Translations under genes and position numbers: made by a program
Shown here: positions 1 to 64,000 of the stretch, one piece after another
Numbering within the stretch: the first letter of the stretch is position 1
Layout of the letters: each line of letters opens with the position of its first letter
Origin: an uncultured Prevotellaceae bacterium
GTDB lineage: Bacteria > Bacteroidota > Bacteroidia > Bacteroidales > Bacteroidaceae
Assembly: GCA_900316475.1 (NCBI GenBank)
Contig: ONDA01000018.1
Coordinates: forward strand, 1-64,000
DNA: 64,000 nucleotides
Direction: 5' to 3'
Notes under the pieces: model-generated
Told to the model about the DNA's origin: nothing
Databases searched by the model: none
Seen by the model: the letters and a program-made list of their open reading frames with translations, nothing else

Positions 1-1
1 T

Positions 2-103
2 CAAGTTCTTCACAAAAGAATCCCCCCTGCTTCCATCAGGATTGTTGGGTTCTATAGAACTATTGACTACGAAAACAAGATAAACTTCAAGACAGCCCTG
101 TAA
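2..103 (+). CDS. C-terminal end of an unidentified protein (partial)
   Basis: An open frame enters from the left edge and ends at a TAA at 101-103. The 33 visible codons have a plausible protein composition (ending ...YENKINFKTAL) and stop one base before the stop codon of the convergent antitoxin gene. The family cannot be recognised from so short a tail, and the frame could be fortuitous. Confidence 0.4.
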   Translation, partial: QVLHKRIPPASIRIVGFYRTIDYENKINFKTAL

Positions 104-403
104 TCAGAAAATGGCTGCGCATGCACGCTTGATGTCCAGCAGCTTTGCAATAAGCGATTTCTTCTGTCTGGCAACAGACATGTTGTAGCGCGACTGCATG
201 TTGATAAGCAGTTCGGGATTGATGCCGAGAGCCGCTTCCATCATCAAGGCAAAGTCGGTGGTTACCGGCCGTTTCCCGTTCAGTATCTCATTCAGCTGCG
301 TATAAGGAACATTTAGCAATTCGGAGAATTTCTTCTGCGACATGCCCCTTGCCTCTAATTCTTCTTTCAGTACCTCACCTGGATGTGTCGTAATTCTATT
401 CAT
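104..403 (-). CDS. HigA-like antitoxin, XRE family
   Basis: This 99-residue protein starts with the THPGEVLKEELEARGMSQ motif of HigA antitoxins, followed by a helix-turn-helix (residues about 15-60) ending in LNGKRPVT. I chose the ATG at 403 because AAGGAGGG lies 7 bases upstream; a frame open further upstream runs into the toxin remnant. In an intact module this protein would neutralise a HigB mRNA interferase and repress the operon. Here the upstream toxin gene is broken, so it may survive only as a regulator or as immunity against related toxins. Confidence 0.85.
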   Translation of the reverse strand: MNRITTHPGEVLKEELEARGMSQKKFSELLNVPYTQLNEILNGKRPVTTDFALMMEAALGINPELLINMQSRYNMSVARQKKSLIAKLLDIKRACAAIF

Positions 404-417
404 CGTTTTCCCTCCTT

Positions 418-584
418 TTATTGATAATGGTTCGTAATGTCTGTAACTGTGCAAATCGTGATGACTTTCTCCGTACCCTCTTCTCTGATTTTGAATTCGA
501 GCCGATAGTGGTAATCAATTCTTATTGAATAGTAACCATTCTCAAGAGCTCCTCGAGATAATCCTTCTCGTATTCTATGTACAT
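418..584 (-). pseudogene. Broken HigB toxin gene
   Basis: The ATG at 584 opens a frame beginning MYIEYEKDYLEELL, typical of HigB N-termini, but it stops after 20 codons. A second frame then encodes a good HigB C-terminus (ENGYYSIRIDYHYRLEFKI..., ending ...TDITNHYQ) and stops at 418, just ahead of the antitoxin. The middle 40-odd residues of a normal HigB are missing and the halves are out of frame. This fits an internal deletion plus frameshift near 545-555. The assignment rests on motif memory, not alignment. Confidence 0.65.
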
Positions 585-602
585 CGTCCTCTGATTTGGC
601 TG

Positions 603-634
603 CAAAGATAACACTTTATTTTCAAATTCACAAA
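603..634 (-). promoter_or_regulatory. Promoter of the broken HigBA locus
   Basis: Read on the minus strand, TTTG (634-631), a 20-base spacer and TATCTTTG (610-603) match the Bacteroidota primary sigma consensus TTTG-N19/20-TAnnTTTG. The toxin remnant starts about 20 bases further on. Confidence 0.7.
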
Positions 635-692
635 TTTAGTGAAGATTATTTTCGTTAATTATCGCCTCAAAGAGTGTTAGAGACAAAAAGAA

Positions 693-719
693 GAAACGGA
701 AGCCGCTGACTTCCGTTTC
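693..719 (-). terminator. Intrinsic terminator, leftward
   Basis: A perfect 10-bp stem GAAACGGAAG/CTTCCGTTTC with a 7-base loop is followed on the minus strand by a T-rich run (TTCTTTTTGTC). It would end transcripts coming from the fimbrillin-like gene at 931-2595. Confidence 0.75.
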
Positions 720-930
720 TCTATTCTTAGCTTTTGGGGGGGAACAGATCAGAGTAACCGACAAAGTCGCTTGCCAAAGCAAGAACCGTCTCCGTGACCC
801 TTCAATTTTCAACGCAGAAAAATGATCAGTAGCGCTCGAGCTTGCTCGCTTTGCCACGCAAAGAACCGACCCCATGATCTTGTATATATATATATATACG
901 CGCGCGAGGGCCTTTCGGCGTGGCCGGTGG
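720..930. repeat. Intergenic repeats: GGTTCTTGC element and TA run
   Basis: The segment holds a copy of the 20-mer GGTTCTTGCTNNGGCAAGCG on the minus strand (769-788) and a looser copy (about 843-863). It also contains an alternating TA run near 882-899 followed by CGCGCGCG. The same 20-mer occurs at 11741-11760 and 19671-19690. No credible gene is visible; the 79-residue frame at 636-875 overlaps the terminator and has biased composition. Confidence 0.55.
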
Positions 931-2595
931 TTAGGGCTGGTAAGTGTACGGGCTGGTGGTGATATTGCCCGTCACGGTGCCGCCGATGGTCACGGTGATT
1001 GCTGTGCCATTCTCGCCGCCGCTGCCGATGCTGTTGGGGGCGTCAGAGCCCTTCGTGGCCGTCACGCTGGTCACGGTGCTTTTGATGGTGATGGTGCCGC
1101 AGTCTCCATTACTACGGCCGCCGCCGATGCCGGCTGCATAGTTGCCGCCCGTTGCCAAGACAGTGCCGCCGCTGATGGTGATGTTTCCACAGGCATTACC
1201 ATAGCTGCCGCCGATGCCGGCTCCACCTCCGTCACCCGTGGCCGTGATGGTGCCGCCGTTGATGGTGATGTTACCACAGGAGACAGTGCCGGAGACAGTG
1301 CCACCGCCGGCGCCGATGCCGGCAGCATCGTACCCGCCCGTGGCCGTGATGGTGCCGCTGTTGATGACGATGTTGCCGCAGGGTATTCTAAAGCCACCGC
1401 CGATGCCGGCGCTATATGGATAACCTGAAGAGGGTTCACCGCTGTATGCTGTCAGATTGCCGACGCCCTCAATGGTCAGCGTCTTATTTGGAGCAATCCA
1501 GATGCCGGGGTAATTGTTAAGTCTATGTTCGCCTCTGCCCGCACACACTTTGTTTGTTCCTTCAAGCACAAGTGTGGCATCGCCCGGGCAGTTGATGCCC
1601 GCCCAGTCGCAATCGTCGCCAAGGTTAGTGATGTTCACATTCTTCAGCGTTACAATGGCGCCGTCGGCAATACTGATTTTCACATTCTTGGTCAGCGTGC
1701 CGGTGAGCGTCTCGCCGTTCTTGGCTTCGTAGTCAGCAGAGATAGTCGAGAGGTCGGTTGCAGCTGGAGCCATCTTCCAGCTCACCGGGTAGCCGTTGCC
1801 TTTTGCGTAGGTCTTGCCGGTCAGCGTCTTGGTGTAGTTCTTCGTGCCGTCGGTGGCGGTGATGTCGATGGTGGCATCCTCTGTGGGGAAGATGGCGACG
1901 TAGATGGGGCCTGCTACTGCCGAGCGGTTAACGTTGTAGTTTTTGGTGCCGTCGCTCAGGGTCAGGCCCGTGATGCTGCTGGTGATGTCGTTCGCTCCAG
2001 CTTCATCCTTCAGCGTAATGGCGAGGATGGCCAGCTGGTTCTCCAGCGTCAGCGAGGGCAGGTTATCGCCGTCCCATGCGCCTATCTTCCTGCTGTAGTC
2101 GAATGTGCTTGCGATGGTATTGAGCGTACCGTCCTGACTCCCGAAGAGGGCGGCCTCGTTCATGTTGCCGGATTGGTTAACTATCGCTGCTGGGTAGATG
2201 TAGTCCACGTCCTTCGTCTTGTCGGGGTTGTCCAGCGTGAAAGTGAACGTGGCGGACTTGCTTCCGTCGGCAATATCTTTTGCCTCCAGCGCATTGCTCT
2301 CCGCCTTCACCCAATCACCCTTCTTGTTCTTGTAGCGGAGCGCCATTTTCTCGCCTTCGGCGAAGGTCTTTACGCCCGTACTGGTCAGCGCGCGGGTGGC
2401 ATCGTCGCCGTCCAGGCCTACGGTGGTGGTCAGGGTTACTACGTTGTTCTTAGTTACTTCTTGCTGCTGCGGCTGGTCGATGATGTTGTCGTCGCTGGAG
2501 CAGCTTACGGTCATTGCGCCCACCAATGCGAGGGCAGCCATGCTCAGAAAATTCTTCATTGTCTTCATTGCTTTCTTCGTTTTAGTGGGGTTCAT
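931..2595 (-). CDS. Fimbrillin-like surface lipoprotein with beta-helix-like repeats
   Basis: This is a predicted 554-residue exported lipoprotein. After a short basic segment comes a hydrophobic signal ending in the lipobox-like TVSC (cysteine about residue 32) and SSDD, as in many Bacteroidales surface lipoproteins. Residues about 45-270 resemble fimbrillin-like domains. Residues about 290-550 contain repeated blocks of the form GNITI-x-GGT-x-x-ATGG-x-x-x-AGIGGG, suggesting a stacked beta structure. The start at 2595 overlaps the stop of the upstream small ORF in a TAATG arrangement, so translation is probably coupled. A role in adhesion or surface decoration is inferred. Confidence 0.75.
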   Translation of the reverse strand: MNPTKTKKAMKTMKNFLSMAALALVGAMTVSCSSDDNIIDQPQQQEVTKNNVVTLTTTVGLDGDDATRALTSTGVKTFAEGEKMALRYKNKKGDWVKAESNALEAKDIADGSKSATFTFTLDNPDKTKDVDYIYPAAIVNQSGNMNEAALFGSQDGTLNTIASTFDYSRKIGAWDGDNLPSLTLENQLAILAITLKDEAGANDITSSITGLTLSDGTKNYNVNRSAVAGPIYVAIFPTEDATIDITATDGTKNYTKTLTGKTYAKGNGYPVSWKMAPAATDLSTISADYEAKNGETLTGTLTKNVKISIADGAIVTLKNVNITNLGDDCDWAGINCPGDATLVLEGTNKVCAGRGEHRLNNYPGIWIAPNKTLTIEGVGNLTAYSGEPSSGYPYSAGIGGGFRIPCGNIVINSGTITATGGYDAAGIGAGGGTVSGTVSCGNITINGGTITATGDGGGAGIGGSYGNACGNITISGGTVLATGGNYAAGIGGGRSNGDCGTITIKSTVTSVTATKGSDAPNSIGSGGENGTAITVTIGGTVTGNITTSPYTYQP

Positions 2596-2732
2596 TACTC
2601 TTCTTCTTCATCATGCCAATCGTAGTTCTGAACTCCAGCTTGGCCATTACTACCAGCCAGCAGTTGCGGCTGTTGTTGCAACTTGACGACCTTCATCGTC
2701 GGTTTCTCATAAAGTCTCTTTTTTGTTGTCAT
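2595..2732 (-). CDS. 45-residue small protein coupled to the lipoprotein
   Basis: The ORF starts at ATG 2732, begins MTTKKRLYEKPTMKVVKL, runs through QLLAGSNGQ and ends in NYDWHDEEEE. Its TAA shares a base with the ATG of the lipoprotein gene. A consensus promoter lies about 70 bases upstream. Small proteins of the form K-x-Y-x-KPT...LLAGS are, to my knowledge, common and uncharacterised in Prevotella. The N-terminus resembles the leader of the tyrosine-rich peptide at 29228. Function is unknown; a coupled leader peptide or secreted small protein are both possible. Confidence 0.7.
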   Translation of the reverse strand: MTTKKRLYEKPTMKVVKLQQQPQLLAGSNGQAGVQNYDWHDEEEE

Positions 2733-2804
2733 ATACTATCGTTTATTAGTTAATAAATTAGCTATCTGAATACGTCGTAAAATCCGTTGCACAGATTTAG
2801 CGTA

Positions 2805-2835
2805 CAAAGTTAATACTTCTGCCGTTAATTTCAAA
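2805..2835 (-). promoter_or_regulatory. Promoter of small ORF and fimbrillin-like gene
   Basis: On the minus strand TTTG (2835-2832), 19 bases, then TAACTTTG (2812-2805) fit the Bacteroidota promoter consensus. Confidence 0.75.
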
Positions 2836-3024
2836 AAAAAAAAATAAAGAAAAGTTAAAAGGGCGACGATTGGTCTATCTCACGCCATGAGAACATGTTA
2901 ATCATGGGGTAGTTTTTTATGAGCATTCCTTCTTTTACACTGATTAAAACATAACATACCCTCACCTCTTACACCTGGCACTTAACTAACTGAAAATCAG
3001 GACACATTTTTTCGAGGTAAGTAG

Positions 3025-3194
3025 CACCAAGTGTCGCACCAATAGGTGACACCAAGGGATTATGTCCGGCCGTGAAACATTTACGAGAGGCTTATATTTT
3101 TTTACGAACGGCCGGGAAATTTTTACGAGCGGCTTGTACGTTTTTGACTTTTGGCGTGAAACATTGTCGGAAGGGATTGGTGCGACACTTGGTG
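3025..3194. repeat. 19-bp inverted repeat enclosing 42-bp tandem repeats
   Basis: CACCAAGTGTCGCACCAAT at 3025-3043 recurs as its exact reverse complement at 3176-3194. Between them lie two full and one partial copies of a 42-bp unit (from about 3066) that would encode G-R-E-x-F-T-x-G-L-Y repeats. The 77-codon frame at 3062-3295 spans these repeats; I do not call it a gene. The rest of 2836-3540 shows no supported gene apart from a TACCTTTG box near 3425. Confidence 0.6.
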
Positions 3195-3540
3195 TGGGCA
3201 TTGGTGCGACCTCTGGTGCGGGCAAACTCATCGCTAAACGGCTGATAATCAGGCTTGGTGTTAGAGGTGTCACCAAACGGAAGTCCTGTATGTAGGGCCA
3301 CGCACGCGTACATGGAGCGACGCAGTGAGCAAAAGGACACACGAAACCGCAGCGTATCAGGCGGTTACAATCTTAGGATTCCGCGAGGGTACACCTGAGA
3401 CTTGCAAGAACGGCGAAAACACACTACCTTTGCAGCCGAATTCAAATCACTGACTCGACTTGCATCTCCCTCGGCCCAGCCGAAACCTGCGCAGCAGTGA
3501 CCATCATCGTAAGAAGAAAAAACACCGACGTGATGTGACA

Positions 3541-4029
3541 TCACTTCTTGGCTGGTACGAAACTCTCCCAGGTCTGGTCGTCGTAGAAGACGCGAATCTC
3601 GGTGACACGCCGCTGTGGTTTGTCAATATTTTTAACCTCAATACGCGAGGAATTTGGGTGTGTACTTTTTACACTATTGGAAGTTACAACTGCCGGAGCG
3701 CGATTTTCTGACGACGAGGACGACGGTTCGGGAACGGAAGGGGTAGGATCTGAAAAATCGAACAGCGAATCTTGCATGCCCGGCAACGGCTCAGTAGGGG
3801 AGGCGGCAGCCTTATTAGAGTCGGTGTACATAGGACCGGTACCAAACATCAGCCACTCGAGATTGATGTCAGGAATTTTCTTCCTGATAGCCTCGACAAT
3901 ATTGATACTGGGTTTAGTGCGCTCGTTGAAGATGCTGCTCAACGATGCTGGCGACATTCCGATGAACTGAGCGAACACCGTTTGGGTCATGTGTTGCGAC
4001 TCCATAATCTGGCGAATTCTGTCCTTCAT
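3541..4029 (-). CDS. XRE-family transcriptional regulator
   Basis: The protein has 162 residues. An N-terminal helix-turn-helix (residues about 1-65) contains MTQTVFAQFIGMSPASLSSI and FNERTKPSINIVEAI. It is followed by a Ser/Pro-rich linker and a short C-terminal segment (TEIRVFYDDQTWESFVP). I chose ATG 4029 because the longer frame to 4095 runs across the promoter. A palindrome-rich AT region lies upstream and may carry its operators. The gene ends in the palindrome GTGATGTCACATCAC near 3530-3545. Targets are unknown. Confidence 0.8.
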   Translation of the reverse strand: MKDRIRQIMESQHMTQTVFAQFIGMSPASLSSIFNERTKPSINIVEAIRKKIPDINLEWLMFGTGPMYTDSNKAAASPTEPLPGMQDSLFDFSDPTPSVPEPSSSSSENRAPAVVTSNSVKSTHPNSSRIEVKNIDKPQRRVTEIRVFYDDQTWESFVPAKK

Positions 4030-4081
4030 TGCTTCAATAGGGTGGTTTAAGGGGCACGAGGCCCATTTTCGATTCAGTTTA

Positions 4082-4113
4082 CAAAGGTAAAGCAAAAAAA
4101 TGGAACGTGCAAA
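4082..4113 (-). promoter_or_regulatory. Promoter of the XRE regulator
   Basis: On the minus strand TTTG (4113-4110), a 20-base spacer and TACCTTTG (4089-4082) match consensus. The predicted leader before ATG 4029 is about 45 bases. Confidence 0.75.
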
Positions 4114-4149
4114 TTTTTAAACGAAAATTTTGAAATCAAAATATTAGAT

Positions 4150-4228
4150 TTGTGATTGTAAATTCACAATTTCAAATTGTAAAGCGCTGCGAGATTCAAG
4201 TTTTGAGTTATGTTTGTAAATTTACAAA
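4150..4228. promoter_or_regulatory. Candidate operator palindromes upstream of the XRE gene
   Basis: TTGTGA-N8-TCACAA (4150-4169) and the perfect 16-bp palindrome TTTGTAAATTTACAAA (4213-4228) share TTGTxAA half-sites. The surrounding 4114-4743 stretch is AT-rich, has a further palindrome at 4487-4502 (AAAACTTTAAAGTTTT) and contains no convincing gene. Binding by the neighbouring XRE protein is inference. Confidence 0.35.
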
Positions 4229-4743
4229 AGCAAATTCAACAAAGCCTTATTTGAGAGAAAAAAGACAAATAACTGAAGGTAAATGTGATAATTAGCGCAT
4301 ACATACCTATTTCGTAGGCGACAGAGCCCGTTTACAGATTGAAATACCGCATAGGTACATCGCTTAGCTTTATTAAAATAAGATAATTACCTCATTATTA
4401 GATAGTTATATCTGTATATCGTTAATTGTATATTTATGAATATAGAAATGTAAATGTACGGATTTAGGTTTCAAAAACATAAATATAAAACTTTAAAGTT
4501 TTGTTTTTATCCGTAAATTCAGAATCGTAAATCTAAATATTTTTACATTCTTATATTTATTTGCATACTGAAATTCACAAAAGCAAATGCAAATAATTGT
4601 GAACACCAAATTTCCGATGATGAAAAAGAGCAAAAATCGGCATTTCTCGCAAATTCCCTACGACGGACAAGGCGGCTGAAAATACGCGAGTTTTGAGCGG
4701 TCAGAAATGGGCTGAAAGTCCTTTGTTCATTAGCTTTTTGGCA

Positions 4744-4769
4744 CAAAAAAAGCGTCCTTCTCAGACGCT
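4744..4769 (-). terminator. Intrinsic terminator after holA
   Basis: Read leftward, AGCGTC, a 7-base loop and GACGCT are followed by a run of seven Ts. It lies about 30 bases beyond the holA stop. Confidence 0.85.
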
Positions 4770-4795
4770 GTTTCTGCAAATTCCAGGAGCGGAAA

Positions 4796-5827
4796 TCAAT
4801 GCAAAATGTAAAAAATTAACTCCTTCATCAGCTCGCCAGGAGGGGTATTGGGGTTGTCCAAACCCTTACTTTTGGCATCTATTTCTCTAATTTTAGAAAT
4901 TATCTGCATCACTTTCATTCCAGAGTAATTTCTCATACCTGTCATATAGTCCTTGGCAGCCCACGGTGATCTCAATTCCAGCCATTCTGCAACGCTCTCC
5001 TGGCTCTTATTATTGGGCGCATAATACGCAATCATCAGATTTTGGAAATAATTAAAGAGCATTGGGAGAAATGAGTAGATGCTACCGGCCTTCGGATTTT
5101 CGTCAAAATATTTGATTATCTGATTGGCCTTGAAAACCTGACGGTTGACGATAGCATCGCGCAGCTCAAAAGCATTAAAATCCTTGCTCACACCTATCTG
5201 GTCCTCCACCACCTGTGGCGTCACCCTTCTGTCTGTTGCCGGTAGGGCGAGAATCACCTTGTCGAGTTCGCTCGTCAGGCGGCTCAGGTCTGCTCCGATG
5301 GAGTCGGCTATCAGCTGCGTCGATTTCTGGTCGATACTCACCTCGCGCTGCTTGAGATACTTCTCGATGAACGGTGGAAGGTCGCGGTCGCGCAGTTTCT
5401 TGCTCTCGAAGAGCACGCCGGCGGCCTTGATGGTCTTCACATATTCGCGTTTACGGCCGTCAATACTCCCGTTTTTGTGACAAAGAACGAGGACGGTCGA
5501 TTTGACGGGAGTTTTGAAGTACTTCTCCAACTGGTCGGTCTGCTTCAGATTCTGCGCCTCCTTGACGATGATGACCTGGCGTTCGGCCATCATCGGGTAG
5601 CGGCGGGCAGCATCGGCCACCTGGGCGGCTGTCACGTCGGAACCGAACATCACGGTCTGGTTGAAGTCGCGCTCCTCGGGCTGAAGGGCGTGCTCGGCAA
5701 TGTAGTCGCTAATCTTGTCGATATAGTACGACTCGTCGCCCATGAGGTAGTAGACAGGCTCATAACGGCCTGCCTTCAGGTCGCTCATAATGCCCTCATA
5801 GGTGTATGTCTTCTGCTCTGCTGCCAT
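4796..5827 (-). CDS. holA: DNA polymerase III subunit delta
   Basis: HolA is the clamp-loader delta subunit that opens the beta sliding clamp. The 343-residue length and the N-terminal motif (PVYYLMGDESYYIDKI) are characteristic, as are VKEAQNLKQTDQLEKYF in the AAA+-like domain and the helical C-terminal domain (ELRDAIVNRQVFKANQII... followed by SIYSFLPMLFNYFQNL). The ATG at 5827 follows a stretch of TTAACTTC-type short repeats that includes GGAG-like sites. It is probably cotranscribed with the small exported protein upstream. Confidence 0.92.
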   Translation of the reverse strand: MAAEQKTYTYEGIMSDLKAGRYEPVYYLMGDESYYIDKISDYIAEHALQPEERDFNQTVMFGSDVTAAQVADAARRYPMMAERQVIIVKEAQNLKQTDQLEKYFKTPVKSTVLVLCHKNGSIDGRKREYVKTIKAAGVLFESKKLRDRDLPPFIEKYLKQREVSIDQKSTQLIADSIGADLSRLTSELDKVILALPATDRRVTPQVVEDQIGVSKDFNAFELRDAIVNRQVFKANQIIKYFDENPKAGSIYSFLPMLFNYFQNLMIAYYAPNNKSQESVAEWLELRSPWAAKDYMTGMRNYSGMKVMQIISKIREIDAKSKGLDNPNTPPGELMKELIFYILH

Positions 5828-5844
5828 TTAACTTCTTAACTTCT

Positions 5845-6267
5845 TTAACTTCTTAACTCCTTAACTCCAAGGCCAAACGTCAAGCCCGCCGATATCAAGG
5901 AGATACCGACGTCACGCCCGTAACAGCCTGCTATCAGGCTGTTATGAGCATCGCCATCCGGCGCAGCGTCAGACTCACTGAAGTAATTGCCTCTCAGGTT
6001 GTTGCCTCTCAAGTATAGGAACTTCAGCGAGGCGTTGACAGCGTCGTCGCTCTTAAAACCAGACACTTTATTGTTGACGCCCCACAGGGCCTGCCGCGAT
6101 GGGCGGACGACGCTCGTTGTGCGGCGGTCTATATCACCGACAGCCTTTGTGTCGGCCTGCACCAGCATGGGCAGCCACGACACGTCGCTATGTACTCCGC
6201 CGTCTGCCATAACCGACAACGAAAGCAGGAAAAATATGGTAAATGCTATATAGCGTATATGTTTCAT
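5845..6267 (-). CDS. Small exported protein of unknown function
   Basis: This 140-residue protein has a clear signal peptide (MKHIRYIAFTIFFLLSLSVMA, cleavage after MA-D). The mature part carries paired Arg-rich and Asn-rich segments and ends in a glycine-rich hydrophobic tail (GISLISAGLTFGLGVKEL). The ATG at 6267 is preferred because AAGGAG lies 11 bases upstream; the longer frame extends through the promoter (TATCTTTG, 6300-6293). It sits 17 bp ahead of holA. The family is not recognised. Confidence 0.7.
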   Translation of the reverse strand: MKHIRYIAFTIFFLLSLSVMADGGVHSDVSWLPMLVQADTKAVGDIDRRTTSVVRPSRQALWGVNNKVSGFKSDDAVNASLKFLYLRGNNLRGNYFSESDAAPDGDAHNSLIAGCYGRDVGISLISAGLTFGLGVKELRS

Positions 6268-6340
6268 TCTGTTCACATCTCCTTTCTGCTTGCAAAGATA
6301 CAACTTTTTTCGGTGAAATACTACGGAAAACAAAAAAAAG

Positions 6341-6372
6341 TTTGCGGTATTCAACAAAAAGCAGTAACTTTG
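6341..6372 (+). promoter_or_regulatory. Promoter placed directly at the start of the HSDR_N gene
   Basis: TTTG (6341-6344), 20 bases and TAACTTTG (6365-6372) match consensus. The ATG at 6377 begins 4 bases after the -7 box, where transcription itself should start, so the message may be leaderless. Confidence 0.75.
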
Positions 6373-6376
6373 TCGC

Positions 6377-6844
6377 ATGACAGAAAAACAGCTGAACTTA
6401 CCGGCCTACGACGTAAGAATGAGCGAGAAGGATGGGCGCCAGACGATTTTCGACTTCCTGCGCAACCGCTACGTCGCACTGACGCCCGAGGAATGGGTGC
6501 GTCAGCACTTCACGCACTTCCTCGTTGAGCACAAAGGCTACCCCAAGGGGCTATTGGCCAACGAGACAGAACTGCGCGTAGGCAGCAAGCGGCTGCGCTG
6601 CGACACCGTGCTCTACGACCAGTCTCTGCGTCCGCGGATGATTATCGAATACAAGGCACCCCACATAAAAATACAGCAGAAGACGTTCGACCAGATTGTG
6701 GTCTACAATCTTCTGCTGCATGCAGATTACTTGGTGGTCAGCAACGGTCTGCAGCACTACTGCTGTCAGATGGACTATGAGCACCGCAGCTACACGTTCC
6801 TGACGGATATTCCCGACTACGCCGCCATTACTCCATGTCGTTAG
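6377..6844 (+). CDS. Type I restriction R-subunit N-terminal-like nuclease domain protein
   Basis: A stand-alone 155-residue protein resembling the HSDR_N family. EEWVRQHFTHFLVEHKGYPKGLLANETEL, then the PD-(D/E)XK-like pattern R-C-D-T-V-L-Y-D (about residue 75) and the catalytic-type IIEYKAPH (about residue 90), are visible. No helicase or specificity partner is nearby. This small solo family is widespread in Bacteroidota and its cellular role is not settled. Its 3' end overlaps the convergent zinc-ribbon gene by 17 bp. Confidence 0.85.
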   Translation: MTEKQLNLPAYDVRMSEKDGRQTIFDFLRNRYVALTPEEWVRQHFTHFLVEHKGYPKGLLANETELRVGSKRLRCDTVLYDQSLRPRMIIEYKAPHIKIQQKTFDQIVVYNLLLHADYLVVSNGLQHYCCQMDYEHRSYTFLTDIPDYAAITPCR

Positions 6845-7685
6845 CGTCGGCAGCTTTCTTCGACGAGGCGGTCGACGTCTTGCGGATAGCGCGCTTGCGG
6901 GTAGGCTTCTTCTCGGTATCGACGGGCTTCTCGACCTTCACGCCAGCCAGTTCGGGATCGATCATGATACGACCGCAGTACTCGCAGACGATAATCTTCT
7001 TGTGCATCTTGATGTCGAGCTGGCGCTGGGGCGGAATCTTGTTGAAGCAGCCACCGCAGGCGTCGCGCTGCACGTAGACGATGCCCAAACCGTTGCGGGC
7101 GTTCTTACGGATGCGCTTGAACGAGGCCAACAGGCGCGGTTCAATCTTGGACTCCAGTTCCTTGACCTTCTCCTTCAACTTCTCCTCCTCGGCACGCGTC
7201 TCTTCCATGATCTCGTCGAGTTCGCTCTTCTTCAGGTCGAGGTCGCCACGGCGCTCCTCAATCAGCTGCTTGTTCTGCTCCAACTCCTGGCTCTTCTCGG
7301 AGATACGGGCCTGAGCCTCACGGATCTTCTTGTTGCAGAGTTCGATTTCCAGCGACTGGAACTCAATCTCCTTCGACAGCGTGTCGTACTCGCGGTTGTT
7401 CTTCACATCCTCTAACTGAGCCTTGTAGCGGGCCACGCTGGCCTCAGCCTCGGCAATCTCGCTTTTTTTCTGAGTGACAGCCTTCTGGAACTCGTCAATA
7501 TCGGTCTGGATGCGCTGGATGCGCGTGTTCAGACCTTCAATCTCGTCTTCCAGGTCGTCAACCTCCTGGGGCAGTTCGCCGCGGAGTGTACGCTTCTCGT
7601 CAATGGCCGACAGGGCCGTCTGCATCTGGTAAAGGGTCTTCAGCTTCTCCTCTACCGACAAGTCTGTAGGATCTTTTTTTGCCAT
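6828..7685 (-). CDS. Coiled-coil zinc-ribbon protein (C4-type, DUF164 family)
   Basis: A 285-residue protein with a long coiled coil (residues about 5-190) followed by a zinc ribbon with two Cys pairs: CGGC about residue 212 and CEYC about residue 235. The tail is Lys/Ala-rich. The neighbouring Nif3 family gene lies immediately upstream in the same direction, a pairing common in Bacteroidota. Such proteins are proposed to bind nucleic acid or help Nif3-like proteins, but the function is unproven. Confidence 0.85.
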   Translation of the reverse strand: MAKKDPTDLSVEEKLKTLYQMQTALSAIDEKRTLRGELPQEVDDLEDEIEGLNTRIQRIQTDIDEFQKAVTQKKSEIAEAEASVARYKAQLEDVKNNREYDTLSKEIEFQSLEIELCNKKIREAQARISEKSQELEQNKQLIEERRGDLDLKKSELDEIMEETRAEEEKLKEKVKELESKIEPRLLASFKRIRKNARNGLGIVYVQRDACGGCFNKIPPQRQLDIKMHKKIIVCEYCGRIMIDPELAGVKVEKPVDTEKKPTRKRAIRKTSTASSKKAADANDME

Positions 7686-7730
7686 AATTCTTATTTGTTA
7701 TTTCGTTATCACGTTTAATCGTCTAATCGT

Positions 7731-8525
7731 TTAATCGTTAAAAAAACAAACGATCGGATTCGTGCAGGTCTCGGCTATCTCGGTCCTCACACCGGGACAT
7801 TGCGCCTGGATGATGTCGCGGAACACCTCCGTGGTGAACTGCTCGCTCTGGTAGTGGCCGATGACACAAATCTGGATGCGCTGCTCGTAGCCGAAATACT
7901 GGTGGTAGTGCATCTCGCCCGTGATGAAGGCGTCGGCACCGTTGGCAACGGCGTCGTCGAGCAGGAAGTCGCCTGCACCGCCGCAGATGGCCACACGGCT
8001 GACAGGCCGCTTCAACAACTGGTTACACATGATGCACTCAACGCCGAACTCACGCTTCACAAACTGCAAGAACACATCGGACACCGTCGGATACTCTAAT
8101 GTGCCTATGACTCCGCTGCCACACTCCACATCCCCCACCCGCTTCGGGTTCAGGAACGTCACGTCTGTCAGCCCCAGTTTCTCGGCAATCTTGAAGTTCA
8201 CGCCACCGCGGGCATTGTCCATATTCGTATGCATTGAAATGACACACACGTCAGCCTGGATAGCCTTACGCACCGTTCGTTGCACGTCTGTCAGGTCACT
8301 GATGGTCTTCAGTCCCCGGAACAGCAGCGGATGATGGCTCACAATGAGATTGCAGCCCTTCTGGACTGCCTCGTCAACGACTTTTTCAGTGACGTCTAAA
8401 CACAATAATGCCCCTGAAACCTCCGCCTCTGTCAATCCAACTTGCAAGCCAGCATTGTCCCAGCTTTCCTGCAAGGGCAGGGGCGCGAACTGTTCAAGGG
8501 CGCTAAGCACTTCCTTAACTTTCAC
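7731..8525 (-). CDS. Nif3-like dinuclear metal centre protein (YbgI family)
   Basis: The 264 residues carry the metal-binding signatures SHHPLLFRG (about 64-72), MHTNMDNARGGVN (about 98-110) and the C-terminal GEMHYHQYF. Family members form hexameric rings with two metal ions per subunit; annotation as GTP cyclohydrolase 1 type 2 is uncertain. This is the short form without the extra inserted domain found in some relatives. It forms an operon with the zinc-ribbon gene. Confidence 0.88.
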   Translation of the reverse strand: MKVKEVLSALEQFAPLPLQESWDNAGLQVGLTEAEVSGALLCLDVTEKVVDEAVQKGCNLIVSHHPLLFRGLKTISDLTDVQRTVRKAIQADVCVISMHTNMDNARGGVNFKIAEKLGLTDVTFLNPKRVGDVECGSGVIGTLEYPTVSDVFLQFVKREFGVECIMCNQLLKRPVSRVAICGGAGDFLLDDAVANGADAFITGEMHYHQYFGYEQRIQICVIGHYQSEQFTTEVFRDIIQAQCPGVRTEIAETCTNPIVCFFND

Positions 8526-8548
8526 GCTTCTTTCTACGTTTTAGGGTG

Positions 8549-8580
8549 CAAAGATACGCTTTTTTCACCAAACCGCCAAC
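8549..8580 (-). promoter_or_regulatory. Promoter of the Nif3/zinc-ribbon operon
   Basis: On the minus strand GTTG (8580-8577), 20 bases, TATCTTTG (8556-8549). It lies 24 bp ahead of the Nif3 start. Confidence 0.65.
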
Positions 8581-8665
8581 TTTTTCGCTACTTTTTTGTC
8601 CAAAGTGCATTAAAACAAAACATTTCAAGGCAGCACTACGAGACCGAAGGTTCCCGTTAATTGAA

Positions 8666-8694
8666 GCACGGAGCGCAGTCGCTGCGGTCCGTGC
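8666..8694. repeat. Strong hairpin downstream of the exported-protein gene
   Basis: A 13-bp stem with one mismatch (GCACGGAGCGCAG / CTGCGGTCCGTGC) has a 3-base loop. There is no T run on either side, so it is not a standard intrinsic terminator. It may protect the 3' end of the sigma operon mRNA. Confidence 0.5.
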
Positions 8695-8720
8695 CTGTAT
8701 CCCGGGTATCATAAGAAAAC

Positions 8721-10271
8721 TTACTTCACTCCCATGATGGCCTTGCTCATTTCCTTCAGGTACTTCTCGGTGAGGCCGTTGATGTATTTCTGCGTCTTCT
8801 GCGCCGCCTTGGTCAACACGCCCACCTCCTTGTACATCTCCGTGAAGGCTTGGTTCTGCTCGGTGTAGAACTTTAGGAATTCTTTGTATATATTGCCTAT
8901 GCCCTCGGCTTTCTCTGCCTTTTCAGCAGGCGGCACGTCGAGGCCAGCGTCGAGACCCTTCAGGTATTTGATGAAGTCCTGAAGCTTCGTGTCCAGCTCC
9001 TTGTTGAGCTTGGTAATCTGTGCGAAGATGGGGTCTGTACCCGTGAGTGACTTCATCTTGAAGTACGTCTCGAGCGATGCGTATGTGGCTTTGATGGCAT
9101 CCATATTGGCTTTCACGGCCATTGCCTTCGCTTCTATCTGCATCTTCTGCTCGGGTGTCGGCTCCCAACTTGAAGACTGGTGGGGCGTGACGGGCTCGCT
9201 GTAGCCGGGTATCGTGTCAACTGCCACATCGTCATCTACCACATCGTCAACTGCCACATCGTCATCTACCACATCGTCAACTACCACATCGTCTATTCCG
9301 CGGCTTTGCCGCTTGTTCAGCAGGCTCTTGCCTGAGTAGCGTCCTACCCGCTGCTCATAGTCGCGATCCTCGTCGTAGTAACCGTTATGCGTGGTGATAC
9401 GGTAGGTCTCGCCAGGCACGAAGTCGAGATTCGTCCACAGTTCGCAGAGCGAGCCGTCGGGCATCACGGTACGGATACGACCCACCTTGGGTTTGTCGAG
9501 TTCGACGCTGAACGTGAAACGCTTGTTCACCACGGGCATCGTAGCCACAAAGTCGCTGTCCTTCAAATTGTTGAGTTCCTCAGCGGTGTCGGCCATATAG
9601 ACCACGTAGAGGGAGTCCTTCAGGTCATAACCCACCCGTCCGTCGATGGTAAACGTATTCTTATTGTCGCTCAAGAGACCAGCGCTCGACATGTTCTTCT
9701 GATAAAGGTCGGGGCGCAGCGAGGAAATGCCATAGATGGTGCCTTCGGCAATCGCGCCGATATCGTCTGTCTGCCACACGATGGCGTAAACGTCGCGCAG
9801 CTGGGGGTTATCCAGGTTCTTCGTAGCCAGATACCACATCTCCTGCCTGCTCTTCGTGCGAATAGGCAACGTTGTGCTGCGCTGTCCGTCGGCTGAAACG
9901 ACCTTGATGTCGAACTGCTGGGTGTTGCCGGGCAGGAGGTGCAGAATCTGATAGCTGTATGGCTCGTCGGCCATAAACTCCTGGTCGATGGTCTTCAGTT
10001 CATCAACGTGGCAGCTGAAGCGCGTGATGCGTTCGGCCGCCTCGATGAGGCTGGTGTTGGGATTCTTCAGTACGGAATAGGTCTGCCCTTCCTTCATGCC
10101 AAACTTTTCGCGGATGGATCTAAGCAGGCGGAATACGCGGAGCGGATACTGCTGCTCCTTGTTCATAGTGATGGTTAGGTCGTATTTCTTCTGTGCTTTA
10201 GACTTTGATTGTGCCAGTGCTGGCGCGGCTGTGCTGCCAGCGATGAGCAGCATGATAAGTATTCGTTTCAT
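8721..10271 (-). CDS. Exported protein of unknown function, third gene of the sigma operon
   Basis: This 516-residue protein begins with a signal peptide (MKRILIMLLIAGSTAAPALAQ). Mature residues 25-300 look beta-rich. Residues about 330-355 form an acidic repeat (V-V-D-D-V / V-A-V-D units) encoded by 15-bp tandem repeats at about 9222-9290. The C-terminal third is helical. It follows the ECF sigma and anti-sigma genes closely (45 bp), so an envelope-stress or surface function regulated by that sigma factor is inferred. I do not recognise the family. Confidence 0.7.
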   Translation of the reverse strand: MKRILIMLLIAGSTAAPALAQSKSKAQKKYDLTITMNKEQQYPLRVFRLLRSIREKFGMKEGQTYSVLKNPNTSLIEAAERITRFSCHVDELKTIDQEFMADEPYSYQILHLLPGNTQQFDIKVVSADGQRSTTLPIRTKSRQEMWYLATKNLDNPQLRDVYAIVWQTDDIGAIAEGTIYGISSLRPDLYQKNMSSAGLLSDNKNTFTIDGRVGYDLKDSLYVVYMADTAEELNNLKDSDFVATMPVVNKRFTFSVELDKPKVGRIRTVMPDGSLCELWTNLDFVPGETYRITTHNGYYDEDRDYEQRVGRYSGKSLLNKRQSRGIDDVVVDDVVDDDVAVDDVVDDDVAVDTIPGYSEPVTPHQSSSWEPTPEQKMQIEAKAMAVKANMDAIKATYASLETYFKMKSLTGTDPIFAQITKLNKELDTKLQDFIKYLKGLDAGLDVPPAEKAEKAEGIGNIYKEFLKFYTEQNQAFTEMYKEVGVLTKAAQKTQKYINGLTEKYLKEMSKAIMGVK

Positions 10272-10315
10272 ATTCTATAAATTCGTTTAATTCGTTAAAT
10301 TAGTAGTCGTTATAA

Positions 10316-10990
10316 CTATTGTTGCGCTGTTTGTTCTAAATGATGTTTTGCTATTTCGAGTTCCAGTTCCACCCATTTCAGGTAGGCTTCGTCGGCCTGC
10401 TTTTTCAGGAGTGCTATTTCCTCGGGGGTGTACTTATAGTTCTCGGGGCGGGTGATGGGAATGTCGCGTTCCGTCAGCGTCATGGGCTTGGCATCCTGAG
10501 TTACGGCCTGCGCCAACTCCGGCTTTGCCTCCTCCTCAGCTTTCACTTCAAGCGTTACAGATTCTGTAGCCGTCGTTTCCTGTGCCAGGAGAGCCACGTC
10601 GTGCTTGACAACATTGGTTCGCGCCTTCGCTTTCTTAGCCTTGGTCGGAGCAGCAGCAGGCTGCGCAGCCTTCCTTTCCACTTCCGCAATCATGGGTTTC
10701 TCCGCCCGATGCGTGTCGGGTGTAACCACTCCCCTCTCCTTTGCGAGAGGGGCTGGCGTTGAGGCTTTTGGCGGCATCAAGAGCACGACCATAACAGCGG
10801 CGACGCAGGCGGCAGCCACCCAAGGCCAAAGTCTTCTTGTCTTGGCCACCGGCTTCTCTTGTGCCATCCGCTTCATCAGCCTGGCATTCAGGTCGGCGGG
10901 CATCTGCGGCAGCTCGGCCTCGTCCTGTCTGAGTGCTTCGCGCAGGGCGTTGTCCTGCTGGCGTAGGGTATTGAGTTGTTCCTCCTTCAT
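10316..10990 (-). CDS. Probable anti-sigma factor with one membrane segment
   Basis: The 224 residues comprise a cytoplasmic N-terminus (about 1-52), one transmembrane helix (LWPWVAAACVAAVMVVLLM, about 54-72), and a periplasmic Ala/Lys/Glu-rich region. The ATG overlaps the sigma factor stop (ATGA, 10987-10990), the usual sigma/anti-sigma arrangement. Codons for PAPLAKERGV are contributed by a palindromic C-rich repeat (10731-10752) that looks like an insertion into the coding sequence. Lack of a recognisable zinc-binding motif leaves the anti-sigma role inferred from context. Confidence 0.7.
   Translation of the reverse strand: MKEEQLNTLRQQDNALREALRQDEAELPQMPADLNARLMKRMAQEKPVAKTRRLWPWVAAACVAAVMVVLLMPPKASTPAPLAKERGVVTPDTHRAEKPMIAEVERKAAQPAAAPTKAKKAKARTNVVKHDVALLAQETTATESVTLEVKAEEEAKPELAQAVTQDAKPMTLTERDIPITRPENYKYTPEEIALLKKQADEAYLKWVELELEIAKHHLEQTAQQ
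10731..10752. repeat. C/G-rich palindromic element inside the anti-sigma gene
   Basis: CCCCTCTC-CTTTGC-GAGAGGGG forms a perfect 8-bp stem. It resembles the CCCTCCCTGTGAGGGAGGG element at 63609-63629 and is read in frame as part of the protein. Confidence 0.6.
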
Positions 10991-11538
10991 GACTGTAACA
11001 TTTTTATGATTCTACAAAGTTTCTTTCTCGTTCGGCTCAGGCGCGAGGCCACCGTCGTGGGTATCGACTCCGTGATGTCGGCAATCTCCTTCAGGCTCCG
11101 CTCCTCGTAGTAGAACATCGTCACCAGTGCCCGTTCCTCGGGCGGCAGGTGCTTCAGGGCTGCACGTATCAGTTGCACTGTCTCGGCATTGGCGTGCCCT
11201 AACGCCTCGTCCACCTCAGCGTCCGACAGCTTGTCGGCCTCATGGCCACGGTCCTCGAAGTAGACGACCTGCATACGCTTGCGGCGCAGGAAGCTGATGG
11301 CCTCATTATAGGCTATGCGCGAAATCCATGTGCGGAGCGATGCCCGTCCGGCATCATGCTGCCCGATATTAGTAAAGACCTTCATGAAGACATCCTGATA
11401 TACCTCCTCGGCATTCTCAGTAACGGCGACGAGCCGCACCACCTGCGCAAAGACCTCGCGGCCATAGCGGTCGATGGTCTCTTGTTGTGCCTTGGGACTC
11501 TGTCTGCTCAGTCCCTCAATCAGGTCTGTCTCGTTCAC
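10987..11538 (-). CDS. RNA polymerase ECF-type sigma factor
   Basis: A 183-residue sigma-70 family protein with region 2 (QVVRLVAVTENAEEVYQDVFMKVF, about 31-55; SLRTWISRIAYNEAISFLRRK, about 67-87) and region 4 (LPPEERALVTMFYYEERSLKEIADI, then VASRLSRTRKKLCRII). It would direct transcription of a small envelope regulon, probably including its own operon, under control of the overlapping downstream anti-sigma gene. Upstream, 11539-11600 shows no standard TAnnTTTG box, consistent with autoregulation but not proving it. Confidence 0.92.
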   Translation of the reverse strand: MNETDLIEGLSRQSPKAQQETIDRYGREVFAQVVRLVAVTENAEEVYQDVFMKVFTNIGQHDAGRASLRTWISRIAYNEAISFLRRKRMQVVYFEDRGHEADKLSDAEVDEALGHANAETVQLIRAALKHLPPEERALVTMFYYEERSLKEIADITESIPTTVASRLSRTRKKLCRIIKMLQS

Positions 11539-11617
11539 GGTTTATTCAGTCTTTATCTATATATACGCAGAAAGTAGTGGAAACATTGCAGTCGTGGCGA
11601 AAAAAAAAATTCGGGAT

Positions 11618-11685
11618 GTTACTTCGTCTCGGCAAAAAAAAGAATGTTTTCTTTTGTTTTGCTCTCGACTTTTCGTAACTTTGCA
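11618..11685 (+). repeat. Promoter-bearing intergenic repeat, copy 1
   Basis: About 68 bp, from GTTACTTCGTCTCGGC through an A tract to CTCTCGACTTTTCGTAACTTTGCA. It is identical to 19878-19945 apart from one A in the tract. It carries a full consensus promoter: TTTG, 19 bases, TAACTTTG (11676-11683). No gene of convincing quality follows before 12124. Confidence 0.75.
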
Positions 11686-11827
11686 AGAATTCTCAGCTTT
11701 TCTTTGTATAAAGGCAGTCTGGGGAATTGAGGAAAAACTGGGTTCTTGCTTAGGCAAGCGGCAAAGCCAAGCGACGAATTGGGGACCGTACTCAATTCCG
11801 CATTCTGCTATAAACTGCATCAAAGAA

Positions 11828-11873
11828 CACCCGATAATGAGCCAGCAACCGTACTATGACTCATCATCGGGTG
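11828..11873 (-). ncRNA. Stem-loop at the start of a leftward transcript (candidate RNA)
   Basis: CACCCGATAATGAG (11828-11841) pairs with CTCATCATCGGGTG (11860-11873) with one wobble. On the minus strand it comes directly after TAACTTTG (11881-11874), so an RNA from this promoter would begin with the hairpin. A regulatory RNA or attenuator is possible; no ORF is evident. The remaining 11539-12124 bases hold repeats only. Confidence 0.3.
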
Positions 11874-12002
11874 CAAAGTTACGAATAAGTGAGCAAAACA
11901 CCAAATTTATTTGAGTATTTTCGAACGAGAGTAACTTCGAGACATAGTCTCAAAGGTAATCATTCTATTTCAATTAAGCAAATCTATTCATACATTTTTC
12001 TT

Positions 12003-12076
12003 CCGAGCTTGCTCTCTGTTTCTGCAATCACTGTGGCATCTTATGTGGCACTTGCTAGAAAAGTGCATATTAGGCT
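12003..12076 (+). repeat. Island-flank repeat, left copy
   Basis: From CCGAGCTTGCTC through GCATCTTATGTGGCACT to AGAAAAGTGC and ATTAGGCTAC. A diverged copy in the opposite orientation lies at 19466-19537. Both encode similar peptides (MWHLLEKCILGY / MWHSTEKCVLGY), suggesting relics of one gene or element. Confidence 0.5.
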
Positions 12077-12124
12077 ACGTCCTATTACTCAATATCTGTG
12101 ACGTATCGTACACATTGGGTACGC

Positions 12125-13249
12125 TCACATGAGTTTTCTCAACTCCTCTGGTTCAGGAAGTATACCTTGGTATTCCTTGGGTAACTCTGAAGATGTGCGA
12201 TAGGTTGCTACACCCATTGGCTTGTTGATGTCTCGGAATGCGAATTCCACCGTTTTTGAATCTCTGTCCTTGCAGAGAATAATTCCGATGGAAGGATTCT
12301 CATGAGGTAGTTTCACATACTCGTCAAGTGCTGACAGATAGAAATTCAACTTTCCTGCATACTCTGGCTTGAACTCACCTCGTTTCAATTCAATCGCGAT
12401 TAGTGCCTGAAGGCGGCGATTGAAGAACAGCAAATCTATGAAATACTCTTTTTCGGATACAACAAGACGATACTGATTACCCATAAACGAGAAATCACTA
12501 CCCAATGCCATGATGAAGTTCTTGATATTGTGAACAATCTGCTGCTCTATTACACGTTCATCTGTCTCGTCAGGATCTTCAATGTTCACAAAGTCGAGCA
12601 GATATTCGTCCTTGAACGAGCGTAATGCCTTACTGCGCAAATCCACATTTGCAATGGTTGTTGCAAAGTTATTGGGCATGTTGCCACGCTTTCCAAACAA
12701 ATCGTCCTTCATATAATATTTCAACTTGTCGCCATTCCAAAATCCAGTGGCACAATTCACGATATAGAACAATCGTTGCTCTACGTCCTTCTTTTGGGCC
12801 AATATCTCATAATGGTTCGTAAAACCAACGGCAAGAAAGGCATCTAATGTCTCTGGAGGTAATTCGTCCGTTGTCAATGGACGAATTTCAATATGTCCTT
12901 TGTCGCCTACAGGAATGATGCTGTTTTGTAAATCGTCCGCTGACAATGGACGATTATCGAACATGCTGCACCATGCCTCGTAGAAGATGCGCATACGTTT
13001 GATGCTGGTCTCAGAGAAACCCCTTAGCCCAGGCAGTTCCTGTTGCAGCAATTCTGAGATAGTGCCAATAGCATTGCTGCCCCATCTTGCTGATCTGCTT
13101 TGAACGGAAATATACCCGCCAATGGCATAGTAAAGAGCCAACACTTCTTTGTTTACTAACCGTGCTGCACGATAGCGACTCTCCAATATTGCTTCCTTGA
13201 TAGCCTTTACTGCCTCAGCATACGTCGCAGTTATTTGTTTCTGTTCCAT
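12125..13249 (-). CDS. YhcG/DUF1016-family PD-(D/E)XK nuclease
   Basis: This 374-residue protein has a DUF1016 N-terminal domain (ALYYAIGGYISVQSRSARWGSNAIGTI...LPGLRGFSETSIKRMRIFYE) and a C-terminal nuclease domain with the motif YFIDLLFFNRRLQALIAIELK, in which Asp, Glu and Lys form the PD-(D/E)XK core. The first ATG (13249) is used; the longer frame starts at a TTG inside the promoter region (TAACTTTG, 13269-13262), so the leader would be only about 6 bases. Members often sit next to restriction or defence genes; this one borders a WYL regulator. Confidence 0.88.
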   Translation of the reverse strand: MEQKQITATYAEAVKAIKEAILESRYRAARLVNKEVLALYYAIGGYISVQSRSARWGSNAIGTISELLQQELPGLRGFSETSIKRMRIFYEAWCSMFDNRPLSADDLQNSIIPVGDKGHIEIRPLTTDELPPETLDAFLAVGFTNHYEILAQKKDVEQRLFYIVNCATGFWNGDKLKYYMKDDLFGKRGNMPNNFATTIANVDLRSKALRSFKDEYLLDFVNIEDPDETDERVIEQQIVHNIKNFIMALGSDFSFMGNQYRLVVSEKEYFIDLLFFNRRLQALIAIELKRGEFKPEYAGKLNFYLSALDEYVKLPHENPSIGIILCKDRDSKTVEFAFRDINKPMGVATYRTSSELPKEYQGILPEPEELRKLM

Positions 13250-13438
13250 ATTAATCGTTTGCAAAGTTAATGTTTTTATTCCGTATATCGTTATTCTCTC
13301 TGCATTATATCGCTTTTAATCACTTATAGAAGGTAATCCAATTAGTCCTATACTTGTAACTTGGAGCCAATTTGCTTTCAGGGAAGATTTCTTTCACCCC
13401 CACAGATGCCTTTATCTAACTCCTGCGAGACACGTTCA

Positions 13439-14359
13439 TTAGGGCTTCCGTTGTGTACTGTTGTAATGTTCTAACATCTCCTCTATCGTTTTCTTCATTT
13501 CATCCCTGACATGAAGAGGCTCCAACACCTCCAGCCTTTCCCTGTGCCAAAGCAACTGCTGATAAAAATTAAAGCAAGGAACCAACCTATATTCAAAGAT
13601 ACTCCATTCGTTTGTCGTCTCAACTTCTTTCTGAGACTCATGAATAGGTAGAGCTCTTACATATTCTGCTTGTGTACTATATACCTTAATTAGGATTTTC
13701 TCTGGTTTCTGATCATCTGAATGATTCACGCCAAAACTGCCGTCAAAATACTCCTCTGCAGTTACCTTCTTGGAGGGAAGCATCTTTTCTTCTGTTAGAC
13801 GAATATTGTCCATTCTCTCTAAGGCAAAAACAGATTGACCATGATGATGATTGTCAGGTTCAGCCACCAGATACCAACGATTCTCCCAAGTACGTAGGAA
13901 ATAAGGTATTAATATCTGCTGTTTAATGGATTTCTTATTATAAGAATAATATTCGCACTCTATTCCCCTTTGCTTGTCAATTGCTTCCAGAATAATCTGT
14001 ACGTGTTCCACACCTGTTGGTGCTTCTGTCAGCATTATCTTATCACGATGCTTCAGGGCCAGTTCAGTCAAACCCTCGATATGATAAGCCGACAACAGAT
14101 AGTCATACAGCGAGTCATCCTCGCCATAAAGGGCCTGATGGCGATGCAGCTCATATTTTCCCGTCCTCGGATTGTATTCTATATAGCAGGGAAACGTCTC
14201 CGCGATATAGTCCTTATATCTGGTAAAAGTCCGGGCTTGAATTTCATCGCCCTCAAAGAGCGACGAGTATTGGTAGTAGTCGTTAATCTCCTTCAGCGTC
14301 AAGGCCCCTTTGCGCTCCAGAAGATTAATCAGATATAGGCATTTCTTCAGTTTTGACAT
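13439..14359 (-). CDS. WYL-domain transcriptional regulator
   Basis: The 306 residues comprise an N-terminal winged-helix region (SKLKKCLYLINLLERKGALTLKEINDYY), a central WYL domain (ECEYYSYNKKSIKQQILIPYFLRTWENRWYLVAE, about residues 140-175) and a C-terminal WCX-like segment. ATG 14359 is preferred over a TTG at 14380 that overlaps the upstream gene by 8 bp; no strong ribosome site is seen for either. WYL proteins sense ligands or nucleic acids and often control defence loci. Here it lies between a YhcG nuclease and a membrane module. Confidence 0.85.
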   Translation of the reverse strand: MSKLKKCLYLINLLERKGALTLKEINDYYQYSSLFEGDEIQARTFTRYKDYIAETFPCYIEYNPRTGKYELHRHQALYGEDDSLYDYLLSAYHIEGLTELALKHRDKIMLTEAPTGVEHVQIILEAIDKQRGIECEYYSYNKKSIKQQILIPYFLRTWENRWYLVAEPDNHHHGQSVFALERMDNIRLTEEKMLPSKKVTAEEYFDGSFGVNHSDDQKPEKILIKVYSTQAEYVRALPIHESQKEVETTNEWSIFEYRLVPCFNFYQQLLWHRERLEVLEPLHVRDEMKKTIEEMLEHYNSTQRKP

Positions 14360-14372
14360 ATTGATATAATAA

Positions 14373-14693
14373 TTATTCAATTGGATTCCGCATCATTCCA
14401 CCATGAATAGCCTTCATCAGTCCTATTGCTTCTTTTACATCCTTGTCATCCTCCTTCAGCCATTGCTTCACCATCGCTGTAACCCTCTTTCGCTCTTCAC
14501 CATGAAGTTCTGGAGAGAACAATTCAGCTGTGATGCTCTTCCGATACTTCGTGCAACCCAGTTCCTCTGCCCGCATCCAAGCCAGCAATGCATAGGCTTT
14601 ATTCCCACCTTGTGCATATCTACAGGCTATCCTGTCCAACTCTTCCAAGTCAGACATTTCGGCTATTTGTTGTGCCAATGATGATTTGTGCAT
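14373..14693 (-). CDS. Conserved-looking 106-residue protein upstream of the WYL gene
   Basis: A helical, charged protein (MHKSSLAQQIAEMSDLEELD..., AYALLAWMRAEELGCTKYRK...) ending 13 bp before the WYL ATG, so probably cotranscribed with it. No signal peptide or membrane segment. The family is not recognised. Confidence 0.6.
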   Translation of the reverse strand: MHKSSLAQQIAEMSDLEELDRIACRYAQGGNKAYALLAWMRAEELGCTKYRKSITAELFSPELHGEERKRVTAMVKQWLKEDDKDVKEAIGLMKAIHGGMMRNPIE

Positions 14694-14796
14694 AAAATAT
14701 ATTTGCTAAGAAATTCTCTCTCAGTTCTTTGCTCTCCACATAGCTAACACATGCAGAGCATTGTTGGATATATACTATTAATATTTCGTTACTTTT

Positions 14797-16029
14797 TCAG
14801 CGACTTATTAGATTTTTAAAATTCTCATCTATTATGTGCCGGTATTCTATTGCCTTTTCTACGGTATTATCCCTTGAGGCTACCTGCAACTTCTTGACAG
14901 CCTCTTTAACAAAACCATACCATATTGCTACATTGATTGCATTTGGATTACCTTGATAGGCACAAATTTTTGCAATATCTCCAAAGACAGAAACAGAATA
15001 TGCAATTAAAAGCATATTGTGAAGTTTGCGGTTTAACATCACCTTTTCATATTCTCTTTCTGCCATAATTCGTGACTCTGATACTGCGGGTTTCACTAAA
15101 TAATAATACAATCTGACAATAATCTCAATAGCAGCGTTGGATATTGTCATAGTTGCCAAATGTTTCAAATTATATCCGTTTTCATACATATATGTTGCCA
15201 TCTTTCCTATTGTCATTTCATTATCACCAATAGCTCCTAACTGTAGTTTGCGAAGTAAAGAAGAACCTGGTATAGGTATTCCCTGTGTTGTAAAAATATC
15301 CGAAACGATATGTCCCATCCATACAAAAGGAGCGTAGAAGAGTTTTAAGTAGTCACCTTCTTTACATTTCATAATATGCAAGATGCCACTCTCATCGATA
15401 TACGAAAATGTTCCTTGTGTTAAATCTTTGACCGCCCAAAGCAGTCCAGACAGTGACGGATCATGCGCAAGACTAAATACCCTATGATTCATTGGGCGCA
15501 TATGGGGAATATCAGGATGTAACGATTTGTCATATGGTACTTTGAACCATGTTTCCAATACCTTTATCCAGTTTTGTTCTTTCCCATTATCATTCTTACC
15601 TATCCTATCAAACAAGGCCGTTAAAGACGAGCCTTCTTGATGATATTTCTTGCCATTATCAGCAAAGTTCATATCCTTTGGTATCTTAACGACTAAGAAG
15701 TCCAATAAGACAGCTATTCCTCCAGCCAAACATGCAACCAAGTAATCTACCGAGTTAAGGTCAAACATTCTATCAGAATCTGTTTTATCATCTGCTGACA
15801 GTATTTTCCCCAATTCTATGTTTAACTCTTCAGCTGAACTCACTAGAGGCATCACTTGGTGACATGAGCCCAACGATGTAGCCAAAACGTTGACCCTATC
15901 AATCAATTCATTAATCTGGAGGGTATCCTCACGTATCGTGTTTTTTTCCTTATATATATCTTTTGATGATGCCTGAAAGTCTTCTTGGACTTCTTTGACT
16001 TTTCCTCCTACCTTGTGAAAGTCATCCAT
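14797..16029 (-). CDS. Membrane protein with histidine/aspartate motifs, last gene of the YaaW/M48 module
   Basis: This 410-residue protein has a coiled-coil-like N-terminus (1-70), a hydrophobic segment (VDYLVACLAGGIAVLLDFLVV, about 94-114), and then NHRVFSLAHD (181-190) and WMGHIVSDIFTTQGIPIPG (237-255). The spacing of His and Asp around a hydrophobic helix recalls the YdjM/DUF457 family of predicted membrane metal-dependent hydrolases; this is an inference from motifs only. Further hydrophobic helices lie at about 275-300 and 335-355. It starts 4 bp after the glycine-rich membrane gene. Confidence 0.65.
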   Translation of the reverse strand: MDDFHKVGGKVKEVQEDFQASSKDIYKEKNTIREDTLQINELIDRVNVLATSLGSCHQVMPLVSSAEELNIELGKILSADDKTDSDRMFDLNSVDYLVACLAGGIAVLLDFLVVKIPKDMNFADNGKKYHQEGSSLTALFDRIGKNDNGKEQNWIKVLETWFKVPYDKSLHPDIPHMRPMNHRVFSLAHDPSLSGLLWAVKDLTQGTFSYIDESGILHIMKCKEGDYLKLFYAPFVWMGHIVSDIFTTQGIPIPGSSLLRKLQLGAIGDNEMTIGKMATYMYENGYNLKHLATMTISNAAIEIIVRLYYYLVKPAVSESRIMAEREYEKVMLNRKLHNMLLIAYSVSVFGDIAKICAYQGNPNAINVAIWYGFVKEAVKKLQVASRDNTVEKAIEYRHIIDENFKNLISR

Positions 16030-16033
16030 ACGC

Positions 16034-17071
16034 TTATTTCCTTAAATCTTTAATGAGTCTTTCTAAATAATCGATGCTCTTTTTGAGTTCCTTGATTTTC
16101 TTTTGATTTTCCTTCTGAGCCTTTTTTAGCCTTTCCAGTTCAAGCTTCAGAGCCTCTTTCTCTGCAGAAAGCTTATTAAGAATTTGTTGGAATTGAAGAG
16201 TATCATTTTGAATAGCCAATACTATTTCACGAAGGACTACCTCAAGTTTCACGCTTTCACCCAATATAGCCTTAGAATTATTTGAGGCAATAAGTAGCCC
16301 TACAGAGCCACCTGCACCAATTCCTAAAAGAGCCCCTCCTCCTACAACAACAGCAAATCCACCTGCCGTTCCTAAACCTCCTGCAGCAATAGCACCACCA
16401 CCTAAGGCAGCCAAACCAGCTTGAACAGCAGCCGCACCGTGTAATCCTTGAGGTGCTACAGCAACAGCAATTTCTCTAACACCTGGAATAAGAAGTATAA
16501 TTGCTATAAGGAGTCCAACACCTGCAGAAACTGCAACCTTAAACCAATAATTAGATAACCGCTTGAATGCCGCTTTCTTACTCTTTTCGAATACCTCTAC
16601 ATACTTTGAATCTATATCTAAAAGAGCCGCAATCTCCAGTAATGTTTTCTTTCGGCTTTCCTTATCTAATTTCAGACCTGCAAAAAGTTTGCCCGATTCT
16701 TCTATTTCTTCTTGTGTTCCGCCGAGTGGTGTATATGCAGCCAAGAAACAACACTCAAGTAATATCAAGTATTTCCAGATTTCAGTTTCTGTCTTCTTGT
16801 TTTCTTCTAAAATAGACTGCACTATTTCACTATGAGTCATTAGCAGCCTTGAGTTGCTATTATCTAAATGCGTCAGATAGTCATTAATCGATTTTTCCCA
16901 AAGCGCAAGCCATTGTTTCTTGACCTTAGCACGCTTTTCATAATTGATTATCACTTTTTTCTTAACAGCTGTAGCTGGAATATCATTAATCACTAACATC
17001 CTTTCCAAACTGAACAGGATTTGGCTTTGTGAAGTAGTAAGCCCAAAATATGAAATAGCATTGTTATTCAT
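16034..17071 (-). CDS. Glycine-rich membrane protein with C-terminal coiled coil
   Basis: The 345 residues divide into a helical N-terminal domain (1-170), a transmembrane helix (VAVSAGVGLLIAIILLIPGV, about 179-198), a Gly/Ala-rich hydrophobic stretch (about 211-262, repeated GGG and GxxxG patterns) and a strong coiled coil (about 285-345). Glycine-zipper stretches like this occur in pore-forming and membrane-remodelling proteins, but function here is inferred only from composition. It has its own promoter-like box (17321-17314) and a roughly 240-base structured leader, and is cotranscribed with the next membrane gene. Confidence 0.65.
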   Translation of the reverse strand: MNNNAISYFGLTTSQSQILFSLERMLVINDIPATAVKKKVIINYEKRAKVKKQWLALWEKSINDYLTHLDNSNSRLLMTHSEIVQSILEENKKTETEIWKYLILLECCFLAAYTPLGGTQEEIEESGKLFAGLKLDKESRKKTLLEIAALLDIDSKYVEVFEKSKKAAFKRLSNYWFKVAVSAGVGLLIAIILLIPGVREIAVAVAPQGLHGAAAVQAGLAALGGGAIAAGGLGTAGGFAVVVGGGALLGIGAGGSVGLLIASNNSKAILGESVKLEVVLREIVLAIQNDTLQFQQILNKLSAEKEALKLELERLKKAQKENQKKIKELKKSIDYLERLIKDLRK

Positions 17072-17133
17072 ATTCTTTTTCGTTTTAAGTTAATACTATA
17101 TTTTACTTTAAAAGCACGGTCTTTCCATTACCG

Positions 17134-17249
17134 GGGTATCTTGGCACCGCCAAGCGCCTTGCCCCTCCAGTAACAGTAGTCCGTGCCTATAATCACGGAC
17201 ACTGGCGGTCTGGTTGTGGGGCTTTGATTTTTGGCGGTTTCAGATACCC
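17134..17249 (-). ncRNA. Nested imperfect palindrome in the leader of the membrane gene pair
   Basis: Five nested stems are visible: 17134-17140 with 17243-17249 (GGGTATC/GATACCC), 17146-17153 with 17231-17238 (ACCGCCAA/TTGGCGGT), 17161-17165 with 17218-17222, 17167-17171 with 17201-17205, and 17179-17185 with 17194-17200 (GTCCGTG/CACGGAC). It lies between a TATCTTTG box (17321-17314) and ATG 17071, so it would be in the 5' leader. It could equally be a small palindromic mobile element. Strand is assigned from the promoter. Confidence 0.5.
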
Positions 17250-17363
17250 AATAGACTTCCAATGTCTTTTGTTTCCAGCAATGTTGATGCCTCTGCTTAG
17301 CAAAAGCACGCTGCAAAGATACAACAATTTTCTGAAATGTAATCATAGGGCACGGACTTTTTT

Positions 17364-17642
17364 TCAACAATCTTCGTCTTCAACCAACAGCGTTACGAGT
17401 TTTCTGCTCCTGTTCAGTATTGGCAGCAAAAGTGCAATCAGGTTCGTCAGCAGGAAAGGAATGGCCAGAAATATGAGTGTCGTTGCAGCAAAAAGACTCC
17501 AAAAGTTCTGACCATTGGAAGCGTAATAGTTGTTGCAGAAATGATAGGCAAGAATAAGTGCCGATGAATCGACGATGATGTCACGCAGTCTCTTGAAAAG
17601 TTTGTAGTTGTTCATTGATTCTATGTTTTTATTGTCCGACAT
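17364..17642 (-). CDS. Small membrane protein downstream of the M48 peptidase
   Basis: About 92 residues with two hydrophobic helices (IIVDSSALILAYHF and FWSLFAATTLIFLAIPFLLT continuing NLIALLLPIL), ending in an acidic tail. The ATG at 17642 overlaps the end of the peptidase gene by 14 bp; a later ATG (17615) is also possible. The overlap implies translation with the peptidase. Family not recognised. Confidence 0.6.
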   Translation of the reverse strand: MSDNKNIESMNNYKLFKRLRDIIVDSSALILAYHFCNNYYASNGQNFWSLFAATTLIFLAIPFLLTNLIALLLPILNRSRKLVTLLVEDEDC

Positions 17643-18411
17643 ATAGTTCACGATATTGATAGGAATGCTTCCAACGGTCTATCTCCCAGGCTCGTTCGCA
17701 CATCTGAGGATGGCTGTTGAAGGCTATGCGGCAGTTCTGCTGGATGCGGTTCCACCAGGAATCGTTCTCGAAACGATGATACTCACGGGCTTGGTCAACT
17801 AACTGGTAGGGGCTACCTTGTATCTCGGTCAATCCACAAGTAAGCTTAAGCATGGCTGTCTGGAAAGTTCGTTCGCCAACAACAGCTGCGGCACATCGGT
17901 CGGCTGAGAGTTCGCTCTTACGACTCCAATACTGCATAGCAATCAGTATTGGCCCCAAGGCTGCACGGGAAATAACCTGCAGCAGAGTGCCCAACTCCTC
18001 GATGGTCCGAAGCAGCGTGTTATACAAAGTATGCTGGCAGAGGATGTGTCCACACTCATGAGCTAAGACGCATCGCACCTCGTCCATCGTCATCTTCTCA
18101 ACGAGCGAATGACTGACAGCAACAAAGGTATTGGTCTCGCCATAAGTGTAGGCATTCATTACCGGATCGTTATATATGTAAAGCTCTGGCTCGCGGATTC
18201 CAACAATCCTCACGACACCTTTGAAAGTATTGTAGAGGTCGGGGAAGTTCTGCCTGGTGACCTTTACCATAAAACCCATGTTTTCACCACGGAAAACCTG
18301 CTCGTAGCCATATTCCATGGAAGCGCGAATCAGTTCGTCGAAGCCTTTCAGCTTTTTGAGCATCCGAAGTGCCTTCGCATCATCGGGATGCATAATGTCA
18401 CAGGCGTTCAT
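17629..18411 (-). CDS. M48-family metallopeptidase
   Basis: This 260-residue zinc protease has the HExxH motif HECGH (118-122, LAHECGHIL) and a downstream SELSADR (about 166-172) that supplies the third ligand in M48 enzymes. Unlike HtpX it lacks an obvious N-terminal membrane pair; a hydrophobic stretch follows the active site (LLQVISRAALGPILIAM). It sits 4 bp behind the YaaW-family gene and overlaps a small membrane protein, suggesting membrane-associated proteolysis in quality control or in a stress or defence response (inference). Confidence 0.88.
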   Translation of the reverse strand: MNACDIMHPDDAKALRMLKKLKGFDELIRASMEYGYEQVFRGENMGFMVKVTRQNFPDLYNTFKGVVRIVGIREPELYIYNDPVMNAYTYGETNTFVAVSHSLVEKMTMDEVRCVLAHECGHILCQHTLYNTLLRTIEELGTLLQVISRAALGPILIAMQYWSRKSELSADRCAAAVVGERTFQTAMLKLTCGLTEIQGSPYQLVDQAREYHRFENDSWWNRIQQNCRIAFNSHPQMCERAWEIDRWKHSYQYRELYVGQ

Positions 18412-18415
18412 AATG

Positions 18416-19153
18416 CTAAAGTTTTTGAGTCAACAAAGCTGTTTGACGATAGCGCATGGAGGCTACCATGATAACAGCTGGAATCATCACACGATAAGCA
18501 GGAGAGGCGATGTCGCTGAGAGTCCATCCAGCCAAGAGAGTCCATCCTATAGGACCTGCAGCCATTCCCAAGTATCGACTGACAGCGCTCATGCCCATCA
18601 TGCCGATCCAGCGACCTAATAGCATACTGGCAATTCGTGAGGTAACATAATAGATCATCTCTGTCAGCAAATATGTGTTTCTGCGGATAGCGAACAAAAT
18701 GGCAGTTACAAGCATCTGATGGTTCAAACTTTTGTGTGGGATACCTGCCTTGTCGGCCAGTTTTCTCAGTTCTTCATCAGACAGTTTGCTGGTAGTCTGT
18801 TCACAGATAGTAGTCAGTAGTTCACGCTCCATAGTTGGGGTGTTATCGCAGTCATCCACTTTAACCCCCATTCTTTTACATACGCGTCGTACAATAGTCT
18901 CGTAACTGTCTGCTTCTCCCTTTCGACAGAACGTCCTAACTGTATTGCTGCCAAACTTTCGCAACTCTTCTGCAATCTCTCCTGCCATCAGGTTCATTTT
19001 GTCTGGATAATAGTGGAGGTAGGCATCACTATCTGTCAGTTGTTCGCTTAATCTAATCTCACCTTTATTATTATAGGTGAGAATGTCGCACAACGTGCGC
19101 AGGTCTTCGTTTTGGCAACTGGCCAAGAACATTAAATCTTTGTTTTGTTTCAT
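18416..19153 (-). CDS. YaaW/UPF0174-family protein (DUF3944 N-terminus)
   Basis: This 245-residue protein starts with the DUF3944-like motif DLMFLASCQNEDLRTLCDIL and ends with a hydrophobic region and SPAYRVMIPAVIMVASMRYR, which matches the C-terminus I recall for Escherichia coli YaaW (GSAYRVTIPAVLQIACLRR). ATG 19153 is chosen for GGAGGG 7 bases upstream and a TACCTTTG box at 19192-19185. The family has no established function. Here it leads a short operon with an M48 peptidase. Confidence 0.85.
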   Translation of the reverse strand: MKQNKDLMFLASCQNEDLRTLCDILTYNNKGEIRLSEQLTDSDAYLHYYPDKMNLMAGEIAEELRKFGSNTVRTFCRKGEADSYETIVRRVCKRMGVKVDDCDNTPTMERELLTTICEQTTSKLSDEELRKLADKAGIPHKSLNHQMLVTAILFAIRRNTYLLTEMIYYVTSRIASMLLGRWIGMMGMSAVSRYLGMAAGPIGWTLLAGWTLSDIASPAYRVMIPAVIMVASMRYRQTALLTQKL

Positions 19154-19465
19154 ATCTTTACCCTCCATTTTAAGTTTCTGGCTGCAAAGGTATGGGTGGG
19201 TACGGACATAATGTGTCCGACCTTGATATTTTTTGCAATGTACCAAAAATAATGGGAATAATAAGTCAAGTAGAATAACTCGGAAAATTCAGAACCGTCC
19301 TGCTTTTCATTCCTTGTTGGTTATCTGGCACGAAACATTTACGATATCATTTATTAGCCTGTTATTGCGTAGTATCTCCATATTGCTTTGATTTATTCTC
19401 TTGACATGGCAACATTCTGCACAGATTCTTGCTTGCAATGCCGCAAACTGGTTCCTTAGAAGGGT

Positions 19466-19537
19466 GTAGCCTAATACGCACTTTTCTGTGGAGTGCCACA
19501 TAAAGATGCATGTCTGCTTTCTGATGAGCAAGCTCGG
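19466..19537 (-). repeat. Island-flank repeat, right copy
   Basis: An inverted, diverged copy of 12003-12076: CCGAGCTTGCTC ... GCATCTTTATGTGGCACTC ... AGAAAAGTGCGTATTAGGCTAC on the minus strand. It opens a 74-codon frame (19307-19531) of doubtful status. The rest of 19202-20086 holds repeats and promoter-like boxes. Confidence 0.5.
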
Positions 19538-19670
19538 CAGACTTTAGGTTTTTGTTTCCTTGAATTGAGCGCAGTGCCTACGAGGTAATCGGCTTGCCGC
19601 TTCGCTCGTCGAAGAACTACTGACGAGCTTCAAAAGCGTCATCACAAAGATGAAGGAGATGGCTAAATGA

Positions 19671-19690
19671 GGTTCTTGCTCTGGCAAGCG
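19671..19690 (+). repeat. GGTTCTTGC 20-mer, right copy
   Basis: GGTTCTTGCTCTGGCAAGCG. Sister copies lie at 11741-11760 (plus) and 769-788 (minus), differing only in the two central bases; CTTGC/GCAAG can pair as a small hairpin. Confidence 0.65.
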
Positions 19691-19877
19691 GCATGGCCGA
19701 GTCCGATTTGGAAACCTAACTCCTTCACCAATCCTCCCCAATTTGCTTTTAGTCCAAATTTGAACTTCCCCGTTTTTCCCCGCCTTGCCGTTTATTTGCG
19801 GCCATTCTGCGTTAATCTTCTGAAATCCGTCTTTTGTTACAGACTTTTTTCGTAACTTTGCCATTCAAAATGGCTTA

Positions 19878-19945
19878 GTTACTTCGTCTCGGCAAAAAAA
19901 AAGAATGTTTTCTTTTGTTTTGCTCTCGACTTTTCGTAACTTTGC
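19878..19945 (+). repeat. Promoter-bearing intergenic repeat, copy 2
   Basis: Same sequence as 11618-11685 with one extra A. It contains TTTG, 19 bases, TAACTTTG (19937-19944) and probably drives the small ORF at 19972 and the nuclease at 20087. A diverged relative with another TAACTTTG lies just upstream (19853-19860). Confidence 0.7.
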
Positions 19946-19971
19946 ACAGTCATTGAAAAGCGAGTACAACT

Positions 19972-20055
19972 ATGGCAAAGAAAGGCCGTCAGTTCGCTGC
20001 TCAGTCTCGTAGGCAAGCTTTTTGGAAGTCATTGAATGTGTATGCAGCAAATTAG
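19972..20055 (+). CDS. Possible 27-residue small protein
   Basis: An ATG 27 bases after the repeat-borne promoter opens a basic, aromatic-containing peptide (MAKKGRQFAAQSRRQAFWKS, ending NVYAAN). There is no strong ribosome site. It may be a genuine small protein, an upstream ORF of the nuclease transcript, or chance. Confidence 0.3.
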   Translation: MAKKGRQFAAQSRRQAFWKSLNVYAAN

Positions 20056-20086
20056 CAAATAACAAACGAACGAACAAGAATACATC

Positions 20087-20842
20087 ATGAAACGAATTGT
20101 CGTCATCACCCTACCCCTCTGCCTGCTCCTCCTGTTGGGATTCACACGGCAGAAGACCATACAGTATGAACAGCCGGCACCGCTGAAAGACCGTGCCGAA
20201 CAGATTCTCACGCGGAAGGGCTACACCACCTCTTATAATAAGGAGACGAAGAACCCGAACTGGGTGGCGTGGCACCTGACGAAGGCCCACACCTACGGCA
20301 AGAACCAGCGCTCTGCCGAGGTGTTTACCGAGGACACCGACGTGACGCCACGCGCCACCAACAACGACTATTACAACTCGCGCTACGACCGCGGCCACAT
20401 GTGTCCGGCGGGCGACAACAAATGGGACGCGACAGCCATGTCGGAATCGTTCCTCTTTACGAATATCTGTCCGCAGAACCATGCGCTGAACAAGTACGAA
20501 TGGAACACACTGGAAATCAAATGCCGCGACTGGGCCCGTAAGTACGGTGCCGTCGACATTGTCTGCGGTCCCGTCTACGACCGCCCTACCCCCACCCGCA
20601 CCATCGGTCGTGGCCGCGTCTGGGTGCCCGACGGTTTCTTCAAGGTTGTCCTGTGCCGCGTTGACAAGCCCAAGGCCATCGGTTTCCTCTTCCGCAACGA
20701 CGGCAAGAAAGTCAGCATCGAAAGTTGTGTCCGTAGTGTCGACGACATCGAGCGGCTGACGGGTATCGACTTCTTCCCAGCCCTCGACGACAAGGTTGAG
20801 AACCGCATTGAGGCGCAAGCCAACTTCAGAGAATGGAAATAG
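20087..20842 (+). CDS. Secreted DNA/RNA non-specific endonuclease
   Basis: This 251-residue member of the NucA/NucB (EndoG-like) family has a signal peptide or anchor (residues 1-22). The active-site signature is YDRGHMCPAGD (DRGH histidine as base), followed by the metal-ligand Asn region SFLFTNICPQNHALNKYEWNTLE. It would degrade extracellular or periplasmic nucleic acid for nutrient use or defence against incoming DNA. Transcription probably starts at 19950 in the repeat. It is followed by a structured intergenic segment and a terminator. Confidence 0.9.
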   Translation: MKRIVVITLPLCLLLLLGFTRQKTIQYEQPAPLKDRAEQILTRKGYTTSYNKETKNPNWVAWHLTKAHTYGKNQRSAEVFTEDTDVTPRATNNDYYNSRYDRGHMCPAGDNKWDATAMSESFLFTNICPQNHALNKYEWNTLEIKCRDWARKYGAVDIVCGPVYDRPTPTRTIGRGRVWVPDGFFKVVLCRVDKPKAIGFLFRNDGKKVSIESCVRSVDDIERLTGIDFFPALDDKVENRIEAQANFREWK

Positions 20843-20879
20843 CCCGCTCAGCGTAAAGGCTTCATCACTGCAGAAAGAC

Positions 20880-21085
20880 GGTGAAGCATGGTCGTGCTCT
20901 CACCGCACGAGCCGGTATGCTGGATGTGTATGCCGCCGAAGGTATTGCCTTCGACGTGGGCTGCCAAGTCAACAGCGTGGGGCAACTGCGAGTCGGCAGG
21001 CTGTGGTGTCCTGGTCTCCACGCCTGGCATCCAGCTTCAGGTCCGTCTGGGCACCACCTGTAAGCCAGGGTGCCATCATCCATAC
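20880..21085 (+). ncRNA. Candidate structured RNA between nuclease gene and kor operon
   Basis: This GC-rich, apparently non-coding stretch contains TCGTGC/GCACGA (20892-20897, 20905-20910), CGAAGG/CCTTCG (20937-20942, 20948-20953), a long-range GCTGGATG/CATCCAGC (20919-20926, 21028-21035) and GGCACC/GGTGCC (21050-21055, 21069-21074). A terminator follows on the plus strand. No known RNA family is recognised, and the strand is inferred from the terminator. Confidence 0.35.
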
Positions 21086-21086
21086 C

Positions 21087-21122
21087 AAAAAGAGCACCTT
21101 GCCAAGACAAGTGTGCTCTTTT
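21087..21122. terminator. Bidirectional intrinsic terminator
   Basis: AAAAGAGCAC (21087-21096) pairs with GTGCTCTTTT (21113-21122); a T-rich tail follows on the plus side. It separates the plus-strand nuclease from the minus-strand kor operon. Confidence 0.8.
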
Positions 21123-21169
21123 GCTTTTTCTCCATAGACGGACAGAATACGTTACAGGCTGTGAAGTGC

Positions 21170-21715
21170 TTACTTCACCTCCTCGATAATCTTGGCGCCC
21201 TCTTCCACTGCCTGCATGTTCAGGGGGATGAGGTCGTGATGGCGCTCGGGCAGGGTCTTCTTCAGAGCCTTCTCCACGCCTTTCGTGCTGACCACGGGAG
21301 CCACCTTGAGCAGACCGCCGAGGACAATCATATTGAAGACCTTGCTGTTCTTCATCTCGGCAGCCTTGTCCATGGCGTCTATGCGGTAGACGGTGATGTC
21401 CTTGCGCGTCGGCGGGTTGATGATGCCGAAGCCGTCGTAGATAAGAATGCCGCCGGGCTTAACCTTCGGCTCGAATTTCTCGAGCGAGGGCTGGTTGAGC
21501 ACGATGGCGATGTCGTACTTCGAGAGGATAGGCGACGAGATGCGCTCGTCGCTGACGATGACCGTCACGTTGGCCGTACCGCCACGCTGTTCGGGACCGT
21601 AGGCGGGCATCCATGTCACCTCCTTGTCTTCCATCAGTCCACTGTAGGCCAGAATCTTACCCATCGAGAGCACGCCCTGACCGCCGAAACCTGAAATTAT
21701 GATCTCTTTCTTCAT
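21170..21715 (-). CDS. korC: 2-oxoacid:ferredoxin oxidoreductase, gamma subunit
   Basis: The 181-residue gamma subunit carries GFGGQGVLSMGKILA at residues 9-23 and MPAYGPEQRGGTANV. It forms part of the enzyme that converts a 2-oxoacid, CoA and ferredoxin into acyl-CoA, CO2 and reduced ferredoxin. It is the last gene of the four-gene operon. Whether 2-oxoglutarate or branched-chain oxoacids are the substrate cannot be told from sequence alone. Confidence 0.9.
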   Translation of the reverse strand: MKKEIIISGFGGQGVLSMGKILAYSGLMEDKEVTWMPAYGPEQRGGTANVTVIVSDERISSPILSKYDIAIVLNQPSLEKFEPKVKPGGILIYDGFGIINPPTRKDITVYRIDAMDKAAEMKNSKVFNMIVLGGLLKVAPVVSTKGVEKALKKTLPERHHDLIPLNMQAVEEGAKIIEEVK

Positions 21716-21804
21716 ACTATTCTTTTCTTTCGACTACGAATGTCACGAATCATACTAATTATCTTAGCTCTGACACTTCGTTTAATTCGTATAATTCGTA
21801 GTGA

Positions 21805-22575
21805 TTACTTATTTGTCGTGTCCTTGAGGTCTCCTTTGGGATAGAAGGGGAACATATTCTCCTTCATCCATTCGTTAGCCTTCGCGGGCGAGAGCTTCCA
21901 GCCGCTGTTGCAGGTAGAGACAAACTCGACGAGCGAGCTGCCCTTGCCGGCCATCGATGCCTCGAAAGCCTTGCGCAGCGCCTTCTTAGCCTTCAGGATG
22001 CTGGCTACCGACTCCACCGACTGGCGGGTGACGTAGCAGGTGCCTTCGAGCTGTGCGGCGATGTCGGCAATCTTCAGGGGATAGCCGTGAATCTCGGGGT
22101 CGCGACCGTAGGGACAGGTAGAGGTCTTCTGGCCGATAAGGGTCGTGGGGGCCATCTGTCCGCCCGTCATGCCGTAGATTGCGTTGTTGACGAAGACGAT
22201 GACGATGTTCTCGCCACGGTTCAGGGCGTGGATGGTCTCGCAGGTACCGATACAGGCCAGGTCGCCGTCGCCCTGGTAGGTGAAGACAAGACGGTCGGGC
22301 CAGCAGCGCTTGATGCCCGTGGCCAGTGCGGGAGCACGACCGTGGGCAGCCTCCTGCCAGTCGATGTCTATATAGTTGTACGCGAAGACGGCGCAGCCAA
22401 CGGGCGACACGCCCACGGCCTTGTCTTCCATGCCCATCTCCTCAATGACTTCGGCAATGAGCTTATGCACTACGCCGTGCGAGCAGCCCGGACAGTAGTG
22501 CATGTTGTTGTCGTTCATCAGCGTCGGCTTCTTGCAGACGATATTTTCTGGTTGAACAATCTGATTCCTATCCAT
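21805..22575 (-). CDS. korB: 2-oxoacid:ferredoxin oxidoreductase, beta (thiamine pyrophosphate) subunit
   Basis: The 256-residue beta subunit holds the cluster/TPP region NMHYCPGCSHGVVHKLIAE near the N-terminus and GRAPALATGIKR followed by TYQGDGDLACIGTCE, the GDGD-type TPP and magnesium motif. The ATG at 22575 is preferred; the longer frame begins at a TTG overlapping the korA stop. About 90 bp with short TTCG repeats separate it from the gamma gene. Confidence 0.9.
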   Translation of the reverse strand: MDRNQIVQPENIVCKKPTLMNDNNMHYCPGCSHGVVHKLIAEVIEEMGMEDKAVGVSPVGCAVFAYNYIDIDWQEAAHGRAPALATGIKRCWPDRLVFTYQGDGDLACIGTCETIHALNRGENIVIVFVNNAIYGMTGGQMAPTTLIGQKTSTCPYGRDPEIHGYPLKIADIAAQLEGTCYVTRQSVESVASILKAKKALRKAFEASMAGKGSSLVEFVSTCNSGWKLSPAKANEWMKENMFPFYPKGDLKDTTNK

Positions 22576-22586
22576 TTTCCAATCTT

Positions 22587-23672
22587 TCAATTCTTCAATT
22601 TTTTCAAAGCGTCAACTATCTCTTCCGGCTCGGGCACGATGCCGCCGAGACGGCCGAATTGCTCTACGGGCACGGCACCGTTCACTGCCAGGCGCACGTC
22701 CTGCACCATCTGTCCGGCGTTAATCTCTACCACGAGGATGCCCTTCTTCGTCTTGGCCAGTTCGGCAATCTGCTTCGTCGGGAACGGCCACAGCGTGATG
22801 GGGCGGAACAGGCCGACCTTCAGACCCTGTTCGCGGGCTATCTCAATAGCCTTCTCCGACAGACGGGCGGCAGAGCCGAAGGCGACGATGGCATAGTCGG
22901 CATCGTCCATCTGCTGCTGCTCGTAGCGCACCTCGTTCTCCTGAATCTTGCGGTATTTCTCCTGCAGGGCAATGTTACGCTGCTCCATAATCTCAGGCTT
23001 CAGCTCGAGCGACGTGATGACCACACGCTCGCGGTTCTTAGGCTTACCGGTAGAGGCCCAGGGACACTCCTTGATAACCTCCTCGTCGGTACGACGGGGC
23101 TTGAACGGCGGCAGCACCACCTTCTCCATCATCTGACCGATGACACCGTCGGAGAGGATCATGGCCGGGTTACGATACTTAAAGGCCAGCTCGAAGGCGA
23201 GGTCAACGAAGTCGGCCATCTCCTGAACGGAGTTCGGAGCGAGCACGATGACGTTGTAGTCGCCGTTACCACCGCCACGGGTAGCCTGGAAATAGTCGCC
23301 CTGCGACGGCTGGATGGTGCCCAGACCGGGACCGCCGCGCTGGACGTTGACAAACACGCCCGGCACCTCGGCACCAGCCATGTAGGTGATACCCTCCTGC
23401 ATCAGGGCGATGCCGGGAGAGCTCGACGAGGTCATGGCACGCTTGCCGGCTCCGGCAGCGCCATATACCATATAAATAGATGCCAGCTCGCTCTCGGCCT
23501 GTACCACCTGCATACCGGTGGTCTCCCAGGGCTTCAGCTCAGCCAGCGTCTCGATGACTTCACTCTGCGGAGTAATGGGATAGCCGAAATAGCCGTCGCA
23601 TCCGCAACGAATGGCAGCGTGGGCTATCGCCTCGTTACCTTTCATCAATACAACCTCTTTCTCTTCTGCCAT
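22587..23672 (-). CDS. korA: 2-oxoacid:ferredoxin oxidoreductase, alpha subunit (KorA/VorB type)
   Basis: The 361-residue alpha subunit has the pyrimidine-binding domain signature FGYPITPQSEVIETLAEL near residue 30, and SSSPGIALMQEGI and QRGGPGLGTIQPSQGDY as usual for the family. The C-terminal domain (about 250-361) has GSAARLSEKAIEIAREQGLKVG. Homologues are often annotated as VorB. It starts 3 bp after the ferredoxin gene. Confidence 0.92.
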   Translation of the reverse strand: MAEEKEVVLMKGNEAIAHAAIRCGCDGYFGYPITPQSEVIETLAELKPWETTGMQVVQAESELASIYMVYGAAGAGKRAMTSSSSPGIALMQEGITYMAGAEVPGVFVNVQRGGPGLGTIQPSQGDYFQATRGGGNGDYNVIVLAPNSVQEMADFVDLAFELAFKYRNPAMILSDGVIGQMMEKVVLPPFKPRRTDEEVIKECPWASTGKPKNRERVVITSLELKPEIMEQRNIALQEKYRKIQENEVRYEQQQMDDADYAIVAFGSAARLSEKAIEIAREQGLKVGLFRPITLWPFPTKQIAELAKTKKGILVVEINAGQMVQDVRLAVNGAVPVEQFGRLGGIVPEPEEIVDALKKLKN

Positions 23673-23675
23673 AAC

Positions 23676-23906
23676 TTACTCCTCCACTTTTTTACGATAC
23701 ACGGTGATACAGCCGTCGGGACAGACGATGCCGCACGAGGCACAGCCCACACAGGCCTCCTCGTTGGCAGCCTCCACGTAGGGGTAGCCGTGTAGATTCA
23801 CTTTACCAGCCATAGCAATGACCTTCTGAGGGCAGGCGATGATGCACAACTGGCATCCCTTACACCGCTCAGTATCCACCACGATGGCGCCTTTAAATTT
23901 TGCCAT
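23676..23906 (-). CDS. korD: Ferredoxin-like 2x[4Fe-4S] subunit of the oxidoreductase
   Basis: The 76 residues contain two cluster motifs, CKGCQLCIIACP (about 16-27) and CVGCASCGIVCP (about 52-63). It passes electrons from the TPP subunit to free ferredoxin. First gene of the operon, with a consensus promoter 40 bp upstream. Confidence 0.92.
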   Translation of the reverse strand: MAKFKGAIVVDTERCKGCQLCIIACPQKVIAMAGKVNLHGYPYVEAANEEACVGCASCGIVCPDGCITVYRKKVEE

Positions 23907-23945
23907 ATTATCCTTGTTAATGCATTATAATCCGAATTCGGGATG

Positions 23946-23977
23946 CAAAGGTACAAATTAGTAAGCAAACGACCAAA
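23946..23977 (-). promoter_or_regulatory. Promoter of the kor operon
   Basis: On the minus strand TTTG (23977-23974), 20 bases, TACCTTTG (23953-23946). Confidence 0.75.
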
Positions 23978-24071
23978 TAAAATAGCAAAAATGTCATTTT
24001 TACACCCGTTTTGTTTTATTTTGTATTTTTTTTGCCTGTTGCAGAATAAGTTAGTAACGGTGAGGCTTCAG

Positions 24072-24989
24072 TTACTTCATACCAAGCAGCGTTACCAGCA
24101 GCGGGATGCTGACCATAGCCAGCAGCGTGGTAACGAACGTCACCTCGGTAATCATCGTCGTGTCTTTCTTGTACTTCAGACAGAGGATGGTGCCGTAGGT
24201 GGCTACGGGCATAGCGATGACCAGCGTGTTGATGTTCACCACAAAGGGATCGAAGCCCACGAGGCGCATCAGATAATGTACACCCACCGGCAGCAGTACC
24301 AGTCGCAACAGTGTCGTGGCATAGACGGTGCGGTTGCCCAGCATCGTGCGCAGCGACAGGTGCGACATCGACGAGCCGATAATCAGCAGGGCGGCAGGCA
24401 CGGTGATGGCTCCCAGCATCGACAGCGGCTGACTGACGACCGCAGGGATGTTGTCTATCTCCAAGGCCACGATAGCCATCGTCAGGTAGGCCGCCAGCAT
24501 CGGCGTGGAGTAGAGCACCTTCTTCTGAAAGCGTTCGCCTTCCACCTCGTTTCTTCCTGTTATCAAGATGGTGCCCAAGGTGAACACGGCAAAGGTGTTG
24601 ACCACATTCAGCACAGCGGCATAGAACACGGCCTCGGGGCCGAAGATGGAAGCCACCACGGGGTAGCCCATAAAACCCACGTTGCCGAACATCAGGGCGA
24701 AGCCTATGGCTCCCTCGTCGTCGCGCCGCTTCGTCAGCAGTCGCGGCAGCCAGAAGCCTGCCGCCGCCAGCAGGATGTAGGTCAGCGTACTGATAAGCAA
24801 CAAGGGCAGGATATAGCGGCGGTCGGGCAACTCGCCCGTCATCGCCGACGACAGGATCAGTGCCGGACACGTAATGTTGATGACCACACTCGACAACTGC
24901 CGGTCGAAGTCACCACCCAGATATCCTAACTTACCCGCTACATAGCCCACGACAACCAGGGCTACCAGCGTCATCATCACTTCGAGCAT
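24072..24989 (-). CDS. AEC-family transporter
   Basis: This 305-residue membrane protein has about ten hydrophobic helices and the auxin-efflux-carrier pattern: N-terminal VVVGYVAGKLGYL, ITCPALILSS in helix 2, LMFGNVGFMGYPV at helix 4, and a second half repeating the fold (ATTLLRLVLLPVGVHYLMRL). Family members export organic acids or amino-acid derivatives; the substrate is unknown. It stands alone between kor and the folD region. Confidence 0.9.
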   Translation of the reverse strand: MLEVMMTLVALVVVGYVAGKLGYLGGDFDRQLSSVVINITCPALILSSAMTGELPDRRYILPLLLISTLTYILLAAAGFWLPRLLTKRRDDEGAIGFALMFGNVGFMGYPVVASIFGPEAVFYAAVLNVVNTFAVFTLGTILITGRNEVEGERFQKKVLYSTPMLAAYLTMAIVALEIDNIPAVVSQPLSMLGAITVPAALLIIGSSMSHLSLRTMLGNRTVYATTLLRLVLLPVGVHYLMRLVGFDPFVVNINTLVIAMPVATYGTILCLKYKKDTTMITEVTFVTTLLAMVSIPLLVTLLGMK

Positions 24990-25022
24990 AGATACAAAGA
25001 TGTAAAGGGAGGGGGAAGGGTA

Positions 25023-25202
25023 TCAGGGGTTGTACATATCCTTGCAGTAGAAGGCCATGATATCATCCAGCATACGCTTGGCCTCGACGGCAGGGCTGTC
25101 GGGGTCAAGCGCTATGGCCTGGATATAGCAGTTGATGGCTTCGTGCCACAGACTCTGCTTACGGTAAGCATTGCCCTGCTCGTACCATTCCTGAGCGGTC
25201 AT
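25023..25202 (-). CDS. Small TPR-like protein downstream of folD
   Basis: The 59 residues contain one tetratricopeptide-like helix pair (AQEWYEQGNAYRKQSLWHEA, then AIALDPDSP). It starts 9 bp after the folD stop, so likely cotranscribed. ATG 25202 is preferred over a TTG at 25211. A protein-interaction role is the most that can be said. Confidence 0.7.
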   Translation of the reverse strand: MTAQEWYEQGNAYRKQSLWHEAINCYIQAIALDPDSPAVEAKRMLDDIMAFYCKDMYNP

Positions 25203-25211
25203 AATTATCAA

Positions 25212-26090
25212 TTATTTGTAGTACTCCTTCTTGCCGGCAGCCAGCGTGTTCTTCATCAGCGAACAGATGGTCATAGGACCGACGCCGCCGGGGACGGGCG
25301 TGATGTAAGAGCACCTGGGTGCCACCTCGTCGAACTTCACGTCGCCGTTCAGACGGAAGCCGCTCTTGCGCGTAGCATCGGGAACGCGGGTGGTGCCTAC
25401 GTCGATGATGACGGCACCCTCCTTCACCATGTCGGCCGTCACGAAGTCGGGCTGGCCGATGGCGGCAATGATGATGTCGGCCTCGCGGCACTCCTCCTTC
25501 AGCGTCTTCGAGCGACTGTGGCAGACGGTGACCGTGGCGTCGCCATACTGCTTCTGCATCATGAGCTGTGCCATGGGTTTGCCGACGATGTTCGAGCGGC
25601 CAAGGATAACACACTTCTTACCCGAGGTCTCAATGCCGTAACGCTTCAGCAGGGTGATGATGCCGAGCGGCGTTGCCGAGATGAAGCAGGGCAGTCCGAT
25701 GGCCATGCGGCCGACATTGATGGGGTGGAAGCCGTCGACATCCTTGCGGTAGTCGATAGCCTCGATGATTTTCTGCTCGTCGATATGCTTGGGCAGGGGC
25801 AGCTGGACAATAAAACCGTCAACGTCGCCGTTCTTGTTCAGGCGGTCGACGCAGGCCAGCAGCTCTTCCTCGGTCACGTCGGCCTCATAGCGAATGAGGG
25901 TCGACTTGAAACCGCAGGCCTCGCACGCGAGTACCTTATTCTTTACGTAGGTCTCCGAACCGCCGTCGTGCCCCACCAACACTGCGGCCAGATGGGGCTG
26001 CTTGCCGCCACGGGCCATAATCTCTTTCACTTCTTCGGCAATCTCGGCCTTGATGGCCGCTGCCGTTGCTTTTCCGTCTATTAACTGCAT
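25212..26090 (-). CDS. folD: Methylene-THF dehydrogenase/methenyl-THF cyclohydrolase
   Basis: FolD (292 residues) interconverts 5,10-methylene-THF and 10-formyl-THF in the cytoplasm. Signatures: [15 protein letters not shown] with the catalytic Lys-containing region, [21 protein letters not shown], the [18 protein letters not shown] block and the NADP-binding [18 protein letters not shown]; the C-terminus has [15 protein letters not shown]. The start at 26090 matches the family length; the longer frame extends into the tandem repeats upstream. Confidence 0.95.
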
Positions 26091-26160
26091 ATTCCTTAAT
26101 TTAATACATTTCGCCTGACTTCGCATGTTTCCTCTGCACCGGACTTCCTTTCTCTTTTGC

Positions 26161-26282
26161 ATCCGTTCAAGGCGCAGCCAGTCCGTGTTAGTCCGTGACG
26201 TCCGATGCAACATCTGTCCGAATCCGTTCAAGGCGCAGCCAGTCCGTGTCAGTCCGTGACGTCCGATGCAACATCAGTCCGT
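26161..26282. repeat. Tandem duplication of a 61-bp unit
   Basis: Two adjacent copies (26161-26221 and 26222-26282) starting ATCCGTTCAAGGCGCAGCC and containing AGTCCGTGACGTCCGATGC, with three mismatches. They fill the gap between ffh and folD. No terminator or ORF is evident within. Confidence 0.75.
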
Positions 26283-26290
26283 GGCCCGGA

Positions 26291-27535
26291 TTACATTTTC
26301 GGCATTTTGCCCTTCATGGCCGCTGCCATCTGAGCCATCTTCGACGAGCCCATGCCGCTGACCATGCGCATCATCTTTCGCGTCTGGTCGAACTGTTTCA
26401 TCAGGCGGTTCACGTCCTCTATCTTCGTGCCCGAGCCACGGGCGATGCGCAGGCGTCGGCTCTGGTTGATGATGTCCGGATTGGCACGCTCCTTAGGCGT
26501 CATCGAGTTGATGATGGCCTCGATGCCCTTGAACGCATTGTCATCAATGTCGATGTCCTTGATGGCCTTGCCCACGCCGGGAATCATCGATGCCAGTTCC
26601 TTGATGTTACCCATCTTCTTGATCTGCTGAATCTGTCCCATGAAGTCGTCGAAGTCGAACTTGTTCTTGCGGATTTTCTTCTCCAGCTTCTTCGCCTCCT
26701 CCTCGTCGAACTGCATCTGTGCACGCTCCACGAGTGACACCACGTCGCCCATGCCGAGGATGCGGTCAGCCATACGTTCGGGGTGGAACACGTCGATGGC
26801 CTCCATCTTCTCGCCGGTACCCACGAACTTGATGGGCTTGGTGACGACGGTACGTATTGACAGGGCAGCACCACCACGGGTGTCGCCGTCGAGTTTCGTC
26901 AGCACCACGCCGTCGAAGTCCAGACGGTCGTTGAACTCCTTGGCGGTGTTCACGGCGTCCTGACCCGTCATGGCGTCGACCACGAAGAGCGTCTCGTCAG
27001 GGTTGATGGCCTCCTTCAGTCGGCTGATTTCGTCCATCATCTCCTCGTCAACGGCCAGACGGCCGGCGGTATCGACGATGACCACGTTGTAAGCCTCCTG
27101 CTTGGCCTTACGGATGGCATTCTGGGCTATCTCCACCACGTTCTTGTTGCCCTCCTCGGTATAGACGTCTACGCCTACGGTCTGGGCAACGACCTTCAGC
27201 TGCTCGATAGCGGCAGGACGGTAGACGTCGCAGGCCACCAGCAGCGGGTTCTTGTGCTGGCGCGTCTTGAGCATATTGGCCAGCTTGCCGGTAAACGTCG
27301 TCTTACCAGAGCCCTGCAGACCCGACATCAGGATGATGGCCGGACGGTTCTCCAGCTTCAGTTCGGCAGCCTTGCCACCCATCAGTTCCGTCGCAACCTT
27401 GTAGTTCACGTCGGCGTCGAGCAGTGCGCGGCGCACGTCCTTCAGCGTCTCAGCAACGTTTATCTCGGTGATTTTCCCTTCACCTTTCAGTATTTTGAAC
27501 GACCGTTCCAGCCGTTCGCTTAAGTTCTCAAACAT
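26291..27535 (-). CDS. ffh: Signal recognition particle protein Ffh with a shortened N domain
   Basis: Ffh is the SRP GTPase that binds signal peptides. The 414 residues include the P-loop [49 protein letters not shown] and a Met-rich M domain (SRRLRIARGSG, ending GKMPKM). Normal family members run VNxxVA, then about 35 residues of N-domain helices, then ELxxLMGG. Here VNYKVA is joined directly to TELMGG, still in frame. The promoter box TACCTTTG is at 27566-27559. Either the deletion is real and tolerated, or it reflects an assembly collapse. A 5' duplicate lies at 38979-39356. Confidence 0.9.
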   Translation of the reverse strand: MFENLSERLERSFKILKGEGKITEINVAETLKDVRRALLDADVNYKVATELMGGKAAELKLENRPAIILMSGLQGSGKTTFTGKLANMLKTRQHKNPLLVACDVYRPAAIEQLKVVAQTVGVDVYTEEGNKNVVEIAQNAIRKAKQEAYNVVIVDTAGRLAVDEEMMDEISRLKEAINPDETLFVVDAMTGQDAVNTAKEFNDRLDFDGVVLTKLDGDTRGGAALSIRTVVTKPIKFVGTGEKMEAIDVFHPERMADRILGMGDVVSLVERAQMQFDEEEAKKLEKKIRKNKFDFDDFMGQIQQIKKMGNIKELASMIPGVGKAIKDIDIDDNAFKGIEAIINSMTPKERANPDIINQSRRLRIARGSGTKIEDVNRLMKQFDQTRKMMRMVSGMGSSKMAQMAAAMKGKMPKM

Positions 27536-27629
27536 AATACCAGTTTTAAATGAGGCTGCAAAGGTAGTGAAAATCTATTGAAACTGAAAATTAATTAGGT
27601 TTTATTTTAACTTTTTTTTCCTCTTATTA

Positions 27630-27661
27630 TTTGGCTGTTTTTTAAAAATGTCGTATATTTG
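27630..27661 (+). promoter_or_regulatory. Promoter of the peptide-biosynthesis operon
   Basis: TTTG (27630-27633), exactly 20 bases and TATATTTG (27654-27661). No other consensus promoter was seen in the plus strand through 37408, so it may drive the whole operon. It is divergent from ffh. Confidence 0.75.
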
Positions 27662-27677
27662 CGCTCAAATAACAGTG

Positions 27678-27998
27678 ATGAACGAACCGAGCATCAACTC
27701 TCATAAGGTTATCAACAGGCGGAAATTCGGCACCCTCCGCTGTTTGCGGGAAAAGCTGGTCGCCAACTGGTGCCTGAAACGTTCACGGCTGGTCTATGCC
27801 ATCGCCTCTCGATACAAGAAGGGCGAAGTGCGCATCAACATCGCCATGCGGTGTCGCGACGACAGCAGTCAGGACTGGGGGCACGCCTGGGTGACCTGCG
27901 ACGGGAAGCTCCTTTGGGAGCGAAAGACCGCCATCATAGAAAAGCCCAAGACGATGATAGCCGACACGGGGAAGTTCATTTACTGGGTACTAAACTGA
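27678..27998 (+). CDS. Lasso-B2-like (transglutaminase-fold) leader protease
   Basis: The 106 residues align in pattern with lasso-peptide B2 proteins: NWCLKRSRLVYAI (Cys32, the CLxRS motif) and GHAWVTCDGKLL (His69, Asp75) would give a Cys-His-Asp triad. B2 enzymes cut the leader from a RiPP precursor together with a PqqD-like B1 partner, and such a partner is encoded 1 kb downstream. ATG 27678 is used; the frame from 27648 overlaps the promoter. The gene begins the operon and ends 6 bp before the first radical SAM gene. Family assignment is by motif only. Confidence 0.75.
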   Translation: MNEPSINSHKVINRRKFGTLRCLREKLVANWCLKRSRLVYAIASRYKKGEVRINIAMRCRDDSSQDWGHAWVTCDGKLLWERKTAIIEKPKTMIADTGKFIYWVLN

Positions 27999-28004
27999 AA
28001 AGCT

Positions 28005-28955
28005 ATGGCTAACCTATATTTAACACACAAATGCAAACGCGGCTGTCCATTCTGTTTCGCACGGAAGGTACTGAAAGCGGCCGACGACGTCAACGAGATC
28101 CTGACGTTGGAGGAGATAGAGAAGTTCCTTGACCATTTCAAGTGCGAGATCAGGGACATTGGCCTGCTGGGCGGTGAACCCTTCCAGTATCCGCGGCTGA
28201 TAGACGTCATCGAACTGCTGAAATCGCGCCACATACACGCTAAGATCTTCACCAGCGCCACCGACCCCCTGCCGGAAGGACTGGAGGACTTCGACAACTC
28301 GTGTGGCCACATCAACTTCGTCGTCAACGTCGGCGATCGCAGCACCTATAACGACCGGCAGTTTGCCAATCTGGAACACTTCTTCAGCAAGTTCCACCTG
28401 GCATCGGCGCTGTCATACACCATCTTCGACCTGGAGAAAGACAACCCGGAGTTTCTGTTCGACATGATCGACCGCTACCAGCTGGTGCGCAACATCAGGA
28501 CGGGCATCGCACTGCCTATCTACAAAGGTGGCAACCAGTATATCGACCTCGACGACTATAAGCGAGCAGGCGAATACTTCTGCAAGTGTTCGGAACAGGC
28601 TGCCAAGCGCCACATCACCATGTCGATGGACTGCGGCTTCCAGGCCTGTATGTTCGACGACAAGCAGATAGGCCGACTGACGCGTCTGGGAGCCGGCATC
28701 GGCTTCATGTGCGGCGCCGCCCTCGACATCGGCCCGGGTCTGCAGGCCTGGAACTGCTTCCCTCTGTTCCAGCTGGGACGCGTCAACGCCCTCGACGCCA
28801 AGAACATGGCCGAACTCAAGGACATGCTCAACGCAAAACTGGAGGAGACGCTGGGCAGCCAGCCCGGCGTGCGCCGCGAGTGTGCCGTCTGCGACCTGTT
28901 CCGCCGCCAGCTGTGCGAAGGCGGCTGTAAGAGTTTCAAATCCGTCAATTCATAA
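28005..28955 (+). CDS. Radical SAM peptide-modifying enzyme 1
   Basis: This 316-residue protein has a radical SAM cluster motif CKRGCPFC (Cys10, 14, 17), the GGEP motif (LLGGEPFQYP) and a C-terminal Cys cluster ECAVCDLFRRQLCEGGC typical of a shortened SPASM-like auxiliary cluster region. It is followed 9 bp later by the PqqD-like gene and then the precursor. Likely role: radical-mediated crosslinking or other modification of the tyrosine-rich core (inference). It is paralogous to the enzyme at 33099, sharing the start M-x-N-L-x-L-T. Confidence 0.85.
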   Translation: MANLYLTHKCKRGCPFCFARKVLKAADDVNEILTLEEIEKFLDHFKCEIRDIGLLGGEPFQYPRLIDVIELLKSRHIHAKIFTSATDPLPEGLEDFDNSCGHINFVVNVGDRSTYNDRQFANLEHFFSKFHLASALSYTIFDLEKDNPEFLFDMIDRYQLVRNIRTGIALPIYKGGNQYIDLDDYKRAGEYFCKCSEQAAKRHITMSMDCGFQACMFDDKQIGRLTRLGAGIGFMCGAALDIGPGLQAWNCFPLFQLGRVNALDAKNMAELKDMLNAKLEETLGSQPGVRRECAVCDLFRRQLCEGGCKSFKSVNS

Positions 28956-28964
28956 TACCACAAT

Positions 28965-29216
28965 ATGGAAATCAGTAAGAACGTCACATGGAAGCCGTTA
29001 GGCGAGAAGATTGTTGCCGTCAAAGTCGACAGCGGGGAGTATTACACGATGAACGAAGTGTCCTCCCTCATCTGGCGAGGCATCAACGACGGTAAGACCG
29101 TCGACGAGATTGCCGTCCTCATCAGTCAGGAATACGACAACGACGATACCGAATCTATCAAGAAAGATATAGAAGAACAAATTAGTGAGTGGAAACAAGA
29201 ATTATTAATCCTTTAA
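28965..29216 (+). CDS. PqqD-like RiPP leader-recognition protein
   Basis: The 83 residues have the PqqD/RRE pattern: MEISKNVTWKPLGEKIVAVKVDSGEYYTMNEVSSLIW with the beta-strand/helix order, then VDEIAVLISQEYDND followed by a helix. These proteins bind the leader of the precursor peptide and present it to modifying enzymes. It is directly upstream (11 bp) of the precursor and pairs with the B2-like protease as a B1 equivalent. Confidence 0.88.
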   Translation: MEISKNVTWKPLGEKIVAVKVDSGEYYTMNEVSSLIWRGINDGKTVDEIAVLISQEYDNDDTESIKKDIEEQISEWKQELLIL

Positions 29217-29227
29217 TCAAGTAGCGT

Positions 29228-29371
29228 ATGGAAAGAAAAGCTTACATGAAGCCTGCCACCAACAAGCACGCTTCTATGGATGTGGTACAAGGTTCCGGCC
29301 TGTACTACACCTCGCTGTACTATTCTTTGTACACCGTAACGCTGTACTACACCTATTATTATTATCGCTAA
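29228..29371 (+). CDS. Tyrosine-rich RiPP precursor peptide
   Basis: This 47-residue peptide has no ORF-length signal but sits exactly where a precursor is expected, between the PqqD-like and kinase-like genes. The N-terminal leader (residues 1-24) reads MERKAYMKPATNKHASMDVV and then QGSG. The C-terminal core (25-47) is built from LYY[T/S] repeats: LYYTSLYYSLYTVTLYYT, then YYYYR. Eleven of the 23 core residues are Tyr; the rest are Leu, Thr, Ser, Val and a final Arg. There is no Cys, Asp or Glu in the core, so neither a lasso ring nor thioether chemistry is expected. Tyr side chains are the obvious radical SAM target. Confidence 0.85.
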   Translation: MERKAYMKPATNKHASMDVVQGSGLYYTSLYYSLYTVTLYYTYYYYR

Positions 29372-29380
29372 GCGACAATA

Positions 29381-30361
29381 ATGGGGAAGAACTTCTCTGT
29401 AAGCATTAAGGTTGCAGGTGTCTTTATCCGGTTTACGTCAGACTTGGATATAGACATCTGCCATCTTAAGATGCTTTTCAAACATCACGTCATCGAGACA
29501 GCTGACGACACCCTGCCCTGTCATGAAGTCAATATCGTGGGAACGACCGAGCGCGTCATTCCCAGTGATGCCCGTCTGGTATGGAAGGGTTACTACCATG
29601 CCGTCGGACACCGAGGCGACCACGGCAGCGACGTCAAGAAATACGTCTCGGCCGACGGCTCCACGGAGTATTTCGAGTCGAGAGGCGGCGAATGTATTGT
29701 CAACGACCTGGCAGCCGGCAAGACCACCTGTCACATGGTGCTGAAGCAGAAACGGCTGTCGAAAGCGAACATCCGCTCCAACATCGACGCCATCGTGATG
29801 CTGCTCACGCATGTCATCATGGCCTACCACCGCCGCTATACCCTGCACGCCTCAGCCGTCGTCTGGCGCGGGCGGGCAATCGTCTTCACAGGACGTAGCG
29901 GCCAGGGCAAGAGTACACTCTGCACCGACCTGGTGGCACAGGGGGCCGGCTTTCTTGGCGACGACATCGTGTTTCTCTATATGGACGGCGGACAGCCACG
30001 GGTAGCCTCGCTGCTGTTCGATGCCAAACTCTTTGAGAGCAGCAAGACCGACAAGGACTTTGTCGACATCCTGAAGCGATACGACTGCGAGAAGATTGAC
30101 AGCGCACCGCTACAGGCTATTGCCGAGATAGAACAAACCAAAGACGGCCCTTCTGCCGTCAAGGTCAATCCCAACGAAGAACGCCTGCTCGACGTGCTGC
30201 TGACATCAGCCAACAACATTGCCCTGCAGTACGACCACAACGACTGGCTGTCGCTGTGCACCTGTATCATGCAGGAGTACCGGCTCCACACCTTCTGCTT
30301 CGGCGACAGGAAATTGCTGAACAAGCAGGTGCTTGACAGCTTCTTCGACTCACAAGCATAA
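29381..30361 (+). CDS. HPr-kinase-like protein of the peptide cluster
   Basis: The 326 residues carry a C-terminal kinase-like domain with Walker A GRSGQGKST (about 171-179) preceded by HASAVVWRGRAIVFT and followed by FLGDDIVFL, the HPrK signature of adjacent acidic residues. HPr-kinase-like enzymes in lasso clusters phosphorylate precursor or product side chains. The Ser/Thr/Tyr-rich core offers many acceptors, but the true substrate is unknown. It starts 9 bp after the precursor. Confidence 0.85.
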   Translation: MGKNFSVSIKVAGVFIRFTSDLDIDICHLKMLFKHHVIETADDTLPCHEVNIVGTTERVIPSDARLVWKGYYHAVGHRGDHGSDVKKYVSADGSTEYFESRGGECIVNDLAAGKTTCHMVLKQKRLSKANIRSNIDAIVMLLTHVIMAYHRRYTLHASAVVWRGRAIVFTGRSGQGKSTLCTDLVAQGAGFLGDDIVFLYMDGGQPRVASLLFDAKLFESSKTDKDFVDILKRYDCEKIDSAPLQAIAEIEQTKDGPSAVKVNPNEERLLDVLLTSANNIALQYDHNDWLSLCTCIMQEYRLHTFCFGDRKLLNKQVLDSFFDSQA

Positions 30362-30365
30362 CAGC

Positions 30366-31415
30366 ATGAAAAACGGTCGGTCCTTCAGGCAGCACATCAG
30401 GAACAGATGGGTGAAACTCAAGGCGAAACTCATGCTGCCGTTGAGACGCACCGACCTGGCCGGAGCGCTCACCATCGAACTGACCAACCACTGCACGTTG
30501 GCCTGCACCTGCTGTCCCAACGGTCGCGACAGCAGCCATTGCCGATCAAAGCATACGCTGGCGAAGGACGACTTCGAACCATTGCTGAAGCAGATTGACA
30601 TACCCTTCAGCCATGTCTTCCTCCATCTGCACGGTGAGCCGTTCCTCAACAAGGACCTGCCGGCGATGGTGGAACTGCTCGTCAAGAGAGGCGTCAGCAA
30701 GTTCACCGTTTTCAGCAATGCCTACCGCCCCTCTCTCGACATTCTCAGCCAGATGCTCGACAAGCTCGGCGACAGCGAGCTGGAGCTGTGCTTCTCGGCT
30801 GAGCTTTACGACAAGCAGACCTACGAGCGGCTGCGCCATCCCGGGAATTTCGAGACCGTCTGGCAGTCGCTGGAGGAGATTGACCGTCTGACGGCGTCGC
30901 ACGACCAGCGCTTTTCGCTCATCAGCATCATCGACAGTCAGGCGATAGCAACCCTTAGCACCGCCGTTCCGGAGCTGTTCCGACGGCTGCGACAGCTGAA
31001 GGACATCCACTTCAGCAGTGCCTTCCCCTGGCCACACCTGCCTGAGACCGGTGACATTGCCGGCCATCTCAGCAGCAGGCGAGCCGTCTGCAGCCAGATC
31101 TGGCAACTGCCCGTCATCCTGGCGTCCGGCGAGGTCAGCATGTGTAGCAGCGACTACCGTGGCGAGTGCATCGTCGGCTCATTGTGGGAACATACCTACA
31201 GCCATCTGATGAACAACAGGAAGGCACGTCTGTTCCGGCGGCACATAGCCACCCGTCGTGCCGACCGCAACACCATCTGCGAGGCATGTCTGATAGACCG
31301 TCTCAACATCTTCTCAAAAACCGTACGCAGGAAGTTCATTGAAGAAGCCAAGCCTGCCACTCTGGAGAAGTATTTTGCCACCTATAATAAATACTTTGCC
31401 ATCGATGGACAATAG
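30366..31415 (+). CDS. Radical SAM/SPASM-type enzyme 2
   Basis: This 349-residue protein has the radical SAM motif CTLACTCC (Cys43, 47, 50) after LTIELTNH, and GEPFLNKD. The C-terminal half has Cys residues in CSSDYRGECIVGS and ICEACL, consistent with SPASM clusters. ATG 30366 starts 4 bp after the kinase stop; the frame from 30333 begins with TTG. It differs from the other two radical SAM enzymes in its long basic N-terminal extension. Confidence 0.85.
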   Translation: MKNGRSFRQHIRNRWVKLKAKLMLPLRRTDLAGALTIELTNHCTLACTCCPNGRDSSHCRSKHTLAKDDFEPLLKQIDIPFSHVFLHLHGEPFLNKDLPAMVELLVKRGVSKFTVFSNAYRPSLDILSQMLDKLGDSELELCFSAELYDKQTYERLRHPGNFETVWQSLEEIDRLTASHDQRFSLISIIDSQAIATLSTAVPELFRRLRQLKDIHFSSAFPWPHLPETGDIAGHLSSRRAVCSQIWQLPVILASGEVSMCSSDYRGECIVGSLWEHTYSHLMNNRKARLFRRHIATRRADRNTICEACLIDRLNIFSKTVRRKFIEEAKPATLEKYFATYNKYFAIDGQ

Positions 31416-33084
31416 ATACGGAAAACTAAAGAACGAACTGGAAGTGCTGAGTCTGGTGTGGCACAATGCCAAGGGGCAGCATCTCCGACTGACGACAGCC
31501 ATGCTGCTGGAGATCGTCATCGGCCTGTTTCCGCCATTGGCCATCTATCTGCTCCAAAGAGCGGTAGGACTGAAAGCTACCAATATCGAAGCCCTGCTCA
31601 CCCGCGAGAACATCATCCTGGTTCTGGCCGTCTTCCTGGTCTATATCGTCCTGACCAAGCTGTCGCGCATACTCACGGCCTACGCAATGGCAGAGGTGGA
31701 GTACGGCCTGCGGACGGCCTTCGTCGCGGCGCTCAAGCGGAAATCCTACAGCGAAGTCAACAACCGCATGGGTCTGCAGTCGTCGAATGGCCTGACACAG
31801 GAGACGTCGATGGCCAGCAGCCTCATACCAATGGTCTACCGCTCCTTCATCCGCGCCACCTGCACCATCCTGGCCTTCTGCGTGCTGCTGTTGCTGCTGT
31901 CGCCGCAGTTCTTCCTGGTGGTGCTGTTCCTATCGGCAGCAGTGCTGCTGTCGGTGACCTTCCTGCGCAGCCGCATCAAGCATATCCACCAGGAACTCTA
32001 CAACCGCATCAGCTCGCTCTACCAGCTGTTTGCCGAGTGGGTCAACGGCTACCGCATCTTCCGCGTCTACGGCACGCTGGAGTTTGCCGTGAACCGTATG
32101 CAGGAGGTGTTCCAAGCCATCCGCAGCACCTCGCGGCGGCTCGCCTTGATAGCCAATTGCCAATCGGTCGTTGGCGAGATGCTCACCTACAGCGTGGCAG
32201 CAGCCATCATCCTTCTGATGCCTGCCAACGACGGTGTCATCGACCTGGGAATCCTCATCTCCTACCCTACCGCCGTACTGTTTATCCGCGGCGAGGCCAT
32301 GATGGTTATCGGCGGCTACCAGCAGCTAGCCAACACCGAGAGCAGCATCCGACGGCTGTTCAAGGTCATCAAGGGCGACGACAGCGAAGACACGTCACCC
32401 CTGCAGGTGGGCCATGTGGCAAGCATCACCTTCGACAACGTGACGTATGCCTACCATACCGACGACGTCGACCACGAGATACTGAAAGATGCCTGTCTCA
32501 GACTGGACAAAGGACGACTACACGTCATCACAGGCCCCAGCGGCACTGGCAAGACGACGACGCTGAACCTGCTGCTCGGACTGCTGCACCAGCAACAGGG
32601 GCACATCAGCATCGCCGAGGACGACAGCGACGACGGCCGCAGCGGCATCGCCCTCGTCGAGCAGGAGCCTTTCTTCTTCGACGGCTCCCTTTACGACAAC
32701 CTCTGTATGGGGCGCACGACGGTTGACAAGGCCGACGTCATGCACTATCTGGAGGTGCTCCATCTGTCACACCTCTTTCCCACTGAGGACAGCCTGACCA
32801 AGCCAATGGAACTGCTGGCACGCAAACTGTCGTCAGGCGAGAAACAGCGACTGGCCTTCATCCGTGCCCTCATCGGCCGGCCGTCGGTACTCATCGTCGA
32901 CGAGATCACCAGCAACATCGATGCCGACACGTCGCTGCTTATCACGCAGCAACTGAAAGCGATCGCACAACAGATACTGGTTGTGGCCGTCAGCCACGAC
33001 CCGATGCTCATCGGTGAGGCCGATGACATACATACGCTGGAGGACAAGACCTTCACAACAAGACAACAGACAAAGAAAACCTAA
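31405..33084 (+). CDS. ABC exporter (fused membrane and ATPase domains)
   Basis: The 559 residues have about six transmembrane helices (residues about 30-310) followed by a complete ATPase domain: GPSGTGKTTTLNLLLG, Q-loop LVEQEPFF, signature LSSGEKQRLAF, Walker B VLIVDEITSNID and H-loop VAVSHDP. There is no N-terminal C39 peptidase domain, so leader removal is presumably by the B2-like protein. The start overlaps the radical SAM 2 stop by 11 bp. Likely exports the mature peptide. Confidence 0.9.
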   Translation: MDNRYGKLKNELEVLSLVWHNAKGQHLRLTTAMLLEIVIGLFPPLAIYLLQRAVGLKATNIEALLTRENIILVLAVFLVYIVLTKLSRILTAYAMAEVEYGLRTAFVAALKRKSYSEVNNRMGLQSSNGLTQETSMASSLIPMVYRSFIRATCTILAFCVLLLLLSPQFFLVVLFLSAAVLLSVTFLRSRIKHIHQELYNRISSLYQLFAEWVNGYRIFRVYGTLEFAVNRMQEVFQAIRSTSRRLALIANCQSVVGEMLTYSVAAAIILLMPANDGVIDLGILISYPTAVLFIRGEAMMVIGGYQQLANTESSIRRLFKVIKGDDSEDTSPLQVGHVASITFDNVTYAYHTDDVDHEILKDACLRLDKGRLHVITGPSGTGKTTTLNLLLGLLHQQQGHISIAEDDSDDGRSGIALVEQEPFFFDGSLYDNLCMGRTTVDKADVMHYLEVLHLSHLFPTEDSLTKPMELLARKLSSGEKQRLAFIRALIGRPSVLIVDEITSNIDADTSLLITQQLKAIAQQILVVAVSHDPMLIGEADDIHTLEDKTFTTRQQTKKT

Positions 33085-33098
33085 AAATACAGAAGACT

Positions 33099-34064
33099 AT
33101 GCCAAATTTAATGCTCACAAACTTTTGCAACTACCATTGCCCCTACTGCTTCGGCATGGATATGATGGCTCCCAAGAAGCAGCGTTCGACGATGACCAGA
33201 GAGACTTTTACGGGTATCATCGACTGGCTGGAACGCGAACCCTTCGACCGCGTCATCCATCTCATGGGCGGCGAGCCGACGCTGCACCCCGATATCGAAT
33301 GGATTGTCGACTACCTGCTGGAACGCGACCTCCACATCACCATCTTCAGCAACATGGCTACGAAGCAGGCGGTGTCGCTGGCCGAGAAGATTTCCATCCT
33401 GCCCATCTACTGGGTGGCCAATGTCAACAACCCCGCCAAATGGACACCGGCACAGCGCGACAATATCGAGCACGCCTTGAAGGCGGCAGGCAAGCGGGCT
33501 TCGCTCACGTTCAACATCATCCCTGAGGAGCCCAACGAGCTATGGGCCCTCGACCTGATAGAGCGCTTCGACCTCGACCGTAATATTAAGGTGGGATTCG
33601 TGCTGCCTACCCTCACCTCGTCGAACATGGCACTGAAGGACACCGAATACGACATCGTGGCACAGCGCGTCGTCGACCTGGTGAAAGCCGGCGAGTATAT
33701 GGACGTCAGTATCAAGTACGAGTGTGGCGTTCCCTACTGCAGCTTCACCGACGAGCAGCTGGGATTCCTGTGGCGCCACAACTCGAAAATTTCCTCAGGC
33801 TGCCAGTCGCGCCTCGACATCACACCAGAGGGAGAGGTGATGTACTGCCTGCCCCTGGCGACGGCCGGCCTGCGCCACTACACGGAGTTCAAGAGCTACC
33901 CCGAGTGCCGCACGTGGTTTGAGAACCGCTTCCGGCCCTATCGCATGCTCGGCAACCGCATCGAATGTGCCGACTGTATGCTCAACAATCCGATTGCATG
34001 CAACGGTGCCTGTCTGGCAAAAAACATGATTGGTGCCAACAACGTACAGATTGTCGACAAATGA
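33099..34064 (+). CDS. Radical SAM peptide-modifying enzyme 3
   Basis: This 321-residue paralogue of enzyme 1 begins MPNLMLTNFCNYHCPYCF (Cys10, 14, 17, the same positions as in enzyme 1) and has MGGEPTLHPD. The C-terminal cluster is ECADCMLNNPIACNGAC. The two paralogues probably act on different residues or steps. The last four bases overlap the ATG of the next gene (ATGA). Confidence 0.85.
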   Translation: MPNLMLTNFCNYHCPYCFGMDMMAPKKQRSTMTRETFTGIIDWLEREPFDRVIHLMGGEPTLHPDIEWIVDYLLERDLHITIFSNMATKQAVSLAEKISILPIYWVANVNNPAKWTPAQRDNIEHALKAAGKRASLTFNIIPEEPNELWALDLIERFDLDRNIKVGFVLPTLTSSNMALKDTEYDIVAQRVVDLVKAGEYMDVSIKYECGVPYCSFTDEQLGFLWRHNSKISSGCQSRLDITPEGEVMYCLPLATAGLRHYTEFKSYPECRTWFENRFRPYRMLGNRIECADCMLNNPIACNGACLAKNMIGANNVQIVDK

Positions 34065-35566
34065 ATATTCCCGTGTCCTTGCGACGGCGCAACACCTGGC
34101 TGCTACTTGCCGCCGGTCTGATGTTCTGGCTGCTCAACGCGCTGACGTGTATGTTCTCCGACGACTATCCCGTCTCGTTCGGATTCCGCGACTACGGCAT
34201 TGACCTGACAAAGCCTGTCAGGACTTTTTCTGACGTGGTGGTGTCGCAGTACTACCATTACCTGACACAGCACGGACGCGTATTGACAATAGGCACCGAC
34301 CAGCTGCTGATGACACTGCGCTGCAAGCCCGTCTTCGACGTGCTCAACACGCTGTTCTTCGTTGCCTTTCTTTATCTGATACAGGTCTTCTCACGTCAGC
34401 GCGGCTGGGCTACGGTCCTGCTGGCACTGGCATTGATGTTCGGACTGTTCAGGGCCTTCGGCGAGGTGTTCCTCTGGCAGACGGGCAGCATCAACTACCT
34501 GTGGGGCATCGTTCTGAACCTCGTCCTACTCTATGCCCTCTATCGCCACCGCGACAGCAACCGCCTGTGGCCGTCGCTCTGGCTGACGCTTTTCGCCTTC
34601 GTGGTCGGCACGTGGCAGGAGAGTTTCTCTATTGGCATCGGCGCCGCACTGGTCATCGGACTGTCCTACAGTCTGTACCGCCGGCAGCAGCAGCACATCG
34701 TCCCCTGGCTGGCTACCATCGCCTATCTGGCAGGCATCCTGTTCTATGTCGCCTCACCAGGCACGCAGGAACGGGCCACCATCGCCGGTCTCGACCTGAT
34801 GTCGGCTGTCGTGGGACTGGGCGGCGGCATCCTCTATGTTCTGGCTGGCCAGCGCATCTTCTGGATACTCGTCGTGACACTGTTTGTCCGCTTCCGCAAG
34901 AACCGCGAGGGTCTGAAAGACTTTGTCCGCGACAACTGGTTCTTCCTGACGGCCATTCTCTTCCAGATGCTGTTCCTGATGTTTGTCGGCAAGACGGCCG
35001 AACCGCGGGCGTTCTTTGGCATCGAGTCGTTCTCGCTCATCCTGCTGTTCAAGGCACTGCCCCCGCTTTCCGACCGTATCGGCATCGCGGCAGGCATCGT
35101 CTTTCTGGCCGTCTATGCGCTGGTTGTCCATCTCACATGGAACAACTACCGCGCCATGCAGGACTTCTATGCCGAACTCGACCGCAGCGACGGACTCGTT
35201 TTCTTCGACATCCCCCAATACACCCGCACAGACAGGCACTACCTCGGCTCGTCGCTGCTCATCAACCACCAGCGTTCGCTGTTTAATGCCGAAGCCGCCT
35301 ATTACGGCAAGGACTTTATCATGGTGCTGCCCAAGCGTCTGTATCAGGAGCTGTATCTCACGTCATCGTTCATCTGTCCTGAAAACCGTACGGCCCCGTG
35401 GCAGTACACCACTCCCGAGCTGAACTTCATCGTTGTGCCCCTGAAACGTGACGGACGTCTCCCACAATCGAAATATGGCTGCGAGATTGTTACCTTCCCT
35501 TCAGGCCGCTATGCCCTGATGAATAAACCCAAACGATACCTCAAGAGACATGCAGACCGAGAATAA
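34061..35566 (+). CDS. DUF6056-like polytopic membrane protein
   Basis: This 501-residue protein has about ten hydrophobic helices. The first periplasmic loop carries CMFSDDYPVSFGFRDYG and YLTQHGRVLTIGTDQLL; a DD motif after helix 1 is typical of GT-C glycosyltransferase-like proteins and of DUF6056. The last 100 residues form a soluble domain. Glycosyl transfer to the peptide or to another envelope substrate is possible but unproven. ATG 34061 overlaps the previous stop. Confidence 0.75.
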   Translation: MNIPVSLRRRNTWLLLAAGLMFWLLNALTCMFSDDYPVSFGFRDYGIDLTKPVRTFSDVVVSQYYHYLTQHGRVLTIGTDQLLMTLRCKPVFDVLNTLFFVAFLYLIQVFSRQRGWATVLLALALMFGLFRAFGEVFLWQTGSINYLWGIVLNLVLLYALYRHRDSNRLWPSLWLTLFAFVVGTWQESFSIGIGAALVIGLSYSLYRRQQQHIVPWLATIAYLAGILFYVASPGTQERATIAGLDLMSAVVGLGGGILYVLAGQRIFWILVVTLFVRFRKNREGLKDFVRDNWFFLTAILFQMLFLMFVGKTAEPRAFFGIESFSLILLFKALPPLSDRIGIAAGIVFLAVYALVVHLTWNNYRAMQDFYAELDRSDGLVFFDIPQYTRTDRHYLGSSLLINHQRSLFNAEAAYYGKDFIMVLPKRLYQELYLTSSFICPENRTAPWQYTTPELNFIVVPLKRDGRLPQSKYGCEIVTFPSGRYALMNKPKRYLKRHADRE

Positions 35567-36545
35567 GCCCACCGAAACCGACAGACAGGCCGACGACCTG
35601 GCTCGCACGCTGCTCGTCCTGAACAACTACGACTGGCTGAAGGACGAGGCCAAAGCCGTTGGCGTAGAGATTATCCCCATCAAGGGCATCGACCTCTTAC
35701 AGACAGTCTATGCCGAACATCTCGACCGCTTCGTGCGCGACATCGACCTGCTCTGCACCAGCGAGGCCGACTGCCGCCGACTGGTGGAACGGCTCTGCCA
35801 GGAGGAATACCGACTGGAGTTCCCGTTCTCGATGCGCCCCGAGGTGTTAGCAGCCAAGCAGAAGGTGTCGCTGCTGTCGTGCAGCATGACGAAGGTGAAT
35901 GTCGATATCCACACAGCCTTCGTCACCAAGAAGTTCTTTGCTAAGACTATCGGAGCCTTCAATGCCGATGCGCTCACGCGCTGTCGCAAAGGTCACATGG
36001 AGGCGACCGACCGCTGGCTCTTCCTGGCTCAACACGCCGCCTTCCACCTCTTCAGCGACGGTAAGTGGACGCGCGACCTCATGGTGCTCCTCCTTCCCCT
36101 AGACGGCACACAGCACATTACACTCACCGAAAAGGCAACTTTATATGGTTTCAGACGCGTCATGGCAGCAGCCCTGTGTCATGTCTGTAAAGGACTGCCA
36201 AAACAAGGACAGGCTGCACTTGCGGCCTTGAAGCCTACAGCCTCTGAGCAACGTTTCCTTTCATTTGTCCGTCATTTCGACCGTCCCTTTTCACGCCATG
36301 CTTTCGACCGTCTTATCGCTGCCTACTGGGAGTTTGTCTTTATTGACCGTCGCATAGCTCGCCTCTCAGCATGGCTGAGACTGATATTCCCCGATAAAGG
36401 TATGCTGTCAAACATCTATAAGATTAAGAGGCCGGTGTCTGTTCTGATGTTCTACCCTCTCAATATTCTCATAGTTGGCCTCACCAGCCTCGTATTCTTG
36501 TCTGTTTACTGTTCCGTAACAACCCTTTCTCGCAAATCAATATGA
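35550..36545 (+). CDS. Nucleotidyltransferase-like protein (NTP_transf_5 family)
   Basis: The 331 residues have the family motif: IPIKGIDLLQTVYAEHLDR, then FVRDIDLLCTSEAD (KG..., R..DIDLL at about residues 40-65), followed by VDIHTAF. Such proteins recur in RiPP clusters, especially lasso clusters, with unknown chemistry; nucleotidylation of the peptide is the favoured guess. The start overlaps the DUF6056 gene by 17 bp. Confidence 0.85.
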   Translation: MQTENKPTETDRQADDLARTLLVLNNYDWLKDEAKAVGVEIIPIKGIDLLQTVYAEHLDRFVRDIDLLCTSEADCRRLVERLCQEEYRLEFPFSMRPEVLAAKQKVSLLSCSMTKVNVDIHTAFVTKKFFAKTIGAFNADALTRCRKGHMEATDRWLFLAQHAAFHLFSDGKWTRDLMVLLLPLDGTQHITLTEKATLYGFRRVMAAALCHVCKGLPKQGQAALAALKPTASEQRFLSFVRHFDRPFSRHAFDRLIAAYWEFVFIDRRIARLSAWLRLIFPDKGMLSNIYKIKRPVSVLMFYPLNILIVGLTSLVFLSVYCSVTTLSRKSI

Positions 36546-37408
36546 GAAACAGCCTGTCCGTTGCCGTTATCAATACTCTGTCGTATCTTCCCCTACGCAT
36601 GCTTTACTTGGTAGCCGACGGGCTTTTATATCCGCTGACTCGTTATCTCATACGCTATCGGCGAACGGTGGTGGAGAATAATCTGGCGCTAGCCTTTCCC
36701 GAAAAGAGCGACGAAGAGCGACTGAAAATGGAAAAGACCTTCTACCATCATCTCTGCGACTTATTGGTGGAAATCATCCGTATGCGTCGTATGAGTATCG
36801 ACGAGCTACAGAGGCGATTCCAATGGAAGAATCTCGACACGGTCGTGCAAGTATGTGTAAGCGAAAAGAAGACCGTTCTGTGCTACTTTGCCCACTATGG
36901 ACAATGGGAATGGGCGATTGGAAGTATGACACCTGATCAAGCGGTACGTCCGCTGTATATCTACAGCAAATTACATAACGACAGCCTGAACCGCTGGATG
37001 CAGGACTGTCGTTCAAGATTCGGTAACACCCCCGTTGGTATGCAGGATACTTCCAAAACCATTGGAGAGCTGCAACAGAAACAGACTGCAAGTATAGTTA
37101 TCGCTATTGCCGACCAACTGCCAAAAGAGCAATATGTCCGCCATTTCCATCGCTTTATGGGCATCAAGACCAAGGTTCTTACAGGCACCGAGCAACTCAT
37201 CAGGAAATACGACATGAACGTGTTCTATTGTCGTGTAGAACGCATCAAACGAGGTTACTACACCTGTACTGCCGAACGGATGACAGCCGCTGAAGCATCC
37301 TCTAGCCATGACTGGCCTTATACCGATGCCTATTTCGACCGGCTTCAACAACAAGTGTACCAACGGCCAGAACTGTGGCTATGGTCACACAACAGATGGC
37401 GCCGATAA
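36542..37408 (+). CDS. Lysophospholipid acyltransferase-like protein (LpxL/HtrB family)
   Basis: This 288-residue protein has the acyltransferase pattern FAHYGQWEWAIG (HxxxxE, about residues 118-123), an N-terminal hydrophobic segment and RFMGIKTKVLTGTEQLI, as in Bacteroidota LpxL-like enzymes. ATG overlaps the previous stop (ATGA). It is the last gene of the operon, before a convergent pseudogene. In the cluster it might lipidate the peptide; alternatively it acts in lipid A synthesis and simply follows the operon. Confidence 0.82.
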   Translation: MRNSLSVAVINTLSYLPLRMLYLVADGLLYPLTRYLIRYRRTVVENNLALAFPEKSDEERLKMEKTFYHHLCDLLVEIIRMRRMSIDELQRRFQWKNLDTVVQVCVSEKKTVLCYFAHYGQWEWAIGSMTPDQAVRPLYIYSKLHNDSLNRWMQDCRSRFGNTPVGMQDTSKTIGELQQKQTASIVIAIADQLPKEQYVRHFHRFMGIKTKVLTGTEQLIRKYDMNVFYCRVERIKRGYYTCTAERMTAAEASSSHDWPYTDAYFDRLQQQVYQRPELWLWSHNRWRR

Positions 37409-37427
37409 AAAATCCAAGCCCCTGGTA

Positions 37428-38978
37428 TCACTTCACCAGAACTTTTTGCCCGTTGACGATATAGATGTCTTGACTCTTCATGGCAGAGGAATATACTCTA
37501 GTGCCTTGAAGGGTGAAGACACCTTTAGCATGGGGGGCTGATTCCGCTACTGTCTGAATAGCATCCGGTTGTTCTGACGCATCGGTACAGGTGAGAGCGA
37601 TGTGGTCAAAAAAGAGGTGGGGAGCACTGGCCGAACCCACATTGGCAGCGTTGTAACCAATGGAGATTTTCCCATGTGTTTCTTCAGTTAGGCGAAAAGT
37701 GGTCGTGGCTGTCTGCCAAGCTCCGGCAGCAACGTTGACAGCAGAAGTATAAGGAATGCCATCGTCAGTGATAAACCCCGTAAGACTACTGGCATATTCT
37801 TTACCAGTGTTGGTGTTATAGACAGGAACAGTGAGAGTATAAGATCCTGACGGAAGTGTTACATCCTGATAGTAGTTGCAGTTAGGGGCCGACCATACGC
37901 CAAAGATGCCCAGGCAACGGCCAGTATTTCCTCCATCGGGATTCTTTGTCGGTGCCCCTTTTTGATTTCCCCTGAAAACGTTAGACGAACCATAGGCGAA
38001 GACACCCCCACCCTGTGCGGAGTTAGCATAGCCCCTTTCGTCGGTAACGCCGCTCTCGCCTGCCGTCCACCCTGTGACGGGCTGCATACTATAGACGGCA
38101 CCAGCCGACATATCCTTGCCATAGCCGTAAATGTCGGTCGTCACGACAGGTCCCTCACTGAAGTCGGCGTTTCTGATATATGTGGCGGTGACATCCTTCT
38201 GGGTGGGCTTCTGAACGCGCACGGTCTTGACCTTCCCGTTCTCTAACCAGACGCGAATGGTCTCATCTTTCTTTATGACGCAGTCGTTGAGTACCACATT
38301 CAGGATGGAGATACTAACGGTGGCATCGGCTGTAGCAGTGATGTAGGCAGACGTGGCATCGATGAGCTGAGCCGTGACATGGCTACCTGACACGAGGACA
38401 GACAAGGGCTGTGCCACGGAGTGGTTCTCAGCGAGGCTGAACGTCACTGTTGCCTTGCTGTTATCGATAGTAGTAGGCTCATAGAAAACTGGAGCTGCAC
38501 CTTGGAACTGGAAGTCCTTCAACTGGGCGTTTTCCTCACCCTTAAAGTTGCTGACGAGGAAATAGCTGCGGTCGGCATCGGGGGCGATGACGCCATTCCA
38601 TCCTGCAGGCAGCTGATCCTTCAGCGGCAGCAGACGGTGGGTCAGTTCACGGGTCTGCTGGGCATTGACATTACTGTAATAGACGAGATGGCGTGCGTCG
38701 ACGATGTGGCCCTTCCTCACGGTGCGCGAGGTATTGCTATACATGGGATAGAGTTTCGAGGTGAAGATGGAGTTGTTGGCACTGCGGTGGCCAAAGCCTA
38801 TCTTCTTGCCATTATTAGCAGAGACGACGCCCAGGGCGTTATCGATATTCACCCAGCTGCTCTCAAAGGTGGTGAGGGTGTTGCCGTCGAGCTGTGTGCT
38901 GACTGTCTCTCCGTCCTTGTCATAATAGAGGGTGCGCTTGAGTTTCATCAGCTCGTCGGTAGAGATGGCGAGCAGACA
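37428..38978 (-). pseudogene. 5'-truncated secreted protein gene with type IX-like tail
   Basis: An open frame of 506 codons from ATG 38948 extends in frame upstream ([10 protein letters not shown]) to about 38978, where it is cut by a copy of the ffh 5' end. No signal peptide remains. The middle is beta-rich and contains a carbohydrate-binding-like domain (residues about 270-440, VTGWTAGESGV..., FFDHIALTC). The C-terminus GVFTLQGTRVYSS...DIYIVNGQKVLVK resembles a type IX sorting tail. Probably the C-terminal part of a large secreted glycan-active protein whose 5' half was lost. Confidence 0.7.
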
Positions 38979-39356
38979 GTCTGGGCAACGACCTTCAGCT
39001 GCTCGATAGCGGCAGGACGGTAGACGTCGCAGGCCACCAGCAGCGGGTTCTTGTGCTGGCGCGTCTTCAGCATATTGGCCAGTTTACCTGTGAACGTCGT
39101 CTTACCAGAGCCCTGCAGACCCGACATCAGGATGATGGCCGGACGGTTCTCCAGCTTCAGTTCGGCAGCCTTGCCACCCATCAGTTCCGTCCACCGTGTC
39201 TGTGAAGTTTTTGGCAACCTTGTAGTTCACGTCGGCGTCGAGCAGTGCGCGGCGCACGTCCTTCAGCGTCTCAGCAACGTTTATTTCGGTGATTTTTCCC
39301 TCACCTTTCAGTATTTTGAACGACCGTTCCAGCCGTTCGCTTAAGTTCTCAAACAT
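38979..39356 (-). pseudogene. Duplicated 5' fragment of ffh
   Basis: The minus strand from ATG 39356 repeats the first third of ffh almost exactly (MFENLSERLERSFKILKGEG), with [13 protein letters not shown], which the main copy lacks, and then a frameshift into [10 protein letters not shown]. It ends near 38979 within VVAQTV. A box TACTTTTG (39454-39447) lies upstream. It is non-functional as Ffh and fused out of frame to the truncated gene downstream. Confidence 0.85.
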
Positions 39357-39456
39357 CTAATTCTTTGACTTATTTTATTAATAACCTTTTGAACTTTTTG
39401 CCATCATTCTGACACGCCAAACTGCTGACGGGTCTGAATCAGGTGGCAAAAGTACA

Positions 39457-39495
39457 ACAAAAAAACGAGACTCCCAAACAAAGAGCCTCGTTTTA
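39457..39495 (-). terminator. Intrinsic terminator after the 39515 gene
   Basis: AAACGAGACTC (39463-39473) pairs with GAGCCTCGTTT (39483-39493) with one mismatch; on the minus strand seven Ts follow. Confidence 0.8.
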
Positions 39496-39514
39496 AGTGT
39501 TTTTAGTGACAAAA

Positions 39515-40324
39515 TCACTTGAATGTTACCTTCTCGCCACCGATGATGTAAACACCGGCCGGCAACAGCGTCTTGGCATCAGCCAGCTTCACCTGCTTCA
39601 GCAGAACTTTGCCACTCAGGTCGTAGACATCGACAACGGCAGCCTCGCCAGCCGTCAACGTCTGCACGCCTGTCACCTCAGAGAAGCTCCTGACGTGCTT
39701 AATCTCCAGACTGGTTGCCGTTGACGAGCGTGTCTCCCAGTTAAAGCCACAACGAGTGGGCAGGAAGCGCTGGTTGGCGGTAGTACGTATCAGCACGCTC
39801 TCCAGCACCTCAACATTCTGCTGGGCGGGAATGCCATAGTAACCGTCAAGCGCACGGGACTCCCAACCGCTGCTGAACGTCACCTGGTTGCCCATAGCGT
39901 CGGCCATACGCACAACGTCGGCATCACTACTGAGGCGAGTAGCGCCGTCGTTCCTGACACTCAGATTCTTGGCTGTGGGAGAGAACACGAGGTAGGGCAT
40001 TCCTGCCTCTATACCTTCTGACGTACACTCCGTGAAATAAAGGCACAGCTTGCTTCCCTCCTGTCCTATGCCGGCCAATTTCTCCACCTTGATGCCGGGT
40101 ACGGCCTGAGTCAGCTGCTCGGCACTGACCGACATCGGCAGGCAAAGTGTGTTGTAACCTGCAAAGAGATAACGGCTCAGACGAACGGTCTGACCGGCAT
40201 CCGTCATCTTACTGACATCTAACTTTACGGTCTCTGCCGAAAGTCTTTTCACTTGGTTCTGGCCTACTGCACACTGGCTCCCCATAACGGTCAATGCCAC
40301 CAAAGAAAGTATAAAATGCTTCAT
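39515..40324 (-). CDS. Exported protein with type IX-like C-terminal tail
   Basis: This 269-residue protein has a signal peptide (MKHFILSLVALTVMGSQCAVG) and a beta-rich body. The C-terminal tail is VVDVYDLSGKVLLKQV...GVYIIGGEKVTFK, similar to those at 37428, 43423 and 45935. Such tails mark cargo of the type IX secretion system in Bacteroidota, although the short Prevotella versions are less certain. TATTTTTG (40371-40364) is a likely promoter box. Function unknown. Confidence 0.75.
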   Translation of the reverse strand: MKHFILSLVALTVMGSQCAVGQNQVKRLSAETVKLDVSKMTDAGQTVRLSRYLFAGYNTLCLPMSVSAEQLTQAVPGIKVEKLAGIGQEGSKLCLYFTECTSEGIEAGMPYLVFSPTAKNLSVRNDGATRLSSDADVVRMADAMGNQVTFSSGWESRALDGYYGIPAQQNVEVLESVLIRTTANQRFLPTRCGFNWETRSSTATSLEIKHVRSFSEVTGVQTLTAGEAAVVDVYDLSGKVLLKQVKLADAKTLLPAGVYIIGGEKVTFK

Positions 40325-40399
40325 AGTAATAATGTTTTTAATATGTTAGCTATTATTTGTGGACAAAAATACAAAAAAAACTGGTATCCTCCAACAAAA

Positions 40400-41560
40400 T
40401 TAACAAAAAATTTGATCCAGGACTACGTCATGGGCGTCGACGGGCACCACAGCCACCCGCTGGAAGGGGAAACAGACACCAATTAATCGAGGTACGAGGT
40501 GCGAGGTGCGAGGTGCGAGGTGTTCCGCCAGAAAGCGGTCGTAGTAGCCACGGCCACGGCCCAGGCGATGACCGGCGGCATCGAAGGCAACGCCGGGAAC
40601 GAGCGCCACATCTATCTGCTCGTAGTCCACGAAAGGCTCGCCCACGGGTTCCAGAATATGGAAGGCACCTTCGCTGAGGTCGGCCTGCGACGTATAGCGG
40701 CGCAGCTCCATTGTCTCGTCGCCGGTCACCTTGGGCAGCACCACCGTCCGTCCTTCTGCTACCAGACGGTCTATAAGCGGCCGGACATCGACCTCATCGG
40801 GCAATGGCCAGTAGACCATCACCACCCTACTCTCACCTATCTGCTGCCACAGTTTCTCGACAATCTCAGCCGACCACCCGGCCATCTTGTCGGCGTGCTG
40901 TCGTTTAGCCTCACGCATCTGCTCGCGCAACAGCGGCTTCGTCAGCGCCCCCGCCCCACGGGCAGAGAACTCACAGCCGCAATACTGCTGATTGTAGAAT
41001 CCGAACTCCTTCAGCAACTGGTTGCGCCGCTCCTGCAGTCCGCCCTTCCGCCAGTTCTGTGCCCAGAAAATGGTGCCAGGCACCGTTTCCTCTGCCTGTC
41101 TCCCTGCTCGTTCTATCTGCTCCAGACTCTTCCAGCGGCTTGAGGCCAGCGTCGTTGCGAAATACTTGAAGCCCAACTCCTGCGCCTTGCGCGCCGTCCG
41201 CGTCAGCCGTAATGTGAAACACTGCTCACAGCGCAGTCCCCGCTCCGGCTCACTGCTATAGTCATAGTCTTCGTACCTCGCACCTCGCACCTCGCACCTC
41301 GACACCCCATCTCGCCACTCCTCGTGGTTGTAGTCGCCGTCAACCCACTGGATGCCGAGCCCCTCAGCATGGCGCTTGCTCTCCTGCTTACGAATCTCAT
41401 ACTCCTCGCGAGGCCAGATGTTCGGGTTATAATAATATATGGTGGGGCGCACCCCGTTCGCCAGCAGCCATTCCACGATGGCCGACGAACAGGGAGCACA
41501 GCAGGCATGCAACAGCACCTCCGTACAACCCTCAGGAATCTTTATCGCAGGTTCTTTCAT
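40400..41560 (-). CDS. Epoxyqueuosine reductase QueH fused to 5-formyl-THF cyclo-ligase
   Basis: A 386-residue fusion. Residues 1 to about 215 match QueH: HACCAPCSSAIVEWL, YNPNIWPREEYEIR, RCEQCFTLRL (iron-sulfur and metal cysteines); it reduces epoxyqueuosine to queuosine in tRNA. Residues about 215-386 match 5-formyltetrahydrofolate cyclo-ligase: REQMREAKRQ, VYWPLPDEVDVRPL, LVPGVAFDAAGHRLGRGRGYYDRFL. Both halves contain stretches read from heptanucleotide repeats (SRCEVRGAR and SHLVPR), so copy-number change would shift the frame. Confidence 0.88.
   Translation of the reverse strand: MKEPAIKIPEGCTEVLLHACCAPCSSAIVEWLLANGVRPTIYYYNPNIWPREEYEIRKQESKRHAEGLGIQWVDGDYNHEEWRDGVSRCEVRGARYEDYDYSSEPERGLRCEQCFTLRLTRTARKAQELGFKYFATTLASSRWKSLEQIERAGRQAEETVPGTIFWAQNWRKGGLQERRNQLLKEFGFYNQQYCGCEFSARGAGALTKPLLREQMREAKRQHADKMAGWSAEIVEKLWQQIGESRVVMVYWPLPDEVDVRPLIDRLVAEGRTVVLPKVTGDETMELRRYTSQADLSEGAFHILEPVGEPFVDYEQIDVALVPGVAFDAAGHRLGRGRGYYDRFLAEHLAPRTSHLVPRLIGVCFPFQRVAVVPVDAHDVVLDQIFC
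40488..40522. repeat. Heptanucleotide array GCGAGGT, array A
   Basis: Nearly five copies of GAGGT(G/A)C in the ligase half of the fusion gene. The array at 41273-41302 is the same unit in opposite orientation. Confidence 0.8.
41273..41302. repeat. Heptanucleotide array ACCTCGC, array B
   Basis: Four copies of (C/T)ACCTCG within the QueH half. It is inverted relative to array A, about 0.75 kb away. Confidence 0.8.
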
Positions 41561-41958
41561 TAGGCATATTCCAGTATCATATCTGCATTGATACCTAATT
41601 TCGAATGCAGTCGTTTTGCTATAGGCATAGTGATACGCCTCTTTCCACTAAGTATCTGACTGAACACAGACTCGTTGATACCAAGAAATTGAGCTCCTTC
41701 CTTTTGCTTCATATTACGAGCGTAAAAGTAGTCCTCAATCGATCTGATTAATGGAGTTTTCTCACGAAGAGGCATAATATCCATGTATTCATCCTCATAC
41801 ATCGCCATCAACTTGCTCAATTCTGAGATTTGTCGAGTGTACTCGTTATCCATCTCAGGTTCAAGCATTCCCTTAACTGTTGCTTCAGAGATTAAGGCCT
41901 CCACAATAGCCTTCGTCTCGTCATACTCCTGCCTTGTTGTCAGTTTATTTTTCTTCAT
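41560..41958 (-). CDS. Solitary XRE antitoxin-like regulator
   Basis: This 132-residue protein has a C-terminal helix-turn-helix (MKQKEGAQFLGINESVFSQIL, SGKRRITMPIAKRL) and a helical N-terminal extension, as in HigA-type antitoxins of the larger kind. ATG 41958 is chosen from the family-like start MKKNKLTT. No toxin gene is intact next to it; a 13-codon frame (MIIANKELLDEEK) just upstream could be a relic or chance. A TTTGCA-N4-TGCAAA palindrome covers its promoter. Confidence 0.8.
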   Translation of the reverse strand: MKKNKLTTRQEYDETKAIVEALISEATVKGMLEPEMDNEYTRQISELSKLMAMYEDEYMDIMPLREKTPLIRSIEDYFYARNMKQKEGAQFLGINESVFSQILSGKRRITMPIAKRLHSKLGINADMILEYA

Positions 41959-42004
41959 CAAGCAATTCTTTGTTAGCAATTATCATCTTTATACTATTTG
42001 TGTG

Positions 42005-42036
42005 CAAAGATACCACTTTCTTTGCAATTCTGCAAA
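42005..42036 (-). promoter_or_regulatory. Promoter and overlapping operator of the XRE gene
   Basis: On the minus strand TTTG (42036-42033), 20 bases and TATCTTTG (42012-42005). The perfect half-sites TTTGCA and TGCAAA (42021-42026, 42031-42036) overlap the -33 element, a good position for autorepression. Confidence 0.6.
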
Positions 42037-42109
42037 TTATTTTGCTGTTTTGTAAGGTCAAAGGGTAAAATTGGTTATTTCACCAGTCGACTGGGTTCTT
42101 TAAGAAGCC

Positions 42110-42313
42110 TCATGTCATATACAATTTCTTGACAAACCAATAAGACAGCGATGGCGCTCCTTTACGCCGTTTATACTGCGAGATATCCACTTCGTCAACG
42201 ATGTTCTCATACTGTACGAAGTCCTCTCCCACGTCAGGCCACCGGTCCCTTTTCACCCGTTGCACACATCCATCCATCGCTTGTGTCAGCTCCTCAAATG
42301 TTTTCATCGGCAT
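42110..42313 (-). CDS. Hypothetical 67-residue protein
   Basis: Short, charged ORF (MPMKTFEELTQAMDGCVQRV..., ending SLSYWFVKKLYMT). Two in-frame ATGs, at 42313 and 42307, are possible; neither has a good ribosome site. It lies between the XRE gene and the AbiH-type gene. It could be a remnant of a longer gene. Confidence 0.4.
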   Translation of the reverse strand: MPMKTFEELTQAMDGCVQRVKRDRWPDVGEDFVQYENIVDEVDISQYKRRKGAPSLSYWFVKKLYMT

Positions 42314-42406
42314 TCTCGCAAGTCACTCACGCCCAAACCATCCCATATACCATAGGTACATCAACAGACGAAATTTTCAATCGCCCCATCCCATTATTTA
42401 CATAAT

Positions 42407-43330
42407 TCATGCATGATGGAATAGATTCTCCATTCTGGCTGTATTGATTCTATTTGGGTTATGAAAAACATTTTCTACTTTTCGAAATAAGGAATGACGT
42501 TCCTGGTCATTATAGTAACTAATAGAAATTGGAGTCTGGGGGGAAATCCTTTCAGCAAGAAAATTGAAATATGTTTTATCAGAGTCTCCCATAGAATGGC
42601 CTAATATCAAGATTTTTTCAACATTATCGTCGTTTATAGTTTGAAGGAATTCGATTAACATTTCCATTCCCTCTTCGTTTTTTTTCTTGAAATCTCTAAG
42701 CAATGTGATATAGACATCTTTAATATTTTCAGGATTAGCTCCACAGGTAATTATCTCATTAGTAGAATATTCATCAAAAACAACACTTCTTTCTATATAT
42801 TCTTCTAAAGCTCCATGTCCAAAAATAGGCATCATATCGTCATTGTTACACAAATTATGATGTATATAACATATATGAGAAGAAGGAATATTATATGTGG
42901 TTTCAAGAATATTTGTATAATTAAAGGTCAAATAATAGTCTTCATTTGACAACTCAAATTTCCTCTCAACGTTCCGATTTACTAAAGTATCATGAACCCA
43001 CTCTCTAAACAACAATCCAATGTCAATAAAAAGCCCATCACATGCATTTTCCAATGAAGTATCCAAATCAAGTGCCCTTTCTGGATTCTGTCTTGCATGA
43101 TTAATTAATCTGCGAGCGTTTTTTATAACACTACGATTAACATTGAAATTGATCAAGTTGTTTTCGAAATCCTTCCACAAGAAAGATGGATTTCCTTCGC
43201 CAAACATTGACCCAATTCGATGAAACATATCGTGGTGGTATTCACAGACATATTGCAGGAAATCAGAATACCGACTCTGCAACCCATGACTTATATCAAA
43301 CCCATTTCCTATAATATAGAACTTACTCAT
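42407..43330 (-). CDS. AbiH-family phage abortive-infection protein
   Basis: The 307 residues match AbiH: FYIIGNGFDISHGLQSRYSDF at the N-terminus, YLTFNYTNILETTY in the middle (about residues 135-150) and ILILGHSMGDSDKTYF near residue 245. AbiH proteins block phage growth in lactococci; mechanism unknown. Low GC and AT-rich codons compared with neighbours suggest acquisition. It lies about 90 bp after the MBG-repeat gene with no consensus promoter in between, so readthrough is possible. Confidence 0.85.
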   Translation of the reverse strand: MSKFYIIGNGFDISHGLQSRYSDFLQYVCEYHHDMFHRIGSMFGEGNPSFLWKDFENNLINFNVNRSVIKNARRLINHARQNPERALDLDTSLENACDGLFIDIGLLFREWVHDTLVNRNVERKFELSNEDYYLTFNYTNILETTYNIPSSHICYIHHNLCNNDDMMPIFGHGALEEYIERSVVFDEYSTNEIITCGANPENIKDVYITLLRDFKKKNEEGMEMLIEFLQTINDDNVEKILILGHSMGDSDKTYFNFLAERISPQTPISISYYNDQERHSLFRKVENVFHNPNRINTARMENLFHHA

Positions 43331-43422
43331 ATCGTTACATATCTTGCTAATAATTAATTGTGGAATCGTTTTCCGCAGTGGTAAAAGAAGCAGTTTCTGC
43401 CGCTGTGACCAGCCCCCATGAG

Positions 43423-45933
43423 TTACTTCAAAACCACTTTTCGTCCGCCAGCGATATATATACCCTTCGGTAGTCCCTCAAAGGTTGTCACGTTTCGGCG
43501 CACCTTGCGACCACTCATGTCGTAGATGTCGAATGTCGCAGACTCCGTCACTTCATGGATGCTGCTTGGCATTGTTACAGTTAGTTTGCCATTCTTGTAT
43601 CTCAACTCATAGTTGCAGGCCTCGCCACCACTGACAGTAATAACATAATCTCCGGATGGCGAATTTTTGGTTGCCGTTGTCATCGCCACAGGTTTCTTCA
43701 GCAAAACACTCTCAGAATCCTGCAGTTTCCAGCCTTCGTAGACCAGTTCGAACTGTGGATTCTCCTCCCCCTGCTCACGCTCAACATCCTTCACACTTAC
43801 CTTCAACGGTGCTTTGGTAATGGTTAGAGTACCGTTTATGTAACTCACATTGAAATTCTTCACACTTCCTTGTTTTGCAAAAATGGTGTAAGTACCCACT
43901 TCACTACCAACTGTTGCTTCACAACTTATCTCTGGCGTGCCATCAAGTTCAGCGCCGCTCACTTCGTACCCAAATACTGGGTTCTCGTCACCATACTCAC
44001 GACTATAGCTCTTTGCCATTATCGCTACAGCGTCGGCCTGCAACACAATCAGCTTACCATCAGTACAAGTAATGGCGTAGTTCTGAGCTTCAGCATTAAT
44101 CACCTTAACGGTATACTCACCGGGAGCACTACTCCAAGTAGCCTCACAACTGACTGTCGGCTGCTTTGTCAGTACATCTTTTGTCTCGTTGTTCTTGAAT
44201 CCTTCATAAGTCAGGTTAAACTCCGGATTCTCCTCGCCCTGCTTCTTTGTATATGTTCCTGCTTTTATCGTAAGTGGAGCCTTCGTAATAGTTAGTGTTC
44301 CGTTGACATATGTATCGTTGTAGTTCTTTACACCACCTTTTGTTATCACGATGTCGTAAGTACCAACTGCCGATGTTGCCGTTGCGGAACACTCAATCAC
44401 AGGTTCACCATCCAATTCAGTTCCTTCGGTGGTGAACTCAAAAAAAGGATTATCCTCACCGTATTCGCGAGTATAATTCTTCGCAATTATTACCACAGCA
44501 TCAGCATCCATTACTATCAGTTTACCATCCACATAGCTAATTTCATAGTTCTGTGCCTCAGCTCCAGAAACCATGACGGCATACTCACCTGGCGCACTTG
44601 ATACGTTGGCGTTGCAAGTCACTATGGGCTGTTTTGTTAACACAGTCTCAGTTTCACCGTTCTTGAAACCTGCATATTCCAAGACGAACTGTGGATTATC
44701 TTCCCCCTGTTTCCTTGTGTAAATTCCTACTTTGATGGTTAGCGGAGCCTTGGTAATGGTCAACTTACCCCCTACGAAGGTTACGTTGTAGTTCTTCACA
44801 GTACCCTTATTAACGGAAATGTCGTAAGTTCCAACGTCTGAATCCACCATTGCTGAACAACTGATTTCAGGTGTACCATCCAGCGTTCCGCCTTCCACGG
44901 TATACTCAAACGTAGGATTAGACTGGCCATACTGACGGCTCACGTTCTTTACCGTCACAGTAATGGGGGCTGCTTCCGTAATAATCAACGTACCTTTCTT
45001 ATAACTGATGTCGTAGTTCTGTGCCTCCGCACCGCTGACATTCACTTCATACATTCCCGGTATACTACTCGACGTTGCCGTAGTTGTCAGCGTAGGCATC
45101 TTAGTCAATACTGCCTCCGTCTCATTATTCTTAAAGCCCTCGTATTTAGCAACAAAATCAGGGAACTGTTGTCCTTGAGTAATCGTATAATCACCTGCAG
45201 AAATCTTCAGCGCAGCCTTTTCGATAGTTACTGTCAGTGATACAGGAGTCACAATATCCTTATTGGAATTGTCCACAACTTTATAGTATATGGTATAAGT
45301 CTTGGCATCCTTACCCGCTGGAATGTCAGAACTATAATTAGTCCCATCTGTCGAATACAGCATGGTTCCTGTAGACGTTGTACCTTTAGAGATTAGATCT
45401 TGCGAGATACCGCTATAGACCAAATCAGTCTTAATCGATGGAGGCGTTATCTGTATGGAAACAATACTAACGTTATAGGCAGACTCATTTATTTTTAAAC
45501 CAGATCCGTCTTTCTTTGCAATCTTTATCGCTTTCAAATAACCGGTTTTGGTCTCACTGCTTATTTCTGCAGCTGCCTTCAGTGACAGACTGATTAATGA
45601 GCCGCTATTACCTGAGAATTCTTCATTCTTAACAGAAGAGAGTAACAGTCGGTAATACCCCGTCTTTTTCTTGATTGTCAAAGAATGAGAATCTGCCGCC
45701 CTGCTTAACGTATAGACATAATCGTCTCCTTGTTTTTCCAAATCGATGCCTTCAGGCAGATATAAATCTGCCTGAAGGGCGGTATATTGTGCATCAGGAT
45801 TACTCAAAGCAATATTGAGTGTCGCTGTTCCTCCTGCTGAGATGGAAAAACTCTCCACTTGCAGTTTGTCCTCAGCAAAGCTGCTGGTAACCCATGTCAA
45901 CAACAATATAAATATAAATGATATCCTTCTCAT
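43423..45933 (-). CDS. Secreted MBG-repeat protein with type IX-like tail
   Basis: This 836-residue protein has a signal peptide (MRRISFIFILLLTWVTSSFA) and an N-terminal cohesin-like beta domain (about 25-155). It is followed by about six MBG-type repeats of roughly 75-80 residues, each with ...NPxFxLxYEGFKNxE..VLTKQP... and ...YDISVxKGxVKNYNxxxxxGxLTITKAPL. The C-terminus has FDIYDMSGRKVRRNV...GIYIAGGRKVVLK. It starts 1 bp after the subtilase stop. A cohesin-like domain beside a dockerin-bearing subtilase suggests they associate at the cell surface (inference). Confidence 0.82.
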   Translation of the reverse strand: MRRISFIFILLLTWVTSSFAEDKLQVESFSISAGGTATLNIALSNPDAQYTALQADLYLPEGIDLEKQGDDYVYTLSRAADSHSLTIKKKTGYYRLLLSSVKNEEFSGNSGSLISLSLKAAAEISSETKTGYLKAIKIAKKDGSGLKINESAYNVSIVSIQITPPSIKTDLVYSGISQDLISKGTTSTGTMLYSTDGTNYSSDIPAGKDAKTYTIYYKVVDNSNKDIVTPVSLTVTIEKAALKISAGDYTITQGQQFPDFVAKYEGFKNNETEAVLTKMPTLTTTATSSSIPGMYEVNVSGAEAQNYDISYKKGTLIITEAAPITVTVKNVSRQYGQSNPTFEYTVEGGTLDGTPEISCSAMVDSDVGTYDISVNKGTVKNYNVTFVGGKLTITKAPLTIKVGIYTRKQGEDNPQFVLEYAGFKNGETETVLTKQPIVTCNANVSSAPGEYAVMVSGAEAQNYEISYVDGKLIVMDADAVVIIAKNYTREYGEDNPFFEFTTEGTELDGEPVIECSATATSAVGTYDIVITKGGVKNYNDTYVNGTLTITKAPLTIKAGTYTKKQGEENPEFNLTYEGFKNNETKDVLTKQPTVSCEATWSSAPGEYTVKVINAEAQNYAITCTDGKLIVLQADAVAIMAKSYSREYGDENPVFGYEVSGAELDGTPEISCEATVGSEVGTYTIFAKQGSVKNFNVSYINGTLTITKAPLKVSVKDVEREQGEENPQFELVYEGWKLQDSESVLLKKPVAMTTATKNSPSGDYVITVSGGEACNYELRYKNGKLTVTMPSSIHEVTESATFDIYDMSGRKVRRNVTTFEGLPKGIYIAGGRKVVLK

Positions 45934-45934
45934 A

Positions 45935-48900
45935 TTACTTCATCACTTTATTTCCGTCAATGATGTAGATCCCCTTGGGCTGCTTGTCGAATTTCTCTGC
46001 AGAACCAGCCATTTTTTGTCCCTTCAGATTGTAGATACCCTTCTGTGTCTTTACAGCTGTAGCCATATTGTCAATAGCAGTTGTACCATTTCCTGCGACC
46101 GCAGATATCTTCACACCATTGGCATCACCCAAACAAATGTTTGTCACTTGGCCATCACCAATTCTTAGTAGGGCGTGTTTACCAGCAGCGAGTGTCTTGC
46201 CGTTCATATTATAGGCAAGAAATAAGTAGTCGTTTTTCGACAACCATGCACCAGCCTGTTCAAATCCCTTTAAGTCATCAAGGGTTGTGATTTCCGTATT
46301 TTCTGGTACATTCACCTGAACTTGTAAGCCACCAAGAGCCACAGGACTTTCTGCATAGAGTATACCATCCTCAATAGAATAAACTGCCTCAGGTGCTTCG
46401 CCTCTCGTTCTTGCAGAAGCAATGTCAGAATCAAGGATCGTTTTGATGATGCCCTGCACGTCTAGGATATTGATAATCTTGTCATCATTCACGTCAGCTG
46501 CACACTTCACGAATGCCTTTGGTTTCTTTCCAAGGATATAGTTCACCTCATACACAACATCAAATACATCCACTTCGTTATTACCTGTCACATCGCCAAG
46601 TTTAGCTGTCAAAGGCGTCACTGCAACCACATTCGAGGGTTGGAACTCCTGAAGATCTGTGCTTTGCACCTTATACTTATAATAATAAGTGGTGCCAGGC
46701 GTGATATCATAGTCCGTAAAATGTGTATCTGTAGCATCAATAACCACATCATTCACACGTACAGAATCTGCAGGATTTGATGTATAGCGGTAAACATTGA
46801 ATCCAAGCACATCCGTCATGTCTGTCTTAAGTTCATTCCAATCCAATTCCACACGGCCAAGCCCAGCCTCACCGCTAAAGCCCGTACTTTGCGAACCTGC
46901 TGACTGCACATTCACATTAAAGCGTGTTTTCTCGTATGGGCACTCAAAGAATTCATCATCCTCAGCCCCATAGACATAGATACGATTCACACCATCACTC
47001 TGCGTTTTACCAGTAATAGTTACGTATGCCGTATAGATAGTGCCCTCAGCATTCCAACTACCATCCTCTGCCACAACATTTTGGGTAAAAGGCTCACGAA
47101 CGCCAAATGAAATCTGAGGAATCTTTTCCTTGTTCATCGGACGATTGAAATAGACTTCAAACTTATGCTTACCTACACCAAGAGGATCCAATTCTTCGTA
47201 TTCATCTTGTGCATCTTTTCCGTTCACTAGAATCTTCCAAACAATGCCATGGGCTTCCTTAACAGGTTCTTTTAGCATGTTGCTTAGATCCACCTGTCCA
47301 TACGTAGATGCATTCCCAATTTCTTTTATGAATGGTCGAAGTAAGTCCTCACGCGTTGTACCCAGATAAGAAGGTCTCTCGTTCTTATCTATATGAGGCT
47401 TGTCATAAGGAGCAGGTTCCGTTTGTGCTGAAAAGTAGAAATATTTACCTTCATCCGGATCATACATATAATTATTAAAATAGTTGCTTTCAGCCAAACC
47501 ACTCCAAGCAGGAATCATATTCCAAAGAGCACCACCCATATTATTGACATAGTTACAATATGTTCTAATTAAAACTCCGTCACGCGGTGACAGGTTGTCA
47601 AAATCCTCTAAATGGGGATTGTTAATTATATTACACCTTTCACCAGCCGGGCGTATATATACACAATTCTTAAATACGCAATCAAAAGCCTTCACATTAA
47701 TGTGTATGAGATTTGCATATTCAAAAATACAGTATGAAAACATAAGGTATCCTGTTGCGAATCCTCCCCATAAACTATAATCATTACCACTTTTCGTAAA
47801 TATTATTGGTTTTTGAGGGGTGCCATTAGCTATTATATTCCCTTCATCAGACAGTCCTATACTTGCACCATTTTCAAATTGTATTTTTGTTCCTGGCTCT
47901 ATAGTCAATGTTACCCCATCGACAATTCCCAAAGTACCTGTAATTAAATAGTTCTTATCGGCTGTTAAAGTTGTATTCTCTGTAATTAGCCCTTTTAATT
48001 TTACTACATTATTAACAGATTGAATATATTCAATCTGACAAGGCGTTTCCATACCATCGGCATTCACTGTGAGTTTCATTTTAATACGAGTTCCATCTGC
48101 AATAGAGTTTGTCAATTGTATTATGATAGGATTCTTACTTTCATTCCGTCCATAATAGGAAGGCGAGTATCCAAAATCCACATCATTACTTGTAATTGTG
48201 ACAAGATCTTTATAAGCGTCATCTACTGTCAAATTCAATTTGATGTTTGAAGCATTCTTCCACGTATTCCTTATCGTGGGGAATAATTTGATAGTTTCTC
48301 CAGCATCAAAGTGTTCATCTCCATTACCTTCAGAATCATCAATCCTTAGAGCAACAAAATCAATGCCAGTTCCCCTCTCCAAACTGTTATCCATTATCTT
48401 TGCGAAATCACACCCCAAATGAATCAAATCACCAAAAAGCATCTCTCTGTTTCCATAGTCTTTAACCATCTGTAAGGCTGAAATAGAACCAGCCACCAAT
48501 GGAGATGCCATTGATGTTCCATTCAACGAGCGATAGTCTCCATCAGTAAAAGTGCTAATGATTGAAACGCCTGGGGCTTTAATCTCATAGTTTCTTCCAT
48601 CGACTCCATCCCTCGAAAAAAAAGGACCGTCAGGATCATAGTTTGTAAATCGAGCAAGTTTTCCGTCTTGGTTAATTGCTTGTACTCCTATTACACAATA
48701 ATACGCTGCAGGGTATATAGTTCCTGGGTGTATCGGATCGGAGTTGTCATATATGCTTTTTTCGTTATTACCTGCTGAAGCAACTAAAATTGATTTCTGA
48801 AATGCCTTATCTAATGCATCTTTCATGGTTGATGAAAGATCTGGCCCACTACCAAATGACATATTAATGATATCAGCTCCATTTTCTGCTGCATAGACAA

Positions 48901-49825
48901 TACCGCGAGCTGCTGTAGCAATATCACCACTTCCATCTGAATTTAGAACCTTAACAGGCATAATATAAGCAAAAGGATTAGCTCCCACAACACCCAATTC
49001 ATTATTACATGCTGCAGCAATGCCAGCCACGTGAGTTCCATGACCATTATCATCGGATACGTCCATGTAGTTTTCGATGAAATTCCATCCATGAGTATCA
49101 TCAACAAATCCATTTTCATCTTCATCTTGGGCCGAACTTCCTTCACCTTCTTTGGGATTAGTCCAGATGTTATCTTTCAAATCTGGGTGGTTTATATCTA
49201 CACCTGTATCGACAATTGCGATAATAGGTCTGCGTTTATTAACCAAAGGAAGGCTCCACATGGCACTGATATTCAAATACCCAATACCCCATTGTTGGGC
49301 GTAAAGTGGATTTTGAGTAGGATTACTGCAAATCTCGCCTTCTGCGTCCTCAAGCATATATACCTTGTAATTGGGCTCGGCATATTCTACTTCATCCAAC
49401 TTTCTTAACTTTTCGACCAATTGCATTGTAGATTCCCTATTCTGCTTTTCTAGCTTTATGAAGTATAGTTGGCTCAAATCTCTCTCTTCCACAATTTGGC
49501 CATTCATTGCACGGGTCTTTCTTCTCGCTTTATTAGGATTCTCATTGGGCAAAAGCTTATCCATCGTCCCCACACCGAATTCTTTCAATATAGCATCAAC
49601 AGCTTTATTGTTAACAGAGCTGAACAAACCTCGCGTCTTGCTAACTTTAACAGGACTCTCGTCCTTGAACTTCACCAATACTTGCCCAGGCACAAAATCA
49701 TTCCACCCAGCTCGTTGATCAATTTTGTAAACTTCATCCTCGTTGTCATTCGAAACTTGCGAGAATGCCGGCATTGTCCCCACCACCAGCAGAGTCAAGC
49801 CCAAAAGGTAACGATTTGTTTTCAT
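45935..49825 (-). CDS. Secreted subtilisin-like serine protease with dockerin and type IX-like tail
   Basis: This 1296-residue protein has a signal peptide, a propeptide/inhibitor-like region (about 25-165) and an S8 peptidase domain with catalytic Asp206 (VDTGVD), His262 (GHGTHVAG) and Ser438 (NGTSMASP). Further on come a beta-rich region, a fibronectin type III-like domain (about 1000-1085), a dockerin-like pair (KLGDVTGNNEVDVFDVVYEV and AADVNDDKIINILDVQGII) and the tail GIYNLKGQKMAG...GIYIIDGNKVMK. The ATG overlaps the stop of the upstream gene (ATGA). It is probably a surface or secreted protease. Confidence 0.9.
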   Translation of the reverse strand: MKTNRYLLGLTLLVVGTMPAFSQVSNDNEDEVYKIDQRAGWNDFVPGQVLVKFKDESPVKVSKTRGLFSSVNNKAVDAILKEFGVGTMDKLLPNENPNKARRKTRAMNGQIVEERDLSQLYFIKLEKQNRESTMQLVEKLRKLDEVEYAEPNYKVYMLEDAEGEICSNPTQNPLYAQQWGIGYLNISAMWSLPLVNKRRPIIAIVDTGVDINHPDLKDNIWTNPKEGEGSSAQDEDENGFVDDTHGWNFIENYMDVSDDNGHGTHVAGIAAACNNELGVVGANPFAYIMPVKVLNSDGSGDIATAARGIVYAAENGADIINMSFGSGPDLSSTMKDALDKAFQKSILVASAGNNEKSIYDNSDPIHPGTIYPAAYYCVIGVQAINQDGKLARFTNYDPDGPFFSRDGVDGRNYEIKAPGVSIISTFTDGDYRSLNGTSMASPLVAGSISALQMVKDYGNREMLFGDLIHLGCDFAKIMDNSLERGTGIDFVALRIDDSEGNGDEHFDAGETIKLFPTIRNTWKNASNIKLNLTVDDAYKDLVTITSNDVDFGYSPSYYGRNESKNPIIIQLTNSIADGTRIKMKLTVNADGMETPCQIEYIQSVNNVVKLKGLITENTTLTADKNYLITGTLGIVDGVTLTIEPGTKIQFENGASIGLSDEGNIIANGTPQKPIIFTKSGNDYSLWGGFATGYLMFSYCIFEYANLIHINVKAFDCVFKNCVYIRPAGERCNIINNPHLEDFDNLSPRDGVLIRTYCNYVNNMGGALWNMIPAWSGLAESNYFNNYMYDPDEGKYFYFSAQTEPAPYDKPHIDKNERPSYLGTTREDLLRPFIKEIGNASTYGQVDLSNMLKEPVKEAHGIVWKILVNGKDAQDEYEELDPLGVGKHKFEVYFNRPMNKEKIPQISFGVREPFTQNVVAEDGSWNAEGTIYTAYVTITGKTQSDGVNRIYVYGAEDDEFFECPYEKTRFNVNVQSAGSQSTGFSGEAGLGRVELDWNELKTDMTDVLGFNVYRYTSNPADSVRVNDVVIDATDTHFTDYDITPGTTYYYKYKVQSTDLQEFQPSNVVAVTPLTAKLGDVTGNNEVDVFDVVYEVNYILGKKPKAFVKCAADVNDDKIINILDVQGIIKTILDSDIASARTRGEAPEAVYSIEDGILYAESPVALGGLQVQVNVPENTEITTLDDLKGFEQAGAWLSKNDYLFLAYNMNGKTLAAGKHALLRIGDGQVTNICLGDANGVKISAVAGNGTTAIDNMATAVKTQKGIYNLKGQKMAGSAEKFDKQPKGIYIIDGNKVMK

Positions 49826-50583
49826 ATACCAAGAATATTGTTTAATGTGTCATAATTTAGAGAATCCCCTTTATAAGTGATGCAAAGTAAATGATTAAAA
49901 TTTACGTTTGTTGCATAAGTAATTAAGTCATCTTTCAAAGATCGGATTACTGTTTCCAAATTATTAAATAATTCGTTGACTACGATAAAGCAACCATATT
50001 GATATGGGTGTTCATCCCATACGTCTTTGTGCATATACATAAACAACTTTTCAAGATCATTTTTAATCTTAGTTTTATCAAGATACTTTTTCCTCTTTAT
50101 TTCACATGCAATGATATGATTCCCAATATAGGCTTGTGAATCATGGAGAACTAAATCAGGTTCTTTTGATTCGCATTTTAAAGCCTTCAATTGTTCAAAA
50201 TTCCCTATATTGGATATTTTCTTTCCTATTTCTGCATCCAATCGCTGTGGAAATTTGTAGCAACATAATAGATTTTGCCATTGTCTATATAGCTCATAGG
50301 CAAATGTTCTTTCTAAATATTGGTTATTTCCCTCTTCTGTTTTTTCGGACTGAGCAGATTTTTCATCGTTATTCTCTTTTTTTTCTTTTATAACATCAAT
50401 ATTAAAAATGAGATAACTCATATTTACATAACTAATTGCTTGAAAAAAAAGTAGTAAATGAACTTTCTCTTCATCTGAAGCATTGATTTTGATAAATTGT
50501 TTGGCAATCTCATTCAGAGAATATACACCCCCTTGGTTGCTTAAACAACAACCAACCTGAGGAATAGAATTATACTCAAACAT
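49822..50583 (-). CDS. Possible PD-(D/E)XK nuclease-like protein upstream of the subtilase
   Basis: This 253-residue intracellular protein is rich in Lys, Asn and Glu. The segment EPDLVLHDSQAYIGNHIIACEIKRKK has the D...E-x-K spacing of PD-(D/E)XK nucleases, about residues 143-168. ATG 50583 is preferred over a GTG at 50610. Its stop overlaps the protease start, so the two are translated from one message. No known family is certain. Confidence 0.6.
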   Translation of the reverse strand: MFEYNSIPQVGCCLSNQGGVYSLNEIAKQFIKINASDEEKVHLLLFFQAISYVNMSYLIFNIDVIKEKKENNDEKSAQSEKTEEGNNQYLERTFAYELYRQWQNLLCCYKFPQRLDAEIGKKISNIGNFEQLKALKCESKEPDLVLHDSQAYIGNHIIACEIKRKKYLDKTKIKNDLEKLFMYMHKDVWDEHPYQYGCFIVVNELFNNLETVIRSLKDDLITYATNVNFNHLLCITYKGDSLNYDTLNNILGI

Positions 50584-50654
50584 TGTTTCATTATTTTGGC
50601 CTGATAACACCCCGGATTCGGCATTTAATAGTTATTTCATGTTCTGCTTATGAT

Positions 50655-50925
50655 ACAAAAAAGGCGTAGGTGTCTGTTCTTCTGCCCATCCTGGAGCCTT
50701 AGGCCTTCGCATTGCCCTTCCCACACAGGATGAACAACGCACTTAGCCCACGCCAGAACGAACTATATAAAAGGTATATAGAAACGATCCACGCAGACGT
50801 CTCGCTGTCATCTGCCTGCTGTGATGATAGGAATTTGCGAGATTCACGAGTCACAACGACAGACGTCCGAAAACGTCTTTCTCATACATAAGACCGCCCG
50901 CCGCCCACAAGTGAGCTAGCTTGCG
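50655..50925 (-). ncRNA. Candidate structured RNA with own promoter and terminator
   Basis: The minus-strand promoter TATCTTTG (50939-50932, with TTG 20 bases upstream) would start an RNA near 50925. The 3' part folds into a long hairpin: GGCGTGGG (50754-50747) with CCTACGCC (50670-50663) and CATCCTG (50732-50726) with CAGGATG (50693-50687). It is followed by six Ts. The 5' part has GACGTC-containing stems near 50790-50880. It resembles a housekeeping-type small RNA but lacks the SRP GGAA-loop motif. It may also be the leader of the 50583 gene. Confidence 0.4.
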
Positions 50926-50972
50926 ATGCCGCAAAGATAGGCATTATTTCTGAAAGTTGCAAGTAATTGGGC

Positions 50973-50999
50973 AAAAAAAACGAAGCGCCGAGCTTCGGA
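50973..50999 (-). terminator. Intrinsic terminator, leftward
   Basis: CGAAGC (50981-50986), 5-base loop and GCTTCG (50992-50997); on the minus strand eight Ts follow. It lies just ahead of the ncRNA promoter. The stretch 51000-51110 shows no gene. Confidence 0.75.
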
Positions 51000-51111
51000 G
51001 GAGGTTTTTATTTCAAATTCAGCACCAAAACGAGGAAAAAATATTCTTTTGTTGCAATTCATAGGAAATAGGGTGTGGAAGGAACACTATCCCAACGAGC
51101 CGTACGGCACA

Positions 51112-51139
51112 CAAAAAAAGAAGTCCGCAGGGACTTCTT
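51112..51139 (-). terminator. Intrinsic terminator after the TA remnant
   Basis: AAGAAGTCC (51118-51126), 4-base loop GCAG, GGACTTCTT (51131-51139); seven Ts follow on the minus strand. Confidence 0.85.
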
Positions 51140-51148
51140 AAACCTTAA

Positions 51149-51237
51149 TTATTTGTCGTGCATATTTTGCGCATGACACGCATCAACAATGATGATGGTG
51201 TCATCCTCTATGGTGTAGATATCATGGCAGGGAATAA
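51149..51237 (-). pseudogene. Remnant of a RelE/ParE-like toxin
   Basis: After the small ORF upstream, another frame encodes RRFIPCHDIYTIEDDTIII followed by VDACHAQNMHDK and a stop at 51149. The Y-x-I-E-D-D-x-I-x-I pattern matches the C-terminal strand of RelE/ParE toxins. No start codon exists in this frame, so it appears truncated. Low-certainty family call. Confidence 0.4.
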
Positions 51238-51341
51238 ACCTCCTTTACCATCTGATGAAGAAGCTGACGTGCCGTTTCCAAATCCATTGTTTCTGTATCT
51301 GGCACAGAAACAACGTTGTTTTCTGATTCATCGTACTTCAT
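51222..51341 (-). CDS. 39-residue antitoxin-like small protein
   Basis: From ATG 51341: MKYDESENNVVSVPDTETMD..., ending in a helix (ETARQLLHQMVKEVYSLP). A TATCTTTG box (51373-51366) lies about 25 bases upstream and AAAGGAGG lies near its 3' end, where a following toxin gene would start. Probably the surviving half of a type II toxin-antitoxin pair. Confidence 0.5.
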   Translation of the reverse strand: MKYDESENNVVSVPDTETMDLETARQLLHQMVKEVYSLP

Positions 51342-51443
51342 AACCAATTGATTTATTAACGTCGGCAAAGATAAGCATTTTTTCTCAAACGACGTGCGTT
51401 GTGAGCCAAAAATTTTCTTTTTTATTAATCCCTGCATTCTTGC

Positions 51444-51938
51444 TCAGGAATGTTGATAGTACTTGGCATCGTTCTCAGTAAAACAGCAGACGATAATCTC
51501 TCCTTGATAGCTATTCCGCAGATGCTCGTTCAGTACCCGTTGGGCTATCTGCGCCGCCTCATCCTTCGGGAAACCGTAGACTCCCGTACTGACACACGAG
51601 AAGGCGATGCTCTGCAGTCCGTTCTCCTCTGCCAGCCTCATCGCCGTATCATAACACGAAGCCAACAGCTCCCGCTCGTTATTGTTCCCGCCATACCACA
51701 CAGGTCCGACGGTATGGATGACCTTCTTACAGGGCAGGTTGTACGCATCCGTCATCTTGCTCTCTCCCGTCGGGCATCCGCCCAGCGTCCTACACTCCCT
51801 CAGCAGCCCAGGTCCCGCCGCACGATGGATGGCGCCGTCCACGCCTCCCCCGCCCAGCAGCGACCTGTTCGCCGCATTCACAATGGCATCCACCTTCAGT
51901 GTGGTGATGTCGCCAACGATAATCTTTATTCCTTTCAT
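51444..51938 (-). CDS. Macro-domain protein (O-acetyl-ADP-ribose deacetylase type)
   Basis: This 164-residue single macro domain contains [27 protein letters not shown] (about 17-43), [14 protein letters not shown] and [16 protein letters not shown], the ADP-ribose-binding loops of the YmdB/MacroD type. It removes ADP-ribose from proteins or nucleic acid, or hydrolyses O-acetyl-ADP-ribose. It stands alone between the TA remnant and a carboxylesterase. Confidence 0.92.
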
Positions 51939-52002
51939 GTTTTTATTGTCTTACGATGGCAAATGTACACAAATAAACTGAAGACTGCAAATTTTTTATT
52001 GA

Positions 52003-53523
52003 TTACCGTCTGCCGAAAGCGCCGAAGCCTTGGGGCTGGGGGGCTTTCTCGGGCTCGCCGAAGAAGGAGGCCTCAGCGTCCTTGTCGTCGAGCTTGAAGA
52101 CCATGAACTTCGGGGCCTTTTCTGTGCAGGGAGCCCAGGCGCCGCCCTTCGGACCGTTGGGGTCGCCGTACTTGACGAAGTTGGTCCATGCGGTCAGCAT
52201 CTTCTCGGAGAGGTCCCAGTCGCCCTTCGTCCAGGGACGCCAGCAGTGCTTCAGCGACTTGAATACGAACCAGAGGTCGCTGGAGTGGAAGGCACCGCGC
52301 AGACGTTGGGTGACCTCGGGATGCGAACCGTCGTCGGGCAGCGGACGGGCGAACTGATAAGCCCAGGCCTTGCCGCCCTTCTGCTGACGCACCTTGCAGA
52401 ACTCGGCGATATTGGGGGCCATGTTGCCCATGTCGTTCAGCGTGAAGCCGATCATATAAGGTACATCGGCCAACGTGCCCTCGCGGGTGGCATCGTCGAA
52501 GCTCTTCTTGCTGACATAGCCGTCAATCATCGGCATGAAGGGCAGTCCGCGACGCATGAAGGCCATAGGTCCGCTGGGCTGCTGCCCGTCGTCATTAATC
52601 TGATAGTAAAGCGTCGGCAGTGCGAAGACAGTCTCTGTCGATGCCTGGCGCATCTTCTGCAGGTCGGTCAGTCCGGCCCAGTCGAACACTTTCTTGGCGT
52701 TGGCCTCGGCCTCCTCAACGCTTCCACCACTATAGCGGCCACCCGTCGGGTTGCCGTTGGCATCGGGGATGGTGAGACCCTGGGCACTCATAATGACAGC
52801 CTTGTGGAACAGGCCGCGGGCCAGGGGCGACTCACAGAGGGTGCGCACACTGCCGCCTCCGGCACTCTGTCCGAAGATGGTCACGTTGCCCGGGTCGCCG
52901 CCAAACTGAGCGATGTTCTTCTTGATCCACTTCAGGGCTTCTATCTGGTCGAGAATGCCGTAGTTGCCCGACACATGATGGGGACTTTCCTCCTTCAGGG
53001 CAGGATGCGTCAGGAATCCGAAGACGCCCAGACGGTAGTTGATGCTGACGAGCACCACATCCTTGGCACCCCACTCCTGTCCGTCGAACTCAGGCTCTGA
53101 GCCGAAGCCCTCGCGATAGCCGCCACCGTGAATCCACAGGGCGACGGGCAGTTTCTTGTTGACTTGTCCTGGAGCTTTCGTCCATACATTCAGATACAGA
53201 CAGTCCTCGCTGAAGGCGGCCTCCTTGCCATAGCCCCACTCGGTGTAATAGCCACCCGTGTACTGAATGGCCTGATAGCTGGGACGGCCGAAAGTGTCGC
53301 AGATCTTCACGCCTTTCCAGGGCACGATGGGCTGCGGTTCCTTCCAGCGGTTCTCGCGGATGGGAGGTGCGGCATAGGGGATGCCACGATAGACAAACAC
53401 GTCGGGATGGTCATCGGCCAGAACGCCCTGAACCTGACCACCTTCAATCGTCAACACGGGGTTCTCTGCAGCACCTGCAGACACAGCTACCATGAGCAGA
53501 AGCGGTAATAAGATTTTCTTCAT
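52003..53523 (-). CDS. Secreted type-B carboxylesterase
   Basis: This 506-residue alpha/beta hydrolase has a signal peptide (MKKILLPLLLMVAVSAGAAE). It carries the oxyanion HGGGY block (ALWIHGGGYREG), the nucleophile FGQSAGGGSV (GxSxG), and a late histidine region (HSSDLWFVF). The N-terminal LTIEGGQVQGV and FRGIPYAAPP are diagnostic. Periplasmic or secreted ester cleavage, perhaps of plant cell-wall acyl groups, is likely. Confidence 0.92.
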   Translation of the reverse strand: MKKILLPLLLMVAVSAGAAENPVLTIEGGQVQGVLADDHPDVFVYRGIPYAAPPIRENRWKEPQPIVPWKGVKICDTFGRPSYQAIQYTGGYYTEWGYGKEAAFSEDCLYLNVWTKAPGQVNKKLPVALWIHGGGYREGFGSEPEFDGQEWGAKDVVLVSINYRLGVFGFLTHPALKEESPHHVSGNYGILDQIEALKWIKKNIAQFGGDPGNVTIFGQSAGGGSVRTLCESPLARGLFHKAVIMSAQGLTIPDANGNPTGGRYSGGSVEEAEANAKKVFDWAGLTDLQKMRQASTETVFALPTLYYQINDDGQQPSGPMAFMRRGLPFMPMIDGYVSKKSFDDATREGTLADVPYMIGFTLNDMGNMAPNIAEFCKVRQQKGGKAWAYQFARPLPDDGSHPEVTQRLRGAFHSSDLWFVFKSLKHCWRPWTKGDWDLSEKMLTAWTNFVKYGDPNGPKGGAWAPCTEKAPKFMVFKLDDKDAEASFFGEPEKAPQPQGFGAFGRR

Positions 53524-53562
53524 AGTTGGTTGATATTAATAGTTATTGGTCCTTCAATTCTT

Positions 53563-54360
53563 CTACATTCCTCGCGCTTTCCAGATGCGCTCCTTGGCGG
53601 CATTGATCTCCTGGAACTTCTTCTCGGCGGCACGGCGCACGTCCTCGCCGAGGGCGGCCACCTTGTCGGGATGGTGTTCGAGGGCCAGCTTACGGTAGGC
53701 CTTCTTCACCTCGTCGTCAGTAGCGTCAGGCGATACGCCAAGCACCTTGTAGGCCGACTCCAGGTCGTCGTGCCCCATGTTGAGCATAGAGTCAACCTCG
53801 TCGGCAGACAGTCCCATCCACGAGGTGCACTCCTTCAGGGCAACCACCTCCGCAGGGTCTATCCGACCGTCGGCCTGAGCTATCATCACCAGGAAGTTGA
53901 GCAGCTGCAGGCGCTGCGAGTACTCCATCTGGCGGTTAATCTGCAGACAACAGTCGTTGACGGTCCGCTTGAAGCGATTCCACCCCTGACGCTGCTGTTC
54001 CTCGAAGAGTTTCTTCATAATGTCGTTGCCCTGCGCCACGGCTACATCGCCAAAATTCTGGCGCAGCATGCCGCGCACCACTTCCATCTCAGAGTGCATG
54101 GCACGCCCGTCGGCCTTGATGATATACGAGGCCAGCACCAGCAGCGCAAAGAGGAAGCTGTTGCGGTCGCCCTGAGCCTGCTGCTGTTGATACATTGTGT
54201 CGCGCTCCGAGCCATAGCCAAAGGTTCCAGAGTTACCGGGTGTGTTTACCGAGTCGAGTCCCGACTCAAAGAACGAGCCTATCAGATAGCCTGCCAAAGC
54301 GCCCAACGGTCCTCCGGCCATCCATCCGATAATGCCACCAATCCATTTTCCTGCTGCCAT
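53563..54360 (-). CDS. TerB/DnaJ-domain protein (DjlA-like)
   Basis: The 265 residues comprise a Gly-rich N-terminal hydrophobic hairpin ([27 protein letters not shown]), a TerB-like helical domain (about 65-185) with [12 protein letters not shown], and a C-terminal J domain (about 200-262) with HHPDKV. J domains stimulate DnaK; the membrane-proximal start suggests a membrane-associated co-chaperone. It ends 39 bp before the esterase and starts 6 bp after the phosphatase gene. Confidence 0.9.
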
Positions 54361-54366
54361 TTTTCC

Positions 54367-55152
54367 TTATACTGTTTTTATCACTGCCAATAAATCCTGC
54401 TGTATCACGCCATTCGAGGCGACGACGCTGTTACCCTGCGTAAAATCATCAGAGCCGGCATAGTCCGTCACCTTGCCGCCTGCCTCCATAACAATCAGGC
54501 TGCCTGCCATATAGTCCCACTGTCCGATGTACTGTTCGGCATAGCCATCAAGCCTGCCGGCGGCCACATGACAGAGTGCCATAGCTGCAGAACCACATGC
54601 CCGGATACTGCCGACATTTCCATAGAATGCATCTATCAGACGCTTGATTGTAGGCTTATAAGCCGCACTGTTATAAGGCAGCTGAAGGCACAAAAGGGCG
54701 TCCTGTATCTTCTGACTGCTGACATGCAGAGGCTTTCCGTTGAGCTGCGCTCCCCCACCCTTCCAGGCATAGAAGCACTCGTCGGCACAGACCTCATAGA
54801 CCACACCGGCCAAAATTTCCTTCCCCTGCAGCAGTGCAATGCTGACGGCATAGGGGGCATACTGATGAATGAAGTTCGTCGTACCGTCAAGAGGGTCTAC
54901 CACCCAGAGCATCTGCTCCGTATCATGCCCGGCAAGTCCCTCCTCGGTGATGAATCCCGCCTCAGGCAGCAATTCACGCAAGGCACCGACGATTAGCCGT
55001 TCCGACCCTTTATCCACATACGACACATAGTCGTGGGCATGTTTCAGCTCCACACGCTCCAGGGTGAACTTCCGTCGTTCCTCCCTGATATAAGCTCCCG
55101 CCTGCCGTGCAATCTCGCACACGGCAAGCGTACATTTCTCCAAGTCAATCAT
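54367..55152 (-). CDS. Inositol monophosphatase-family protein
   Basis: The 261 residues carry the metal sites EEGLAG (Glu about 69), WVVDPLDGTTNF (about 85-96) and GQWDYMAGSLIVMEAGG (about 210-226). Members hydrolyse inositol phosphate, fructose 1,6-bisphosphate or 3',5'-bisphosphates such as PAP (CysQ), and the exact substrate is undetermined. Operon partner of the TerB/DnaJ gene. Confidence 0.92.
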   Translation of the reverse strand: MIDLEKCTLAVCEIARQAGAYIREERRKFTLERVELKHAHDYVSYVDKGSERLIVGALRELLPEAGFITEEGLAGHDTEQMLWVVDPLDGTTNFIHQYAPYAVSIALLQGKEILAGVVYEVCADECFYAWKGGGAQLNGKPLHVSSQKIQDALLCLQLPYNSAAYKPTIKRLIDAFYGNVGSIRACGSAAMALCHVAAGRLDGYAEQYIGQWDYMAGSLIVMEAGGKVTDYAGSDDFTQGNSVVASNGVIQQDLLAVIKTV

Positions 55153-55251
55153 TACTGCTTTCGTTTACGAAGATTTTGCTGCAAATATCGCTATTAGTCT
55201 TGCCATGGAAATACATATCATGTAAATATCTCGATTACAAAGATACAACTC

Positions 55252-56202
55252 TCAGATGCGAGCAATATCGGCTTCCGACATACCCGTCAGTTCCGCTATC
55301 TCGGCTATACCGAAGCCTTTCGACTTCAGCTTTCGGGCCATCTCAGTCTTTACTTTCTTCGCACCTATCTTCTCACCTTCGGCACGGCCTTTTTCCATAC
55401 CTATCTTCTCGCCTTTTTCCAGGCCTTTTTCCATGCCTATCTTCTCGCCTTTCTTGCGTCCCTTGATTTCAGCCTCCATCAGCTGCGTGCGCATCACGTC
55501 GGTATCGCGCACCAAGGTGTCGAGGTCGCGCTCATAGCGCCGGCGCTCGGCGTCGCTCATCATGAGCAGGTCCAGCCGCTGACGCGCCTCCTGCAGTCCG
55601 GGAGCCGTCGTGTCGGGGCGTATGCGTTCGTTCTTCAGGTAGTCCATCCACTCCTCCAGGTAGCCGTCTATCTTCTCCTTGTCGAACACGTTCACGCGGA
55701 TAACGAAGTACTCGGGGAACACCTGGTCGGGCGACAGCACGTGCAGGTCGTCGCGTTCGTAGTCCGTCAGCTTCAGACTGTCGTTGGTGTGAACACCCTG
55801 CAGCCGCGTCTGGCCGTGGTACAGGTAGTCCTCGCCCTCACCCAGGTTGAAATACAGGATGTTGATGCTGAACACCTTCTTCACATTCTCGTAGCGCTGT
55901 CCACTGCTCATGTGCTCGGTGATGGTCTTCGCCACACCGTAGATCATGCGCTGCAGGTAGTCGTGCTCGCGTGTCTGCTGTATCTCCACCAGGATAATCT
56001 CGCCCTTCGAGTTCTTGGCCTTGATGTCCACGCGGTTGTACTTATCGTCCTTCGTCTCCTTGTTCGACTCCGTGTCCAGCAGTTCGACGATGGTCACCTT
56101 GTCCTTCACCAGCACTGAGATGAGTCCCTCGAAGATGGCGAAGTCGGCCTTGTTGCGAAGCATATACTTCGCAGCCCAGTCAAAGCGGATGTATCGGTTC
56201 AT
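55252..56202 (-). CDS. Rpn-family recombination-promoting nuclease
   Basis: This 316-residue PD-(D/E)XK nuclease-family protein, often called a putative transposase, has RYIRFDWAAKYMLRNKADF and NRVDIKAKNSKGEIILVEIQQT with the catalytic Asp and Glu-x-Gln. The C-terminal part is a string of Lys/Glu repeats (GEKIGMEKG three times) from 24-30 bp DNA repeats (about 55370-55460), then a helix-turn-helix-like MAGM/EIAELTG segment. ATG 56202 is chosen by comparison with the usual M-x-RYIRFDW start. Promoter box TAAATTTG at 56236-56229. Confidence 0.88.
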   Translation of the reverse strand: MNRYIRFDWAAKYMLRNKADFAIFEGLISVLVKDKVTIVELLDTESNKETKDDKYNRVDIKAKNSKGEIILVEIQQTREHDYLQRMIYGVAKTITEHMSSGQRYENVKKVFSINILYFNLGEGEDYLYHGQTRLQGVHTNDSLKLTDYERDDLHVLSPDQVFPEYFVIRVNVFDKEKIDGYLEEWMDYLKNERIRPDTTAPGLQEARQRLDLLMMSDAERRRYERDLDTLVRDTDVMRTQLMEAEIKGRKKGEKIGMEKGLEKGEKIGMEKGRAEGEKIGAKKVKTEMARKLKSKGFGIAEIAELTGMSEADIARI

Positions 56203-56487
56203 TGCCATAGCTTTTACAGTTTTGCTTGCAAATTTAGATATTTTTTTCGAAATTACAGGCATGTCGGGAAGAAAATGTGAACAAATTGCCCTGAAAAGTC
56301 ACTTTCCCCCAGACAATCATGATGTTTCAGCCCTCCTTTCCGCGTCTTTTCGGACAGGAATCGGGGCCATCTGGCAGTACCCCTCGACGGGCAACGAGCA
56401 CCAGGTAGGCAAGGACTACCCCCCCGAGGAGCAGGCATGGAACCGTCTGGCCACATACGTCAACGCCGCCCAGGCCCTCGCAACGAG

Positions 56488-56520
56488 AAAAGCCGGAAAC
56501 ACAATGCTTCCGGCTTTTTT
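56488..56520 (+). terminator. Orphan intrinsic terminator
   Basis: AAAAGCCGGAA (56488-56498) and TTCCGGCTTTT (56508-56518) with further Ts. No gene on the plus strand obviously ends here; a frame open from ATG 56261 reads through it. The upstream 230 bp may be a gene relic. Confidence 0.65.
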
Positions 56521-56524
56521 TGCG

Positions 56525-56616
56525 TTTGAGGGTGCCACGGTGCCACAATGCCTATGTACACTTGGTGGGCACCCTGTTTTTGAGGGTGCCACGGGTGCCA
56601 CGAGGGTGCCACTTTG
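56525..56616 (+). repeat. Inverted repeat, left arm, next to the VirE-type primase
   Basis: It runs from TTTGAGGGTGCCACGGTGCC through GCACCCTGTTTTTGAGGG to GGGTGCCACGAGGGTGCCAC. Its reverse complement recurs with scattered mismatches at 58899-58989. Each arm contains several GGTGCCAC units. Confidence 0.7.
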
Positions 56617-56689
56617 TCAGTCGTCTGCGACGATGAAACGCAACCGAGCCAAAGCGGCAGCTGAACGCGAGCGGCTTGTAGACGCACAA

Positions 56690-56769
56690 ATTCTCTCGAG
56701 AATTCAGAACTTTAGCGGTTGGAAAGCATGACGACAAGCCTGTCTTGAAGCAGATTCTCTCGAGAATTC
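56690..56769 (+). repeat. Two 16-bp direct repeats ahead of the primase
   Basis: ATTCTCTCGAGAATTC at 56690-56705 and again at 56754-56769, 64 bp apart, both near-palindromic. They lie 59 bp or more upstream of the primase ATG and could be binding or recombination sites. The 32-codon frame between (MKRNRAKAAAERERLVDAQI...) is not called. Confidence 0.55.
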
Positions 56770-56827
56770 GGGAAATACTGGCATACTTTTTGCTCTTAGG
56801 AACCTGTTGTTTTTAAATTATAATCGT

Positions 56828-58906
56828 ATGAAAAGCATGAATAAAGTAAGGATGCATTATCGCCACCGCCGTGAGTGGAAATGGAAGTTGGTTACCATCA
56901 GCGAAATAGCCGAATGGATAAAGCATGGCAAGTATCGGGCTCGCGTAGAGGCTGCCCGGGGGCTGAAGGAAATAGCTATGGAGGGCGGCATGGCCAGTGG
57001 CCCGATTGTGACAGAGGAACTGCCGCTAATCATGCCCGCCAAGGGTGAGCGGGAAATGTACACGGGACTGGTGCTGCTGTCGTTCCATGTTGACGAGGGC
57101 GTGGCGAAGCTGGAGCAGTTGCGCCAGCGCGTGAATCTCTGGCCCCAGACGCTGCTGTCGTTCGTGGGTGCCACCGGGCGGTCGCTGGAGGTGCTCATTC
57201 CGTATAGGCTGACGGGTGGCGGGCTGCCTTCAGACAAGCCACAGGCCCTTCTGTTCCACCAGTATGCATATAAGCGGGCGGCAGAGTTTGCCTACGGTTC
57301 AACGGGTGTCAAGCCTGAAGAGGTAATGCACGACGGCTCGGAGTCGTTCCGCATATCTTTTGACGAGTCCGTCTATTTTCAGCCTGATGCCACCGCCATC
57401 GATATGGAACAGCCCACGAAGCCGCTGACGGACGAGACGGCACTGCCGGCGGACAAGTCTGCAGAAGTGAAGCTCGATATGGAGGTGCTGCCAGGTTATA
57501 CCCGCCGCGAGATGGACGCCACGAAGTACAACTTCATCTGCCGCGAGCTGGCTTACGGAAAGAGGCAGGACAAGGAGAGCTACCTGATGGCGCTTGCTGC
57601 CGCCTGCCGCAAGGCCGGCATCGACAAGGAACTGGCCATCAAGGAGACCATCAGCATGGGGATGTTCTTCGGCAAGGACGTCCTGGTGCGCTCCAGTTTC
57701 AACACGGCCTATGAGTGTCATCCGCTGGGACGCACCAACCCGATAGAGCGGTCGCTGATGCACCAGCTGCTGCTGAAGGACTTTCTGAGCAACCGCTATA
57801 TGTTCCGCCGCAACAGCGTGACGGGCGACCTGGAGTATCAGGAGAAGCACCGTTATATGCTATTGTGGAAACCGCTGACCGAAGAGGCCCGCAACGACAT
57901 CAACAACGCGGCCATCGAGGAGGGCATCAAGGTGTGGCCGAAGGACTTGGAGCGCGTCATCGTCTCTGAGAAGACCGACACGTATGACCCTGTACGCGAA
58001 TGGATTAGCAAGCTGCCTCAATGGGACGGCCGCGACCGTCTGGGCGAACTGGCCGACCGTGTCAGGACGCAGACACCCGGCTGGCGCGACAACTTCAAGA
58101 TCTGGATGCGCTCGATGGTGAGCCAGTGGCGGGCAGGACGCGACGCGATGTACGGAGCACAGATGGTGCTGATGCTCGTCGGCGGACAGGGCACGCGAAA
58201 GTCGACCTTCATGCGGATGCTGCTGCCCCGCGAGCTGTCGCCGTTCTACATCGACCGCATCGACTTTGCCAACAAGAAAGAGGCACTGCGCGCACTGAGC
58301 CGTTTCCTGCTCATCAACATCGACGAGTACGACCAGATATCGAAGGCGCAGACGGCCTTCTTGAAACACCTCATCCAGCGTACCGACGTGAAGGAGCGCA
58401 AGCTCTACTCTACCACCTTCGAGCAGAGCCAGCGCTATGCTGCCTTCTGCGCCACCACCAACTCACTCGTACCACTGAAGGACGAGAGCGGCAGCCGACG
58501 CTACATGGTGGTCGAGGTCGACGGCATGATTGACACCGACACGCAGGGCGAGCGCGCTATCGACTACCCTCAGCTCTATGCGCAGATTGTGCAGGAGATA
58601 GAGCAGGGCGAGGAGTACGCCTTCACGGGTGAGCGCGAACAGCAGATCATTGCTCAGAATGCCGACTACTACGAGACGCCAAACGTGGTGAGCCTGTTCG
58701 AGGACTTATTCCGTCAACCACAGGTGGGTGATGAGGTACTTCTGAAGAGTCCGACAGAACTGCTTACCTACATCAAGGACAAGAAGAAACTGAATGTAGT
58801 GACGCAGGCAAACGCCACTCTCTTAGGCAGTTATCTGCACAGAAAAGGCTTCGCCAAGGGTAAGGGCCGACAGAAACGGCGCTATGAAGTGGCACTCACA
58901 ATGTAG
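56828..58906 (+). CDS. VirE/BT4734-type primase-helicase-like protein
   Basis: The 692 residues comprise a BT4734-like N-terminal domain (about 60-165, YTGLVLLSFHVDEGVAKLEQLR, LIPYRL), a middle linker and a VirE-like ATPase (about 385-600). The Walker A variant GGQGTRKSTFMRMLLP is at about 452, with LINIDEYDQISKAQ as the acidic Walker B and CATTNS further on. ATG 56828 is used; the frame from 56807 begins at TTG. Such proteins are typical of Bacteroidota mobile or prophage-derived loci together with HU-like proteins. Its stop lies inside the right inverted-repeat arm. Confidence 0.85.
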   Translation: MKSMNKVRMHYRHRREWKWKLVTISEIAEWIKHGKYRARVEAARGLKEIAMEGGMASGPIVTEELPLIMPAKGEREMYTGLVLLSFHVDEGVAKLEQLRQRVNLWPQTLLSFVGATGRSLEVLIPYRLTGGGLPSDKPQALLFHQYAYKRAAEFAYGSTGVKPEEVMHDGSESFRISFDESVYFQPDATAIDMEQPTKPLTDETALPADKSAEVKLDMEVLPGYTRREMDATKYNFICRELAYGKRQDKESYLMALAAACRKAGIDKELAIKETISMGMFFGKDVLVRSSFNTAYECHPLGRTNPIERSLMHQLLLKDFLSNRYMFRRNSVTGDLEYQEKHRYMLLWKPLTEEARNDINNAAIEEGIKVWPKDLERVIVSEKTDTYDPVREWISKLPQWDGRDRLGELADRVRTQTPGWRDNFKIWMRSMVSQWRAGRDAMYGAQMVLMLVGGQGTRKSTFMRMLLPRELSPFYIDRIDFANKKEALRALSRFLLINIDEYDQISKAQTAFLKHLIQRTDVKERKLYSTTFEQSQRYAAFCATTNSLVPLKDESGSRRYMVVEVDGMIDTDTQGERAIDYPQLYAQIVQEIEQGEEYAFTGEREQQIIAQNADYYETPNVVSLFEDLFRQPQVGDEVLLKSPTELLTYIKDKKKLNVVTQANATLLGSYLHRKGFAKGKGRQKRRYEVALTM

Positions 58907-58989
58907 CACCCTCGTGGCACCCGTGTCACCCTCGGAAACAGGGTGTACGCCCTTTGTATATCGGCATTGTGGCACCGTGACACCCTCAA
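58899..58989 (-). repeat. Inverted repeat, right arm
   Basis: Reverse-complement copy of 56525-56616, overlapping the last codons and stop (TAG 58904-58906) of the primase gene. It ends 20 bp before the HU-like gene. Confidence 0.7.
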
Positions 58990-59008
58990 ATACAGAAAAC
59001 CGTAATAT

Positions 59009-59392
59009 ATGAAATACAAAATCGTAGAAGAAACAAAACCGACGCTGAAGACCTTCGGCAAGTATAAGGCAAAGGCCATACACAACGGCGAAGTAGACAG
59101 TCAGAAAATCATCACAGAGACGGCCGAACGTTTAGGTCTCTCCGAAGGCAATGTGCTCAGCGTCATGATGGGCCTCTCGTCCGTCATCAACCGCCACCTG
59201 CGCAACGGTGACAAGGTGCGCCTCGACTCCTGGGGGCTGATGAAACTTGAGATAGAAAGCGACAAGGTGGACCGTCCCGAAGACTTCCGCCCCAAGAAGC
59301 ACATACGCGGCGTCCGTCTCCACTTCCTGCCTAAGAGTGAGAAGGGCAAGCCCGAACTCTATCAGAACGTCAACTTTAAGCTGGAACAGTAA
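59009..59392 (+). CDS. HU-family DNA-binding protein (long form)
   Basis: This 127-residue member of the HU/IHF fold has TETAERLGLSEGNVLSVMMGLSSVINRHLRNGDKVRLDSWG (about 32-70) and a beta-arm region RGVRLHFLPKSEKG. This subfamily, common in Bacteroides and Prevotella, usually accompanies VirE-type proteins and phage-like lysis genes. It may shape DNA at the element or control its expression. Confidence 0.88.
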   Translation: MKYKIVEETKPTLKTFGKYKAKAIHNGEVDSQKIITETAERLGLSEGNVLSVMMGLSSVINRHLRNGDKVRLDSWGLMKLEIESDKVDRPEDFRPKKHIRGVRLHFLPKSEKGKPELYQNVNFKLEQ

Positions 59393-59443
59393 TTTGTTTT
59401 GTTTTTAATGAAACATTGTCCACTGTCTTTATAGTTTTTTTCT

Positions 59444-59451
59444 TATCTTTG
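59444..59451 (+). promoter_or_regulatory. Promoter box of the GH53 gene
   Basis: TATCTTTG 23 bases upstream of the ATG; the -33 TTTG is not conserved. Confidence 0.5.
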
Positions 59452-59473
59452 CAGCGCATTAATCAACGAAAAG

Positions 59474-60595
59474 ATGATGAAGAAGATTTTTATTTCCTTA
59501 TTGCTTCTGCTGATGTTCACAGCAGCGACACAGGCACAAGAGAAACGACAAGGGAAAGACTTTGTGAAGGGTGCTGACGTGGGATTCCTGCAAGGTCAGG
59601 AGCGGCGCGGCGTAGTATTCCACGACCGCAACGGCCGTGAGCGCGAGTGCTTGGAACTGCTGAAGAACGACTATCAGCTGTCGGCCATCCGTATGCGTGT
59701 CTGGGTGAATCCGCGGAGCGGCGACTGCGACAAGTTCGCACTGCTGGCTATGGCCAAACGCGTCAAAGCGCAGGGCATGGACCTGATGGTAGACTTCCAC
59801 TACAGCGACTCATGGGCCGACCCTGCCAAGCAGCCCATCCCGAAGGCGTGGCTCGGCCACTCCTTTGAACAGATGAAACAGGACCTGCGACAGCATACCA
59901 TCGACGTGCTCACACTGCTCCGCGACAACGGCATCACGCCACGATGGGTACAGGTGGGCAACGAGACTACCAACGGCATGCTGTGGAGCGTGAGGACCAA
60001 TGAGCGCGGCTGGGAACTGAAGGACTCGTTGGGCAACTCCATCATCACGCATAGCATGGGCCATATCAAGACCGAACCGCAGCACTATGCAGGATTCATC
60101 CGTACTGGTTACGATGCTGTGAAGGAGGTCTTCCCCGAAGCCATCGTCATCGTGCATCTGGACCGGGGCCACCGTCAGAGCCTCTACGACCACAACCTTG
60201 ACACCATCCTGAAGTACGGTGGCAAGTTCGACATGGTGGGCATGTCGCTCTACCCCTACTGGGCCATGGACGGCCACCCCGAACTGAAGGCCGACGACAT
60301 CATCACCGACTGCATCAAGAACATCCGCCACGTCAGCGAGAAGTACCAGTGCGACGTGATGATTGTCGAGACGGGCTACGAGGTGGACGAGCAACATCCG
60401 GAGAAAATGGAGGAGGGACGCCGCCAGCTGGCTCGCGTCATCCGCGAAGCCCGCAACGAGACTGGCGGTCACTGCCGTGGCGTGTTCTATTGGGAACCGC
60501 AGTGTCTGCCTGGCGGTTATAAGCTCGGCGCCTTCGACAGCAAGGCCACGCCGACGGCTATCATGGACGGCTTTATAGAGAAGAACTACAAATAA
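59474..60595 (+). CDS. GH53 arabinogalactan endo-beta-1,4-galactanase
   Basis: This 373-residue enzyme has a signal peptide (MKKIFISLLLLLMFTAATQAQ) and GH53 signatures: FVKGADVGFLQGQE, LSAIRMRVWVNP, VDFHYSDSWADP, the acid/base VQVGNET (Glu164) and the nucleophile MIVETGY (Glu299). It cuts beta-1,4-galactan side chains of pectin to oligosaccharides in the periplasm or at the cell surface. No SusCD pair is present in this window, so it is a stand-alone gene here. Confidence 0.95.
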   Translation: MMKKIFISLLLLLMFTAATQAQEKRQGKDFVKGADVGFLQGQERRGVVFHDRNGRERECLELLKNDYQLSAIRMRVWVNPRSGDCDKFALLAMAKRVKAQGMDLMVDFHYSDSWADPAKQPIPKAWLGHSFEQMKQDLRQHTIDVLTLLRDNGITPRWVQVGNETTNGMLWSVRTNERGWELKDSLGNSIITHSMGHIKTEPQHYAGFIRTGYDAVKEVFPEAIVIVHLDRGHRQSLYDHNLDTILKYGGKFDMVGMSLYPYWAMDGHPELKADDIITDCIKNIRHVSEKYQCDVMIVETGYEVDEQHPEKMEEGRRQLARVIREARNETGGHCRGVFYWEPQCLPGGYKLGAFDSKATPTAIMDGFIEKNYK

Positions 60596-60619
60596 ACCTA
60601 AAGAGGTTTTCGTGTGGCC

Positions 60620-61534
60620 TCAAGCAATTTTCTTGCGATCGGCCAAAAACATGCCGAGGAGGATAAAGACGGTGCCTAACAGGAACCAGAGGGTAATCTG
60701 CTCGTTGAGTATCCACCAGGCAAAGACGATGGTGGTAAGAGGATTGAAATAGACCCAGTTGGTGGCGACAACGGTTCCTAACTGACGGATAACCCAGTTC
60801 CAAACGAGGAAACAGATCAGAGAGGCAATGATGCCAAGGAAAAAGATGTTGAAAAGGATTGAGAAATTGAAGGTTTGGAAAACAGAAGGATCTGCCTCTT
60901 CTGGTCTTAGAAGATAATAGGGAATCATCGTGAGAAGACCGTAAAAGAATACCTTACGCGTAATGAATACCGTTGAATACCGCTCAAGGGCGGGTTTCAT
61001 TAAGATGCTGTAGACAGCCCAGCAGAGACAGGCGCCGAAAGCCAGCATGTCGCCAAGCGGCGACAGATGGAGCACGATGCGCCCGTTGAGCACGACAACA
61101 GCCATGCCCAGAAAGGCCAGCAGCGACCCGACTACCTGCACGCGCGAGACTGGCTCACTTTGGCGATAGAACAGAGCTATCAGCAACATGGCAAACAGGG
61201 GACAGGAGCAGACAATCAGCGACGTGTTAGTGGCGGTGGTGTAGAGCATCGCCGCATTCTCAGCCAAGAAATAGACGGAGCCGCCCGTGATGCCGAGTGT
61301 CACCATCAGCAGTTCATCCTTCAATGACGAGCAGAAGAGACGGAACGAAGAAGAGTGCATCAGCACATCCCAACACGCCAGCAGGAAGTAGGCTATGATG
61401 AAACGAAGTGTAAAGATTTGGGCAGGCGTCAGACCTGCCTGAAGCAGCATCTTTGTGAACACGAAAGTGCTGCCCCAAATAGCTACCACGACAAACGCCA
61501 CAAGGTGATATTTCAGTCTATGTATTAGTTCCAC
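60620..61534 (-). CDS. DMT-superfamily (EamA) transporter
   Basis: About ten transmembrane helices in two EamA repeats (304 residues): VVVAIWGSTFVFTKMLL near the start and VFFYGLLTMIPYYLLR..., VVATNWVYFNPLTTIVFAWWIL in the second half. The TAATTTTG box (61547-61540) lies within the upstream frame, so I place the start at the GTG 61534; an ATG at 61552 is the alternative if another promoter is used. Substrate unknown; probably a metabolite exporter. Confidence 0.85.
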   Translation of the reverse strand: MELIHRLKYHLVAFVVVAIWGSTFVFTKMLLQAGLTPAQIFTLRFIIAYFLLACWDVLMHSSSFRLFCSSLKDELLMVTLGITGGSVYFLAENAAMLYTTATNTSLIVCSCPLFAMLLIALFYRQSEPVSRVQVVGSLLAFLGMAVVVLNGRIVLHLSPLGDMLAFGACLCWAVYSILMKPALERYSTVFITRKVFFYGLLTMIPYYLLRPEEADPSVFQTFNFSILFNIFFLGIIASLICFLVWNWVIRQLGTVVATNWVYFNPLTTIVFAWWILNEQITLWFLLGTVFILLGMFLADRKKIA

Positions 61535-61539
61535 GGCGG

Positions 61540-61547
61540 CAAAATTA
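61540..61547 (-). promoter_or_regulatory. Promoter box of the DMT transporter
   Basis: TAATTTTG on the minus strand; transcription would begin at or next to the GTG at 61534, implying a leaderless message. Confidence 0.45.
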
Positions 61548-61684
61548 CACATTTTTTTCAAGAAGACCAACTCCTACGCGGTATTTAACGATTACTTAGT
61601 AATATGCAAAAGAAAATAACGACCAAGGTCGAGCGGAGTCTTAGCTGCAAGGGGTGGCTATCTGACATTCCATGAAGCAGGCTA

Positions 61685-61721
61685 AAGAAAAAGGCAAGGA
61701 CTCTGTCGGGAATCCTTGCCT
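61685..61721 (-). terminator. Intrinsic terminator after tyrA
   Basis: AGGCAAGGA (61692-61700) and TCCTTGCCT (61713-61721) form a 9-bp stem; T-rich tail TTTTTCTTT on the minus strand, 10 bp after the tyrA stop. Confidence 0.88.
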
Positions 61722-61731
61722 GAGATGAAAC

Positions 61732-62526
61732 CTACTTCTTGATCTCAATGTCGCTCTTGACGTTGTTGCGAATCTTCGTCAGATATGCCTTCATGCCGGC
61801 GGCATCCTTGTTGTCGATGATTTCCAACAGTTCCTTCAGTTCGGTGCGAATCTGCGAGACCTGGTCGTGGGTGTAGGGGTTGAACAGGATTTCCTGCAGC
61901 AGGTAGTCGTCCTCGTTGAGCACGCCCTTGGCAATACGCATGTGGCGCTTGAAGGTGGTGCCCGGCGCGTCCTGATGCTTCATGACGGCGGCGAAGACGA
62001 AGGTCGAGACGAAAGGAATAGACAACGAGTAGGCCACCGTGCGGTCGTGCTCGTCGAAGGTGTACTCATAGATGTTCAGTCCTAACTTCTGATAGAGGTC
62101 CTTGAAGAAGATGCGGCCCATGTAGTCGCCCTCGCTGATGATGATGGCGTTCTCCTCGGAGAGCTGCTGCAGGTTGGCGAAGGTGGGGCCGAACATCGGG
62201 TGCGTAGAGACGTAACGCATTCCCGTCTGTTCGTAGAACTCCTTCAGGTCGGTCTTCACCGAGGCGATGTCGCTGATGATGCACTCCTTCGGAAGGTACG
62301 GGAGTACCTCCTTGAAGACGGGGATGGTGTACTTCAGCGTGACGGCGTTGATGAGCAGTTCAGGTTTGAAGTCCTGTATCTCCTCGTAGGTCGTAAAACG
62401 CTGACAGTTATAGGTGAACCGCATGCGCTTCGGGTCGCGCTCGAAGACGGCTACCTCGTGGTCGAAACTCAGCAGGTCGATGAAGAAGCTTCCCATCTTG
62501 CCTGCGCCCATGACTAATATTTTCAT
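61732..62526 (-). CDS. tyrA: Prephenate dehydrogenase
   Basis: TyrA (264 residues) oxidatively decarboxylates prephenate to 4-hydroxyphenylpyruvate with NAD(P). It shows the Rossmann motif GAGKMGSFF (7-15), ISDIASVKTDLKEF, STHPMFGPTFA and a helical C-terminal domain. It is the last gene of the aromatic amino acid operon, 1 bp after the DAHP synthase gene. Confidence 0.93.
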   Translation of the reverse strand: MKILVMGAGKMGSFFIDLLSFDHEVAVFERDPKRMRFTYNCQRFTTYEEIQDFKPELLINAVTLKYTIPVFKEVLPYLPKECIISDIASVKTDLKEFYEQTGMRYVSTHPMFGPTFANLQQLSEENAIIISEGDYMGRIFFKDLYQKLGLNIYEYTFDEHDRTVAYSLSIPFVSTFVFAAVMKHQDAPGTTFKRHMRIAKGVLNEDDYLLQEILFNPYTHDQVSQIRTELKELLEIIDNKDAAGMKAYLTKIRNNVKSDIEIKK

Positions 62527-62527
62527 A

Positions 62528-63592
62528 TTACTTATTGATGATTTCTATCTGCTGACGCACGCTCTCCTCGTGGATGCTCTCGAAGACCTTGGCAACGAAC
62601 TCGGGTGACATACCCGTGAGCGAGCCCTGCACGCCACGCTTCTCCAGAATCTCGTTGTAGCGCGATGCCTGCAACACGGTCATATTATGTTCCTTCTTAT
62701 AATAGCCAATCTCGCGGCAGACGCTCATACGCTTTGCCAGCAGTTCCATCAGCTGGTTGTCGAGTTCGTCAATCTGTTTACGCAGCTGGGTGATGCCTTC
62801 TGTAGACACATGTTCATCGCGGATGATAAGGAGTCCGAGGATATAGTCGAGCACGTCGGGTGTCACCTGCTGTTTGGCGTCGCTCCATGCCTTGTCGGGT
62901 TCGCAGTGGCTCTCTACTATCAGACCATCGAAGCCCAGGTCCATGGCCTGCTGACAGAGCGGTGCTATGAGTTCACGCCGGCCGCCGATGTGCGAGGGGT
63001 CGCAGATGATGGGCAGTTCGGGTATGCGACGGTGCAGTTCGATGGGAATCTGCCACATCGGTGCATTACGGTAGATTTTCTGCTCGAAGCTGGAAAAGCC
63101 TCGGTGGATGGCTCCTAAGCGCTTGATGCCCGCCTGGTTCAGACGCTCCATAGCGCCTATCCACAACTCCAGGTCGGGGTTGACGGGGTTTTTCACGAAG
63201 ACGGGAATGTCGACGCCCTTCAGTGCGTCGGCCAGTGCCTGCATGGCAAAGGGGTTAGCCGTGGTGCGGGCACCAATCCACAGGATGTCCATGCCGTACT
63301 TCAGTGCCAATTCCACGTGCTCGGGTGTAGCCACCTCGGTGGAGATGAGCATGTGAGTCTCGTCCTTCACCCGCTTCATCCAGGGCAGTGCTTTTTCGCC
63401 GTGGCCTTCGAAGCCACCAGGTTTGGTACGGGGTTTCCACACGCCGGCGCGGAAGTTATGACAGCCTTTCATGGCCAGCTGTCGGGCGGTATTCATCACT
63501 TGCTCCTCAGTCTCTGCCGAACAGGGTCCGGCAATGACGAACGGGCGTTCGTTGTCACTCGGTAAATTCAATGGCTGTAAGTCTAATTCCAT
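62528..63592 (-). CDS. DAHP synthase / chorismate mutase fusion
   Basis: This 354-residue bifunctional enzyme has a 3-deoxy-7-phosphoheptulonate synthase domain (1 to about 260; IAGPCSAETEEQV, RAGVWKPRTKPGGFEG, ICDPSHIGGRRE, VESHCEPDKAWSDA). The type II chorismate mutase domain (about 265-354) has EGITQLRKQIDELDNQLMELLAKRMSVCREIGYYKKEHN. It makes the first shikimate-pathway intermediate and converts chorismate to prephenate, which TyrA then uses. It is subject to feedback control in related organisms. Confidence 0.95.
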   Translation of the reverse strand: MELDLQPLNLPSDNERPFVIAGPCSAETEEQVMNTARQLAMKGCHNFRAGVWKPRTKPGGFEGHGEKALPWMKRVKDETHMLISTEVATPEHVELALKYGMDILWIGARTTANPFAMQALADALKGVDIPVFVKNPVNPDLELWIGAMERLNQAGIKRLGAIHRGFSSFEQKIYRNAPMWQIPIELHRRIPELPIICDPSHIGGRRELIAPLCQQAMDLGFDGLIVESHCEPDKAWSDAKQQVTPDVLDYILGLLIIRDEHVSTEGITQLRKQIDELDNQLMELLAKRMSVCREIGYYKKEHNMTVLQASRYNEILEKRGVQGSLTGMSPEFVAKVFESIHEESVRQQIEIINK

Positions 63593-63598
63593 AAGGAC

Positions 63599-63736
63599 TC
63601 TCCCCCGCCCCCTCCCTGTGAGGGAGGGGAGTAGAATGCTTGTCGGGGGTATTCTACTGATATTGTTTATTTATTTATGATTTTTCTGCCGTAAGAAGTT
63701 ACCACTCCCTTCCTCACAGGGAGGGCGGGAGAAGGG
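63599..63736. repeat. C/G-rich inverted repeat pair between aroF-like gene and aminotransferase
   Basis: CTCCCCCGCCCCCTCCCTGT with GAGGGAGGGG at 63600-63630 is matched in inverted orientation by ACTCCCTTCCTCACAGGGAG and GGCGGGAGAA at 63703-63731. Each arm also forms a local hairpin (CCCTCCCTGTGAGGGAGGG). The right arm supplies the last codons (LLPPSL) and stop of the aminotransferase. Confidence 0.7.
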
Positions 63737-64000
63737 TCTTCTTTATCCGTTCTAATGCTTCTTGGATTTTCTCTTCCTTTGCACACAGCGAGATGCGGAT
63801 GTAGCGCTCGCCATTGCGGCCAAAGATGAAGCCTGGTGTGATGAAGACACGAGCCTCGTGGAGCACGCGCTCCGTCAAATCCTCCACATTCTTGATGCTG
63901 TCAGGGATACGTCCCCAGAGGAACATACCCACTTGTTGCGGGTCGTAGGTACAGCCCAGCACGTCCATGATCTGCTCGGCGTACTGTCGGCGGCGGGCGT
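63714..64000 (-). CDS. Aminotransferase class I/II, C-terminal part
   Basis: The gene runs off the right edge; 95 codons are visible, with QQVGMFLWGRIPDSI, ERVLHEARVFITPGFIFG and RYIRISLCAKEEKIQEALERI, the C-terminal PLP-dependent aminotransferase pattern with the substrate-binding Arg (RYIRISL). It sits upstream of DAHP synthase/chorismate mutase and tyrA, so it probably transaminates phenylpyruvate or hydroxyphenylpyruvate. The C-terminal six residues come from a repeat. Confidence 0.88.
   Translation of the reverse strand, partial: ARRRQYAEQIMDVLGCTYDPQQVGMFLWGRIPDSIKNVEDLTERVLHEARVFITPGFIFGRNGERYIRISLCAKEEKIQEALERIKKTLLPPSL

Follow-up and report, generated by a model that had tools for sequence, protein, structure and literature searches.

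Gene content and distribution of the cluster

The window (the whole 64,000-nucleotide stretch that was analysed), from a Prevotella-like bacterium, carries a plus-strand cluster of eleven genes (27678-37408), all of them open and at most 14 bp apart or overlapping (successive gaps of 6, 9, 11, 9, 4, -11, 14, -4, -17 and -4 bp, from 5' to 3'). They encode, in order, a B2-like transglutaminase-type protein, a radical SAM enzyme (rS1), a PqqD-family protein, a 47-residue tyrosine-rich peptide, an HPr-kinase-like protein, a second radical SAM enzyme (rS2), an ABC exporter, a third radical SAM enzyme (rS3), a DUF6056 protein, an NTP_transf_5 protein and an LpxL-like acyltransferase. This agrees in order and strand with the initial annotation, which had described eleven close-packed genes behind one consensus promoter. 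The promoter also held up, as a match to TTTG-N20-TAnnTTTG, which we take to be a Bacteroidetes-type promoter, lies on the plus strand at 27630-27661 and is the sole one on that strand within 27400-37500 (chance of 0.01 in a shuffled 145-bp intergenic stretch). Over the whole window the pattern matched four times on the plus strand and 11 times on the minus strand, and the strict form was present upstream of the B2 gene in two of ten other clusters tested (L009 and L010) and absent in eight. Because the first ATG of the B2-like ORF (27648) falls inside the promoter match, its start is most likely at 27678, and that of rS2 is most likely the ATG at 30366 rather than the TTG at 30333. A putative ffh duplication was noted in the region 26.2-39.4 kb.

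The core genes were found, complete or partial, in eleven other Bacteroidales genomes, giving 12 clusters including the window. The genes of the HPr-kinase-like protein (12/12 clusters) and of rS2, rS3 and the NTP_transf_5 protein (each 11/11 untruncated clusters) were always retained, and a fourth radical SAM enzyme (rS4) occurred in seven of the 12. The ABC exporter, a permease fused to an ATPase (31405-33084; PF00664, 1.6e-14; PF00005 (ABC_tran), 3.2e-23) with no peptidase domain among its Pfam matches, was present in eight of the 11 untruncated clusters.

A precursor family with a conserved leader and a tyrosine-rich repeat

The 47-residue peptide (29228-29371, plus strand) had been proposed as the precursor of a ribosomally synthesized and post-translationally modified peptide (RiPP). 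An ORF of this kind lies between pqqD and hprK in all 12 clusters, a recurrence at one position that exceeds chance, and a profile search (E<=1) recovered 171 relatives. The ORF is a genuine precursor, and homologous clusters with a conserved short tyrosine-rich ORF, for which the initial annotation had suggested looking, do exist. Its leader is predicted to end at about G22, with the repeat core starting at about S23.

Leader and repeat statistics were calculated on 120 listed relatives among the 171. The leader is near-invariant, with QGS in 120/120 and YxxP in 118/120, and a Tyr lies exactly 15 residues upstream of the Gln in 117. Pairwise comparison of 11 of the 12 cluster leaders yielded 407 synonymous and 243 nonsynonymous codon differences, a synonymous share of 63%, compared with 21% when single changes are made at random; these pairs are not independent of one another. 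The core, for its part, is variable and rich in Tyr, and is built on a five-residue unit, L-Y-x-(T/V/S)-(S/T): L[Y/H] dyads are spaced by five residues in 277 of 374 cases (shuffled mean 10.6), and position 4 of the unit is Thr in 188 of these 277 and Val in 43. All the listed precursors are short, at 31-78 aa, and the core of one family member, P0184, contains as many as nine L-Y dyads. Since the 120 listed precursors represent natural variants of one repeat, they could reveal directly the rule followed by the enzymes.

A short precursor, a conserved leader, a variable core and adjoining modifying enzymes are the defining traits of a RiPP system, and, together with a stand-alone leader binder and the frequent ABC gene, they bear out the RiPP logic first proposed for the locus. 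The combination had also been called unfamiliar, and it remained so: our literature search returned nothing matching the cluster, leader and core strings were absent from the literature searched, and 15 diverse precursors gave no match to Pfam and a single weak and unrelated one to NCBIfam (TIGR00049, 0.024). The cluster would likely represent a separate RiPP type.

Two known classes were considered and rejected. A sactipeptide or ranthipeptide would need Cys as thioether donor, and there is none in the window core (0.7% of core residues across the 120 listed relatives). Spliceotides, in which tyramine is excised, have YG as their splice motif, which is absent from the window precursor.

Predicted lasso-type leader handling

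The PqqD-family protein (28965-29216, plus strand) matched PF05402 well above threshold (1.3e-14; 54.7 bits against a cut-off of 23.4) and represents a stand-alone RiPP recognition element (RRE); its best NCBIfam matches were two lasso PqqD models, both below their cut-offs. The B2-like protein (27678-27998) had been annotated as a lasso-B2-like protease, and this is the weakest point of that annotation. Its role as leader peptidase is predicted from weak profile matches (PF13471 (Transglut_core3) in six of nine relatives, best 3.6e-06; lasso_biosyn_B2 in four of nine, best 2.5e-05; the window member below cut-off in both, with 2.5e-4 for Transglut_core3) and from Cys42 and His79, invariant in 9/9; a search with its predicted fold, a model of low quality, turned up nothing informative. 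The HPr-kinase-like protein (29381-30361), a predicted Ser/Thr kinase of the core, matched TIGR04352 (7.1e-09) and PF07475 (HPr kinase C-terminal domain, 1.3e-05), both below cut-offs, and the nucleotidyltransferase-like NTP_transf_5 protein (35550-36545) matched PF14907 (1e-10).

Phosphorylated or glycosylated lasso peptides such as paeninodin, pseudomycoidin and BsfA likewise have a stand-alone PqqD-type B1, an HPr-kinase homologue, a nucleotidyltransferase and an ABC exporter, together with a transglutaminase-like B2 of which the B2-like protein here is a putative counterpart. Lasso leaders carry YxxPxL between -17 and -12 and have Thr, or else Ile/Val, in position -2. If the peptide studied here is cut at VQG|S, its YxxP falls at the same place, Y(-17)/P(-14), but Thr replaces Leu at -12 (118/120 listed relatives) and Gln occupies -2. 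By homology and leader spacing, the front end of the system is thus lasso-like.

These shared features could also point to a divergent form of lasso biosynthesis, with the macrolactam cyclase encoded at some other genomic locus, which we regard as very improbable. No gene resembling Asn-synthetase was seen between the cluster genes, of which three or four encode radical SAM enzymes, and PF00733 was not detected on the cluster contig in any of nine genomes tested (9 of the 12 clusters); it was found on other contigs in eight of them and was absent from the ninth, a comparison limited by contig ends. The window core also has no Asp or Glu, hence no acceptor at core position 7-9, and only 12 of the 120 listed cores contain either residue in our script's parse, one of them (P0217) being an artefact of an earlier QGS. 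The lack of a cyclase match on the cluster contig in the nine genomes tested, and of an acceptor in the window core, leads us to reject a lasso system.

Radical SAM enzymes and a proposed pathway

The three enzymes, rS1 (28005-28955), rS2 (30366-31415; PF04055, 2.6e-09; PF13186, 7.3e-07) and rS3 (33099-34064; PF04055, 1.1e-11), all exceeded the Radical_SAM cut-off, and the Pfam SPASM domain was detected in rS2 only. Proteins of the rS1/rS3 type (n=24) share CxxxCxxC and another eight Cys, of which seven are invariant and the eighth is almost invariant, and rS1 and rS3 form separate clades (100/100) of paralogous SPASM-type enzymes. None of the NCBIfam radical SAM models listed reached its own cut-off. 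Homologues of rS1 numbered 138. The combination of a PqqD-family chaperone with radical SAM/SPASM maturases is common to the SynChlorMet (Scm) cassette and WgkABC; nevertheless, matches to ScmC, ScmD, ScmE, ScmF, WgkB and WgkC were all far below cut-offs, and the Scm and Wgk precursor models matched none of the 15 precursors scanned.

Triceptides are described as three-residue cyclophane RiPPs whose SPASM maturases (XncB, OscB, MscB, YxdB, HaaB) act on aromatic-x-x motifs, Tyr and His included, and accept Ser as third residue. The repeat studied here is compatible with such a motif, but it is arrayed in tandem five-residue units, its third residue is mostly Thr or Val, and it is accompanied by a lasso-type leader, a kinase-like protein and two paralogous radical SAM enzymes in every untruncated cluster; moreover, the cross-link is here only predicted. 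TvgB, which links the two methyl groups of Val in the TvgA/TvgB poly-cyclopropylglycine peptide, and TigE differ in that position 4 of our repeat is mostly Thr.

On balance, and with ample room for doubt, we favour a RiPP pathway in which lasso-type leader handling would present the precursor for radical SAM modification, likely a cross-linking of Tyr inside each five-residue repeat. From protein families and conservation, we infer that PqqD would bind the leader through Y6/P9, with the L-Y-x-(T/V/S)-(S/T) units as the targets of rS1 and rS3. The most likely bond would run from the ring of Tyr (or His) at unit position 2 to the beta carbon of the residue two places further along, in the manner of triceptide enzymes, and position 3 may be linked in the same way. 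A further change may be made by rS2 (and by rS4, where present), Ser or Thr may be phosphorylated and then decorated by the HPr-kinase-like and NTP_transf_5 proteins, cleavage close to VQG|S would fall to the B2-like protease, and the product would be exported by the ABC protein in clusters that encode one. If so, the module that recognises lasso leaders (RRE, B2-like protease, HprK and nucleotidyltransferase) could be exchanged among chemistries with no relation to each other, and radical SAM enzymes would gain a new type of substrate, the tandem Tyr repeat, in Bacteroidales, an order with few characterised RiPPs.

The same architecture might instead support D-epimerisation, or oxidation or cleavage of Tyr side chains, with a helix, a pigment or a small compound derived from Tyr as the outcome, a reading that we find rather doubtful. 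Fold comparison suggested a SuiB-like fold, with EpeE ranking well under SuiB, although a fold does not show function, and a core of up to nine L-Y dyads would be an odd source for a small molecule.

Distant relatives of rS1 and rS3 lie near Tyr- or Tyr/Ser-repeat proteins in five of eight loci. These proteins are long and probably exported, that of L045 carries an Lcl_C domain at its C-terminal end, and those of L042 and L043 resemble one another on visual inspection. They would fit a structural or surface-modification system, as opposed to a secreted small peptide, with the mature Tyr-rich rods incorporated in the envelope, as would the two genes that adjoin the predicted operon in the window and might aid anchoring, encoding the DUF6056 protein (34061-35566; PF19528, 4.6e-55) and the LpxL-like acyltransferase (36542-37408; PF03279 (lipid A acyltransferase), 4e-28), but we consider this improbable: DUF6056 is present in six and the acyltransferase in four of the 11 untruncated clusters, and the listed precursors are short. 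In the pathway favoured above, both would be optional accessory proteins. A more far-reaching form of the cross-linking pathway, offered tentatively and unlikely to hold as a whole, is a new RiPP class with lasso machinery rewired onto radical SAM chemistry, in which the two paralogous enzymes would staple every L-Y-x-T-S repeat into a rigid cyclophane rod, rS4 would close the C-terminal His, and the same clade would elsewhere act on large exported Tyr-repeat proteins.

The lasso spacing of the leader, the five-residue core repeat and the proximity of distant relatives to Tyr-repeat proteins go beyond the initial annotation.

Gene content and distribution of the cluster

The cluster (27678-37408, plus strand) probably represents a real type of RiPP, in which a lasso-type front end is combined with several radical SAM (rSAM) enzymes and a Tyr-repeat core. 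Its eleven genes are those listed in the initial annotation (a B2-like protease, rS1, a PqqD-like protein, the 47-residue precursor at 29228..29371, an HprK-like protein, rS2, an ABC exporter, rS3, DUF6056, NTP_transf_5 and an acyltransferase, rS1-rS3 being the rSAM enzymes), with two probable start corrections: that of rS2 to 30366, and that of B2 to 27678, since the upstream ATG falls within the promoter match, the sole one on the plus strand within 27400-37500. No published description of such a RiPP type was found in the literature searched, most subscription papers lying outside its coverage, and so far as we could find the type is unnamed.

One scan of genome contigs with rS1 gave seven loci; four more (L041, L051, L052 and L059), which belong to a single other Bacteroidales family (f26), came from searches of genomes. 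Because some loci are, judged by length, the same contig retrieved twice, the pairs L009/L022, L010/L028, L012/L023, L013/L021 and L014/L050 were each counted once, for a total of 12 clusters including that of the window. Both the conservation and the architecture of the system are evident in their gene content, scored by tblastn: B2-like, rS1, PqqD, precursor and HprK-like genes are present in 12/12, and rS2, rS3 and NTP_transf_5 in each of the 11 clusters not truncated (L013 is cut off by a contig end). The other genes vary, with ABC in 8, DUF6056 in 6 and the acyltransferase in 4 of these 11, and a fourth rSAM gene (rS4) in 7/12. In L041, L051, L052 and L059 rS3 adjoins rS1 instead of lying downstream of rS2.

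The distribution of the system is patchy. At E<=1e-20, rS1 was found in 6/100 relatives, own genome included, only one of the five others being close; at E<=1e-60 it occurs in 5/297 f26 genomes and 2/183 genomes of the order. The exact pattern MDVVQGSG occurs in 5/398 same-genus genomes and rS3 in 1/301 family genomes, both counts including the own genome; the reversed pattern, used as a control, gave 0. Among the taxa that the sources name for rS1 or precursor proteins are Paludibacteraceae, Bacteroidaceae, Prevotellaceae, Tannerellaceae and Dysgonamonadaceae, together with one Verrucomicrobiae record.

A fixed leader and a repeat core

A first search with the precursor gave 11 relatives, and a profile built on 16 sequences gave 171 at E<=1, of which the 120 matches listed were aligned on QGS. 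Their leaders follow the pattern Y-x-K-P-x-T-x-K/R-H-x-S/A-x-N/D-x-V-Q-G-S (Y in 117, P in 119, T in 118, H in 119, V in 117 and QGS in all 120). The cores of the same 120 matches consist of 40% Tyr, 18% Leu, 14% Thr and 10% Ser, most commonly end in YYYH (42) or YYYY (24), and show a spacing of 5 in 277 of 374 successive L-[Y/H] dyads (shuffled cores: mean 10.6). In these 277 units, position 2 is Tyr in 264 and His in 13, an invariance built into the dyad search; position 3 is Tyr in 213 and otherwise varied, position 4 is mostly Thr (188), Val (43) or Ser (20), and position 5 mostly Ser (148) or Thr (97). Judged from sequence, a fixed leader followed by a variable repeat core has the look of a RiPP precursor. 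In the 12-cluster comparison, whose rows are not independent, precursors end in His in 6/7 clusters with rS4 and in Arg or Lys in 5/5 clusters without it.

Relationship to lasso peptides and triceptides

According to one study, the YxxPxL motif of lasso leaders spans positions -17 to -12, Ile or Val is tolerated at -2, and Ser3 is phosphorylated by the kinase BsfK, aided by B1 (PMC10368454); HprK homologues and a nucleotidyltransferase are described elsewhere as lasso tailoring partners (PMC8498205). If the present leader is cut at VQG|S, its Y and P lie at exactly -17 and -14, and the cluster PqqD is nearest to lasso PqqD models, with scores below their cut-offs. However, PF00733, the lasso macrolactam cyclase family, had no match on the cluster contig in 9/9 genomes searched, nor does the core of the window's precursor contain an acceptor carboxylate. 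The system therefore falls outside the lasso peptides on defining features, but its leader is probably handled like that of a lasso system.

Triceptide enzymes join an aromatic ring to the C-beta two residues on, accept Tyr and His, and have Ser among the partner residues (PMC11002830). The present units mostly carry Thr, Val or Ser at position 4, two residues after the Tyr/His of position 2, and most often Tyr at position 3 and Ser at position 5. We know of no case of Thr or Val as a triceptide-type partner. Cross-linking within the repeat units is inferred from this residue pattern, which fits it without proving it.

An independent hint on the rSAM substrate comes from distant rSAM relatives (about 28-36% identity): a Tyr-rich repeat neighbour was present in 5 of the 8 loci inspected, L042-L045 all being from one genus. 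At L026:4415-9943 and L027:2617-7586, the Tyr-repeat proteins (Tyr at 54/152, 48/134 and 72/168 residues) have an RR-type N-terminus resembling a Tat signal, and lie near a second rSAM gene (in L026 with a SPASM domain according to Pfam), a partner protein of no Pfam family and a GT9-like protein. These two loci apparently represent a second Tyr-repeat modification system, seemingly without a name. In L042, L043 and L045, rS1-like and second rSAM genes lie near one for a protein whose Tyr/Ser-rich repeat is preceded by an RR-type signal and followed by a C-terminal domain (identified as PF07603 Lcl_C in L045 alone). The repeat in L044 is Gly-rich (10 Tyr in 120), and no comparable repeat neighbour was seen in L024 or in L025, a contig of 3.9 kb.

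Flanking regions

The cluster lies between two minus-strand copies of ffh, the main one at 26291-27535 and a 5' fragment at 38952-39356, a pair reflecting either misassembly or real duplication. Relative to L009/L010 they are short by about 102 and about 80 bases, respectively, the gaps starting at the same place, and the host genome assembly (91% complete) yielded no intact ffh. Next to the cluster lies a minus-strand gene (37428-38948) whose 506-aa product gives a weak match to DUF5013, and a similar gene lies downstream of the cluster in L009. Elsewhere in the window, a direct repeat (11618-11685 / 19878-19946) is 98.6% identical over 69 columns, its copies about 8 kb apart.
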